A stretch of DNA of 64,000 nucleotides. It comes from Paramecium tetraurelia (lineage: Eukaryota; Ciliophora; Oligohymenophorea; Peniculida; Parameciidae). Position 1 is the first letter of the stretch; each line of letters starts with the position of its first letter. Location: contig NW_001799044.1 in the NCBI RefSeq assembly GCF_000165425.1, forward strand, positions 540,693 to 604,692, given 5' to 3'. The notes beneath the pieces are model-generated. The model ran no database searches and was not told the origin of the DNA. It was given only the letters and a program-made list of their open reading frames with translations. The position numbers were made by a program, and so were the translations under genes. Of this stretch, positions 1 to 64,000 are shown piece after piece.

Positions 1-848
1 TGAAGGCTTGGGCTGAAGAATGTGCAAAAGAGATTAAGGATGAGAAGGAAATAAGGAAACCACTTGATGTTGCCTGTCATGAATTGTTGTAGGCTTACAT
101 CGATCAAAATAACAAGGGGGAATTTGATATCCTACAAAGATTGAATACCGATCCAAAGAGAAAATTAATTGAATTCTCTTTGAAATTGACATACATAAAT
201 TATTTTAGATTTGCTATTGATTAATTAGATAAATTTACAGTCTTTTTTACAAAGAAAAGAGAACAAATCAGATCTATCTTGTTTTCTGACAGCAAAGGAG
301 AAGATTACAAAAAGATGGTCTACATTTGTTCTTTGGAAGCTCAACTGGAGGAGAATATTTAAAGCATGACCTTTATAAAATAAGAACTCTTAGCCTTGGG
401 ATTTGATATTGGTGAGGCAGGTGAAATTGACAGCAAAGAGAATGTCATCAAAGTCAAACAATAAAAATAACAAACTTTAAAAGCCTCATTTTAAAATCCC
501 ATGTCTGATAGGATATTCTAGTTGACCAAATTAAAACCAGATAACACAAAAGATCTGAAAAACTCCCCTGAACCATCAGATAATGAACCTGATCAAGATA
601 ACTAATTTGCTGAATCACGTATATAACAAACAATTAAGCCTTCCACGTTTAAATAAGCACAAACTATTGAAGTAAAATAGGATGATCCAAGAATAAAAGA
701 GAACAAGGATCAATAATAAGGTGAAACTACAGAAAAGTCAACAGATGAAAAACCCAAATCTGATCAGCCAGTATAGCCAGAATAGAAAGTTGGAAAGGGG
801 ATCGTTAAAAACATGTTTTAAGTGGGAGATAAGAAATCAAAAAAATGA
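1..848 (+). CDS. C-terminal part of an uncharacterised protein (5' end outside window)
   Basis: The frame beginning at base 3 is open from the left edge to TGA 846-848 when TAA/TAG are glutamine, giving the last 281 residues. The first ~130 residues are charged and look helical, with hydrophobic stretches such as FSLKLTYINYF and a possible short coiled coil around LEAQLEENIQ. The last ~140 residues are low complexity, rich in Q, K, P, E and D, and probably disordered. I see no catalytic or binding motif and no intron. The next gene on the same strand starts 135 bp downstream. I do not recognise the family. Confidence 0.75.
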
Positions 849-983
849 CTAATTAGAATATACAATTATTTATTCATATCTAAATTTTATACAGACTGCA
901 ATAAAAATTCTAATTTTGATATTAAAATACACTAGGTATATAATAATAAATTATTAATTATTAACGAGTTTTTATTTCTTCAA

Positions 984-2544
984 ATGCTACGAAAAGACAG
1001 TTCTTACAGAGAAATATCCTTAACGGACTCCATAGAGCAGAAATCATTTTTAAACTTAACCAGAAAACCATCCAATGCTGATTTTAAAGGAAAGACACCC
1101 TTAGGTGTCTAAAACAAAGATAATAAGGAGAATTCATCTGCAAGAATTCATTCTGATACACCTCCATAAGACTTTTTTTTTAAAAGAGAAGTCATCAAAT
1201 CGGAGAAATAGTTACCCAATGAGAAAACAGCAATATATAATGATGCATCAAGATTTTAATCATCCAAAACGTATATGGAATGCAGGATGGAATAAGTAGA
1301 ACAGCGCAGAAAAACCTAAAGTCCATAGTTATTGTCCATGACTCCTGTTCAGAATAAGTAAATCATTCAAGAAAGTTATAATCATCTCCAATAACCATAA
1401 TAATAATAATAACAAACAGTTTAAAGTTCGATCAATTTAACTAGAAAGGCTTCAGTTGTTCCTTCAAGAGGGTTATCTACCTTATCTTCCCCAACTCCTA
1501 AAGAAGGAGATTTTAATATCTATAAACAGCAGAGCAGCATACCAGCATCATATTTGGATTCAGTTGTTACTAATAGAAATAACAAAAATTATACTGTTCC
1601 GGAACAGTAATAATAATAATAACCACAATAACAATAATAATAATAATATTTATAATAATAATAGTAACAATAACAACAATAATAAGAATAGAAAAATCCC
1701 TCTCTAAAATTATACTACATTACTTCGCTAATTAAGGCTTTTAAAATGAAAGGTCCAAATTCAGCAAAAGAGCATCTCATTCATAATATGCAGGTAAAAA
1801 TTGATCACACAATTTAAGGGAATCATAATCGCTAAGAAGCTAAAAGTACCCCCAGTTAAGAAAGCCATAACATTGCCAGTGACTGACAAGAAAACTCTGC
1901 TGTTTGACTTGGACGAAACATTAGTGCATTGTAACTCAAATAGTTTTATCCCTGGAGATGTTTTACTCAATATAAATCACGAAGGAGAGAAGATGGAAGT
2001 ATAGAAACAATATAAAAATATAGGCTTCTTTGAATATTAGACCTTATACCTCTCATTTACTTTAGTCGTTAAGTAGAAATTTCGAATTGATTGTATTTAC
2101 TGCTTCTCAATCACATTATGCTAATGCGGTGATAGATTATTTAGATCCATAGAAAAAGTGGATAAGTCACAGATTCTATAGAGAACACTGCATACCTACA
2201 GATGATGGACATTTCATTAAGGATCTTCGTATTTTTACAACAAGAAAACTAAGTGATATGTTGTTAATTGACAATGCTCCTCATTCTTATCTTTATTAAA
2301 TTTAAAATGGGGTGCCAATCATACCTTACATCGACAATAAGTCAGATGAAGTAAATATCAGTTTTTAATCAATTAGGAATTGAAATCGTTATTGTAATAT
2401 TTGATGTAATTTAAGAATGTTAAGGATGTGAGAGAATTGAATATGTAGCAAATGAAATTGCATCGTTTTTCAGAATATGATGACCCTCAAGAACTATTAA
2501 AATGTGAATTTAATGAATACTAATTATAATCCGTTTTATTATGA
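984..2544 (+). CDS. SCP/FCP1-like HAD phosphatase (NLI-interacting-factor type)
   Basis: A 494-residue protein with introns at 1794-1818 (ends AAG), 1999-2023 and 2351-2376. The first ~270 residues are Ser/Thr/Gln-rich with glutamine runs written as TAA/CAA. The catalytic domain follows: DLDETLVHC near residue 300 carries the two aspartates of the HAD class. Downstream are NIRPYTSHLL, ELIVFTASQSHYANAV, HRFYREHC and the late acidic motif LLIDNAPHSY. These are hallmarks of small CTD phosphatases, which dephosphorylate Ser/Thr in targets such as the RNA polymerase II tail; the substrate here is unknown. The stop TGA 2542-2544 overlaps the ATG of the next gene. The start is the first in-frame ATG; the competing Asn-rich frame is closed by TGA at 1747. 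Confidence 0.85.
1594..1690 (+). repeat. TAA/CAA codon repeat encoding polyglutamine
   Basis: A run of trinucleotides (TAA, CAA, some TAG) inside the N-terminal region of the SCP-like phosphatase gene. In the coding frame it reads as a nearly pure glutamine tract with the ciliate code; the neighbouring frame would read polyasparagine but contains a TGA shortly after. Confidence 0.8.
2521..2541 (+). promoter_or_regulatory. 21-bp motif at the start of the trichocyst matrix gene (copy 1)
   Basis: The sequence T followed by AATTATAATCCGTTTTATTA ends on the A of the start codon at 2541. The identical 21 bp occur at 48266-48286, 14 bp before the ATG of another secretory-cargo gene. This copy lies inside the last codons of the upstream phosphatase. 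The identity is seen directly; a role as shared promoter or 5' UTR element for trichocyst genes is inference. Confidence 0.5.
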
Positions 2545-3796
2545 TTAAATCACTTTTTATATGTGCCTTGCTTATAGGATTGAGTGTAGCCTCACTCTCA
2601 GAAGAAGGTGAAGTTATAGCCAAATTGACATAATTGGAACAAAGTGAATTTGGTCGATATTTGATTCACACAATTTAACTGGAGATGGAAACATCTGACA
2701 GTTTAGACCACTTAATCAACGTACTAGAAAAGTTAGAAGGACGTTACTAAGATGATTAAAAAGAAGATGATGCAAACAATAGACTCTATTAGGATTAATG
2801 TGACTCAGACATTGGTTCACTTGATAAAGACATTGCCAATAGCTAATATTCAATTCTACAACTTGAGGCAAAACTAGAAGGTAATCTCATTCCTGCTAGA
2901 TCAATCCAATAAGGTGTTGAAAAGGCTAAATCGGCAGAAATTAAGCGTAATATTTCCCTTTTAATTTAGAATACACCCAAGAAATATAAGAACTCGACGA
3001 GGAGAGACAAGAACAAAATGAAGTTTATGAAGCTAAAATTGCTGAACATTATGAAGCCTCCAAAATCATCAGAGAAGCTCAAGCAATTATTAAGGATGGA
3101 CTCTAAAGACCCTCTTTGGCAGAAGTGAAGAAGAATGGCAAAAATGTTCTTAGAATAGCTCCCAATGTTTTAGCTTAAGTATCCTCAAGTTTGGGTGGAT
3201 CAATTAATAAGATCAGATAAACTCACAGATTTACTAAAGCTTATGCAAGCATTTTCAAGGTGTTGTTAACAATCATGAATAAATCTGAATCTACTGCTGA
3301 TGAAGGATCTGTTGAGAAGTATTTTAATACATTTATATTGAACACTCTAGAATAATTCAACTCTGCAGTGATTTATTGGCCAAGATTGATGACAGTACTA
3401 ACTTAGAAAGATTTGCTGAAGACAAGAGAGTTTAGGCTTATGAAAAACACAAGCATTTATTAAATAGAGATTTATAATCTGCTTAATCTATTTTAGCCAA
3501 CACTCAAGCAACTTTATAAAGGTTATTCTCATTTTTAAATATTTAGTTTGAATGATTAAATTTAACAGGCCCAAAACTCCATTGCCACCATATAATAAAG
3601 ATTAGATTATTATTAAGATACTAGATAATAAAGATACACTGAATGCGAGGAAGCTGCCTATGATTATCAATAGGCTAGAAGTGCCAGAGATAACAATAAA
3701 CAATTAGTATCTGACTTAATTGGTTTAGTCAATAAACACCTAAGAGTTCTCAGAGAACAATTAGCACTTAGAGTTGCAGCTGGTGATAATATATGA
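2541..3796 (+). CDS. trichocyst matrix protein (TMP family)
   Basis: A 391-residue secretory protein with introns at 2947-2969, 3319-3350 and 3522-3546. It starts with a signal peptide (MIKSLFICALLIGLSVAS) and continues as long acidic and Gln-rich helices. Segments such as YQDDQKEDDANNRLYQDQ with CDSDIGSLDKDIA, and near the C-terminus YTECEEAAYDYQQARSARDN, match the pattern of Paramecium trichocyst matrix proteins, where Cys-flanked coiled-coil segments repeat in each half. By family knowledge such precursors are processed and crystallise inside dense-core secretory organelles that extrude as needles. The start is fixed by the signal peptide. The ATG overlaps the TGA of the preceding phosphatase gene and sits at the end of a 21-bp motif shared with the gene at 48301. 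Confidence 0.88.
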
Positions 3797-3925
3797 AATA
3801 CATTTGGATTATTTCTATTATAATTAATTGAACTCTTCTTTTATGGGGCTAGAAACTATGACACTTGCATAATATGGCATCTCATAAAATACTTTCTATT
3901 CAAATTAATATAAATATATTAATAA

Positions 3926-4411
3926 ATGATAAATTAAGACAGTGCAGATCTTGACATATAACAGGAAGGCTTTGATTTTTAAAAATTCTTTGACAAAAAA
4001 TGTTCGAATTAAGAACCTCAAAAGGAAGAGGTCCATAAATCTAATTAGTCTGAAAGCTAATAACAATGTTAAGGGGATACTTTAAGGGCATTAGTCAAGA
4101 ATATTAAAATTGAAAAACAAGTAGCGGGAAGAAATAAGAAAAATAAAAAGATTTAATGGAATGAAAAGAACACCAAGATATTTAAAGATCTCTATTAATA
4201 ATATTCAGGCAATTTGGATTAAATCCTTTTATACTTTTAACAAAACAATGAATTAAAAACAAAAATTGATATTAAATAAATTAAAGTATAATCGTATAAT
4301 TATAATTACTAGAATAAATTTAAAATAGAAAAGAAAAAAAAAAACTTGACTTTGCTCTCAAAGTCTCAAATAATATCCAAAAATCTTAATTACTAGCTAA
4401 AATTGGACTGA
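3926..4411 (+). CDS. SANT/Myb-domain protein resembling TFIIIB subunit Bdp1
   Basis: With an intron at 4286-4312 (27 nt, a multiple of three) removed, this encodes 152 residues. A single SANT domain is visible from about residue 73: IQWNEKNTKIFKDLYQQY, then NLDQILLYFQ, then the third helix IKQIKNKFKIEKKKK. The run KQIKNKFK followed by basic residues is the pattern of the Bdp1 (B'') subunit of RNA polymerase III factor TFIIIB. The protein is much shorter than typical Bdp1. Without splicing, the third helix is interrupted by a Tyr/Asn-rich insert, which argues that the intron is real. Another small SANT protein cannot be excluded. Confidence 0.65.
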
Positions 4412-4507
4412 ATTAAATTGATTTTAATTAAATTATATATTCCATCTGATATTTTTCTGACTATTTTTAAAGTACATAATTTTTTACATTTTCAGAATCA
4501 CTAAATA

Positions 4508-5934
4508 ATGAATATTGTATAGAAAAAGCGGGAAGAATTTTCAATCAACATCAGGAAGTAAAAGAGAGAAGAATTGTTTAAATCCAAGAGAGTCTCTAAT
4601 ACCCAATATTTACCATTTTCTGATACTACGACAATGCTATCAGAAATTTATTAGAATGCATATTACCAAAAATAGTGTCCAAACAATGTTTAACTTAATG
4701 AAACTATCTAAAAGATTTTCAAAATATCTGAATTAGCAGATGCATTTAATTAGCATGATTGCGAAAAAAATTATGATACCTCTTCTGATGTTGAAATTAT
4801 ATTTGACATCATTGGCAAAGGATATCCAGTCTTAGATGTATTAAATTATATGTATTTAAGAGAGCCTGCTTGTAGATATTGTTATCCTTTACACTTCCAA
4901 GTCATTTGACATGCAAGCCAATTTTAAAGTATATTCCTACTTTGTTGAAATTTTTCAACGAAACTCAGTATGAGGAACTCAAATAGACAGTTCTGTTTAT
5001 TTTCTCAAATCTAGCAGCCGACTGTTATTAATGCAGAGATGCCATTTTAATTTATGAAATACCTTAAGCAGTATTCTAAGCAATTCATTAAACCACAAAT
5101 GAATTAATGAATGATCTAGCTTAAATTCTAATTAATATCTCAAGAACTCAACCTCTAATGTCGAATTTCAACTAAATTTAAATGATTAAATTATGTTGGC
5201 AACTATTTCCGTTTTTATAGGGCCATGAATATATAGCTGGAATTTTGTAACTCATTTAAAAAATTTGTTTGAAGGATAAAAATTTATTAGATATGAATTT
5301 CCTCAGTGGTATTTGTTAAGATTACTCAAATTCTGATCTTTATTTAAATGAAATATTGGCTTTGATTAAAATAATGTCATATTTTGACAGAAACAGATAT
5401 GAGCAAATTGAAAACAACATTCTAAATTTTCTAATAGTTAAAGTAAATTAAATTCTTTTGAATGGAAATTTAGATAAACATTTTCAAAAGTAGATCAACA
5501 AAGTGTTGAGTATTTTCACAAATATGATTGTTGAAAACCCTAAATTAATCTTTAATGCCCTTGATACGAATATCATATAATTATTTAGATTTAATGAATA
5601 ATTATAAGAAACCTATGATGAGATCTTTTGTAGCATTTATTATTATTCCTTTTATTATTAGACCATCAACAATTTAAACTAAAGCCAAATAAAATAATTT
5701 ATATAATTGTTTTAGCCGATATAATAAATGATAAACTTGTTAGATTAAAATATGAATAATTAGGATATTATCATCGATATTTTAAGAATCTTAGAGATGA
5801 TTTTACAAAAAGACATAGAATCTATTGCTGTGTTTATAAAGCTAAATGGGGAATAATATTTAGCTGAATTATCCTAACATGAAAATGAGGAAGTGTATAA
5901 AATATGTGAAAAGATTTTTGAAATCATTAATTGA
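4508..5934 (+). CDS. importin-alpha (karyopherin alpha), armadillo repeats
   Basis: A 467-residue protein with one intron at 4838-4860 (ends AAG). An importin-beta-binding motif opens it: KKREEFSINIRKQKREELFKS matches the basic IBB consensus. Armadillo-type helices follow, for example the segments around LKYIPTLLKFF, TVLFIFSNLAADC and, near the end, DIIIDILRILEMI. Importin-alpha binds classical nuclear localisation signals in the ARM groove and links cargo to importin-beta. The protein is shorter than animal and yeast forms (about 520-540 residues). After the TGA at 5932-5934 the same frame stays open for about 80 further codons that look helical (see findings). Confidence 0.85.
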
Positions 5935-6143
5935 ATTTATTTTATTTTTGAATTTTTGAATATAAACAATTATTATTCTGATAGTATAGAATTATTCTGT
6001 CAATATCTGTTCATTATGAATTCCAATTTAGGGGCAGATCTCACTTCTTTGATTCAAAAAGAAGTGAATTAAAGATTGCTTGAAACCTTCTGGGCTTTCT
6101 CTTAATATTTAACAGATCAATTAATTAATTTATATAACAATTC

Positions 6144-6452
6144 ATGGATGGGACTGCAATAACATAGCTGAAAACTTAATTATAAAAACTAAAAGAGGAA
6201 AAAGAAGAGCTATAGAATGATGTCTAAGAAGAAAGGACAGTCGTTGCTCAAATGTAATAAGAATTAGCATAACTTAAATAATAATAATAAATGTAAGGAG
6301 GATAATTGCGAGATAAAGAATTAGCACTTTAGGATTACAATCGTATGATAAAGGAAAGTGAAACTATATTGAAAAAGTTAATCGAAACATCTAGTAATTT
6401 TTTAAAGACTTTGGAAGGGGAAACAAGTAAGTTAAAGAATCAAAAAAAATGA
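6144..6452 (+). CDS. short coiled-coil protein; 5' end uncertain
   Basis: From ATG 6144 to TGA 6450-6452 the frame encodes 102 residues, mostly one coiled coil of heptad-like Leu/Gln/Glu/Lys spacing (LKTQLQKLKEEKEELQNDV) with a short Gln run. The frame is open upstream to 6084 and reads INQFIQQFMDGTAITQLK, which suggests that the true start lies further 5'. A second open frame from ATG 6016 (NSNLGADLTSLIQKEVNQRLL...) overlaps it in another phase, and no GT...AG pair joins the two. Either there is a sequence frameshift or only the downstream ATG is used. Function unknown. Confidence 0.5.
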
Positions 6453-6769
6453 AAATATCAAAAAATATTTATTACCATCATTCTATTTAATATTAAATTT
6501 CTTTTGTTTATATTTCAAAGAACTTTGGATTTTAAATTTCATTAAATTATCCACTTTCTTAAAATTTCAATTGCAATAAATAATTTATTTTAATAAGAAT
6601 TGATAAAAACACATATAATATCAAATTTCTTTGTGTTTGAATATCATGAGCAATTTAGAATTGAAATGAATAGAGAAAAAGAAATATCTCTAATTTATTA
6701 TAATAGTACTAATATAAACTCACATTTCAAATAAATAAAATCAAATTGAATTGTTTTCTTTCGAAAAAA
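6453..6769. other. AT-rich intergenic stretch, nothing recognised
   Basis: 317 bp between the short coiled-coil gene and the CaaX-ending small gene. It is very AT-rich with scattered TGA in all forward frames, and I found no conserved motif or RNA-like structure. Confidence 0.5.
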
Positions 6770-7111
6770 ATGTCTTAATTTTAAACTTTAGACTTGGGGG
6801 TTTCTAGTGAAACTAAATCTATAATCCATAAATCTATACTGAAAAATCCATAGCGGTGTTTTAATCAAAGTAAAGTTAGATTGGATTGGGCAGGGAATTA
6901 AGTAGTCAAAGGTGGATTACATAAAATAGTTTTCTTAAACTAAGATGATACTCCTCGAACATTTATGGATATATTAACTAATGATTTTACGGAATCATGT
7001 GATACTGTTATTCACAAAAAAAAAAAAAACCTTAATTATTAATAAGCAGAAAATTATATCAAAAATCAGTGTGAAGAAAGTTAATAATCTAATTGTTGTT
7101 TAATTTAATGA
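6770..7111 (+). CDS. small uncharacterised protein with C-terminal CaaX box
   Basis: An intronless frame of 113 residues from ATG 6770 to TGA 7109-7111. The middle segment (SILKNPQRCFNQSKVRLDWA, then GNQVVKGGLHKIVFLNQDD) looks coding, with a basic and hydrophobic pattern. The C-terminus reads NCCLIQ. Its last four residues, CLIQ, fit a CaaX prenylation box, and Gln at X usually favours farnesylation; the preceding Cys could be palmitoylated. A 14-A run at 7016-7029 lies in the frame, so a length error there would alter the C-terminus. No family recognised. Confidence 0.55.
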
Positions 7112-7252
7112 ATTATTTTTGACTATTTGAATATTGTATTAAATAAATTTAGAATAGTTCTTCAACTATGTCTTGAAACATTATATTTATTTGTAGTAAT
7201 TATATATGATAAATAAAATACAATATAATAATAAAAAGTTCCATCAATTCAT

Positions 7253-8972
7253 TCAGAGTAGGCTCTGTTTTTAAAAGAGTTATTAGAATAACTATTTTAT
7301 AAGGATCAATCTATACGATGTTTCGTCATCAGTAGTAATCCATAATTAATTTTATTATAAATTTCTTAAGGTAAGAGGTTATTCAAATGAGTGATACTTA
7401 TTAAGGTTTTCTGAGGCTTCGTAATTATTAAGAAGCAAGATTGATTCTTTGATTTTGCTGGAATCAGTTTCTTAGTACTAAAAACTGTATTTTATTTCAT
7501 CAATAGATTTACAAGTTTAATTTTTACTTTCTGATCTTCTTGTCTATAGATCCTTAAAACCTAGGAATGAATATGCAAGAGACGTATATAGATCTGTTTA
7601 CTTTTTATTTTTTATTGCCATTTTAAATATTTCTGAATTCAAATTGTTTCCTATTTTCTTCACATGGATGTTAATCACTTGGATCAAATTTAATAAAGGA
7701 GCTGATATGTATCTTATTAAACTAGTGGTTATAAGTACTAAGAATATGCATATTCCAACATAAATTTACACATCTTGGATCAGACTCTTCCTAATTGTAT
7801 CAACCAGATCTTACAATTTTTCCCCAATTTCTATTTCATAACTCATATTTTTGAAACTTAAAAATACTTTGATCATCTTACACAATTAAAGTTAGGTTTT
7901 CCTTTTCAAAGTTAAAAGCATTTACAAAGACAGGTTTCTTAAAAATTTTATTCTCAAGATAAAAATTAGTTTCTACTGCATTTTTCTACTTGGAATTCTT
8001 TTATACTAAGTCCCAATCCGACTAATTAAATCCTGTGTATGTTTCATTTGTGATTGTAATAAGCACATTAGTTTTTGATATAGATGGCATTGTTGTCAAA
8101 ATAATATCCCCATTTTAATTGACCAAAAATATACTCATAGGTATACTTTGGATATTTTTATCGTAAATTTCCTACAGTTAGGAGGTAATTCCAAATAAGG
8201 TTGAATTAATAATCAAGGAATATGTCAGTGAAAAATACGGCATAAAACTTCTTACTGATGTGTAAATTGGAGAGTAAAAATATTCTGATTTTGGATTAAT
8301 CTCATATTGGGCAATATGATTCGTATACCTAAATATTATTTCAATATTACCAAGGTCGAGTACTTGGGACATAATTTTTGTATTTATACATTCGAGGATA
8401 TTGTGCGAATATTTAATTATTTGGTACATCAATAAATGAAATCTTATTTTATTCATCCCCTAGAAACAGCTATGAGAATGGAATCAATAAGGAAATGGTT
8501 TAATTGAGCAAAATTGCTTGACTGTCATATTATTTTGTGTATAATCCTTAACAAAAAATGTCTGAATTATAAATTATATTATCCTCACTAATATCCTCCT
8601 ATTCAACACAATCTTAAAACTAATTCACTTTGATTTAGAACTAGGACTGCTTCTATATCAATTAATAAAACATTTATTACGAATGCCATAGATTTAAAAT
8701 TGCTAATTATAATTGCCATAATTAATACTCTGATAATTTTTCTATTGAATGTAAATTCGCAATTCTCTAGAGATATTATTTACAAGACTCTTCTCTTATT
8801 TTAAAGTTAATGCTTGTTCCACTTCTTGAACGTAAGAGAAGAATATCGCTTATTGTATATGTCCTGTTGTCATGACAAGTAAAACGGCAAGTATTATTAT
8901 CAACAGATTAACTATTATTATCTAGTTACTCATTCTGAGATTCTTAAACCACAAACTTAGTTTATTGAGCAT
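7253..8972 (-). CDS. two-pass membrane receptor with Cache-like extracellular domain and HAMP-like linker
   Basis: A 548-residue protein with introns at 8703-8728, 8329-8350 and 7857-7881 (ends AAG). The first membrane helix is at about residues 16-36 (IIIVNLLIIILAVLLVMTTG). A large predicted extracellular part of about 300 residues follows, with Cache/PAS-like features: VPSTRPWYTNHIAQYE, then SFMPYFSLTYSLIINSTLFG, and SIPMSIFLVNQNGDIILTT. The second helix (IYVGICIFLVLITTSLI) is followed at once by RYISAPLLNLIQVINIHVKK, which resembles a HAMP linker. The remaining ~130 residues are polar and carry no kinase, cyclase or methyl-accepting domain that I can see. Paramecium has many such proteins; a small-ligand chemosensory role is inference. 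The start is set by the ATG just before the first helix. Confidence 0.75.
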
Positions 8973-9831
8973 GAATAATTTAAATATTTATATTACAAGA
9001 TTTAATAATGAGTCATTAAATATGTAACAATATAATTTATACGTTATTATCTTATTATTGAAGAGTCTAAATAATATTTATGAATCTTCTTTTGAATAAA
9101 GTGTTTAGACAGTATTATTTACCTAAACTTTGTAGGGAAATTAAAATTAGAATTGTACTGTAATCTCAATCAGAGAATGGCAGGGACTACCATGAACATA
9201 AAACTTAAATAATTAATGTTAAATTTCATTTATTTTAATAATAAAAATTATTTATAAATGATATTCTATAACTACTTAAAAATTTCCTGTAATCAAAAGT
9301 AACATTACTATTTCACTTCACATTATAAAAATCTGATATTTTTTTTGGATAACAAAATAAAGTCTTCAATCTCAAAAGCTTATTAGTATTTTCATCTTTA
9401 TTCTTATTATTGCAATATATTCTCCTCCTAATTTTTTCTCTCATGGATTCAATATGATTTATTTTATTCATCAGCACTAGGAATATAAACTCAAATCTAG
9501 AATTGAATGTAAGAATAATTATTAGTCATTTTATACTGTACAAAAATTAATTATATTTTATTAAAGTTATATAAACATCTAATTACTAAAATAAAAAATT
9601 AATTCATAAAACCTAGATTTTTATTGGTAAACTCTATTTTTATGACGGATAATCACATACAGATTATCGACTTGTTTTATAGTTAAATTCCATTTAGAGA
9701 TTTATTCCCATTACAAAATAGTGTTATATAAAAATCTAAGAAATTATAATATAATTAGTTATAAACATATTTTAACTTAGAAGAGAATTGGAATTTGGAG
9801 TATTTTTTAAATTATTTTTTTTGAATATAGT
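8973..9831. other. intergenic stretch without a supportable gene
   Basis: 859 bp between the starts of the Cache receptor gene and the end of the lipase gene. A forward frame from ATG 8971 runs about 74 codons to TGA 9191-9193, but it overlaps the receptor start codon and has no recognisable content. The rest is AT-rich with frequent stops in both strands. Confidence 0.45.
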
Positions 9832-10829
9832 TCATTCTATTTACTATTCAATTAGGTTGGCATAATTATTTTATTGATCACTTTACCTTCCAATGAAATG
9901 CATGGTTTCATTGTGATGAACGAATGGAGTCTTACATTCCTAAAATTCATTGAAGTAGGATGTATGATCTGAAATAGAATACCACCAAAGACTGTTTGAA
10001 CATGTGTCATCTTCTACCAATCCTTATTAGCAAAGCTTGAAGGAGGTGTTTTCTTCATTATACCACACTTCTTATGGGAGATGGGAGTAATAAAAATTCA
10101 TTGGAGGTGTATGAACAACAGTATCTGCATTATGAGTAACTCTCCAATATTCCTTGGGGATTACATAATTAATAAACCAAGTGGCAAATTCTATGTTGCC
10201 TACTCTTGGGGCACCATATGTGAAAAAGTTGTCTACTTAAATTCCGAGCCTTGTGACGTCAACTGCCATCAATGCTGCAATAGCACCTCCTAATGAGTGA
10301 CCAGTAATTAAGACTTTTGATTTGGGATATTTCTATCTGAGTGTTTTAGTGCAATTAATCATTTCATTAGAAATTGCTGTGTAGGTTTCCCAGAATCCAA
10401 GATGAACAGCACAATCTTTACAATCTCCAAATTCTTATTTAAAGAACTTTACATTGTTGATCCAATTGGTCAAATCCTAAGTACCTAATTTGATTCATAT
10501 ATTCAATTACTTCTATAAACTAATACAATGTAATTTTCTTTTGGATTATAACCACAATAGGCTTAACTTGAATAATTTCCTGCGAAAGCCTGAACATCGA
10601 CCATATCAGGATGTTATTGACAATAATATCCACAATCCCAATTAGCTATTTCCTCAGGATGACATACAGCAATCTTGGTATAATGAAAGAATTGCTAAGC
10701 CAAAGAATGTGAATATATTTGATTCTCATTAGATTTATGTTTAAAGGCTTTTTCAAATAATTACTCGATAAATCCCTTCTCTGCATAAGAAACGCAAAAG
10801 AGAAACAACAGTACAAATAAATGTTTCAT
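9832..10829 (-). CDS. secreted class 3 lipase (alpha/beta hydrolase)
   Basis: A 323-residue protein with one intron at 10485-10510. A signal peptide (MKHLFVLLFLFCVSYA) opens it. The nucleophile elbow GHSLGG follows KYPKSKVLIT and gives the catalytic serine of Lipase_3 enzymes. The aspartate is in VTHNADTVVHTPP and the histidine in SISDHTSYF, in the order expected for the Ser-Asp-His triad. Sequence before the elbow (LGFWETYTAISNEM) also matches the family. These enzymes hydrolyse ester bonds of acylglycerols; secretion or a phagosomal location is inferred from the signal peptide. Cysteine pairs (CGYYCQQHP, DCKDCAVH, CNSL) suggest disulphides. Confidence 0.92.
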
Positions 10830-11141
10830 TCTAAATATTTAATTTCTTATTAATTGAATACAATAAATTACTATTTTATCACATACTTTAAACAAAATTG
10901 CAATAGAACTATCAGAAATTCTTATTAAATAAATAGAAAAAGGTTGGATCAAGTCCTCTTTAAATAATTTAGTAGGATATAAACACGTTTCTTCTTAGAT
11001 CTCATAATAAATAAACTTATCACACAGCAGATAAGGCTCATATTGCGCTTAACATAACATTCAAAATTTTAACATTTTCTATATATTTGATTAATAAAAT
11101 TTGATTATGTATTATTTAAATGAATATATTCTTAATTAAAT
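10830..11141. other. divergent intergenic region
   Basis: 312 bp between the divergent starts of the lipase (-) and the P4-ATPase (+). It is AT-rich and presumably holds both promoters; I see no conserved element. Confidence 0.5.
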
Positions 11142-14100
11142 ATGAAGACCACCTTTTTTCATAAAATTAAAAGATTCTTTAGAGGGTATTATTGATCTAT
11201 AAATTCATTAGTTCTCCAACTGAATGGAAAAATCTACCAAAAAGAGTAATACGTCCAGGATTGGCTGATCAACTTATGCCAAATAATAGAGTAATCACTA
11301 GCAAATATACTATTTTCACTTTCCTTCCTCTAAACTTGGTGGAATAATTTAGCAAGATGGCTAATATTTATTTCTTGATCGTTGGAATATTATAGATGGT
11401 TTTAGATCTCTCTATCATTAGATTCCTGCAATTACAGTGTCTGATGGGTTACCGACTGAATATACTCCCCTAGTGGTCATAGTAATAGCAACAGCAATCA
11501 AAGATCTTTTGGAAGATTTACAAAGACACAAGGCGGACAGAAAGGAAAACAATACAATAATATCTGGCAAAAAAAGCTAAGATATAAGAGTTGGAGAGTT
11601 TATCAGGATTAATCCTAATGAGTAGATCCCAGCAGATATTTTATTATTGAATTAAGAATGTTTTGTTGAAACCTCCTAATTGGATGGGGAAACAACTCTT
11701 AAACCTAAGTAGCCAATAACTGAGAATATTGAATATATTGAAGCAGCAGGGCCAAACCCATATTTATATTAGTTTAGTGGTTCCATAAATGGGTAGAAGC
11801 CATTAAACGAACACAATCTATTACTTAGGGGTTCTTGTTTAAAGAGTCTAGATCCAATTGATGGGATTGTAATCTACACTGGGCATCAGACAAAGATTCT
11901 GCTGAATTCACACAACCCAAGAGGTAAGTCAACAAAGATGTAATAGGTTATGAATAGATTGATTTTATACTTATTTATAGGCTAATGGCTGTTGTGCATT
12001 TTCTGTGCTTCTTATTTTACAGTAGCTCTGAGCATCAAGAAACAAGATTTAGATTATCTTTATTTAAATCAACCTGAAGTTACTTCTTTACTTTACTTTA
12101 GTAGTTTTTTCTAGAGTGTTGGAAATTGGTTTTTGCTTTTTGTAAACTTTGTTCCAATAAGTTTGATGTTGACTTTGGAGATGATCAGATTGTTTTAGGC
12201 ATATTTTATAATAAAAGATCCAGAGATGGGTCCAAATACAAAGGTTTAATCTTCCAATTTAAATGATGATCTCGGACAAATCAATCATATTTTCTCTGAT
12301 AAAACTGGTACTTTAACAGCCAATTAGATGACCTTAAGATAATATATATTTAAAAACTAAAATATTGATTTGCAAAGAGAGGATCCTCAATTAATTTTTA
12401 ATGAGGAGAACATTATTTATTTACTTCAATTCATACTTTGTAATGATATCAAAGTAAAAAATGGGAATGTACTATCCTCATCAAGTGATGAAATGGCTTT
12501 AATCAACTATTTCTTAAATCAAGGACTCTAAATATCAGAAGACGGTAAAAATTACCTCATCAATATATAAAATAAAGTGTATTATAGAATTGAAAAGGTC
12601 TATCTAATACCTTTTAGTAGCGATAGAAAGCGAATGTCAATCGTGTTAAGATTTTAAGAAAAACTCTACATATTTTGCAAAGGAGCAGACAGTATTATCT
12701 TGTAAAGAATAAAATCAACTGCAAATCATTAAGATACTATCGTCTCTTTTAGTTAAGCCTATGCTAATCAGGGTTTGAGAGTGCTGTTATTCTCTTTCAA
12801 AGAATTAGAAGAATAGGAATTTGCTGAATGGCTAGAGATATACGAAAAATCTTTAATATAATAGGATGAACGGATGCTGGAATAGTTGCAAAATCAACTT
12901 GAAACCAATCTTGTTCTTTCAGGGGCAAGTGGTGTTGAGGACATTCTAAGTGAGCATGTTTAAGAGACTATAATCGAACTCTAATATGCTAATATCTAAA
13001 TATGGATGATTACTGGAGACTCTTTTGCTACAGCTAAGGGAGTAGCCAAGAAAATTGGATTGATGAATTCAAGATCGAAATCTATATTAGTTGAACATTA
13101 AACAATTAGTTAAATTGAGAGTTTAGTATTAGAGTCAGAGAAAAATGTTTGCAATTAATATGAAATTAGTTTAGTGATTTTGGGTAAAATCCTAATCGAT
13201 TATTCGATGGAAGATAAGTTTAGATTAATAAAGTTAGCAAAGGAATGTTAATGCGTAATTTTTAGTCGTGTCTCCCCTAAATAGAAGAGAGAAGTAGTAG
13301 AATTATTTTAAAAATGTTTTCCAAAACTTTGCACATTAGCAATAGGAGATGGTGCCAATGATGTTAACATGATAACTGAAGCGAATGTGGGAATAGGAGT
13401 TTGTGGTGTTGAAGGGTTATAGGCTGCAAGAGCATCAGATTATGCGATTCCTCTATTTAAATGTTTATAATAGTTGCTTCTATTTCATGGTAGAGAATGT
13501 TATAGAAGAAATACTTAAGTTGTGACCTACAACTTTTACAAAAATGTATTGTACTTGATACCCTAATTTTGGTTTGGCTTATATAGTCAATTCTCAGCAT
13601 AATCGATCTATGATTTTTATGTGTTTCAATGCTACAATTTCATGTTTACCTCATTGCCTATTATCGTCTATGGAGTATTCGATATTAAATTCAATGACAC
13701 TATGCCTAATAAGTATTAATTTGGACAACAAGGGGGGTATTTGAATTTTAAAGTGTTCATCCTATCGTTATTAGAAGGAGTCTATCAAAGTTTGATAGTC
13801 TTCTTCTTTTGTTTCTATTTCTTAAACACATCATCTTCGAATGGATTCGAATATGGATTGTTGGTTCAAGGATAAATAATATTTTTCATTTGCATTTTTG
13901 TGGCCAATACCAAAATTCTACTTCTTTCACATTAAATTCAAGTTTTGTAGATTGTCATACAAACACTGTCATATGTATCATATATATGTACGATTTTGAT
14001 ATTCAATAATGTGGTCGAATATCAACTCTATGGAGTGCTTTAAGTGATTTTAACATAAGGAATCACTTATATAATAGTTCCACTTGTTTCCTACTTGGCC

Positions 14101-14205
14101 ATTAGTGTTATAATATATCAAAAGAAATACTAGTTATTTAAGACCTTACAAAAAGTCTAGGTGTCATAATCAACAGCAATAAATGCCTCGTTGATAACTT
14201 TATGA
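11142..14205 (+). CDS. P4-type ATPase, phospholipid flippase
   Basis: A 1004-residue P-type ATPase with introns at 11186-11211 and 11399-11421. Family marks in order: [25 protein letters not shown] around the first membrane helices, LDGETTLK in the actuator domain, and the membrane-4 segment [20 protein letters not shown], which has the P4 motif in place of the ion-binding PEGLP. Next come DKTGTLT with the phosphorylated Asp near residue 370, KGADSIIL in the nucleotide-binding domain, MITGDS and [10 protein letters not shown] near residue 720. About ten membrane segments are expected. P4 enzymes move aminophospholipids from the outer to the cytoplasmic leaflet, usually with a CDC50 subunit; none is seen nearby. 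The first intron lies only 15 codons into the gene. Confidence 0.93.
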
Positions 14206-14242
14206 AGATTTTGATTATGCAAAATATATACATATTATCATT

Positions 14243-14676
14243 TCATTTAGATATGAACCCAAAGACTTCTAAATCGGAGTAAGTGATGTATAGGAACCCA
14301 TCATCTGGATCCTTCTTTTTCTAATAAATATCCGCCAACTTGACATCTAAGAATAACATTCAATTCATTACACCTTCAGGCAACAACTAATTTCCTATGT
14401 GAAAGTAAAGAGATTGCTTAGGAGAAATCTATAGAGTGCATTTTAATGTATCTCGAAATTGGATTAACTTAAAACTTTGAGTGACTAAATATCAACATTA
14501 TAGAGATAAATGTACAATTAGTTTTTCAAGCCTTAAATTTTAGATCTGGGATGTTTCTCCAAAATGATCGGAATCATTTCTGGGTTCTGATTCAACTTCT
14601 CTTTGAACTTAACTTGCCTTTCTTAAATTGAATACATTTCTTTAAAATTTTTGTAAGTCTTTTAAGTTTGCTACAT
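14243..14676 (-). CDS. ATG8: ATG8/LC3-family ubiquitin-like autophagy protein
   Basis: A 125-residue protein with introns at 14468-14496 (ends AAG) and 14347-14373. The order of blocks matches ATG8: a helical N-terminus with EMYSIQERQVKFKEKLNQ, MIPIILEKHPRSKIQGL, then LQISPKQSLYFHIGNQLLPED, DIYQKKKDPDDGFLYITYSD and EVFG. Four residues, FISK, follow the conserved glycine, so ATG4-type cleavage would expose it before conjugation to phosphatidylethanolamine on autophagic membranes. The loop around the first intron is less conserved than in animal GABARAP. The gene ends 37 bp from the convergent end of the P4-ATPase and lies downstream of UTP4 on the same strand. Confidence 0.88.
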
Positions 14677-14727
14677 ATGAATTATACTTTGGTATTATTA
14701 TTATTAATATACATAAAATAAAATACA

Positions 14728-16766
14728 TCAACGCTTATATTTTTTACCATCAAATGCTCCTTGGATTTAAGAAAAGGTGGCCTGTTTATCCCATTCCAAT
14801 AAGATGTAGTTTTAGTTGCCTACATTCAAGCAATTCAAGATCACATAATTGTGATAAATCAATGCATAATTGTCCACGATATCCAACTTTTATCCTGCAT
14901 CCTTCTTCTCTGGTTACAGCATCTTGCTGAATTCTTGCTCCTTCACTTCTTTAGGTGGCACTCCTCTTTGATGAAGCCTTATGAAATGATTACTATGATA
15001 ATTTAATAGCAACTCTTACTTAGTAAATAATAACATTCTTTTGCTATCTTTGTTGTCAGTGATTGCTCCTCTTATTGGATCCTTTAGGAGAGAAACATTG
15101 AGGGGAGAATGCATCATATGCTCCTTGGAATAAGAATTCATTTGCCATAATTATTCTTTGAAATCGTAATTGTAAATTGCAAAAATGTGAGAAGCATAAG
15201 TAACTAATATTTTCATGCATTTGCCATTGATTATCAATATATTAGTGACATAATTTTGATTAGATCTACAGTCAATTTACTCAACGGTGTTGTTAATGAC
15301 ATTCACAGAAACGAACTTTTACAAATAAGGGTAGGTGATAATTAATGTTTTTTTATTGACAAATTTCATTAATTTTGGTTATCCATGAATTAATTAAGCT
15401 ATAAATTGAGATTGTCCATTGATTTTATGTTTGAATAGCTTATCATCTTTGTCAATACTATAAAATGTATTCTAAGAGTGATCAAACTCCATACATTTGA
15501 AATGTGGATAAACTTGATATTTTTTAAATTGCTTATCCACTTCATTCATGATAACAGTCTAGTCACTCTATCCATAACACAATAGGTTTTTAGTCAATTT
15601 AATAAAATGAGCTGGTTTTTAGAGTTTGAATTCGCACCAATAAATAGGATCAGATTCAATATCATAGGATAACAAATCTATAGAATCATATTTGTTAATT
15701 GCAATATACTGATGATTACATATGAACTGCTCACTTCTGGGAATGGTGAAAATATGTGTAAACTAATTCTATTAAAGTAGTTAACCATTTAACATCCAAT
15801 TTATAATAACAAATATCAGTATTCAAACCTCCAGATATAAGGATGTTATTCTTAATAATTTCAAAAGCATAAACATCATGGGATTGCCCTCTTATTTGTT
15901 AGGTTATTTGGTATTGTGATCCATTGTATGATAAACAAACTATTTTACTATCTACTCCACTCACATAAACATTATTTAGATTTGGATATAAAGTAAGAAT
16001 ATCTGACATGTGTGTTTGTATTTGTTGAATTTCCGTATTAAATTAAGTCTCATAAATAATGATACTGCCATTGGATGATCCAATGAATAGATTATTATTG
16101 CAAATACATAATTTCCAAGGAATAATAACATTGGCCTTGGCAATTTTGGAACTGCTTATATTGAGTTGCCATGTTTACTGTTGTAGTAATGTCTTTTAAG
16201 TTAATTATCTGATAGATCCATTAGAGAAAGATGCATAAACATATTCTTTATTGATGGCAATTGATAAACATTGGCAATCTAATTGTTGTGATTGTTGAAT
16301 TTGATATACTTTATTGTTTTAATAATCGAATTTTCTGATTGAACCATCACTACAAGCGCATAAAAAGTATGTGTCAATGGTGGGTATGGATTCATAGATA
16401 TTAATATTATCTGGCAATTAAAAATTATTTAGAGGTTTATAATCGTGAATATTAAACAATGAAATTTGACCACTTAAATATGCACAAATGAAATCTAGAT
16501 ATATTATTTACATAAGTACGTTCTTCATCAATCCAAAAGAGTGAACGAATTTAACTATTGATGGAACAACAAATTGAAATTTGAGTGTATGTTGGATAAG
16601 AATAGATTTCAATCACTCCATTTTCTTTACCAACCAGCAATAATTGCTAAATAGGATTATTTGAGAGAGCTGTGATGGTGGATGGTAAATATGGAATTTG
16701 TTTATGATGCAAAGAAACATGAGCCTTTTCATATTACTTTTTAATCTGTGGTTGCTCTATTTACAT
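14728..16766 (-). CDS. UTP4: UTP4/Cirhin-like WD40 protein of the small-subunit processome
   Basis: A 662-residue beta-propeller protein with introns at 16495-16519 and 15769-15793. The opening ITALSNNPIQQLLLVGKENG and IEIYSYPTY, then IRSLFWIDEE with ICAYLSGQISLFN, resemble the start of UTP4/Cirhin. WD-type blades continue (CSDGSIRKFDY, SNGSIRQL, SSNGSIIIYE). The end, AFDGKKYKR, fits the conserved basic C-terminus of that family. UTP4 belongs to the t-UTP subcomplex that binds pre-rRNA and is needed for 18S maturation in the nucleolus. Individual WD signatures are weak, as is usual for this family. The gene ends 51 bp before the ATG8 start. Confidence 0.75.
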
Positions 16767-16793
16767 TATTTTAATTTATATAAAATATATATG

Positions 16794-17903
16794 TCATGGT
16801 ATTAATGACTCATTTAGCAGTTATTATTCTTCCGTTTTAGACTCCTCCTCTTAATTGTCCGTAGCACTTTCTTCAACGAGCATTTGATAAGGGGGCAATG
16901 CTGGAGGATGTAAAATATAGCTGATTTCCATGTATTAGAGTACAGTGTCACCACCTAAATAGAATTACAATGCTTACGTGTTCCATATGCACAATGATAA
17001 GTCGATGATTTCTTATCAACATATTCACCTCCGACTTTGACGTAGAAATTACCAGCTCTACTATGCACATCGAATCCTGTGATTCCCTAGGCCAATACAT
17101 TCTAATGAGATTCGAAAATAAAAGTAGAAGGAACTTCTCTCTCAAATCTTTGTACTCTTAATTTCATCCTATTTTCATTATCCAAAAATTAATTAAACGC
17201 ATTGTCTGAACTACCCAAAGTTCCCATTATAGTAGAGTAATCTGAAGAAATAAAGTAAGCTATTCTAAGAGTATTAATATGACATCTGTCTCTTGTTAAG
17301 AATCTTACAGCAGTGGCACTTCCTGTTGGTTTACCCAACTATATTTAAATGGTTGTTGTCAATGAGTCGTAGACTTCAATTTCAGCACCTACAATGAATG
17401 CCACTACTCTTGGTGTTGGATACTTCAAGTAATATTAAACCATGAAATCTTGGAATCGAGTTCCAAAACCTTGTCTCAATCTAATCAAATCTTCAAATTA
17501 ATAGTTAACGTATTGCACTTCTGCTTCTGAATCCACGAATGCTACCCATCTTATTCTTAACACTGGAATGATTGCTGGACCATTAATTAAATAGTTTATA
17601 TAGAACCCTTTTACAGTCACATCAGAAACAAAAGTCTGATAATTGATATTCCTATTTTTATTCCACTCTATTTCTTCGTGCATCAATAAAACTTATGGGC
17701 GTCTATTCAAATATTTATTATTCTGACCTGCTGAATTATCTTGGAAATTGCACTCGAGTGAACATTTGCAATGGAAAGACAGGTTCAACGAATTTGTTTT
17801 GTCTATTGATGGTTCTATCAATCCCAGATTGCCATTCTGTATAACCATCATAGCCTAACTATCCCAAAACGCTAACACATAAAATTGCTGCAATTATAAA
17901 CAT
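16794..17903 (-). CDS. secreted protein with H-type lectin domains
   Basis: A 353-residue protein with introns at 17703-17727 and 16955-16977. It starts with a signal peptide (MFIIAAILCVSVLG). The segment RPQVLLMHEEIEWNKNRNI, TFVSDVTVKGFYI and IIPVLRIRWVAF has the pattern of H-type lectin domains (as in discoidin C-termini). A second, similar beta-rich block seems to run through STFIFESHQNVLAQGITGFD and YVKVGGEYVD. The tail is acidic and Gln/Glu-rich. Such domains bind GalNAc-type sugars; a surface or secretory-granule role is inference. The gene starts 19 bp downstream of the UBL/UBA gene on the same strand. Confidence 0.7.
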
Positions 17904-17922
17904 TAATATTAAAAAAACGATA

Positions 17923-18534
17923 TCAATTAGATAATAATTCTGCAATCAACTCCACCAAGGCCATTGTGTTTTACATAAAGATATCAAAAATTTCTCGTTT
18001 TCTTTACTACAACTAATAAAATTCTTCCACCCAGTCTTCGCTTTTAATACATTTAATTAATAACTAAAGTTCTTCCAAATTCATCAATTTCTCCTTGACT
18101 TCTTCAGCATCCACTTCTACTTAATTTTAATCATAATTGGCTCTTCTTTTCCCGTAGATAAGATGAGTCATCACCTGTTGTAGATCGTACTTATTATGAA
18201 TCATGGCTTAAACGACATCCTCTCTTTTATAGCCCTATTCAATCAATTCCAAGACCTTCTTTTTATAGTCTTCAGCATTATCTAATATCATCTCTTATAA
18301 TTCAATTAGTTTCGACTTTTTTCGTTCTTTGATTGTTTAGATTATCAGATCTCCCTCTTGTACATCTTAATTAATCAACTATAGTTTTGGTTAAAGAATT
18401 CTGTTTTTATGAATGTAATTATATTCCTCCTTTGTGTTGCTGATGATGTTATTGAGATCTTCGACGGTGATTTATTGAGGAACTGTAACTTTGAGGTTTT
18501 CCCTCGGAGAAATTTTAACAATAATTTAAATCAT
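17923..18534 (-). CDS. ubiquitin-like plus UBA-like domain protein
   Basis: An intronless frame of 203 residues. The first ~68 residues look like a ubiquitin fold: MIQIIVKISPRENLKVTVP, then ILQPKLQLINQDVQEGDLII. A three-helix UBA-like segment follows at about residues 90-125 (VLELIEQGYKREDVVQAM and HNKYDLQQVMTHLI). Shuttle factors of the Rad23/Dsk2 type combine such domains to bring ubiquitylated proteins to the proteasome, but those are longer and no STI1 or XPC-binding segment is visible here. The C-terminal ~70 residues are helical and unassigned. The start is the first ATG, and it precedes the UBL fold directly. Confidence 0.6.
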
Positions 18535-18710
18535 TAATAATTTATACGTACGAGGGTGAAATGTAAGTCATATCATATGGTGATTGGTAAATCGAGAAAC
18601 ACTGAGAGATCGACTCGTTAAAGGGAAATAGGATGATATCGAAATACTGGATTAAAGATTTGATTAAAGCTTGAATATAAATTAAGTTGCTAACATAATA
18701 AATTTTATTG

Positions 18711-21700
18711 ATGAAATATTAACAACAAAATGATATCGAGGGTCAGAAGCATTCTCTGTTGAGCGTCGAGGATCTCACTGATTTATTTATCCTTAACAAA
18801 ATCAACGATGGATAAAGTTTAAATTAGGTTAAATCATTTGGAGACGATTATGGTTTGGCTCGTAAACTAAACTCAGACATAAAAGTATGTAAAAGAGTCT
18901 AAAAGCTATTAGTAAGGACTCAGCACAGAAGCTGATGTGTAAAAGAATAGAGAAAGCTTTGGAGACAACACACCAGTGGAGAAAGAACCAACGACTTTGT
19001 GTGAATTGATAATGGAATGTTTGGAAGACACCATGCTTCGAATACTGCTATTAGCAGCATTGGTATCAACAGTGATTGGGATAATAAATGAAGGAGTGGC
19101 CACAGGATGGACAGAAGGGTAAGTTAATTATTTGATCATAATAGGGCGACGATTTTTTTTGCCATATTTTTAATCATTTCAATCACCGCAGGAAATAATT
19201 ATTTGAAAGAAAAACAATTCAGATAGTTGAGAAGAAGATTAGATGATGGAAAATGTCAAGTTATCAGAGGAAATAAGGTAACGGAAATTGCAACCAAAGA
19301 TCTCGTTGTCGGAGACATTCTATTATTTAATCTAGGAGATCTCTTTGTTGTAGATGGTAAAAGATTAAGTATATTATTATAATAGGTTTGATGATATAAG
19401 GTAGTGCTGTTAAAATGGATGAGTCAGCAATGACTGGAGAAAGTGACGAAATAAAAAAATTACCATATTAAGAAATGGCACAATAAAAACAATAATAATT
19501 GAATCAAGATGCTGCCAGAGGTCACACTAGTCCATTTTTAATATCAGGAACTAAATGCTTAGATGGAACAGGCTAAATGCTAGTTCTAGCTGTTGGTTAA
19601 AATACAATCTCTGGACAATTAAAGAAATTGTTGATTCAAGACAATCCACCAACTCCATTATAATAGAAATTAGAAGGAGTGGCTTCAGATATAGGAAAAT
19701 TGGGAGTTATCGTATCAATCTTCACATTCATTGCTTTAATGGGACATCTTGGATATGACATTTATTTAGGTTTGATACAATTCCAAAGTCTTAAGACCTT
19801 GTAAGTGATAGTGGAATCATTTATGATTTCTGTAACCATTATTGTTGTGGCTGTACCTGAAGGATTACCCCTGGCTGTTACAATAGCATTGGCATATTCA
19901 GTTGGAAAAATGAAAGATGAATAAAATTTGGTTAAGAATCTATCATCCTGTGAAATAATGGGTGGAGCCAATAACATATGTAGTGATAAGACAGGCACAT
20001 TGACCTAAAACATCATGCAAGTAACTGCCTTGTATGTTGAAAGGAATACCATAAAGAATGATGTCCATACAATTAAATCTAAATTGAATAAGAATACCAT
20101 TGAATTGATGTGTGAAAGTATATGCTACAATTCAAATGCATTCCCATAAAAGGATAAAGCAACCAATAAATGGATCTAAATTGGTAATAAGACTGAATGT
20201 GCTTTGTTAGAGTGTGCCGATAATTTCAACTACAACTTTTCATAATACAGACCTAGTGATAAAATCCTTAGATAAATCCCATTCAATAGCAAGAGAAAGA
20301 AGATGAGTACTGCAGTATATAATCCAAAATCTCAATTTGTTAGAGTGTATACTAAGGGTGCTTCTGAAATTATATTAAATCAATGCATCAAAATGGTAGG
20401 AGCTAATGGTGTTGAATAAATTTTAGACTAAAATGCAAGAAATTAAATCTATAATGATATAATCTAATAATTTGCTTCAGAATCCTTAAGAACAATAGCC
20501 ATTGCATACAGAGATCTCGATCCTCACTCTTAAAATTCAAGTGTATTAGGATAAATTCCTTAACTTACTAAATACACTTAATCAATCTAAGATGATGATT
20601 TAGATAAAGATTTAGTACTAGTTGCAATTGCAGGAATCAAAGATCCAATAAGACCAGATGTACCGAATTCAATCAAATAATGTCACTCATCTGGAGTTAC
20701 TGTTAGAATGGTTACTGGTGATAATATATTGACTGCCACAGCCATAGCCAAAGAATGTGGAATTCTTCAGATTAACAAACAACCAGGACAATATGAAGTG
20801 ATGGAGGGCAAGTTTTTCAGAGAGTTTGTGGGAGGACTCAAGACAAGCAAAGACAAAGATGGAAATGAAATCAAAGAAGTAGGAAATAAGGAGAATTTTA
20901 AAGTGGTTGCCAGAGACATGAAGGTTATGGCAAGAGCATCACCTGAAGATAAATACATTTTGGTTACTGGATTGATTGCTGAAGGTAATGTTATTGCAGT
21001 CACTGGTGATGGTACTAATGATGCTCCAGCCTTAAAAAAAGCAGATGTAGGATTTGCTATGGGTATCACTGGTTCTGATGTTGCCAAGGATGCTGCTGAT
21101 ATTATCTTATTAGATGATAATTTCAGTTCTATAATCACAGGTACTTACAATTAGTAATTTTAGCTATGAAATGGGGCAGAAATATTTACGACTGTATTAG
21201 GAAATTTATCCAATTTCAATTAACTGTAAATCTAGTAGCATTATTCATGTCCTTTTTGGGTGCTGTTGTTCTGAAAGAATCCCCATTAAATACTATTGAA
21301 ATGCTCTGGGTTAATCTTATTATGGACACCTTTGCTTCGTTAGCATTAGCAACTGAACCTCCCAATATCACAGTGCTTGAAAGACAACCATACAAGAGAG
21401 AGGATAAAATTGTATCTCCAACCATGAATAGAACCATCGTAGGAGGATCTGTCTATCAGATTGCTGTTCTGTGTGGCATCTTGTTTGTTCTACCAAAATA
21501 CATGGATTTATCTATGCCTTAAGAGTTATAAGGATAAAAAGTAATATATAAATGCTATCATTTAAGTTCCATAAGAATGTAGTGTAAATGAGTATATTTT
21601 TCTAAACTTTTGTCGTTATGCAAGTGTTTAATTCAATTACTTGCAGATAACTTGATTACAAAACTATCAACCCTTTTACTAATGCATGCAACAATCCTTT

Positions 21701-22046
21701 ATTTTGGGGCGTCTAAACATTCACTTTAATAATCTAATGCATCTTAATTTAATATGGTGGTAAATTTGTTAAGGTCTCCCATTTAACTGTGTAACAACAT
21801 ATACTTTGCATTGGATTTGGAGTAGGTAGCATTATATTTTTGGCCCTTGTTAAATTAATCATTCCTGATAAGTTCTGTCAAAGGGTTGAGCTTTTCAGAG
21901 AAGATATTATCACTGAAGATAAAATGGATGATACTCTAGCAAGTAGATTAAGAAGAAAATCAACTACAAGACAAAGAAATAGAAAAACTGAAAATTAAGA
22001 TTATGTCACTGTCCGTAGTATATAATAAAGTCATTAAAGAATGTGA
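18711..22046 (+). CDS. plasma-membrane-type Ca2+-transporting ATPase (P2B)
   Basis: A 1067-residue pump with introns at 18885-18912, 19119-19144, 19357-19385, 21141-21163 and 21541-21566 (ends AAG). Motifs: [11 protein letters not shown] in the actuator domain, [19 protein letters not shown] in membrane helix 4, DKTGTLTQNIM with the phosphorylated Asp near residue 398, MVTGDN, and [40 protein letters not shown] marks membrane helix 6. PMCA pumps expel Ca2+ across the plasma or alveolar-sac membrane in exchange for H+. The last ~60 residues are basic ([14 protein letters not shown]) and could carry calmodulin-binding or phosphorylation sites. All introns restore the frame exactly. Confidence 0.94.
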
Positions 22047-22142
22047 AATATTAATTATAATATTAATAATTCCCTATATCTAATTTGGGAGAATAAATCT
22101 CTACCAATAATTTTGTTATAAACAATTAATAATGGAAATCAT

Positions 22143-23967
22143 TCACTAAGAGGGCAGTTTTTCTATATGATGGAACATGTGGCTTTCATTAGTAAAATAC
22201 TCTTTGAAGATCTTATTCTCGCTCAATAGTTCCAACATTCCAGGATGCAATCCAGTAATATACACCTAAGTGCTATTTTCTATGTTTATAAATACTATTA
22301 TACTTCTCATGTTATCTATAATAATGGCTAAACTGTCAACTGCTTAGAAATCGAAAACGCAAACATATCTGAAACTGAGAATGAAAACGTCTGTCTTGGC
22401 TAATTCTTTGATCTAATCGATGTGACCCTTGATATTGATGTAATTTAAGGCTCCATTAAATCTGTAAACAGTATATGTTCCTTCTAGATTTGGGGGAATG
22501 TCATTGCATTCTTCTTCAAATTCATGAAGATTAGAATCTCTTAGATTTATCTAATACACTCCTTCCTTTTGATTGGTCATCACTTCTGCTGAGGGTGAAC
22601 TCATTTTTTGTGCAAAAATAATTAGAGCATGCATGCTGCCAATAAGAGTACTTTGAATGGCACCGTAATTAACACAGAGCCAAGCAATACAAAAAATATA
22701 GAATAAAATTAATTTTCTCTAGGTTCTGTATAAATTAACATAGTAATGCCAAGGTGGTATATTGATAATCATGTACAGCAATTGACCACTAATAATATAG
22801 AAGGGTATATCCATAAAAAATTTACTAAAAACACCATAGAAGAACAGTATTGATAAAGCGTTAAGAATGGAGGACCATTGGTTGGTCTTACGTAACTTAA
22901 TATCTAAAATGTACATCCTTGATGATGCACAACAAGGCAACCCACCAAATATTCCACTTAAAATATTGGCAGTAGATACACATTGTATTTCCTGATCATA
23001 ATCACATTTGACACCACTTAAAGACTAACCTGCCCTGGCACAGAATTGATTTTATATCAAAATAAAAAGTGTGATGGGTATAGCTTAAGTTAATAGATGA
23101 CTAACAACTTAAAAGTCTGGATGAAATTTTGGGCCATCATATTCTATAAAATTAAAATATATTGTGACTTATCCATATGCTGATCTCAAGCATTTTTCAG
23201 TTGGATAGACTATTCCCAAGGTTAATCCAGTTAATGTAGTTATGAATATCCATGGAAATTACCTAAAGAATATTCTACCCATCTACAAAAAGAGGAAAAC
23301 ACACCATGCACCTACAAAATAGTATAAATCTCCTCTTTCTTAAAAAGATATAAACATATCGTAGTAAGATGAATACAGTTCCACTCCTCTATTCGAATGA
23401 TTATCTGTTAATCCAAACATATAATCACTATATGAAAAAAAAAATAGACTTGCAATCCCTAACAAGAATCCTTCTATAACATAAACCGGAATAAAATCTG
23501 ATAAATGATGCCATTTTAATAATCCTGCCAAATAAATGTAGATTCCCACTATGATTGTGATCCAAGGCATTACTTCAACACCATAGGTCTTCACCAATTG
23601 ATAATTCAATCCAATTACGACCCAAGATGGCATATATATTGAATGGTTGCCTTGTCAATCTTAATAATATACTTCCACTAAAGAATCCATTGGTTAGTGC
23701 TGCTATGAATGCAGTCGTGATACCAACAGAGGCGTTGCAACCTGAACTACTACCGATAGTTAAGTGAAATGGCATATTCAATATTGTCTAGGCCATTCCA
23801 CTCTTCCAAGAATCTCTAATGTAGGTCAATCCACTCTTAAAACTATGAACCGACAGATGATCTAGACTGGATTATTTTTGGAGTTTGCTTGATTTAATAT
23901 TGGGCCCTTATTGTTGATTTTCATTTTAATTCAGTGTTGGAATTTCAATTAAAGGTTATTAAGACAT
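22143..23967 (-). CDS. SulP/SLC26-type anion transporter with STAS domain
   Basis: A 600-residue protein with one intron at 23651-23672 (ends AAG). After a polar ~55-residue N-terminus the membrane domain starts with SFKSGLTYIRDSWKSG, then AALTNGFFSG, SWVVIGLNYQLV, GVEVMPWITIIVGIYIYLAG and DFIPVYVIEGFLLGIA. The segment ILSGIFGGLPCCASSRMY corresponds to a conserved SulP helix. The C-terminal ~150 residues form a STAS-like cytoplasmic domain (HIDQIKELAKTDVFILSF, then FDFQAVDSLAIIIDNM). SulP proteins carry sulfate, bicarbonate, chloride or other anions; the substrate cannot be read here. The ATG at 23967 faces the start of the cystatin-like gene with only 19 bp between. Confidence 0.85.
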
Positions 23968-23986
23968 AAATAATATTAACAAACAT

Positions 23987-24371
23987 ATGCTAAAGTTATT
24001 TATTCTGACCCTTTTAATAATTACAATTTCAGCCAGATTGGACCAATAAGATCCAGCAGTTGGGAAGAAAAATACAAGTTCAAACAAATAGGAAAGTGAT
24101 GTTATGAAATACAGGAGAGCAGCTGCAATGGCCAAAGAGGAATTCTAGGGTATGGAAGTGTGAATAACAATTATTAGAACTATGCGGTCTCAATGGTTTT
24201 GTGTGGAAATAAACTACTCTGGTTGATACTCAAGTTGTCTCTGGATTCAATTACAGCATCTATGGTAAGGTGTAGAAAGGAGATTAGACAAGAACAGTCA
24301 AGGTCTCATTTTATATTCCAGCTGGATAGGATTCCAGAATTAAAGCTACCGGTTGCAATATTGTTGCTTGA
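23987..24371 (+). CDS. secreted cystatin-like small protein
   Basis: A 118-residue protein with one intron at 24150-24177. A signal peptide (MLKLFILTLLIITISA) is followed by a helical segment and then the strand-loop-strand LVDTQVVSGFNYSIYGKV. QVVSG there fits the cystatin QxVxG motif that inserts into papain-like protease active sites. Next come VKVSFYIPAGQDSRIKATGC. The two visible cysteines (ELCGL, ATGCN) could pair. A role as an inhibitor of lysosomal or secreted cysteine proteases is inference from the motif and the signal peptide. The gene is divergent from the SulP transporter gene, 19 bp away. Confidence 0.7.
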
Positions 24372-24405
24372 AGAAATACAATAAAACAATATATATATAT
24401 TAATA

Positions 24406-25923
24406 ATGCCTTATTCATTCAAACTTTTAGTTCACGATGTCTAACTTCAAATTTCAGATCCTATTCTGATCTCCAGTCCTTCTCTTTCATTCACCATAGC
24501 CAATTATCCAAAAATTATAGTTAACGGAAAATGTCCTATAAGTAATGTTAAGGGAACATACGATTAACAGAAACCATTTGGCCATGGGAAATCAATTTTA
24601 TTGCATTTGAATCAGGATAAAATGACAGACATCTTGAGGGAAATGCCCCTCGAAATATTATTTTTGAATGGACAAGCAATTGTAGCTGGAGCAAGGATTA
24701 ATTTAGAGCATTTTATTCCAGACATTGATTCAGAATTGAAGTTCAAGAGAGGCAACTTCCATTTGCTGGATCATTTTGGCAAACCCTATTTGTTGGCTGA
24801 TATTTCAATAAGCATACACGACCCAGATAAAATTCCAGATGTTTTGAAAGAGGAAAGAGAAAGACAAATCTAAATGATGAAATAAAAACAATAAAATGAT
24901 TACCTACAATAACTAGAGAAGCCAACTGACCCAGAACCAGTCCCAGATTAAATAGTGTATAACAAAAAGAAGAAACAAGACTCTACTCCAAAAAATTAGT
25001 ATTCACATCCAAATACATACTCTGAATAGAGAAGTCCAAGGAATATGAATGACATTGAATAAATGAGTTAATAACCAAAAATAACCATTCAACAACCACG
25101 TTAATAAACAATGCAATCAACTTAACCTAAAATCCCATAAAGACCTGTAAGTGCTACACCTAAATCCAACGTCCATCCAAACTCCAAACAGCCAATTAGT
25201 TTCCATGAATCCAAAGCATCTTAAAAACAATCTGTGAAAAAACCCTTAAAACCAGCCCTCAAAGTTAATTAAAAAACATCCAAACCAATCCCCTAGAATT
25301 CTTAACCATAATAAACGATTAAAAAGAACCCAAATTCTGTAATCATACCAGAACCAGATGAAATTAAGGATATTCCTATTACTGAATGGGTGAATTAAGT
25401 TTACTGTCCTCCCCCTATGTTTCTGGATAAGAAAGTATATGTGCACAAGGTTTATAATGCACCTGAAGAGTAAGTCGAGAAATATGTAAAACCAGCAAAA
25501 TTCTACTCTATTGGGATACAAACAGATTTTCAATTGCCAGATGTAAAAGCCTAATAAACTGAATACTCTCAGGATCCTTAAGATTACACTCCTAAGGACA
25601 GAGTTTAAACATAAACAGTCGTATCTGATAATTACTAAGAGGACTTTGAAAGCTTTGTTTAATCTTAATCCTAATTCTCATAGAGTTAATAACTGAAGCA
25701 ATCGAAAACTCCAAGAAATTAACCTTCCTCAAATAGGAGAACTACCTCTATTTAAGAAGCAGTTGATGAGGATGTTATATCAGATATCTATTCTTAAGAT
25801 TTTGAATAAATTAGTTAGAGTTAAACTTTTAAAAGAAGTTTATCAAAAAAAGATGATATATCTGATTCATATATCCCAGATTTTGAGTCTATCAGCCAAT
25901 CTTAATAATTTAGGAAAAAATGA
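24406..25923 (+). CDS. protein with C2-like N-terminus and disordered Gln-rich tail
   Basis: An intronless frame of 505 residues. The first ~150 residues look like a beta-sandwich of the C2 type: SFKLLVHDVQLQISDPILIS, HGKSILLHLNQDKMTDIL, PLEILFLNGQAIVAGARI and DISISIHDPDK. The rest is low complexity, rich in Q, P, K, S and D, with repeats of Pro-containing segments and acidic motifs such as NYQEDFES. C2 domains with long disordered tails occur in centrosomal and ciliary proteins, but I cannot assign a family. The gene starts 34 bp after the cystatin-like gene and ends 30 bp before the VPS9 gene, all on the same strand. Confidence 0.6.
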
Positions 25924-25953
25924 TTTTTATTATTTATTTTATAATATTTCATA

Positions 25954-27265
25954 ATGGGTAATAAATAAACTCCTGCATAATAGTCAATTCAAGCATATAT
26001 CAAACATCTAAAGACGAGGAAGGAAACCTTAAATCTAACAGGGCTGAAATGCATGAAGTATGATAATATTATTGTGACCATTGATTAATGGAAGAAAATG
26101 AGTTAAAAACTATTATAGATCTAATACGATTATCCAAAATACAATTAGAGAATAAAAAAAATAATTTTAGAACTCAAAATATTCATCGAGAACATCAATT
26201 CAGAAGAGTTGATCAAAGCTTTTCAGAATAAGCAAAAATTAGAAGAGTTCTTGCGTTTAGATAATAGTGAGGCTTATCCTTGTCTAAATCTTAGTGAACA
26301 CATTCAAATTGATCAATGCTAATTGCATGTACAATCTTTGATAAAATCTACAAGAATTAAAAGAAGAATTTTAAACAATATTAATGAACTTAAAAAATAA
26401 TCCAAATTAAAGAACTTAGTTGAAAAAGAAATCTTATAAAAGGATAATTTTATTATGATCATCATTCAAAAATATTGTTAAATTGTATTATCAACATTTC
26501 AATAGACTAATATAAATGAGCTTAATTAAGAAATAATTGATCATTAACAATCCCTTACATTTATAACGAAATTTTAATAGAAATTGTTGACGGATATCTA
26601 CATGAAAGAGATTGATCCTGATATTACATTGAAAACCATTTTCACCAATGAGAAAATATATCTTCATTATATTAATTTTTTAAAGTGCACAAACTCAGAA
26701 GAATTAAAGGTTTACGAACAATAGCTCGATCTAAAATAAAATCTTACTCTTAGTGATTTGGGAGCAGAATAAGCATTTTGGTTGAGTGAAAAGAAAGATC
26801 CTTATTCTGAAGTTGTTCTATAATTAAATTTTATTTAGAAATAAAAATGTCCTGTAAGAAAATTTGAACTTATAGGAAAGCTTAAATATACAATATGCAA
26901 AGTAAGAATGCTATATATTATAAGTGCTTAGACGAATATTATATCTAGCATCCCATGAAAAATCAGAAACAATTACAAGTAGATAGCGATCACTTTTTAA
27001 TTATTTTGATTTACACTTTGATTCGATAAAATTAACCTACTTTTATTATACATCTTAAATTCATTTTATTTACAATGTCAAAGGAGATCGGTAAATCAAT
27101 CATTTCTCATTCTTTTTAGAAATAGACAGAGGTCAGAATTCTTGGGTTTTTGTCAGCCTCATTGCTGCTGTAACTTAGATTTAAGTTAAAGATATTTGCA
27201 GAACTAATCTATAAAATTGTTTAGAAACTGTTATCTAGAGTTAATTCAATCTAGAAGGAATGTGA
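25954..27265 (+). CDS. VPS9-domain protein, candidate Rab5-type exchange factor
   Basis: A 419-residue protein with introns at 26902-26924 (ends AAG) and 27091-27119. The N-terminal ~280 residues are helical without a known domain. The C-terminal part fits VPS9: KLKYTICKCLDEYY, SDHFLIILIYTLIRQNQPTF, IIHLKFILFTMSKE and the later helix NSWVFVSLIAAVTQIQ. In the family, an Asp and a Tyr/Pro in the central helices contact Rab5 GTPases and speed GDP release; D and Y are present here. Splicing of the second intron is needed to reach the last helix. An endosomal role is inferred from the family. Confidence 0.7.
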
Positions 27266-27395
27266 TCTATATTTTTTTAGGATAAAATCAAATTTTTTTC
27301 TATTGTTGCTAGTAAATAATTTTGAAACAAAATAATAATTAAATAAATTTGTATCTTAATTATATAAAATTTGATTTTAAAGAAATTGTCAAAAT

Positions 27396-27812
27396 TCACT
27401 GAAAATCAAAGTCCTCAAAAGAATGTTTTCTTTCTTACTCTAGCTTTACTCTTTTTTTATTTAAGATTATTTTGTTATTAAAAGTACAAAGTTCGTTTAC
27501 ATTTTATTTTAAAAGACTTACATCATTAGGTGATAAAATGTTTACTACATCTTAATCATCATTATCAGGTTGCGAAACTAATACTTAAACTATTTTAATT
27601 TATCTAATAAGGGTCATAAATAATTATTACTAATAATGTTCTTGTTGCTTTTTAAGCGGATCTGTTTTCATGATTACTCCTAATTGTCTTAAATATTTGA
27701 TTACACTCTATTCTTATTGATTTAAGATAGCCTTTTTATTGTCTTTGTTATGAAACATAGGTAGAAATTCGTCTAAGCTATCTTTTGAATTTAAGGATTA
27801 AAAAGACAACAT
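27396..27812 (-). CDS. small uncharacterised protein
   Basis: An intronless frame of 138 residues from ATG 27812 to TGA 27396-27398. It is charged and mostly helical, with KAILNQQEQSVIKYLRQLGV near the start and a basic/acidic end (KRVKLEQERKHSFEDFDFQ). No domain recognised. Codon content (GAT, GAA, AAA, TTA) is like that of its neighbours. It sits 58 bp downstream of the twin-CX3C gene on the same strand and convergent with the VPS9 gene. Confidence 0.55.
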
Positions 27813-27870
27813 TAAAAATTATTTATCTTATGATACTGCTATATATTATTTTATATTTTGCTATTATGAT

Positions 27871-28243
27871 TCAATATTTTTATCTACGAACTCCAGCCAA
27901 ACATGCTCTATAAATATTTCTAGGGTTTTCTGGGAACATATCAGCATGAATTCTTAAGTCTTCCATATTATCTATTAAATTGAATTGCAAATCATTTTGA
28001 TACCTAATTCTCCTTTTTTTGTCCACATCGCTTCAGCTGTATATCTTTTGCACATGTCTTCTGCTTCTTTTCTCAATCCAGGATCATTCACTCTACCAGT
28101 AGCATAATCACATCCCTTCCAACAAATTTAGATTGATGGGTTATACCATGAAAATACATCTTAACACATGGCGTAGCAAGTACCACCATTGTACCTTAGA
28201 ATTTACCCACCTATTATTCATTGATTAGTGTACCTGTTGCCAT
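27871..28243 (-). CDS. small Cys-rich protein with twin CX3C motif
   Basis: A 105-residue protein with introns at 28211-28233 and 27972-28003. The N-terminal half holds CYAMC and CWKGC separated by 13 residues, i.e. CX3C-X13-CX3C, the spacing seen in small Tim chaperones and some other proteins imported into the mitochondrial intermembrane space. Further single cysteines lie in DMCKRY and YRACLAG. The C-terminal half is helical (KKGELDNMEDLRIHAD). No signal peptide is visible. Small Tims escort hydrophobic proteins across the intermembrane space; this assignment is tentative because the rest of the sequence is not typical. Confidence 0.6.
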
Positions 28244-28452
28244 TTTGATAATTAAAAATAAAATGTTATTGTATATTATATAAGTTTAATAAATAATATA
28301 CTCATTAACGTTTGTATTGGTATTCTAGGGAGATTCATAGTGGATGATAATCACTGTAGAATATTTACATAAATAAAACAGTTATTATAAATAAGGGTAT
28401 ATATAGAGAGTCATTAAAAAATTAAATCTTTAAATTTAAATAAAAACAAACA

Positions 28453-29010
28453 ATGTCCAACAATAAGGAATAAATCAAGGCAGAACTTGAAGAGAATAGA
28501 AAGAAATTAGCTGAAAAATTTGGACAAACAAAAATGGGCAGCACTTTGGCCAGAAGAAAGCATAAAAATGTTCACTAAACTTAAGTACGTAATGGAAATA
28601 ATCATTATAGATAAATGACGATAAGAAGCTTAAATAAGTTATTAAGAAATTTGGAGTACAACAATTGGGGAATATTGACGAAGTCAACTTTTTCAAAGAT
28701 GATAATACAATTATTCACTTTTCAAAACCAGAAGTCCAAGCAGCTATTGGAAGCAATACATTTGCCATTTTTGGAAATCCAGAAACTAAAAAGTTTGCAG
28801 AGTTGATGCCAGAGATTTTGAATCATATTGGTCCAAACTAAATGGGTCTTCTTTAAGAATTAATGAAAGAAAATTAGAGTAAGGTACATAATTTAAAAAA
28901 AATTTAAGGAAAAAGTTGAAAAAATTGCTGAGGCTGATCCAAAAGATGAAGACGATATTCCTGTATTGGTGTAGGGATAAAACTTCGAAGAAGCAAGCAA
29001 GAAAGAATGA
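28453..29010 (+). CDS. nascent polypeptide-associated complex beta subunit (BTF3)
   Basis: A 168-residue protein with introns at 28585-28610 and 28884-28908 (ends AAG). Family blocks: KMGSTLARRKHKNVHQT (the ribosome-binding basic region is related to RRK-K), DDKKLKQVIKKFGVQQLGNI, EVNFFKDDNTIIHFSKPEVQ and NTFAIFGNPETKKFAELMP with LNHIG. NAC-beta pairs with NAC-alpha at the ribosome exit tunnel and shields nascent chains. The acidic C-terminal tail (DPKDEDDIPVLV) is also typical. Length is normal for the family. The start is the first ATG and gives the expected short N-terminus. Confidence 0.93.
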
Positions 29011-29261
29011 GTTAAAATATCATATATTATGTATACCATCCATTATTTAATAACCAATATCTATTATGTTTTGTTTTGAGTAGATCTTAATCACTTACTT
29101 TAATGGGGGTACTAATTATCAGAAGGATATTATCGTCTCTGGATCAATATTTATTGTGTTTTTGAATAATTAATCAGAATTGGTTGGAGTATTGAGAGGG
29201 CTTTATAGAAATCATATGAAAATGAATCCCATTTGAAATTATTATTAATTTAATTATTATT

Positions 29262-30546
29262 ATGGTGTTGACTGCTAGACAAAGGGATGAATTAAATTAA
29301 GCAATACATCAATATTTATTGATAAGCTATCAATAAAGTGCATAAGTGTTTAAAACTGAAGCTGTTGTTAAGGATGGCTAAATTGAGGCTGATTTATTGG
29401 AGAAAAAATGGAATTCTATTGTAAGGTTGTCAAAAAGAGTAATAACTTTGGAATAGCAAGTAGAACAATTGAATGAATAATTAGCATAAGCTTAAGCTGG
29501 CAAAATACAATTTAATAAATGTACATCAAATAAAGTTAAGATATAGCTGATGATGAATAAAGATTAACACCCTTTGAGAAATTTAAATTAGAAGGACATA
29601 GAGCAGGAGTGAATTGTGTGGCTTTTCATCCCTAATACTAAATTCTTGGTTCAGCAAGCGATGATGGCAGCATTAAATTATGGGATTACGAAAGTGGTCA
29701 TTTCGAAAAAACATTAAAAGGACATACAAGTAATGTAAATTGTTTGGCATTTGATCCTACTGGAAAATATATTTGTAGTGCTAGTAGTGTATAATTAAAT
29801 TTGATAATAAGGATTTATCAATAAAATTATGGGAATTAAAAAACCATACCTGTGTAAAAACACTTATTGGTCATGAACATAGTGTATCAACTGTTTAATT
29901 CTCTGATCATGGAGATTTTATATTGAGTGCTAGTAGAGATAAAAGTATCAAATTATGGGAAGTGTAGACTGGATTTTGCAAGAAAACATTCTCTGAGCAT
30001 CAAGAATGGGTCAGGTGTGCTGTATTTAGTAATGATGAAAAACAAATGGCTTCTTGTTCTTAGGATTAGATGATTTATATATGGGTAATAGATAGCGGAT
30101 AAATTTTGCATCAATTGAGTGGACATGAACATGTGGTTGAATAAGTCAAATATGTTCCTGAACATGGGGCCAAATAAATTCTGACTCAATAATAACAGCA
30201 AAATATTTAAACGATTAATCTATTAGTTTCTGTATCAAGAGATAAGGAAATCAAAATATGGAATACTATTTTAGGAACAAATCTGTTTACATTATCTGGA
30301 CATGATAATTGGGTCAATGGAGTTTCTTTTCATCCTGATGGAGTTCATATGCTTTCAGTATCTGATGATAAGACAATTAGAGTATATTATTTATATTGAC
30401 AATAGGTATGGAATTTGAAAGAGTAGAAACAAAAAAAGAAGATTGAAAATGCTCATGATAAGTTCATTTTGAAATGTGAAATAAATAAATTTATATTCGC
30501 CACATGTTCTGTAGACCAAACAATTAAATTATGGCTATTAAGTTGA
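29262..30546 (+). CDS. LIS1: LIS1/PAFAH1B1 homolog, dynein regulator
   Basis: A 403-residue protein with introns at 29521-29546, 29789-29811 (ends AAG) and 30382-30405. The N-terminus is a LisH motif ([17 protein letters not shown]) followed by a short coiled coil. Seven WD40 blades follow, with [48 protein letters not shown] and [14 protein letters not shown] as clear examples. The length and order match LIS1 (about 410 residues). LIS1 binds cytoplasmic dynein and affects motor activation; in ciliates it would serve cytoplasmic and possibly ciliary dynein. A Gln-rich insert lies in blade five (LTQQQQQNIQ). Confidence 0.92.
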
Positions 30547-30629
30547 TCAAATAAATAATATTTATCAAAATATGTAAAATACAGTTAATCAATTTTATAT
30601 GATAATTATGATATATTAATATAATATAA

Positions 30630-33302
30630 TCAGAATCTCCTTCTTAAACTCCATACTGATTAAATATGCTATTCAAATTGAATGTCGTCTTCAATTAACA
30701 CATTTAAATTATTATAATATCCAATGAATTCTTCAAAGGTTACGTTAGGATTTTTTACATAGTCTCCCCCAGTCTATAAAATAGTTAAAATTCATACAAA
30801 AACAATGTGATGTTATTCAAAAGTGTCTATGAATTCGCATAAAATGTCATCCTCTCTTTTTCTGTTGGCTCTGACATCAGGATGATCCTTTGCACTGAAT
30901 TATTCTATTATTTATTAAATTCTAATTACATTTAACTATATCGATGGTAGCCTTTGGAAGAGATTCAAATGCTTATTGAACAGCATTAAATTTCCTTAAA
31001 CTCATCGTACCTTAAACTTATTTAATGAATCCATCATAATTCATCATTCCATTTGTTTGGAATTATTAGAAAACTTCATCTAAAATTTAATCACTCACTT
31101 CCAGTCTCCATTACTTAAAGCAATTCTTCCATTCCTAGTATGATAAAGCATTCAAATGGGATTTATCATACAACTAAAATCTATACTATATATTTATCAA
31201 TCCTCTCAATCCTCTTTATGAAATTTTATTCTTCAAAATTTGCACACCATCCATCTTTTATTTGTTTGATTTTACACTTTGCTCTCTTTCTTATTATTAC
31301 TATTGTGATTATTATGAAATCTATGATTAAGACAGTGGGATTTATTAAAGTTATGATCCATTTTAAATTGCTTTGACATCTTCCAATGGTTTAAATATGT
31401 TAAATGAAGCTGGTTAATTATAACCTACAGAAGGTCTTGATTAAGCTAATTATTCTTGTTGGGTAAATGTTCCAAATGGTGCATTTGCAGAAACACTTCC
31501 TCCTTGTAAAACATATCGATGGTGATCTTATAAATAACTTCTTTTATGATCTGGTTCAAAAACTTACTTATTACCAGCATGATGATTCTTGCCTCCGTCT
31601 TACAGCAATCTGAATACATTCACAATTATCTACTCGAAGTATTTATCATCAGGTATTGAGGCACTATAATTACTAAAGAATTCTAATAGTTCTTCTTTTG
31701 GAATATTTTCATGTCCAAATCCTCCATTGATATTATGTAATTATTGCAATGGTTCAAAAAAGTCTTAAACAATTTCATCATCACTTTTCTTGCCACTTTT
31801 TAGATCAGGATGATTTCTACAAATGAAGTTGTTTCTTAATGTTGACAATGTGACACAATCATTTGTTCTATATTTTTCAAATAATTATTCGATTAATTAA
31901 ATTCTCTATTATGGCATTTCACCTCTTAATACAAACATGAAACCCCATAAATCTATTAAACCAGATGATTCTCTATCGAAATATTGGAATACAAGATCTA
32001 TTTCAGGGTCTGTCACTTCAATTTTATGATCTCTAATAGCCTTTCTAAATTCAGTCAAATTCAACATCCCATCATGATCAGCATCTAAGATTTTCCCAAC
32101 TCTATACAAAGATATGAAACCTCTTGCTCCTCTTGATATCAATCGATTTCTGATTCTTTGTACTATTAATTCAACCTATCTGGATGTTGAGGACATCTAG
32201 GATGCATTTGACTATTGAGATTTGACTGATTTTGGAACAGATTATCGTTGTTATTGTTATTGTTATTGTTATTATTATTGTTATTGATAAGATTTTACTG
32301 ATTTATCTTAAGATGGGGAAAAATTTAATTATTAGACAATTTGAGGATTGGTTATTATGTTCTATGATTCAGGGGAGTAATTGAATTATTACTATTATTA
32401 TTTTACACTTTGAGGTGGAGTACCATATTATGGAGCTTATTGTTAAAATTAATTCAAATCCCAAACAGAAGCCAGAATAGACTTAAATATTTCATCACTT
32501 GTCACATAGAATCCAAAATAAGAGTAAAAATCAAAAAAATCTTGAATTGTCAACATTTTAATTCCTCTTAATTACAGATAGACACTTAATCCTGACAAAA
32601 ATTCTTCTCTAACGTCATTAGGCGATCTATTTAGTATTTTAATTTCGGGATGTCTATCTGCATTGAATCTATTCACTAACTATTGAGGATTGACTTCTCT
32701 TTATTCAAATGTGTAAAATACATCTGACACTACTCCTTACCTGGATTAATTCAAGTATTGACCCTTAATTTAATTAATCAAGTTTGAAGCACTCATATAC
32801 TCTCCATTGAATAATTAATACAACCCATCCACTTCTATATTATTCCTTTTCAAATAATCCTGCAATTGCTAAGCAGTAAATTAACTTGGTAAACTTATTG
32901 CTAAATTCAATATGCCTAAAGCCCCCTTCAATTGTAATTTAACTCTGAGTTAATCTAATGGATTTCCTGTTTGTACTATTCTTGATTCTGCTTATTCCTC
33001 TAATGATTGCTTCCCAACAACTCTATTAATAAACTCCTTATAATTTAGTTATTCATTAACAGAGTAGGTCGTCCAAAGTCTCTCTCCAAACTAAATTTAA
33101 AAAATTGATATACTTCTTAATCTGAAATCGTAACACCAGCTTTAGCTATTGCTTTTAAAAAGTCTTGCTTTTTCAAATTCCCTTCATTGCTAAGGTCGAA
33201 GAATTTGAATATTTTGAGGAGCACTGTTTCAACACCTATTCTTGAAGAAGCTTTGAATTAAAGTTTTGTTACAAGTTCTTTTTCAAATTGCTAAATATCC
33301 AT
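30630..33302 (-). CDS. large EF-hand protein with calcyphosin-like modules
   Basis: An 864-residue protein with introns at 33091-33113, 30905-30929 and 30774-30803. EF-hand loops are visible: a canonical one, DADHDGMLNLTEF, about the middle, and degenerate ones such as FFDLSNEGNLKKQDF near the N-terminus and YFDRESSGLIDLWGF. A module recurs in which RHP or DHP precedes a polar stretch, an acidic helix ending in EEF/EFF and then a paired helix (HPEIKILNRSPNDVREEFL; HPDLKSGKKSDDEIVQDFF; HPDVRANRKREDDILCEFI). This resembles calcyphosin-type ciliary EF-hand proteins. Gln-rich linkers separate modules. Calcium control of cilia is inference. Codons CAA/TAA repeat at 32243-32289. Confidence 0.75.
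32243..32289 (-). repeat. CAA/TAA hexanucleotide-like repeat encoding polyglutamine
   Basis: On the plus strand this reads as repeated TTATTG units; on the coding strand it is alternating CAA and TAA, a glutamine run between two EF-hand modules. It looks prone to length change. Confidence 0.8.
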
Positions 33303-33607
33303 TTTAACGATAATTTAAATTGTAATTTTAGAAAAGACATCTCGTCATAAGTTTCCCAATATTTACGAAAGATACTTTGTATTTTAAATATATTTAGGAC
33401 AGCAATCACCATAACCCAAAAATATAAACTTGATTCTTTAGCTTTCATACAAGTTTAATAATTTGAGTTAGATTTAACATATTTTTGAACATGAAAGATC
33501 AGAACAATCATCTAACTCAAATAACATATAGATAATTTTAGGGATTAAAAATATCATAACTTTACTACGAATAATTTTTGTAAAATATTATAATTGACAT
33601 TAATCTC
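33303..33607. other. intergenic stretch with a 13-bp inverted repeat
   Basis: 305 bp upstream of the EF-hand gene start. It is AT-rich with no open frame of note. ATTTGAGTTAGAT at 33461-33473 and its exact complement ATCTAACTCAAAT at 33510-33522 form a perfect 13-bp inverted repeat with a 36-nt spacer. It may be a hairpin or a factor-binding palindrome; no further support. Confidence 0.45.
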
Positions 33608-34609
33608 TCACTCAAATTCTTCAGATCCAAAAGTTATTTGTTGCCACGTGTCTGATTCAAGTTCTTATTATATTAAAGCTGAATTCTAGCCCAGAAAAAA
33701 TTGGATTTTCGAAAAGGGTTTTGGGCTTTGATATTCAACAGTTGGTAAGAATTACATAAATTCTATTGTGCGGCTATCGTTGAAAAGAAAATCATAAGAA
33801 AAAACAACATAACCTTTGTTATTTTCTAAGTGCTAAAAGGTACAGATTGGCTTAACTTTAGTTTAATATTAAAGATTTCTGATTAATTTATTGTTGTGTA
33901 AATTATAGACTCTGACACCAAAATGATGTTACACTACCACCAAATTATTGACATTCCATATTTTTGCCTTTATTTTTTAAAAGTATTTTGGTTCAAATGA
34001 TAATAAAAATGATTTCACAACATTCAATTTAGTATTTTTCTTTCTGAATACTTTAAAGCAAATTAACTTTTATTATCTCATAATTTACATCGTTGAGAGA
34101 TATGCTTCCTTATTCGAAACAAATCTCCAATCAAAGGTTGCAATATTAACCTAATATACTTCACTTAAATCCCCAAGGATATGGGATGTTTCCAATGTAT
34201 CATTTGTTTATATTAATTTGTATTGAGAATCTTCTGTAAAGGATAATTTCAGACGTTTGTAAGCTTCATAAGTAATAAACTTCAATTTGTATTGCTATTT
34301 GGTATAGAGATCAAAAATAATATAATCCTATTCGCCCAAAAAAAAAATATATTTAGAATCAGGAGTGAATTGAATGGAAAATGTATCTGCATCATCATCA
34401 TGCTAAAAGAGAACCTGATTGGTTTTTAAATCTCTTACTGTAGCATTGTAATATTCCTTATATTTTTCATAAAGAATTATACAGCAGACAAATCTGTTAT
34501 TATTTGAGATGATTATTTGATTTATTAGAGTATCCGCCTTGTTGGGAGGGTTTTCAATTTTAGTTTGATATACTTTGACAATGCAAATATTTTGGGATTC
34601 GAATTACAT
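33608..34609 (-). CDS. uncharacterised protein, possibly beta-propeller
   Basis: An intronless frame of 333 residues. Repeated short strands with polar turns (ICIVKVYQTKIE, NNRFVCCIILYEKY, ATVRDLKTNQVLF, FSIQFTPDSKYIFFLGEQ, YIIFDLYTK) suggest WD40-like blades without classical WD dipeptides. A basic central segment (KVFRKKNTK) and an acidic C-terminus (FGSEEFE) are present. No catalytic motif seen. The gene is divergent from the armadillo gene with 21 bp between the two start codons. Confidence 0.6.
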
Positions 34610-34630
34610 TTATTAATATAATCAAATAAA

Positions 34631-35777
34631 ATGGAGTTTAACTTAAGAAATGAATAAATGATAGCATATCATAGAAATAGAGAGGATTATGAACCATAAC
34701 CTGAGGATTGTTTATAATTTGCTTATGGCGATCGTAGATATGTGAAGATGACAAACTAAATTTTTGCAAGTGATGATGTTTTGAAACTGAAGAATTTAGA
34801 GGAAATCAATGAAGATTTGTAATCCTAATATTTATTAAAATGATAATAGTCATAGAGGAGACTTTATAACCTTGGCATTGTTATCTAGTGATATACTGGA
34901 TGTTTTAATGAGTCATTTATCCAATCCTCATGAGAGAATTCGAGAACTCTCTTCGAGTGCAATTGTAAATATATTTTGAACTATAAAAAGGTGTTGATTA
35001 GTTCAATAAAATTTGGAAGGGATAAGATAATGGAAAAGTTTTATGTTCCAACAATAATGAAACTTCTGAATGATTAAGTTGTTAATATTAGAAAAAATGG
35101 ATACCTCAGTTTATTAAACATGACTGAATTTTAATAAGGTAATTATAATATTCAAAATTGTAGGAGTTGATCATGTTTATGCGTAGGGTATTTTGGTACC
35201 ATTGGTTAACAAATTGGTTGAAGAAAGTGTTGAGGATTTATTGACTTTGGATTTGCAATTGTTGGAGAAAATATTGTATTGTGGAGATGCCTAAGTCGAA
35301 ATTCTAAAAACTTAAGCTATCAAGAGATTAACATAACTTTTAAAACGATCTAATTTTAAGTTGAGATCCTTGGCTTGTAAGAATCTAGCTTGCATTTCAT
35401 ATGATGCAAATGGGAAATTAGATGTTATCAATTAAGGGTGTGTTCTTGAATTGTGTGAACGATTATTAGACGATCATAATGAAGTCATCACTAATGCAAC
35501 AATGGCTTTGGCTAGTTTAGCATAGCATAATGAATGCAAATTTCAAATGATGGATAATAATAAGCTAGACATTGTTATTTAATTGCTTAGTCACAACGAT
35601 CACTAAATCAAATTAAATAGTGTTCAATTAGTAACTAGTCTTGCTGAACATCCAAAAGGAAGAAAGGAATGTTATAAATGTTTGCCTACTCTTTAGAACT
35701 TTTCAACTGATCCTTAATATGAGTACATCAGTCCTTATGCTATCTAGGCCATCGAAGTCATTAAGTGGGAACCTTGA
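34631..35777 (+). CDS. armadillo-repeat protein resembling RSPH14
   Basis: A 354-residue protein with introns at 34819-34849, 34965-34990 (ends AAG) and 35139-35163. The N-terminus (EDCLQFAYGDRRYVKMTNQI) resembles the AFGRRA..KL opening of RSPH14/RTDR1. HEAT/ARM-type helix pairs fill the rest, for example FITLALLSSDILDVLMSHL, IRELSSSAI, VNIRKNGYLSLLNMTEF, LRSLACKNLACISYD and VITNATMALASLAQ. RSPH14 is tied to radial spokes and motile cilia, which would suit this organism, but ARM proteins are hard to tell apart by eye. The gene is followed 33 bp later by the rhomboid gene. Confidence 0.65.
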
Positions 35778-35810
35778 AAAATAAATTATAATATATATTT
35801 ATTATTATTA

Positions 35811-36690
35811 ATGGAAAGAGATCCCTTTTATAGCAATGAGTAATAAAATGAATTGCGACCCTATAAGCCAAGTAAGTTTTGAAAACAAAATAAGCGTAGG
35901 AATAAACCTTCTTTGAGAGATTTTCATACTAATCCTTAACATTCAAAACTACTGTTGTTTAATTCATAATATTCTTTTTAACTATTTTTCACACAGTTTA
36001 TTTGACTGAAAAATATTTGGAAGACGATGAGGATGAATCTGATATTTATAGTTTTGAATGTGTATTGTACACTTGGGGTTCAAAACACACTCCCTCAATT
36101 ATATACCGTTTTTAATTTTGGAGATTAGTCTGTCCTATATTTCTTCATGGATCCTTTTCACATATTATAGGCAATATGATGGTTCAAATATATTACGGGT
36201 TCATTTTAGAATTAACGCATGGATGGAAAAGAGTTTCAATTCTCTACATTGTAGGAGGAATAGGAGCTTCCTTATTCTCGTGCGTTAGATTTTATTCTGA
36301 GACATCTGTAGGAGCTAGTGGATCAATATTCGCTTTGTTAGCTCTTGAGTTAATCTATTTTATAACTGCTTTTCCTGGAATTGAACCAAAAAGAATTGTT
36401 GTATTTATTTTATTAGCTCCCATGATTTTCTTATCTTTCATTGATGCTCCTCCTCAAGTTGATATTGCTGGTCATCTTGGAGGACTTGTTGTAGGATTGC
36501 TTATAGGAATAGGATATGCATTTGCTGATGCTCAAAGCAATATGTATTATTTCATAATATCAATAGCAAAAAATAATGCTAATACATTTTTTACGGTTTG
36601 GTTGGACTTTTGTTTATTTATATTTTCACCATCCTCTACCAGGCTAAATCAGAAGATGAATAAATATGCTAAGGAATGAATATTATTTGA
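35811..36690 (+). CDS. rhomboid-family intramembrane serine protease
   Basis: A 277-residue protein with introns at 35872-35894 (ends AAG) and 36544-36566. Catalytic features: YRFQFWRLVCPIFLHGSFSH with the conserved WR and His, IGNMMVQ with the oxyanion Asn, GASGSIFALLALEL with the nucleophilic Ser, and AGHLGGLVVGLLIG with the catalytic His. Seven membrane helices are predicted, the last (GLVGLLFIYIFTILY) only after splicing the second intron. The N-terminal ~45 residues are cytoplasmic and polar. Rhomboids cut substrate proteins within or next to the membrane; the targets are unknown. Reading through the second intron gives a false end at 36679. Confidence 0.92.
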
Positions 36691-36973
36691 ATTCCAATAT
36701 AATTTTACATAAACTATAATATATATAAATGAATTATGTAATTAAATAAACAGACTTATTTTTAAGGGGACTAAAGACTTGCCACTCAATTGATTAGAAC
36801 TTGTATTGTTACTTTTCCACTAATGGTATATAACAATATACAAAAATTTAGGAATTTTATTGTTGAATAATTATCAATAATTTGAAGATGTTGATGCTAA
36901 AAAGCCCACATTTTTTTTTTATCTCAAGTCAAACTCATTCGAAAAACTTCAAACTAATTCAATTCATTATAAA

Positions 36974-37837
36974 ATGCCGTAAAACTTGTCTCCAGATGTC
37001 TAAATTAAACTATAAAAACTAAATGCCTCTTTGGATAAATTAGTTTTCGAAATAAACATACTATAGCTATATACAAGTTTAAAACCCTTTAAAAAATAAA
37101 TCAAAAAAATAGAGATTTAAGTTTATTACACTATTTCCCAATTAAGAGTCTTACAAAAATTTAAGATGATTGTATTTTTCAAGGATTCATTTTTTACTAT
37201 TGAATGCCCAATCATTTAATTAGATGAAATTGAGTAAATGGAATCTATCAGAAAATATATGGAAAAAAGAAAACACTTGGAAGTATTGGAAGTTGATCCA
37301 AAAATCTCAGAATACTTGAATGATTTCAATTAAAAAGAAGCAATTTAATTGATATTGAAAAAGAACAGCATTGAAATTCATTTAAACAGTGAAAAGTAGG
37401 AAACATCTCTTGAATTAAATAGTGGGTTTTTAACTTAATATAAGTTTGATGATTTCTTTAACATTTACAAAAATGTTAATACTATCAATATAGAACCGAA
37501 TGTTTTAACTCCTTTTCATGGATACGGATTCAAAGTCTCAATTTCTAGAGACAGTGATCAAAAATCCAGAATATTTATTTCTCAAGATTGGCAAGATTAA
37601 GTTAGTATGGTTTTGAAATCCATTACAACTCTTATTAACAAGATAAAGGTCATCTCCATTTTAGATGATGATCATAATGATGATGAATTGTATACTTTAT
37701 TTTTATTTAATTTTAGACTCGACATTATAGCTGAATATTAGGTTGATAGAGTACAGGAACAAGAGTCTATTATGGAAGATGAACAAATATAAGAACAATA
37801 GATAAGAAAGAAAATAAAAATGAATTTTAAAAATTGA
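36974..37837 (+). CDS. uncharacterised protein
   Basis: An intronless frame of 287 residues. The N-terminal ~150 residues are helical and charged (DKLVFEINILQLYTSLKP, KKIEIQVYYTISQLRVLQKF, MESIRKYMEKRKHLEVLEV). The middle has a more beta-like block (IEPNVLTPFHGYGFKVSIS, KSRIFISQDWQDQV). The C-terminus is acidic and then basic (EDEQIQEQQIRKKIKMNFKN), the latter possibly a nuclear signal. I recognise no family. It ends 111 bp before the convergent RPL37 stop. Confidence 0.6.
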
Positions 37838-37948
37838 TTCTCATTTTTATTCAAAATTAATGCTAATTTATTATGTAATGATAATATAGTGATGAATAAG
37901 ATTATGTGAAAATTTAATGTACTATTTTGTAATAATAGCTTGATTAAA

Positions 37949-38264
37949 TCACTTTTTCTATGTATTTTTAACTTTTGGTTATGCTTAAGTTCCTGCTCTA
38001 AAACCATTCTTTGCTCTTCTAGCAATTGATTTCAAATATCTCATTCTTCCTGTTCCAGTTGATCTACGTCTGGCGACCTTTTCACCCCATCCACTGTCTA
38101 ATATTGTATTAATTTATTTTAATACAGAGTCTTAATCTAGCAGCTGGGTATCCACATGATGCGCATCTGTTTTTTTAAATGTGGAATGTTTATCTACCAC
38201 ATCTCTTGCAGAAAGTATGAGTCTTTTAATGTCTTTTACCGATTGCTGGTGTACCTCTTGCCAT
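37949..38264 (-). CDS. RPL37: 60S ribosomal protein L37 (eL37)
   Basis: A 95-residue basic protein with one intron at 38098-38125. The sequence matches eL37: [20 protein letters not shown], the zinc finger formed by CKRC and CASCGY, then [20 protein letters not shown] and [18 protein letters not shown]. It binds 5.8S/26S rRNA in the large subunit. Length is normal. The intron splits the codon for the Tyr before SGWGEK. The start is the only ATG before the conserved ARGT N-terminus. Confidence 0.96.
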
Positions 38265-38446
38265 TTAATTATTTAATAAAAGATTTAATTTTATGAAATA
38301 ATCTCATAACACTAAGAAAAATAAAGATGATAAGAAATCTTTTGTAATATAGGTAATATGAATTATTAGTTATAAACAATCCAGATCATCGTTAATCCAA
38401 AAGATTTCTTAATTAAAAATATACAATATGTTTATCTAAAACACAT

Positions 38447-39378
38447 TCATTTTTTTTTGGTTTTTTGTTTTAATCTATTTATCCATTCTTAAGACACATT
38501 TATTTCCTTTTTTTCAATATTTGCTTTTGCCTAAAAGTATTCTTCTAGGTTTTATTCAAATTTTTTATATTCATTAAGTTTGGTGTTGCTTTCCTACTAA
38601 CCTTTCTTTCCTACCAAATTACTATTTTGAACAATTAAAGGCGCATTTTCGTTATTATTGGTGGTACTTATTGTGATAGAGGGTCTCTATTGTTTTGTAT
38701 CGTCATAATAGCTTAAGCAATCTTACTATTTTTCATTGAGAAGCTATATAAATAACTATAATCGCTCCTTTGTTTTAGAATATATTTGAGTTTGTGAATA
38801 GAACTTTTTATCTAATACTTACTTCAATGAAATCAAAAAGTCCTATGTTTTACATCAGATTCTTACATTCACTTCTTTGTTCCTCAAAACTATATTGGTA
38901 AATGAGTATTTCATGAGTCTCAAACAATGAATTGATTAAGAAATTTTTTCTTTGTGTGAAAATGATTTCACTACCTCTTGCAATTCTTTATGCTTTAACT
39001 AAGTTACCTTATAAGATTTTTCCAGCTCTCTAATTATGGTGACATAATCTTTAAGATGTTTGATATCAATAGGTTTTGTAATTTAAGAAAATTACTTAAT
39101 ATGTTAAAGAATTTTCTAGCATAAAATTTAAGTATTACTTCCATGTAAATCCTAACCGATTTGTATATTTAGTCGAAAAAGAAATCATATTATTCTATTT
39201 ATTAGAATGTGTAAGTAAAGTACTACTGCAATTCTTTGTACGTATAGTTCTCCACAAATATTAATTCAATTATTTATGTCAAATAGCATTATTATTCTAT
39301 GATATCATAATTTGTTTCATCTGTCGAAGGTGTCTCACATCGCAGAATCTCCTTGCTTATTGTGCATTACATATTCAT
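38447..39378 (-). CDS. uncharacterised coiled-coil-prone protein
   Basis: A 294-residue protein with introns at 39116-39138 and 38843-38866. The N-terminal half is rich in Tyr, Phe and Gln (YKELQQYFTYTFQQIEQYDF). The middle is a likely coiled coil (HLKDYVTIIRELEKSYKV, LKHKELQEVVKSF). The C-terminal half is Gln/Asn/Lys-rich with a basic end (INRLKQKTKKK). Intron lengths and frames close exactly. No family recognised; 182 bp separate it from the RPL37 start downstream. Confidence 0.6.
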
Positions 39379-40616
39379 AATTTTTAAATACAAAAATAAT
39401 TAAAAAATTCCACACACTCAATAGAGATCAATTATTGCAATTAAAATTAATCCCAATTAATAGATTTTCTATACTCCTCATCTTCAAGAAGATTAGCAGA
39501 CAAATACATAATAAATATAATTATTTATTTCATATCTTTGTTTTACTCCTCTTTTACTCCTCCATAATAAAAAAAAGAACACCTTTAAGAATACTGATTA
39601 CTTCATTAAAATTATGTTAATTTTATTCTTTTTATCTCAATTGCCTTAATAAATTACAATAACTAAATATATTTAAAGCAATACTTAATATACTTTTATC
39701 TTCATTTATTTTTGTAATGAGCAATACCTTACAGGTTTTGCTATTACAATTCTATCTTATTTGATTCATTAAATCGATATATACAAAACTTTCATATTTT
39801 CTTATCTGTATAACAGACCTTTATTATGTAATTACTAAAGGTGTCGATTGAAATATCTTGATTTCTAAAATCTAAAAAAGACATTACTAAATGAAAAAAG
39901 AACTTAGACTCAAAATATAAAAATACCTGGAATATTGACAATAATGAATCCAATAATCTTTGTTAGCTTAACTATTGATAGATTTTGTTAAGTTTAGAAA
40001 GAAACTATTAAAGTCTCAGAGAGGTTTCTTCATATTCAGTGATGCTAGTATCTATTCTATAAGAATTTGATATCATACATTGTTTATTTCATACTTTGCA
40101 TCTATGTTGTAAATCTAAATTTACAAATTTAATTTCAATTTCATTTAATCATTATTATTTAAAGCATGAGATCTATATTATAATTTTCCTTTTAGATCAA
40201 TATTAGATTTAGAATATGCATGTAGAAGCATCACATTTAATCTCGTTTAAAAATGGTTGTGGTATTCAGTGAGGTGGAATAAGATCTCTAAATTTATATG
40301 GATAACATCCTTCAAGATATTTTAATTGTTGTCTAATGTTCCTCTATATTTACTTAAAATAATCGTGACATATATTTATAAACAAATTTTATTTAATTAA
40401 GATAAATAATTTGAATAATACAATATAACATGTCTTGTGTTTCATTTAAAGGGTTTATATCATCTATTCCTCAGTTTTTATGAAGCTTTTTATAAATCAT
40501 AATTCTTAATATAATACTAAAATGAAATCAATGCTTTGAGAAGTTTAAGGCTTAATAACTTTGAGATTCGACAAAAATTATGATTTTTCAAATAAATTAG
40601 TAAAAATATTAAAATT
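39379..40616. other. 1.2-kb stretch without a well-supported gene
   Basis: Lies between two minus-strand genes. A minus-strand frame from ATG 40076 to TGA 39792-39794 (MISNSYRIDTSITEYEETSL then a Leu/Gln-rich helix) looks mildly coding and could be a ~90-residue gene with one short intron. Another frame around 40266-40463 (ending YPYKFRDLIPPH) is also open. Both are within what chance allows when TGA is the only stop, and I could not join them. The rest has many stops. A decayed gene is possible. Confidence 0.35.
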
Positions 40617-41332
40617 TCAAACTTCAAGCTCAAGTTACTTCTAAAATTCTGCCATTTGTTTTTCTAATTCAAGCATATCACATTACAATTCATCGTAGTT
40701 GTTGGTTGATTCTAATAAGGAATTTAATTATTAAATATCGGATGAGGGAGGAGGTTACAATTACTTTGAATACCCATTCAACTATTTATGGATTTCTGTA
40801 GAAAAGCTTTAAATTTCAGCTAAACTTTATTCTAAAAATCCATCACAAGTCCATTTTGTAATGCAAGTTGCAGGTACCTTGTATTCTAAAATGATAATTT
40901 GTTGATACTTGATAATTATTATTAGAGTTCTTAATCGGTGATACAATTTGAGATTGATTAATCAATAACTTTTATATCTTCTTAGAATTTTGTATATATC
41001 TTATTTCTTTTGTTTTCAAAATCAATTGCTCTTTCTTCAAATGTTTTATGATTAATCTCTGTTGGTTTAATTTGGTTTATTTGCTTCTATATTTGTTAAG
41101 CTGTAAGATTTAATTTGTTTAAGGTATAATCTCTCACTTTATCAACTTCCTCTTTTGTAAAGGTAACCTATATTGAGCTAATTTTCTTTTTTCTATCTTC
41201 GATTTCTTTGATAAAATGATTCTTTGTATCCTCATCAAAACACAAATTAGCAGCACAATATTTCTAAACAATTCTTATTGGCGAATGATCATCAGAGGAA
41301 TCAAAAATTCTCTTGCGTTTTTAAATAGACAT
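40617..41332 (-). CDS. uncharacterised coiled-coil protein
   Basis: A 230-residue protein with one intron at 40886-40908. The N-terminus is basic and Ser/Asp-rich (MSIQKRKRIFDSSDDHSPIR), perhaps a nuclear signal. Helical segments follow: TKNHFIKEIEDRKKKISSIQ, KEEVDKVRDYTLNKLNLTAQ and KTFEERAIDFENKRNK. A Pro-rich break (QLQPPPSSD) precedes a last coiled coil (DMLELEKQMAEFQKQLELEV). The intron changes phase and is required to reach the final stop. I do not recognise the family. Confidence 0.6.
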
Positions 41333-41407
41333 TTAATTCGTTAATTTATTTATTAATCATCTGTTAAAGAAAGCATTTTATAATTAATAAAAATGTGAAA
41401 ATATTAA

Positions 41408-43710
41408 TCATACTTAGGATGAGTGATGTCTTGGAGTTGTTCTAATTTAGTTTGTTGAGATCGATCTGACTTTAGGTAATTGTTATTGCTCTCCTCCATT
41501 TTATAGAATAAAGGTCGTTGAAGTATTATGCAAAGCTGGCCTATTAGATTACCTAGTTACTTATTTTGTTCTTGAAAATTTAAATTGTGTGTTAGCTGCT
41601 TTCTTGATATCAGATTTATAATGAGAATCATCAGATTATCTATGCATTATAGTGGGTTAATTTCTAAAGATATTATAAATTTATTTTGAATTTTCAACTT
41701 CCTATTATAATTATTTGATCACTTCATTTAATCGCTAAATTTATTACTAATACTGCTCCATCATGTAAGCATATTCACCTATAACCTATTATTATTGTTT
41801 AGACTCTTCTTTAGTTTGTGTTATGGTTGATTATTGCTATTCAATTTTCTTTTTCGCTTCATTCAATGCCTTTTGATCTTAAATCCTGATTATTTCGAAG
41901 CTTTCTTTTTCTAGTTACAGCTTTTTTAATTCATCATTAACTTTATTAAATCTTTCTTCGAAAGCTGCAGTTAATTATTATTTTCCAATTGAATGATTGC
42001 TTCTAAGCATCTCTAATTATTATTCATGTGACTTTTTTAGTTCATAAGTATTATCTTATAATGAAATGATTAATTAGTTCAATTAATCAATAATTTTAGC
42101 ATCTTCGTTAGCTTAATTCTGTAAGTTTTGAATTTAAATCACATAATGTTAAGTTTTATTTTCAAATTCAACATTGAGTTTTTCCAAGTCATTATTTTAT
42201 TTAATTTTTTATGCCTCTAACTCCCTTTGTTTTAATAAAGTGAGTTCCTCGATCTATAATTTTTATTGCTTGCTTTCTCTTAAAAATTTCTATTCATAAT
42301 CTTTGGCTAATTTAGCAGCCTTTTAATCAAATTATAACTTTAAGGCATTTAATTTCTCTTAAAATGACTTTTCCAAAGCTTGCAATTTAATGGTTTGACT
42401 TTCTAATTGATTTCCATATTGTGAAAGCATCAATTCATAGTCTTCAATTACATCTTTAATTGCCGTATCGTCATGTTAAATCATTGTTTCTTTATATAAT
42501 AATTAATCAGGATTTATCAATTTATTAGGATAGAGCAATTATTCATATTTAATTCTTTGTTTGTTTAATCTTTCTTGATAAGTTTTATCTATCTTAACAT
42601 TCATATCAGATAATTCTTTGATGCATAACTCTTTTTTTCCTATTTGAGAGTTTTTCTCTTTAATTGTAGTTTCTTATTCAGAAATTAGATTTTCAAATTT
42701 AGTTTACTATTCAGCGTATTAATCTCTCTAATTCTTAATATATTATTAAAGTTCGATTTCTTTTTTATTTAGTTTTTCAATCTATTATTTTAAGGACTCT
42801 ATCAAATTCATAAGATTAGTTTTTTCTAAATTTAATGCTGTAATTTCATCTCTATTACTCTTTAAAGTTTATAATAAATTTTCAACTTAGCGATTTAATT
42901 TAGTTATGTTTTTTTATTATTATGAGCATTATTAAGCTAAGAGTCCATTGTCTTATTTTATATTTTACAATTCTGTTAAATGTTGTCGATTTTTAATATC
43001 TAATTTTTAAATTTAATCATTTAATTCTTTTAGTTGTTTCGAGAATTCTGTTTAGTTTTATCTTTCTTATTTGTCAAATTAATTAACTAATTCTTGCTTT
43101 TATTTTTTTAATTTCTATTGATATTCATCATCTAATTGTTAATATTTTTTAGAAATTTCATCCTTTTCAAGTTCAATCAATTGAATTAAATCTTTAAATT
43201 TGATTTCTTGGTTTTCTAGTTTTTTATTGAATTCTAATTTTAGTGTTATTTAATGATCTGAATTCTTTTTTTATTCTAAATTGAATTATTCCAATTATTT
43301 TGTTATTGTTTGCTCATGCTTAAGGATTGTAGCATTTAGTTTTTCAATCTCATTTCTAGTTTCCTCATCTTGTTGTTAAATAAATAATTTAAACATTTTA
43401 TTTTCAGTTTCTAATTCTTGTATCTGTTCCAAATAATTCTCGATATCTTTCTTTAACCATTCATAAACATCTACCATATCACTCAAATTAATTTGAAGAT
43501 GACGCTCTTTTTTGTAACTTAATAATTGAGCAAAATCTAATCGCCTTTGTTCCATATAGTATTGTAAGGCATGAATGCTTTCCTTTAATTTTGAGTTACT
43601 CTCAACTAATGGCTGATTATTTAGTATAAAATTACAGTTAACTATGATTCCAAATATTTCACATTATCATTTGCTTACTTTAGCTTTCTATCCTTATCAT
43701 CTTCGAACAT
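41408..43710 (-). CDS. long coiled-coil protein
   Basis: A 759-residue protein with one intron at 43613-43635 (ends CAG). After ~100 residues (MEQRRLDFAQLLSYKKERHL; SDMVDVYEWLKKDIENYLEQ) almost the whole protein is one continuous coiled coil rich in Q, K, E, N and L, with regular hydrophobic spacing. The last ~110 residues are Ser/Thr/Gln/Arg-rich and probably disordered (VTRQSNRPALHNTSTTF). The family is unclear; long coiled coils of this kind are common in the ciliate cortex, basal bodies and cilia. It ends 75 bp before the next gene on the same strand. Confidence 0.75.
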
Positions 43711-43936
43711 AATAATTATTAAAATTATGATTTATAATTTGAGGAAAATGATTTCTTTATTTATAATTCAAATAATATAAACCAAAGTATCATATATTCA
43801 CACATAAGGACAAAATAATTTAGAAACAATTACATTTATTATTTATTAATATACACATATAATGAACAAAAACCTAGAAATAAAGTAACACTATTTACTA
43901 ATCATAAAAACAAATAATTTAATTTTTGAATATAAC

Positions 43937-45642
43937 TCATTTAATTACATCTAAAGGAACAATGACTGCAATTATTATCAATAGGAGACAGTATACAACC
44001 ATATATTTCTAAGCTTCTGACTTGGCTAAGATAAATCGTTTTAGCCAGCATTAAAATAATAAAAATGCAACAAGTCCACAAACAATTATTATACATACTG
44101 CAAAAGTCTTTGAGTGTTTACTGCTCCTTCTCACTAATCCAGTATCAATATTAATCAAAGATTGAATACCCCAGGTAATTCCCATACAAAGTGATGATTT
44201 ACATATAGCTGTCTAAAAGAACGCTTAGGTAAATTTCAATTACAACTCTTCCTTTGCAATATCAATTTAATGGTATGCAAGTTATGTTGAAACCAAAACA
44301 CCAAGAAATATAAATCCCAAAACTTGTATTGGAATACCTGTTCCATCAAATATTTCAAAAATCCACCAATCAATTAAAAAGTATAAACCTGTTACTATTG
44401 CTAATGATATTAATAAATCTAATATGATGTTGACATAATCAGCGTCATCTTTTGGTGTTGGAATGAAATGACATATAAGGTGGGCAGGGAAGAACAGAAT
44501 AAAAAGGAATTTATCTAGTCCACCTTTTGGAAGAGTCAATTTTTGCTTTCCACCTTCTTATTCTTGTCTAATATTATTTATTTCTAAATTTACTATTATT
44601 ATTGTTCTTATTCTTAATCATTCTCCTACACTCCTTCTTAATCCTTTTAGTGTTCGATAGGTATGTCATTATTTTCCATTAAAGGAATATCCTCATTAAT
44701 ATTTTAATGATGTGAGTCTGGAACTGAAGAAGCAGGTTCAATCTTGCTTTTTTTTGAAGGAGGTCCTCTTTATTTAGGCTATTTTTATCATGAATTCCTT
44801 ACTTTATACATATTCAAATAATATTCAACTCTAAATTGTTTCTCTTATTTGACTTAGTTTTTAATGGCAAATATTATAATGTATACTATTTTTTAAAAAA
44901 TTAACTTCAATTTTCCACTTTTTTATGAACTTGCTTTATTATTCAGAGCCAACTTCTTTATTAAGGTAGGATCATCAGTTTAAATGTAATTATTGTCTTT
45001 CAAATGAGTGATGGATATTCTTCTCTTCACATAAGTTAAGTGCTATTCACAACTATAGTCTTCATCTTCAGCAGTTAGATCAAACCATTCCATCATCTTA
45101 GATTTAACATTTTCACTATTAAAAATGAAGATAATATTTGCAAAGTACACTACCAATAAGATAACTGCCGTTCCAATGTTCAAAAAATCTAGTAAAATAC
45201 ATATGAATAGAACAAAGAGTGATAAGATATAAAAAAATGCATCTCTTATTGTTATCCATGTATCTAGCACTCCATGAGAATGAGTAGGATACTTATAAAG
45301 AATGTAAGAGAAAACAAAAAAGATCATAAAGGCATCTGATCCAATAATTGTAGAAACAGCCAAATCTGATTCACTACTAAAGGTTGAGTAAAAGCACAGG
45401 ATAAGAAATTAAATTGAGTTTAAACAACTATACAGGATTGCTTTATATTGTTCTTCGTTTTCATTATCCTATTTAAATTTACAAATCTTTACATCCAAAT
45501 AATTCATAAACATCTAAAATAAACTGAGTAAATGTTTCCTGTAGATATAGTATATCATTCCAAAAAAGTAAAGGACTCCAATAACGTAACCAATTATTTC
45601 TCCAGGTGATTGTTACCTTTCATCAGGAATTAATAATCTCAT
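43937..45642 (-). CDS. multi-pass membrane protein resembling a Na+/Ca2+ (SLC24/CAX) exchanger
   Basis: A 551-residue protein with introns at 44779-44802 and 44568-44593. Two clusters of membrane helices flank a long polar Gln/Glu-rich loop (about residues 200-330). The N-terminal cluster holds LAVSTIIGSDAFMIFFVFSY, which resembles the alpha-repeat of NCKX exchangers. The C-terminal cluster starts with KLTLPKGGLDKFLFILFFPA and includes FFQTAICKSSLCMGITWGIQ, placed where the second alpha-repeat should be. The acidic residues that bind Ca2+ in active exchangers are not evident in either repeat, so transport activity is doubtful. An exchanger relative is my best guess. The gene begins 22 bp downstream of AK7. 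Confidence 0.55.
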
Positions 45643-45664
45643 TTATTATATTTTATAAATAATT

Positions 45665-47859
45665 TCATTATCCAATTTACCCATTAGCTTATAATTCATT
45701 TCCTTTTTATTCTAAAAAGTCTGCTAAAAAGTTAATTGGATTTTCAGGGTGTTTTTCACATAGAACAACTAATGCCTCAGCTAAATAAGGCACTACATTA
45801 TCGGCTAAATATTATCTAAGAGGTTAGCTTCTTAAATCAAGTTGCTCTTTTTCTTACTGTTTAAATTATTCAAATTTTTATTCATCAGTCAATTTTTATT
45901 TTTCCTTTGAAACACGACTCTCATTTAGAGATTTCTAGAAAATTACAAAATTTTTACATTTAATTAATCTGTCTTTTTCTTCACTCCTAATTATGATTAT
46001 TAAACTTATGATTGAGAAATTGGTATCTTTTTCTCCTACTATTAGTTTGATTCTTATTATTGAGCTGTCTATAATTCTGGAGAAACATCTTCTTAAATAA
46101 CTTCAATTTCAATATAGTCTTCTTCTTTTTTTTCTTATAGCACTAAAATGGGACCATTACGAGTAATAAATTCTAAAGCTTAATCAAAAGCAGATTCGGA
46201 AAGGTTTATTCTTTTAATATCAAATTTTTCGTATTATTATAATAGGGAATCGTTTGATTTTCTAAAATTAACTATCCTTCTACTTACCTGTTCTTCTGTG
46301 TATCTAGGTTGATCGATAATCTATCTTGCTTTCTCCTTCAATTAATCATCTGAATAGTCAAAGTATATAACTCCTTTTGGTTTAATATTTTCAATTACTT
46401 AATTGTTCTCATTCTAAAATAATAGTTCATATTATTCTAAAGTTTTTGGAAAACCATCCAAAACATATCCAAGATTTTATGTATCATTTTACTCAAGTCT
46501 CCACTTATATGCTTAGATTAAAATATGATCAGGTAATCTAGGAATAATAGTTGAAGCATCGAATACAGGTTCTGGTTGCCCTTTCGGTACCTTTTTCTTC
46601 TTTTTTTCAGCCTCGAATACTGCTAATGCTTCTGTAACCATCTAATCTTTAACTTACTATAAAGTTGTTTTTAATAATTCCCCTAATTTTGTGGGAGAAT
46701 CTATTAAATCTAATATTAATTTTTTTATCTAAATGTGAGGGATGCGATAATAATTTGATAATTGCTAACTTAAATAAGATTTTCCTGCTGCTGGACCTCC
46801 ATGAACTATTAATTTAATTGTATCTAAGCCACGATATAATTTAAATTGATCTCTTATTTTATAGATATTTTTAGTAAACCCTTCCTGAAATTCCCAATTA
46901 ACTGATGAATTCTTTTGAGCATCATTAATTTGATCATTTGAATCGAAAATTTGAGTTGGCCTCAACCAAACATTCATCTTTAACATCTTCTCTGAGCAAT
47001 TTGTTACTGTTTTTGTTTTCCCATTTCCAATACATTTAGCGATGGTAGTAACCAATTTCTTTTAAGTCATATTCTCATAATCCACTGCAAAAATATATTT
47101 ATCTTGAGGATTTAGAATTGTAGCTTTCCTCACTATGCTTGCTAAATCATTAACATGAATCATTGGAATAATGTTATTGCCTTCCCCATGTATTGGTAAT
47201 TCAGCATCTGGATTCATCCAAACTGTTTTGAAAAGTTCATATAGAATATCTTCTCCATTACCATAAACCAATCCAGGTGTTATTACATATGTGTTTAATT
47301 CTTTTTTTTCACAACCCAAAATTGACTGTTCTAGATGTTTTAATCTCTCAAATGAATTAATTCTTCTTATTGGAAGATCATTTTCAGTAAACCTCTCATA
47401 CTTCTTAAATAATTAGGTTTCATCTTCATTCATAATTGATTATCGAAAAGCAGTTTCTTCTGATTTTTTCTCTTTTAAAGCAGTTGTTGACCAAGTTAAT
47501 GGATTACTCACTAAAACAAATGTTTTCTCTGAGTTATAATTACCATATTTTAATAATTTGTAAGCATACTCAGCTTAACAATAATTCTAATGAAAAATGA
47601 TAATATCACAATCTAAGATAACCTAACCTAATTCAGTTGTATCAGCTGCATTTATTAATTTAGTTGCTCCTCTTGGCAGATTTTCCCCATTCCCAACAAT
47701 AATATTTGGATTTATATCAGTCTCGTGATCATTTCGAAATTCCTCTACAAGAGCAGAACCAATTAAGGAAGTCATGTCTTCTATAAATATCCTTAATTAC
47801 TGGCAATTTTGGGATTTATCTACAGAACCCCTTTCTATAGATCTAGTTTATAAACTCAT
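45665..47859 (-). CDS. AK7: adenylate kinase 7-like protein (AK7)
   Basis: A 723-residue protein with one intron at 45935-45957. It has the AK7 architecture in order: an N-terminal SDR/epimerase-like region (NTYVITPGLVYGNGEDILYE; LPIHGEGNNIIPMIHVNDLA), an adenylate kinase domain with P-loop LIVHGGPAAGKSYLS and lid/core motifs YVLDGFPKT and IDQPRYTEEQVSRRI, and a C-terminal Dpy-30 motif (QYLADNVVPYLAEALVVLCE followed by HPENPINFLADFLE). AK7 interconverts 2 ADP with ATP and AMP and is found in motile cilia. The length equals that of animal AK7. The start is the first ATG; residues DMTSLIGSALVEEF fit the Rossmann opening. Confidence 0.9.
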
Positions 47860-48300
47860 TTTAATCTAAATATTGATATAATAAAAAATACAATAACAAA
47901 TTTATCATTTCTTAAGAATTAGTTTTGAACTATTCTTATTTTTAATAATAAAATAAAAAGAATCAAGTAGTGAGATTTGCATTCAGATACCTTCTTCTTT
48001 TCTCCAAATAAGAAAAAGCATCAAAGTTGTCCTCAGATTGTATTTAATTGAAATTTCATTATTCAACCTATCAAGCTATTGACTTTCTCTTCTTTTAAAC
48101 AAAATAGAACTTATTATAAATATTAGAGTTTCTTAATTTAAGGCATCCTGAAACTAAACAAGTAAAGTTAGAAATATTATTTGAATTCTCTCAACATATT
48201 TTATCTTATATTTGGGTAAGCAGGTATTACATTACTATTATAACACACTTATATTATTATTAAATTAATTATAATCCGTTTTATTAATAAATATACATTC
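47860..48300. other. divergent intergenic region with trichocyst-type motif near its right end
   Basis: 441 bp between the AK7 start (-) and the crystallin-tailed gene (+). No open frame of note. The 21-bp motif at 48266-48286 is the only element I can point to. Confidence 0.5.
48266..48286 (+). promoter_or_regulatory. 21-bp motif before the crystallin-tailed secretory gene (copy 2)
   Basis: Identical over 21 bp (T then AATTATAATCCGTTTTATTA) to 2521-2541 at the start of the trichocyst matrix protein gene. Here it ends 14 bp before ATG 48301. Identity stops at both edges, so this is a discrete element rather than a duplicated promoter. Regulatory role inferred. Confidence 0.5.
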
Positions 48301-49895
48301 ATGATAAAATCCATCATTTTGATGTCTTTGCTCTTATTATCCTTTGGGTAGAACATATAAGGAACTTTAGCAACCCACTATGATTTAGATGGCAATTTGA
48401 TCTCTGAGGAAGTTCAATAATCTACAGAAGATGATTACTCCTCTCTTAATAGCATGGATTCGTCAATGGATTCCAGCATGAATCTAAACGTTGATGAACA
48501 ATAAAATTAATTTTAACTTGATGAGAACCTCAACTCTATGAATTCAATGGATTTAACAGATGATATCGCTCCTCTATAAAGTGGAGAAGTCGATAACAAT
48601 TAAACAAATTTAGTGGAATCAGAATTTGAGATATCTCCAGTTATCAATAAATAGCCAGAAGAAGAATCATCATCTTAGTATTAAGAATATTAGCAATAAG
48701 AAAGAGAAAGGGAAAATTAATTAGCAGAAGTGATGTAAGAGGGTAATAATAATGACAATCAAAATGAAATAACTACTACAGAACAACAGCAAGAAGAATC
48801 AACTCAAATTTAAACTGATACTTTTTTATAGCCTGTAATTGCATCATAAGAATAAATTATTGATATCTTACAACCTCAAGAAGAATAAGAAATTATCAAT
48901 TCATTAAAATAAAGTGAGGATATCTAAGACTCATTTGTAAATAGTCAAGAGATTCAATCCTCCTTTGATGAAAATGATTCAATGTTATAAAATATTGATC
49001 CAAATGAAATAAATTCAAACAATTTTATTGCAAATACAGAAACATCAAATAATGATGAAGTAAATTAATAACAGCAACAAGACTTACCTTAAGGAGAATT
49101 GAATGTTACATAATAAGAAATTCAAAGTAATGAGGATAATTAATTAACCAAATCAGAGCCAGCTGCTGTCGAAAATTAACCCTCAGAATAGGTTTCCAAT
49201 TAAAACATTGAATCACAAACTAATTCAGCTTCTCCTTAAACAAGTATTTAACAAGAATCTATTTCTGAAAAAGGAATAGATCAAGGTGTTGATTAAACCG
49301 CTTAAACTCAAATATTGAATGATAATATAACTCCATCATAATCTGAAATTCAAGAGAATTAAAATAAACAGAATGATATTGAGTCATAATCTTAAACACA
49401 AAATAATAATGAATCATAATCAAATGGAGAGGAAAAGCATGAATTGTAAAAAATAGAGAATAATATCACTTAAGAACAATAACCAGAAAATTAAGAAAAG
49501 CTTAATCATTAAAATAATGAAACCTAAAATATAGAAGAATTAAATACTGTAAACATTTAGGATGATATTAAAAATGCTAATGAAATAAAATAAGCAAATT
49601 GTATTGTCATATATTCTTAATGCGAGTATTAAGGATTTGCATTGGAAGTTTGTAATAGTTTAAAAGAAATAGAGTATTTTATATATTGTTTTACATTTAT
49701 AGGAAATTTAAACATGAAATAAAATCTCTCTACATTCCTTAAGGCTATGGACTTACAATTTATGAAAATTAAAACTTTAATGGAAAAAGCCATCGATACA
49801 CTTCATCTTAGGCATGTTTGTCAAGTGCAGTTTCTTTAATACAACTTAGGATGGATATTTAGTTGGCTCATTAAAATTTAAGAGGAAACAAATGA
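48301..49895 (+). CDS. secreted Gln/Glu-rich protein with C-terminal beta/gamma-crystallin domain, candidate trichocyst protein
   Basis: A 521-residue protein with one intron at 49674-49702. A signal peptide (MIKSIILMSLLLLSFG) is followed by ~410 residues of low-complexity E, Q, N, S, D and T. The last ~85 residues form a beta/gamma-crystallin-like domain: CIVIYSQCEYQGFALEVC, then KSLYIPQGYGLTIYENQNF, NGKSHRYTS and SSAVSLIQLR. In Tetrahymena, crystallin-tailed secretory proteins (Grt1, Igr1) reside in dense-core granules, which supports a trichocyst location here. The gene shares its upstream 21-bp motif with the trichocyst matrix gene at 2541. The domain is only seen after splicing; the unspliced frame runs into another phase. 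Confidence 0.8.
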
Positions 49896-49942
49896 ATAAT
49901 AAAGCTAATATAATATATTATTGAACAAAAAATATGATTATT

Positions 49943-51223
49943 TCATTAGTTTTATTGCTAAAATTACTCTTTTTACTATTAAAATATTTATTATCCAAGT
50001 GGCTTTAAAGAGTCCTCAAAAATAGAATTCAACTATTTAAGATGTTCACCATTTAAACAAGTTACATCAACAAGAGCTGCAGAAACCAAATATGGATCGA
50101 TATTGGCAGCTGGTCTTCTATCTTCAAAATATCTAAACTCAAATAAACATATACAATACCCTTATCCTTGTTCTTTAGTGATAATTGGGACCCTAACAGA
50201 ACAGCCCCTTGACCCGTCTCCCCAAGTGAATTAGTCATATTTCCCAGTCTCATGTCTACCTGTTAGTCTAAGCTCATTCTTTTGGCCATAAAGCTTAATC
50301 ATTTCAAGATGATTCTCTTTAAGAATAGGCATTAATTTATCTACAATATATCTATATCCTCCTTCAGATCTAGTTGTCAGAGTAGAATAATTGCAATGAG
50401 CTCCACTACCATTCCAATCGCCTAAAATAGGTTTAGGATCATAGTTAATATCAATTCCAAATTCTTCTCCAATTCTTTCCAAAATATATCTTGCCAGCCA
50501 CATATGATCACCAATTTCAATGCCTTCTGCAATTCCTATTTAAAACTCCCACTATGATGGTGCAACTTCAGCATTCAATCCAGCAATTTTTATTCCAGCA
50601 TTCAAGCATGCTCTCAGATGAGCTTCTGCTAAAGCTCGACCAAAATTATTTCTTTCGCCAATTGAGCAATAGTATCTACCTTAAGTATAGGGAAAACCAC
50701 CTGTTGGCCATCCTAAAGGCCATAAATGTGTTGTTCCTGTTCTTTTCAATAAGAAATATTCTTGCTCAATTCCAAACCATGGTTTATGATCTTTGGCTTT
50801 CTCCATAATTTAATTTGCAATCCATCTTAATAAATGATAAAAGATTGAAATTACCTAAAATTATATCTTGCTGGTGTTTTTTTATCTGGTAGGTATGTTT
50901 CACACAATACGAGAATATGAGGATCACCTCTGAAGGGATCCTTTATTACACGAACTGGCTTTAAATAAATTTCAGAAAATCTAGTCACTGCTTAATCAGT
51001 TGATGATCCATCATAAGTCCACCACTCTAAATCTTCAAGTGTTTTGATTTGGGTTTAATATACCTAAAATAATTTTACACGTGTTAATTACTTTTGTTTT
51101 TGATCTTAAAGATTCTCCTGATCCATCAATCCAAATATATTCTGCTAAAACAATTGTATTATTGACAGCTTTTGAAAGTTAGTAATAATTGAAGTCACGT
51201 AGATTTTCAATTGTTTCTGTCAT
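49943..51223 (-). CDS. glutamine synthetase (type II)
   Basis: A 398-residue enzyme with introns at 51064-51091, 50826-50854 (ends AAG) and 50133-50159. Motifs: [12 protein letters not shown] and [14 protein letters not shown] in the beta-grasp domain, [13 protein letters not shown] with metal-binding glutamates, [17 protein letters not shown] with the NGSGAH signature, [20 protein letters not shown] near the ATP site, and [15 protein letters not shown]. It makes glutamine from glutamate, ammonia and ATP. The C-terminal ~20 residues are Gln-rich. The start gives a normal N-terminus. It is convergent with the crystallin-tailed gene (47 bp apart), and the damaged gene upstream overlaps its start by 17 bp. 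Confidence 0.95.
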
Positions 51224-51924
51224 TAAAATTAAAAATAATTGGTACTTTAAAATAAATATGAAATTGTTATCCTTAATTTAAATTTATATAGATTTAGAAT
51301 TCAATTCCTTTACATTTCTCATAATCTCTTCTTTCACATAATTTATATGTATAATTTAATCCATTTGGTTTTACTTTATGGCTAAAATCCTTAAACAAAT
51401 GACAATTCTAACAATTTGAGAAAATTAATTCTGTATTTTTATTAGTTTTTCTTTAAATGTCTGATCCTAATGAGAGAAGAAATTGTTTATAAATTTTTTT
51501 CACTCTCTTCTATTATCTTTTCTTAATCATGAATGTAACAATAATATTGTATTGAATATGCTATTTAATTAACTAAGCTTCTCTTGAAATCTCAATGTTC
51601 AACTAAAATTAAAAAGTATCTCTAATTATATCATTATATTTTGACTCTCTTTAGTATCTCATTCCGGTTCATTGATACATAGACATTCTAATTGTTATCA
51701 TCATAAAGGTGATTGATTTTTCAAAATTCTAAATCAGTTAAAATACTGTTGGTTTGAGGTGATTCTGTCCATTTTCTGATATTTTTTGAAAAATCGCTGC
51801 TTCCTTGTTAAGGTAAACTATTTTTAAAGTATTCGTTATAAAATTTTCCTATGCTAAAAAAATGATATTATCTCTTGAGAGGTTCCCATTATTTAATAAT
51901 AAATATTTTAGAATTAACGAACAT
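51207..51924 (-). pseudogene. damaged or misread gene upstream of glutamine synthetase
   Basis: From ATG 51924 a frame of 67 codons (ending TESPQTNSILTDLEF) stops at TGA 51721-51723, but clear coding sequence goes on in the same frame (KINHLYDDNNQNVYVSMNRN). It can be continued through possible introns of 24, 21 and 37 nt to a Cys-rich end (IFSNCQNCHLFKDFSH; KLCERRDYEKCKGIEF). The stop would read Trp if it were TGG. The last frame ends only at 51207, inside glutamine synthetase. These breaks suggest a pseudogene; a sequence error or an odd intron is the alternative. Function not recognised. Confidence 0.4.
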
Positions 51925-51927
51925 ACA

Positions 51928-53005
51928 ATGATTGATTAAATCAATCAGCTTAAGGAATAAATAATTACACTTTAGTAAAATGAAAAAGATTACCAGGATT
52001 TGAATTTCCTATTCACCAATTTGGAACATAGATATAATCTGTTAGCAGAAGAAAAGTAGAGAATGGAAATTGATTATAATCGCAGACATGAATTTAATAT
52101 GCAATCAGTAGCCAGACACAGAGCAGAGATTGACTAATTGCGAAATGAGTTAATGTCTTGCCAAAACAATCAGGAACAGATGGAATATTTGGTATATGAA
52201 AATCAAGCGCTGACAGATGAAGTTAACAATTTAAGGGATGCTTACACAAAAATAGTGTAATAAATCTAAGAATAAGATGAAAAATATTAAACAACTTTGG
52301 CTGCTAAACAATAGTACATAGAAAGCTTGTAATTTTAAATTAAATAAATGAATGACATATAGACACACAAAGAAAAAAAGTTTTAAGCAGAAAACGAGAA
52401 TAAACAATAATTTGTAAGTGAAATGGAATCTTATAAGTCATAAAATGAAAAACTTACTGTAGACAATAAGCAATTAATCAAACAGATTGAGCGATTAGAA
52501 CTTTAAATTTAAAATTATAAAGACTAACTTAATCAAATGACATAAGAAATTGGAAAAATGTAGCATTAAATGGGCATGCTAACTAAAGAATTAGGAAATT
52601 AAAATGTATGTAATTCTACTTATTATAGAAAGTCTCAGCAAAAGAATACTAATTGGATCATGAATTAAAATCTTTAAAGAATATGAACATACAGTTACTT
52701 TAAAAAAATGAACACCTCCAATAATAAATAGAATAGCTAATACATAATAATTAATAGCTTATCTTAGAATGTGACACGTTAAGAATTAAATTTGCAGAAT
52801 AAGAAAACTCAAAACTAATGGTCTAAAATTAATATGCAAAATCTTTAAATAAATTTTAAGAAGAAAGGAAAGTAATTAAGGATTATTTATGTAAATTAAT
52901 ATGTTATCATTAGAACGATAAAAAGTCTTGAGAGAGACTAGATTATAAAACGAAAATGATGTTAGCAAATGCTTAGAAGAAATTACTAGATTAAATAATA
53001 AGTGA
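51928..53005 (+). CDS. coiled-coil protein
   Basis: A 343-residue protein with introns at 52606-52628 and 52890-52912. Nearly all of it is a coiled coil rich in Q, K, E and N (QINQLKEQIITLQQNEKDYQ; LTDEVNNLRDAYTKIVQQIQ; NSKLMVQNQYAKSLNKFQEE), preceded by a short conserved-looking stretch (DLNFLFTNLEHRYNLLAEEK). The second intron is needed to reach RLQNENDVSKCLEEITRLNN at the end. The start codon lies 3 bp from the start of the damaged minus-strand gene. A separate coiled-coil gene follows 41 bp later; the TGA between them is real in this frame. Confidence 0.7.
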
Positions 53006-53046
53006 TTGTTATTATTTATTTTTCAAATTAAAAATATTGAATATTT

Positions 53047-55098
53047 ATGCAATACTAAACATTTAAGCCCACAATTTTGAATGATACGACTAATTAATAA
53101 TAACAAGGTACGTTAAGACCAAGCTCTAAATTCATGAATTAAAAAATTGATCATACAAACTTGAACAATGAAAATAAAAAATCTACAGTCTAATATTAGG
53201 AAGCTATAGAATATATCCAAGAAATAGAGGAATAGAAATCTATAATAGAAGGATAAAATTAATTTATTTAGATTTTAAGAAATTCAATAGAAAGTAAATT
53301 ATAGATTGAAGGATTTCAAATGATATTAGATTAAGTAGAAATTATGTCAAAAGAATAAAAAATTGATTTATTTGCATTAGTCACATAACTATATTAGGAA
53401 TTGTCAATCTAAAATTAATAAAATGCATAAGTTGATAATTTATAACAATTAGTAGACAATTTAAATAAATAAATTAATTGTTATGCTAAAGAGTTAACAG
53501 AATTAAAGGTAGATAAGTAATATTTGTTGGAATAACTTGATTAATTGTAGGGTGTCACTAAAGATGACGATACTAGCTTATTTAAAGATGCTTAAATATC
53601 AAAATTAGAATCAGAGAATCAGCATTATAAAACTCAGAATCAGAAATTACACTTACAAAATGAAAAATATTAAGATGATTTAGCTTAACTGGAAAAAAGG
53701 CTTAATAAGATTCATTTGAATTTGAAAACTGAGGAATGTGAAAAAGAAGAATTAATTAAAGAATTAGAAAATTTAAAACAAACTTTTTATAAAAGTCAAG
53801 TTAAAGAAGAACATAAATTAGAACTTAATTTGGCTTTAAAAGAATAAGAGTTAGAATTTAGCAACAATAAAATCAAAAGACTAGAGAATCAAATTAAAGA
53901 ATTAAATGCATAGATCGAAGAGTAATAAAAATAAATTGGAACATAAAAATATCAAATAGAAAATCTGCAGCAGTAGCATTAATTGCAATATGATTAGTTA
54001 GAGATTGAAATGAATCAATATCGAAATGAAATTCATGAATAATCAATGTTTTGCGAACAATTACAATCATAGTTATAAGCATCAGACTAATATATTTAAT
54101 AAAGTAAATATTTTATTATATATCATTAGTTACTGATGAAATTCGTAAAATTGTAAAAACTAATGACTTCGACATATTCAATATTTTAACATCACTCTAA
54201 GAAAATATTTCAACTTTAAACCTAAATGAGCAAAGGTTGAAATAAAGCGAACATGAAAAATCTTAAATAATCTTCGATTTATAACATCAATTCACAGACT
54301 CCCAATAAAATAATTAATAATTATCTGAGTAAATATCTTTGTTAAGTGCATAAACTTAGCAATATTAAAGCGACATTAAACAACTAGAAAAATAAAAACG
54401 ATTATTTCGATAAGAATTTACTCACATGAAATAATTAGAAGAACAGAAAAATCAAGAAATTAAGGAATTATAAACATAGTTTTACAAATTCGATAAAAAG
54501 TTCTCTGAATAATTAGAAAGATCCATAAAAATAGAAAAAGAAAATGCTCAATTAAAAGAATAATTGTCGCTATCTTAATAGCAACTAGCAAGTGCGAAAA
54601 ACCAAGTTTCAAATAAAAAATCTCTAAGCTTCAGCTAATCATCATTTACAGAATAAAAAATAAAGAATTATGATTACATTGCACTTTTATAAACTGTAAA
54701 TTACATTTTTATATAAGTTTGAAAAAGTAAAACCGTTATTTCCTAGTGAGGCTCTTGAATTAGTTTAGGAGATGCACTCTTTACAAAACAAATTAGTGAG
54801 AACAGAAGAAATAGATAGTCAATTAATTTAAGAAGAAATAAAGATATAATAAAAAATATCAATTTAATAACTCAATTTAAAAAATATGTAAGCTTGCTTA
54901 TCTAAAATAATGTCTGAAAATAAAAAGTTAAAATTAGAAGTACATAAATTTTATTTATTATCAAAGTTATAAATGATTTAACCAATACAGGGTGAGTAAA
55001 CTTAATCATAAGAATGTTTATCGTATGATTAAGGAAGAAGTTTCTCTAGATTTCATAAATAATCAATGTCGGTTCACACAAAACCTAAATTTTAATGA
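53047..55098 (+). CDS. long coiled-coil protein
   Basis: A 667-residue protein with introns at 54104-54129 and 54696-54717 (ends AAG). Residues ~45-600 are a coiled coil with regular Leu/Ile/Gln spacing (ENQHYKTQNQKLHLQNEKYQ; KKEELIKELENLKQTFYKSQ in part; QLEEQKNQEIKELQTQFYKF). The segment DEIRKIVKTNDFDIFNILTS interrupts it. The C-terminal ~60 residues are Ser/Gln/Arg-rich and probably disordered (SYDQGRSFSRFHKQSMSVH). No family recognised; an axonemal or cortical structural role is possible. Confidence 0.72.
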
Positions 55099-55629
55099 TA
55101 TTAAATAGAATTATCTTTATTGAATTTTGTGAAAAGAAGAATTTATTCTTAAATTATATTGTTTAATTTAATTATTTGTAAGAAGTCTTAGCAGGCCAAA
55201 TGGTTTTGTGTTTAAATAATTATACTTTTGACATGATTGTTTTTTAGGCACCATTCTTTCCTAAACTTAAATTTGATATCAATTAACAGTCTTCGCTTTG
55301 AATAAGACAATATGAACAATATAAGAATTCAAATAAATTTATAAATCTATAATTGAGGTGGTTTTTTTCATTTACACGTGATTTTTATTACTTAAACATG
55401 ATCTAATTAATGAAGTGAATCAGAAATTCCAACTAAAGTTTAAAAAATGATAATTAACCTTATAAGTTTTATCTCCATTTTATTTCAAAAATAATTTATT
55501 AGTACCAAAATTAACAAATCTCCCTAAGTACTCAATTAAATTGGATTTTATTATTAGATATTAATTTATATTTAAATGTAAAATCACACTTATTATTTTA
55601 TTATTTTTTATTCCTATTTTTGAATTTGT
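55099..55629. other. AT-rich intergenic stretch, nothing recognised
   Basis: 531 bp between two plus-strand genes. Only short frames on either strand; the longest minus-strand one is about 31 codons. No RNA gene or repeat seen. Confidence 0.5.
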
Positions 55630-58600
55630 ATGCACTAACACGATTAGAATCAAGGTTCTTTATTCTTATAAATTTAAGCTAACATTAATTTCAATTTGCA
55701 ATACACGTTAGAAGATGAACATTATTACTAATTACCAAAGTTGATTGTTGGAAATTTTAAAGGTAAAAGAACTCACAATAATGTAAACATTGTTTTATCC
55801 TTTTAGTATAAGCAGGATATATAGAAGTTAGATGATGATTTAAAGGATATTGCAGAGACAACTGTTCTTAAACTTAAAGACTATGCTAAAGTTTGGGATG
55901 TTGACTCTTATGATCAATAATAAAGATATTACTTCAACATTCCACCAACAAGTTTCTTACATAAAATCAAAGAATTTGAATTACCTAAAAACTTTTAAGC
56001 TGTAAGATTTTGAATTTAATCATTTAAGTATGAATATAATGCTGTAGCGAAATTATCGGAAAAACAAATTCAATAAATGAAGGAAACTGGAACTTTTGAA
56101 GTTCCCTCGAGATAATTTCCAATTCCATATGTTTGGTAGATTTCATCTTGGGTAATTAAAGGTACAGAATTAGATTTTATCAAAGGAATTTAAAACATTG
56201 AAACTTCAAAATATTTGGATCTTGCTAGAGCATATAAAGCATACAGAACTTGGCTAGCCTATATTGCTTAGGATAGAGATGATCTTGGAAGAAATATATC
56301 ACTTCGATCCGCTATATATAATATAGGCATTGTAATTATTCTTATATATTCATAGAGACCATTAGTGATATTTTCTATATTTTTTGGATTTAAAGAGATG
56401 TATTCTTACGTAGATGAACAAAAATTATTAGCTCTGATTGAAACATAAAGATAGTTTGAATTGAAGTAATTACAGAATGTCAATGTTGAATTATATAAAT
56501 ATTTAAAACTGAACCCTTATGATAAGGAAAATTTACTAGCCAAATAAAAATATGAAGACTTATAATAATGTTAAAACGAATTTGAAATTGAAAGAAATGG
56601 AATCAGGTTGCAAATGCAAAGCATATATGATATTCAAATAGAAAAGAAAACTTTACTACAAGCTGAAGATGAAGAGATTGTGGAGTAACACTAATATTTA
56701 CAAGAATAAATAAATTAATTGTAATGCGATTTTGTGAAAAAATATAATCTATATATAGATAAGAATATTGACATAACAATCTAGATTGAATAAGCAGCAT
56801 ATTCAGCTCAAAAATAGTTTTGGGAAAAAACAAAATATCCTAAACCTATTGTCTATTAACTTATTTCCTTAGGAGATTGCTTAAGACTTTACGATTATCA
56901 TTATGAAATTTATTAGACAAAATGTAATACAGCAATAAAAACCTTTAAGGAATAGATAAAACAAAAACATAAAATAAAATCCAATTTCCCAAAATTTGTA
57001 GAGGAAGAAACTCGAAAATTCAAGAAGGATGTGAAAAAATAACTCAAATAATAATTTGTGTCAAATTTTATAGCAGATATGAAATAATTAAATTTGTCTG
57101 AATAATAGGTTTATGAGTAATTTTAATAATGCAAAAAATAGATGAGGGAAAATTTTAAGCAAATGAGAAGTCAAAAGAAAATAGAAAATAAAGAGCCTTC
57201 GATTAAAATTGTTGTGTATCAATTTCATTTTAAATTAGCTAAAAACGATTATTTCCTCCATATGAAGTTTATTAAGAAAGAGATAGATATTATTTGAGAA
57301 GATTTAAAGATTACCATATTGATTCTTCCAAAGCTGGCTGGAAGCTTAAATTAATAGGGATAAGATATTATGTTTGGACAGTTAACATTATATTTTGGTT
57401 AAGTGCAAATGCTGTTTCTGGGCCTATCGGAATTAAGGCTTTGATAAAATCGGAAAAATTTAAACCAGATGTTGTAATAGATTCAACAACAGGTAAAGTC
57501 AAGCCTTCAAATTTTACTGTTACACCCTTGATAGTAAAGTTTTTTTCTGTATTAGAAGGAATGAGAAACTCCAGATGTCACTTTGAAGGTAGTCCTGATA
57601 CTGGTTTGTTTGGAAAAAATTTATATAGGGTTTTTAACTTAATAGAAGTCTATATATTTAGATTTTTATTAGTTGGCGTTATTGGAGTTATAATTATTTT
57701 ACCAACTATTATTATATCTAATGTGGTAATATCTACTTTATTGGCATTAACTGCTTGGCTTTGGATACCTATAACCATAATTATTAGAATCCTGTTTAAT
57801 TCATTAATTTACGATACAGATGTATGTCGAAGAAGAGAAAAAGATATTATTTGGAGATCTCCAAATTGGTTTCCATTAATCATCAATATTTTTGATTTTT
57901 TAATTTTAGGAATTTTAAACACAATTTATTGCTTATTTAAATTGCTAATATGGCATCCCTTTTGGATAACATTTATGGCCGCATTTGCTTATCTTAGATT
58001 TTACACAAGATCGCTCTATGATTCATTTACTATTATTATTATCAAACTAATGGGTAGAGTTCCATCCTCAGAAAACAACATAGCTTGGAAAATCTCTGGG
58101 CCTGGATTATCAAGATAATATTTTTACGGAGTATTTAAAATTTTTAAATAAGATCTAATTACCTTAAGTATTGATTTTAGTTCAAGCAGAGTTAGAGAAA
58201 AAGATGCTAAATCTCTACAAACAAAATTTAATAAATCTAATCAACAGACCATCATAAGATCTAAGGTAAAAAATTAACCCTTTTTTCTAATTATTTAATG
58301 TAAAAAAATATCGAATTCATCTAGGCATAATTTTCTTTTGATGATCCAGCTTGCGGATATTTGACCAATTAATTAAATAAATAAATAGAGGAAAGATTAA
58401 GCCTATTTCCAAAGCTGAATCATTAAATTAGGTTTTCTGAAGATGAATTAAAGTACATTTTAAAATAGGTTAAATCTTTTGTTGAAAAAGTAAATAATTT
58501 TAAAGGATATGAAATCTTACATTTGGGATTCTTATCAGGTTTAGAAAGGGGACTATAATTTATTAAGTGAAAAGATTATGGCTGCAATATTTGGTTCTGC

Positions 58601-59083
58601 TGTTCTTGATCCATTCGAAGATTTAGAAATGAGATTTTAGCTCGTATTCTAATTATGTTATCTTAGAATATTTCTTAAAACTTTGATTTTATTAGTAAAG
58701 TTGATAAAGCTTTAGACGGGAACATATTATTTCAGCTACCAACTGATTATACAATCTAACCTAAAAAATTAGGAGAGAATAATGTTATTTAAAAAAAATT
58801 TATTTCTTATTAGCAAGTAATCCTTTTTATTATTTAGGTCTTACAAAATGTATGGAATTGGCAAAGTTTAAAGTAAAGTTAAAGTTCTTTAAATTCCAAA
58901 AGAAATAGATGTTTAATAAATTATAGTATAGATCCAAAATAGTGAATTATTATTAAAAGCATTGTTATTAAAATTATTTTATCACATTTAAAGGGGCAAT
59001 TTCAGTAGTAAATTTTATATAGTAACTCAATCGATACTATTCAAATTAAACATAATAATTTAGCTTTGATTGTTATTAAATGA
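55630..59083 (+). CDS. large multi-pass membrane protein, ciliate-type, function unknown
   Basis: A 1073-residue model with ten introns: 55783-55806, 56002-56028, 56332-56355, 57216-57238, 58131-58152, 58300-58324, 58481-58505, 58644-58666, 58817-58837 and 58942-58959. The last two are short (21 and 18 nt) and the 3' end is the least certain part, though all exons close in phase. The N-terminal ~520 residues are soluble, with a coiled coil. Residues ~540-800 hold several membrane helices: YYVWTVNIIFWLSANAVSG, FLLVGVIGVIIILPTIII, LLALTAWLWIPITIIIRILF, IINIFDFLILGILNTIYCLF and WITFMAAFAYL. CHFEGSPDTG and WKISGPGLSRQYFYG look conserved. The C-terminal ~270 residues are helical (DYNLLSEKIMAAIFGSAVLD). 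I know no function. Confidence 0.65.
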
Positions 59084-59232
59084 ACCTATTTTTAAAGTGT
59101 TTTTTAGATACAACTTTATTTAAAACATTATTGTAAGAAAAAGCATATACTAATTTATTGGTTTGAAAAATTACCATTTGAAAAATAATTCTAAATAATT
59201 CAAAAACATTAAATTTTTATTATTTAATTAAT

Positions 59233-60039
59233 ATGTTTTATTATGGTTAACTAGTTATTGGGCCTGCAGGAAGCGGGAAAACTTCATATTGTAATATTTT
59301 ACAAGAAGGATCTTTTAAGAGAAACATTCAAGTTGTTAATTTAGATCCTGCTGCTGAGTATATCCCCTATAAATGTGCAATTGATATTCGAGAATTAATA
59401 TGTTTAAGTGATGTAATGGAAGAATTTGAATATGGTCCAAATGGTGGTTTAGTCTATTGTATGGAATATTTATTATAAAATTGGGATTGGATGCAAGATC
59501 AATTAAACAATATTGCTTAAGATGACTATGTTTTATTTGATTGTCCAGGATAAATAGAATTGTATTCTCACATTGATATGATGAGAAAGTTAACATAATT
59601 ATTAGTGAATTCTGGATTTTCAATAAGTTCTGTTTATTTGGTTGACATAAATTTTATTGAAGATGATGCTAAATTTTTATCTGGACTTTTAATGGCTTTG
59701 TCAGCCTCGATGACTTTGGAATTACCTGCGTTTACTGTGCTTTCTAAATGTGATCTTATGAAGGACAAAAAGAAACTAAAGAGATACACAAAGCTTCATA
59801 AATTTAATGAAGAAAGCGAGTATATAAATCAAGATGAATTTTCTAAAACTTATAAGTCTTTTACTTCAGGCATAAGTGAGTTGGTTACTAGTTTTGGAAT
59901 CGGAAGGCTTTTATGTCTAGATACAACTGATGATGAAAGTATTGACAATATCTTAGGAGAAATTGATTACGCAATATAATTTGGAGATAATTTAGAACCA
60001 GATGATAAATTATATGATTAAGCTGAATAATAATTATGA
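59233..60039 (+). CDS. GPN3: GPN-loop GTPase 3 (GPN3)
   Basis: An intronless frame of 268 residues. P-loop [17 protein letters not shown], switch region [20 protein letters not shown], the insertion loop [16 protein letters not shown] with the Gly-Pro-Asn tripeptide, VLFDCPGQIELYSH (G3) and VLSKCDLM (G4-like). The stretch [13 protein letters not shown] and the tail [13 protein letters not shown] agree with GPN3 rather than GPN1 or GPN2. GPN GTPases form dimers and help assemble RNA polymerase II and bring it into the nucleus. Length is normal for GPN3 (about 280). Confidence 0.92.
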
Positions 60040-60091
60040 AGTGCATACTATAAAAATATTGCTATATATCTATATTTATTAGAATTAGTAT

Positions 60092-61072
60092 TCAAGCTAA
60101 TTTACTAATATCATTCATTACTTCATCCCAAGCATTTCCAAATTAGAATCCTTTTTAATATATCATATCTTAAGCTACTTAATCCCTTGCTTATACTAAA
60201 TCCTACTTAGTTATATTCTACATTCCTTTAGATTTTAATAAGGATAATAATGAATTATCCTAATTTAAACTTGCCATTTCTTACAAATCCATCATATCTT
60301 AAAACCTATTTTTATAATATTCCACGGTTGATTTCAAAGATTTATTGTCTTCATTAAAACTATGATTCTAAACCTTTAGTTTATGCACTTCCTCTTGCAA
60401 TTTATCAATCATTTTCATATAATTTTCTTTTAGAAATCGAAATTCATTAATGTACATCTCCTTCTCTTTATCTAAAGTTTGCTTTACTATTTCAAATTTC
60501 TCGCATTCCTATTAAAAAATTTACTTTTAGGATTCTAAAATTTTAATTTAATTTGTAAATTAAGCTATTTTTACACTTGTTTCCACCTCATTTTGTTATT
60601 TTAATTATAATTATGCTTCTAACTGAACTATCCTACTTATGAATTGTTCATTAACTAATTTTATCTATTCCTTCAATGCAATTTCCTATTAACTAATTAA
60701 TTATTCATTTTTTTATTATATCTATAAATATTCAATTTTTAATTTCTAATTTTCATTATTTAAGATTTTAATCTACTCTTCATAGAAAATATTTTATTTT
60801 TTAAGATTTTCCAATTATGCCTTTTTAGCTTCATTTTAAGAGATTTCCATTTACAGTTTATTTTCTCTCTCCTATAGAGAATATAACCATTGCAAATTTT
60901 TTTCATCCATTTCTTTTTTTTTTATATCAATGTTCATTTTGTCTATTGAGTAATTCAACGAATTTAGTTGCTTCTTTTATTATTCGAAATTATTATTAAT
61001 GCTGCTAAGATTACTCAACAGTGGTCCAATCTTCTCATACAAATCATAATTTCTTTAACTGTCTGTGCTCAT
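60092..61072 (-). CDS. coiled-coil protein
   Basis: An intronless frame of 326 residues. It is a nearly continuous coiled coil (EKIGPLLSNLSSINNNFEQQ; FYEEQIKILNNENQKLKIEY; ENYMKMIDKLQEEVHKLKVQ) with a few breaks. The last ~40 residues (QARDQVAQDMIYQKGF, then QFGNAWDEVMNDISKLA) look more conserved and may form a short helical domain. Function unknown. Convergent with GPN3, 52 bp apart. Confidence 0.72.
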
Positions 61073-62709
61073 AAAAATTAACTTAATAAAAATATTGAAA
61101 ATTCAAATAATCAATACTCCTTTCCACGAAAATGTGATATAAAAATAAAGTTCAGATCTTACAATTTCGTGGGTAGTCCAAATTTTGCTACTAAACAGCG
61201 CCTTGCTAATCATCTGAGAGTTTAGCAAAAGATGATAATCAATAAAACCAAATAAGAATCCAAGAGCATAGTCATTCTGAATAATTTAAGGCTAATTCTA
61301 CATTAAAAAAGTAATCCGACTCAATTTTGAATGATAATATTCCAATACATAAACCATTAACTTGGAAGATAATATATTACTACTAATATTTGGAGTCAAA
61401 TTGCTAGTAGAATATGAGAAAGAGTTACTTCATTTGATTATTATATTCTAGCAAAGTGATTATTAATGAAAATCTCGCACCAACTTAACTGTACTATTGA
61501 TTACTCCTCTTTTGAAAAATTCCCATATTATATAGGTCAAAATTAATGGTTTCTTTATGCTCTTTAATTGTAGACAGTGGAGGTACACTATGTATCTTTT
61601 AATTACCAAAAGTCAAGTGAGCTTACTTAATCAATTATAAAATTATTTGAGACTCTCAAACATTACTTCAATCTCAAGTTGCACTCTTTAAGGAGACTAA
61701 ATAATAGTAATAGTACAACTTTAGACAGCACTCCACTGTGTGTTTAGAGTATGTTTTATGACGATGACTACTTTGTTGATGTACGTTATCATTGTCTAAT
61801 GAGTCTAGCAATTTTATCAAAACATCTCACACAATAGCTTTAGCAAATATTCCATTTTAATTTTTCACCTATAAAGTACCTATCGCTGATTTATATTGTT
61901 TGAGTAATTTAAACTTGAAATTATACATGAAATACATACATTTAGATTTCAGATGAAAACATCCTCAAAACAAATGGTAATTTAGAAATTATTTATAGGA
62001 GTAAGAGCGTCCACACATTTGCAATATTCAGTTTCTAAAACGAAACATTTAAGCGAAGAAGTTTAAAACTAGTAGAATTCATGATGCATGGTATAGAGGA
62101 GCGTTAAACAGGTGTAAAAGGTTTGATCTTCTCATTTAAATTTGAATGGTTTTTTGACCTTTTTTTTGATGGATATAGCACTTGAGTGCTTTACACTTGG
62201 TTGCATATAATTTATTGTTAGAGGAAGACAATAAAATACAAGTTTTTAAGATAATTTCTCAGACAATTATTCATGTATACATTAAAAAATAGAGGGGACA
62301 TTGGAGAGCATTAGGGGACTCCATTTTTAGAATGAAATTTTCTTACATATTGTTTGGATGTATAATATTTTATTGTGTATTGCTTGTAAAAATCTTAGCA
62401 CAAATATTAATGCTTACATAAAATCGATAGCATAAACAAAAATGCATAAATACAAATTTGACAATATACATATATTTTTTCATTATATTAAAAATCCTTC
62501 ATTAGAGATAATTATCTTAAAATAAGTTTTATTATTAAACATGTTAAATATTTATCTTTAACTAATTTTCTAAATTAACATATTACCCTGCGTAAAAATT
62601 ATTATTCTATGCAATCACTTTTTATTTTCGTTTATATATATTCTGTTGATTGTGTGGATATTTTACGATTTTTAGATTGATTATAAATTACTTATTTGAT
62701 ATATTAATT
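61073..62709. other. 1.6-kb stretch without a recognisable gene
   Basis: The longest gene-poor interval in the window. Stops are frequent in all six frames under the ciliate code. CCACGAAA (61124-61131) and TTTCGTGG (61165-61172) form an 8-bp inverted repeat. A locally G-rich patch at 62292-62322 contains GGGGAC twice. I found no tRNA-like fold. It may be regulatory, contain an unannotated non-coding RNA, or be a decayed gene. Confidence 0.4.
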
Positions 62710-63767
62710 ATGGAATTATTTAAGGTTTCCAAAATCTAGAGTCAAATCAATAAAGAACTTTAGGTTTAAAGTATAGTTTTTTTAATTATGGAACTTACAA
62801 ACTAATCAGGAATAATTTAGATAGAGAAGATCAAAAGAATTATATCAATTGCAAGCATATTGTAAAAGTAAAAAAAAAAAAAAAAGTGGGTTTTAATCAA
62901 AGAGTAATATTCTAATTAATTATAGTGAGTCAACAAAATAATTAAAGGAATTTAGAATAAGGAAGATTAAAAAATCATTGGAGACAAAGATAAATATTGT
63001 TTAGGTAAGTTAAGATTCAACATTAAAGAAAAACTTAAATGATTCTATATATGAGTCCTTCAAAGGTGTAATTAATGAAATTATTTGTTTTAGATAATAC
63101 TCTAAATAAAATGGAGAGATTTGAAGAAGCTTTGGTGGATTATGATTTAGCAATTTTGAAAAATCCAGAAAATTCTCTATATTTTTTTAACAAAGGTATA
63201 ATAATATTGATTATTTCTTTAGCTGGTACTCTAGATAAAATGTATAGATATGAGGAAGCTTTGGACAATTATGATTTAGCAATTTTGAAAAATCCAGAAA
63301 ATTCTCTATATTATTTTAACAAAGGTATAATACATATTGATTATTTCTTTAGCTGGTACTTTAGATAAAATGAAAAGATATGAGGAAGCTTTGAAAAATT
63401 ATGATTTAGCAATTTTGAAAAATCCAGAAAATTCTCTATATTATTTTAACAAAGGTATAATACATATTGATTATTTCTTTAGCTGGTACTTTAGATAAAA
63501 TGAAAAGATATGAGGAAGCTTTGAAAAATTATGATTTAGCAATTTTGAAAAATCCAGAAAATTCTATATATTATTTTAACAAAGGTATAATAAATATTGA
63601 TTATTTCTTTAGCTGGTACTTTAGATAAAATGATGAGATTTGAAGATGCTTTGAAAAATTATGATTTAGCTAGAGAAAAAAGCTTAGGTATTTCTGACTA
63701 TTAGAATGGTAAAGGTAAGCTATCATTTAAAGACAAGCCAATTAAAAATGATTATCAAAATAATTGA
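62710..63767 (+). CDS. tetratricopeptide (TPR) repeat protein built of tandem exon-intron units
   Basis: A 295-residue model with introns at about 62725-62755 (ends AAG, least certain), 63066-63093, 63196-63222, 63325-63352, 63455-63482 and 63585-63612. The N-terminal ~105 residues are basic and Gln-rich with a run of lysines from poly-A. Then come four 34-residue repeats, each one 102-bp exon: AGTLDKMKRYEEALKNYDLA then ILKNPENSLYYFNK, the TPR consensus (W-less, with A/Y/A/P positions kept), and a fifth, partial one ending REKSLGISDYQN. TPRs stack into a protein-binding superhelix. Each intron falls in phase 1 at the repeat edge, so repeats can be added without breaking the frame. Confidence 0.75.
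63196..63612 (+). repeat. tandem ~130-bp repeat (TPR exon plus intron)
   Basis: Units of 129, 130 and 130 bp start at 63196, 63325 and 63455, with a further intron copy at 63585-63612. Exon and intron parts are both nearly identical between units, down to the intron core ATTGATTATTTCTTTAG, which points to recent unequal duplication of whole exon-intron modules. Confidence 0.85.
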
Positions 63768-63904
63768 CAAATTTTAATTATTCTTAAAAATTATACTAAA
63801 TAAATGAAAGAAATTTAGAAGATTTAGAAATCCTAATAGAGAAATTTATTTGAAATTTATATACACTATATAAAACATAAAACTTGGAGTATGATTTGAT
63901 AATT

Positions 63905-64000
63905 GCATCCATATGTCCGGTTTGGTTTTTGCAATCACACAAAAATAGCCCCCTTAAACCATGACCGAGAAGGCAAAAAATCCCCGACAGCGAATTCCGT
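63905..64000. other. GC-richer terminal segment unlike the rest of the window
   Basis: From about 63905 to the right edge the base composition moves from roughly 25% to nearly 50% GC, with runs such as TAGCCCCCTTAAACC and TCCCCGACAGCGAATTCCG. It is not a Paramecium telomere repeat (no C4A2/C3A3 array). It could be a chimeric join, contaminating sequence, or the edge of an unusual element; no gene can be read from so short a piece. Confidence 0.45.

Follow-up and report, generated by a model that had tools for sequence, protein, structure and literature searches.

Genes for the cargo of trichocysts, the defensive darts of Paramecium, very likely share a short regulatory element close to their start codons, namely the heptamer YCGTTTT (AAAACGR on the opposite strand; strong form ATAATCCGTTTT), which we predict from its sequence and placement to be a promoter-proximal transcription-factor site. 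The analysis started from a 64-kb window (the whole stretch of DNA that was analysed), for which an initial annotation had proposed a 21-bp identity before two secretory genes as a cis-element for trichocyst genes. The placement of the element supports that proposal, but the unit is the 7-bp core, used in both orientations, and not the fixed 21 bp.

Results and discussion

A 21-bp identity before two genes of the window

The word TAATTATAATCCGTTTTATTA is present as two exact copies on the forward strand (Table 1), and a search of both strands of the 64-kb window yielded no third exact copy. No other exact repeat of the window is as long, except in a tandem array near 63 kb (63139-63670) that has a period of roughly 130 bp and contains long exact copies; a local 20-bp simple repeat at 32248 comes next in length, followed by dispersed ones of 17-18 bp. 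The initial annotation had stated that the 21 bp are identical at both loci, that the identity ends at both flanks and that both copies lie at or just before the start codon of a gene with a signal peptide, and all of this was confirmed by a comparison of the two copies and by hydrophobicity, which was the sole criterion for calling signal peptides. The last base of copy 1 is also the A in the start codon of an ORF with the signal-peptide-like start MIKSLFICALLIGLSVAS, and copy 2 stops 14 bp short of the ATG of MIKSIILMSLLLLSFGQ.

The genes involved were read with the ciliate code. The name TMP for the gene at 2541 is a label that we adopt as an assumption: the size of the family (61 matches in the genome to the N-terminus of the window gene, which has a hydrophobic start) fits it, but the first 135 residues gave no Pfam match above the cut-off. 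The beta/gamma-crystallin tail ascribed to the second gene was recovered as a PF00030 match (25.9 bits versus a cut-off of 25). Copy 1 is apparently coding as well and would contain the last codons (QLQSVLL) of the upstream gene for an NIF phosphatase, the frame of which, with the putative intron removed, runs through the copy as ...NEYQLQSVLL-stop. The TGA of this gene (2542-2544) apparently overlaps the ATG of the TMP gene (2541-2543) in the string ATGA, and the TMP promoter would thus lie within the coding sequence of its neighbour.

Two further claims were upheld in part. That the element precedes no other gene of the window is true for the 21-mer but not for the core, which is also found before a gene for an H-type lectin; a second copy of the core precedes the TMP gene. 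That chance is a very unlikely source of the identity does not follow from the window alone, where the 12-bp core has 2 matches with at most one mismatch versus 1.01 expected, but it does hold for the placement of the core genome-wide; the significance of the element therefore derives from the genome-wide tests and not from window counts.

Table 1. Elements and associated genes in the 64-kb window
Feature	Position	Strand	Remarks
Copy 1 of the 21-bp identity	2521..2541	+	exact-repeat search
Copy 1, extended core ATAATCCGTTTT	2526-2537	+	
Copy 1, 7-bp core CCGTTTT	2531-2537	+	
Second YCGTTTT core (TCGTTTT)	2463..2469	+	78 bp before the TMP ATG, within upstream coding sequence
YCGTTTT core (TCGTTTT on the minus strand)	17914..17920	-	just before the lectin start codon at 17903
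Copy 2 of the 21-bp identity	48266..48286	+	exact-repeat search
Copy 2, extended core	48271-48282	+	
Copy 2, core CCGTTTT	48276-48282	+	
NIF (NLI-interacting factor-like) phosphatase gene, 3' part	1958..2544	+	putative 26-bp intron 2351-2376
TMP-like gene	2541..3796	+	signal-peptide-like start, several exons; extent approximate
Signal-peptide H-type lectin (PF09458) gene	16613..17903	-	extent approximate
Secreted Q-rich protein gene with C-terminal beta/gamma-crystallin domain	48301..49895	+	one small putative intron; end from sequence

Placement of the extended core in the genome

The genome-wide search space comprised 69.07 Mb in 231 contigs; this size, the ciliate code and the presence of duplicated gene pairs are consistent with a Paramecium of the aurelia group. 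It contains three exact copies of the 21-mer, two of which precede duplicates of one gene: the third copy, on contig C171, lies ahead of a close TMP duplicate (locus L009) within near-identical flanks, and is consequently not independent evidence. A repeat scattered over the genome, which the initial annotation had named as a refuting outcome, is thus not what we see for the 21-mer, with three exact copies in 69 Mb; the bulk counts were below or about equal to those of the reversed word. Allowing for as many as three mismatches, we count 77 sites for the 21-mer versus 88 for its reversal; given this absence of enrichment, the 21-mer was rejected as the working unit. Several of the sites within three mismatches that retained CCGTTTT were located before signal-peptide-like starts, in both orientations, and this led to the choice of the 12-mer ATAATCCGTTTT. 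The latter has 38 exact sites versus 32 for the reversed word, which is no clear excess, so that only the placement of the sites is informative.

Placement was evaluated by means of one automatic rule, i.e. an ATG within 60 bp on either side of the site that opens a frame of at least 25 codons, with a hydrophobic stretch near the start and a K or R near the N-terminus. By this rule 23 of the 38 sites have a signal-peptide-like ORF start no more than 60 bp away (20 of 35 when the two window copies and the TMP duplicate are left out), versus none of the 20 examined among the 32 sites of the reversed word and 2 of 23 sites that are close to the 21-mer but without the core. Duplicates are present among the 23 sites that pass, which represent about 13 distinct genes or families by eye. 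Among the individual cases, the rule fails 15 sites, including one (L037) before a signal-peptide-like start with a short first exon that would be added by eye; at another site (L072) it selected an ORF other than the TMP-like one, which lies on the opposite side, and a 21-mer variant with an intact core (L030) is not accompanied by a signal-peptide-like gene.

The genes at the 12-mer sites include TMP-like genes and the crystallin-tailed gene. Other families at these sites are an acidic, Q-rich family (L038, L051 and L065), a secreted family with DPSGWTCE near the N-terminus (L039, L040, L068 and L071) and the further secreted-looking genes L054/L055 and L056; these four groups look secreted and are acidic, Q-rich or coiled-coil-like. 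No Pfam match above the cut-off was obtained for L051 (225 aa), L055 (490 aa) or the N-terminus of L039 (142 aa). We consider these four groups candidate trichocyst cargo.

The core precedes most TMP-like genes

A set of TMP-like genes was assembled on the basis of protein similarity to the N-terminus of the window TMP, which gave 61 matches, and the upstream DNA was retrieved without regard to the motif for 59 of them (two second-exon matches were left out). YCGTTTT is present within 80 bp before the predicted ATG in 55 of the 59 genes (53 of 57 if the window gene and its duplicate are excluded) and in the next 80 bp upstream in 3 of the 59. Three control words of the same composition were found in 2, 2 and 1 of the 59, and the density of the core in the window (18 sites in 64 kb) would predict about 1.3. 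The TMP-like genes without a site are L097, L098, L099 and L132.

Three other gene families served as controls, and within the same 80 bp the core occurs in 1 of their 57 genes, namely in none of 20 tubulin genes, none of 20 genes with a cathepsin propeptide and 1 of 17 p24 genes, the last of which belong to the early secretory pathway. The cathepsin and p24 genes encode signal peptides, and the element is therefore no mark of secretion in general. The other refuting outcome named by the initial annotation, a motif equally common before non-secretory genes, is for the families examined at odds with 55 of 59 TMP-like genes versus none of the 20 tubulin genes. The Fisher value for TMP-like genes versus controls is 4.5e-27, which is no true probability because paralogues are not independent.

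All distances are measured from predicted ATGs and not from mapped start sites. The final rule for assigning starts, blind to the motif and applied to all sets, takes the nearest ATG followed by a hydrophobic stretch (for tubulin simply the nearest ATG). An earlier rule, which chose among the in-frame ATGs that had a hydrophobic stretch the one furthest upstream, was dropped as it misplaced several TMP starts; under that rule the core was found within 75 bp in 47 of 59 genes, or in 45 of 48 after 11 rows had been set aside by eye. Both the rule and the window size (75 to 80 bp) were changed after the sequences had been seen, the widening affecting a single gene (L092, with a site at -76). The control families were sampled: upstream DNA was retrieved for 20 of 40 tubulin, 20 of 36 cathepsin and 20 of 43 p24 matches, and for 11 of 42 H-type lectin matches (see below), where the tubulin and p24 rows were matches that reach near the N-terminus and the cathepsin and lectin rows were taken best first. 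Three of the 20 p24 rows lacked an acceptable start and were dropped, and one row that was kept (L194) looks misplaced by eye. For L134, retrieved as a stretch 2 bases longer than the rest, the ATG was confirmed, with the core at -17.

Form and conservation of the core

YCGTTTT was initially chosen by eye among the TMP upstream regions, and for that reason a check over all words with shuffled labels, together with the other gene families, matters most. When all 6-mers were compared between TMP-like genes and controls, AAAACG was the top word (55 of 59 versus 1 of 57), with a difference of 0.91, where 200 label shuffles yielded at most 0.34 for any 6-mer. With the core masked, the next-best word was the weaker CAATAA (23 of 59 versus 5 of 57). 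The tubulin, cathepsin and p24 sets contained no word of comparable strength, and relatedness within a family is thus not easily the sole source of the signal.

In the 80-bp stretches of the TMP-like genes every CGTTTT follows a C or a T, and RCGTTTT never occurs. The core is found in the forward orientation in 39 genes and inverted in 19, with more than one copy in 5, at positions between 10 and 78 bp before the predicted start codon. Among the non-redundant sites A or T is preferred at positions -3 and -2, and T at both -1 and +7. The heptamer is not rare, as most of its 18 sites in the window lie away from gene starts (judged by eye from the listed ORFs), and position, flanks or a partner must therefore add specificity. 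The full 21-bp identity is probably in part AT-rich chance and, in copy 1, in part coding sequence.

Conservation was compared between paralogues under the earlier start rule, without the 11 rows set aside. In 16 disjoint pairs (closest first, 53-84% upstream identity) 15 of 17 whole core 7-mers were kept, versus a mean of 0.263 for all 7-mers; in all 76 overlapping pairs the numbers were 30 of 78 versus 0.139. Per base, the advantage over these 76 pairs was modest (0.788 for the element versus 0.672 for the rest). As distant pairs each hold a core, the comparison suggests that the element shifts position while its presence is kept.

Other secreted families

The core is not restricted to the TMP-like genes. 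It precedes 3 of 3 homologues of the crystallin-tailed gene that were found by protein similarity and 4 of 4 genes distantly homologous to the L039 family (E values from 9e-5 to 0.008); both families were noticed by way of the motif, and only their homologues constitute fresh tests. Among the H-type lectin genes it is present in 6 of the 11 examined, a sample to which the lectin gene of the window itself does not belong, and the N-termini of the 5 genes without a core look different by eye. In two lectin genes (L209 and L210) TCGTTTT is located a few bp inside the sequence that encodes the signal peptide, and not upstream. We infer that the products of the crystallin-tailed, L039 and H-type lectin families are trichocyst cargo.

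Separately, CRE-like words (GTCAT/GTCAC and complements) were observed within 90 bp of the start in 13 of the 20 cathepsin genes (L157-L176), and within the same distance in 6 of the 59 TMP-like genes, 4 of the 20 tubulin genes and 2 of the 17 p24 genes. These words could possibly be an element of lysosomal protease genes.

Alternative explanations

YCGTTTT might act in the core promoter as a motif for basal initiation, or for strong expression, in highly expressed Paramecium genes at large, with no tie to trichocysts. Its position near the presumed transcription start would fit, and trichocyst genes are presumably highly expressed, but the empty tubulin and cathepsin sets, and the location of most of the window sites off gene starts, make this explanation improbable. 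Still less probable is that the motif is merely an upstream relic, copied along with the expanding TMP family. Many TMP-like genes are indeed paralogues with similar upstream regions, and the third 21-mer precedes a duplicate of the TMP gene; nevertheless, both position and orientation vary among the TMP-like genes, the control families have no word that marks them as strongly, and the core recurs before the crystallin-tailed, L039 and H-type lectin families, which have no evident similarity.

We give very little credence to an action at the RNA level, as an element of the 5' UTR that affects translation or mRNA stability: some sites do lie within about 20 nt of the ATG, but both orientations are used, the element is mostly missing from the cathepsin and p24 genes, which are secretory too, and 14 listed sites lie at -57 or further, that is beyond the median 5' UTR of 19 nt reported for P. 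tetraurelia (PMC5485702). Equally little is left for coincidence in AT-rich and coding sequence as the source of the identity, even though the 12-bp core is not significant within the window, the genome counts do not clearly exceed those of the reversed word and copy 1 is apparently coding, since the way in which the sites are placed before signal-peptide genes departs far from chance; coincidence may account only for the step from some 12 bp to the full 21.

Proposed role and relation to known systems

The preferred reading of YCGTTTT is thus that of a transcription-factor site. Given the median 5' UTR of 19 nt, sites at -10 to -78 would be located around or just upstream of the transcription starts, and the use of both orientations implies that the element works as double-stranded DNA, which favours a DNA-binding protein over an RNA signal. 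A sequence-specific activator would bind YCGTTTT and help to recruit the polymerase, and one signal, probably from trichocyst discharge, would induce the genes for matrix proteins and for other cargo together. For 118 of 176 TMP genes of P. tetraurelia, presumably the same family as our TMP-like set, a rise after exocytosis has been reported, with run-on evidence for transcription being cited (PMC3091696), and the element would mediate this induction. Many genes of the early secretory pathway are also induced by exocytosis (PMC3091696), yet the p24 genes mostly lack the element, which therefore would not explain the exocytosis response as a whole. The most far-reaching version of the proposal, namely that YCGTTTT at about -10 to -80 is the site of one dedicated activator of the whole cargo regulon, connected to granule discharge by a signal to the nucleus, and that its presence predicts cargo, we regard as evenly poised between right and wrong.

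As to the identity of the factor, Myb-type sites read AAC(G/T)G. The form AAAACGG contains AACGG, but many sites read AACGA, which does not fit that consensus; a Myb-type protein is a candidate only in the sense of a lead.

Promoter elements that the genes of a battery have in common are a known class, and YCGTTTT appears to be a new instance. The nearest parallel is found in the epiplasmin genes of P. tetraurelia, for which an upstream sequence element and a TATA-like motif were proposed as similarly short promoter elements of a family, located tens of bp before the ATG (PMC2709106). As far as the available part of that paper shows, these were aligned by hand within that one family; their consensus sequences are CA(1,3)TA(3,4)[AT]TTAT and [AT]AAATAAA[AT], without a CG, whereas YCGTTTT has the CG in every aligned site and, compared by reading, does not fit them. 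The mucocysts of Tetrahymena, a different granule in a different organism, likewise have two main cargo families (Grl and Grt/Igr), one of which forms the crystalline core, and the available part of the study names no shared cis-element (PMC9159632). The words 'motif', 'promoter' and 'upstream' are absent from the main text of the exocytosis study (PMC3091696), and no such element is named in the available parts of PMC3091696, PMC5485702, PMC2709106, PMC12716044, PMC11334263 and PMC9159632. In the open-licence literature we found no shared element of trichocyst genes; an older description may exist elsewhere.

Conclusion

YCGTTTT makes the question of how the trichocyst genes are induced together testable by a single reporter mutation, and it can serve both as bait in a search for the factor and as a predictor of new granule cargo. 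If the regulon reading is true, it would predict that the crystallin-tailed, H-type lectin, L039 and L051 families are such new cargo.
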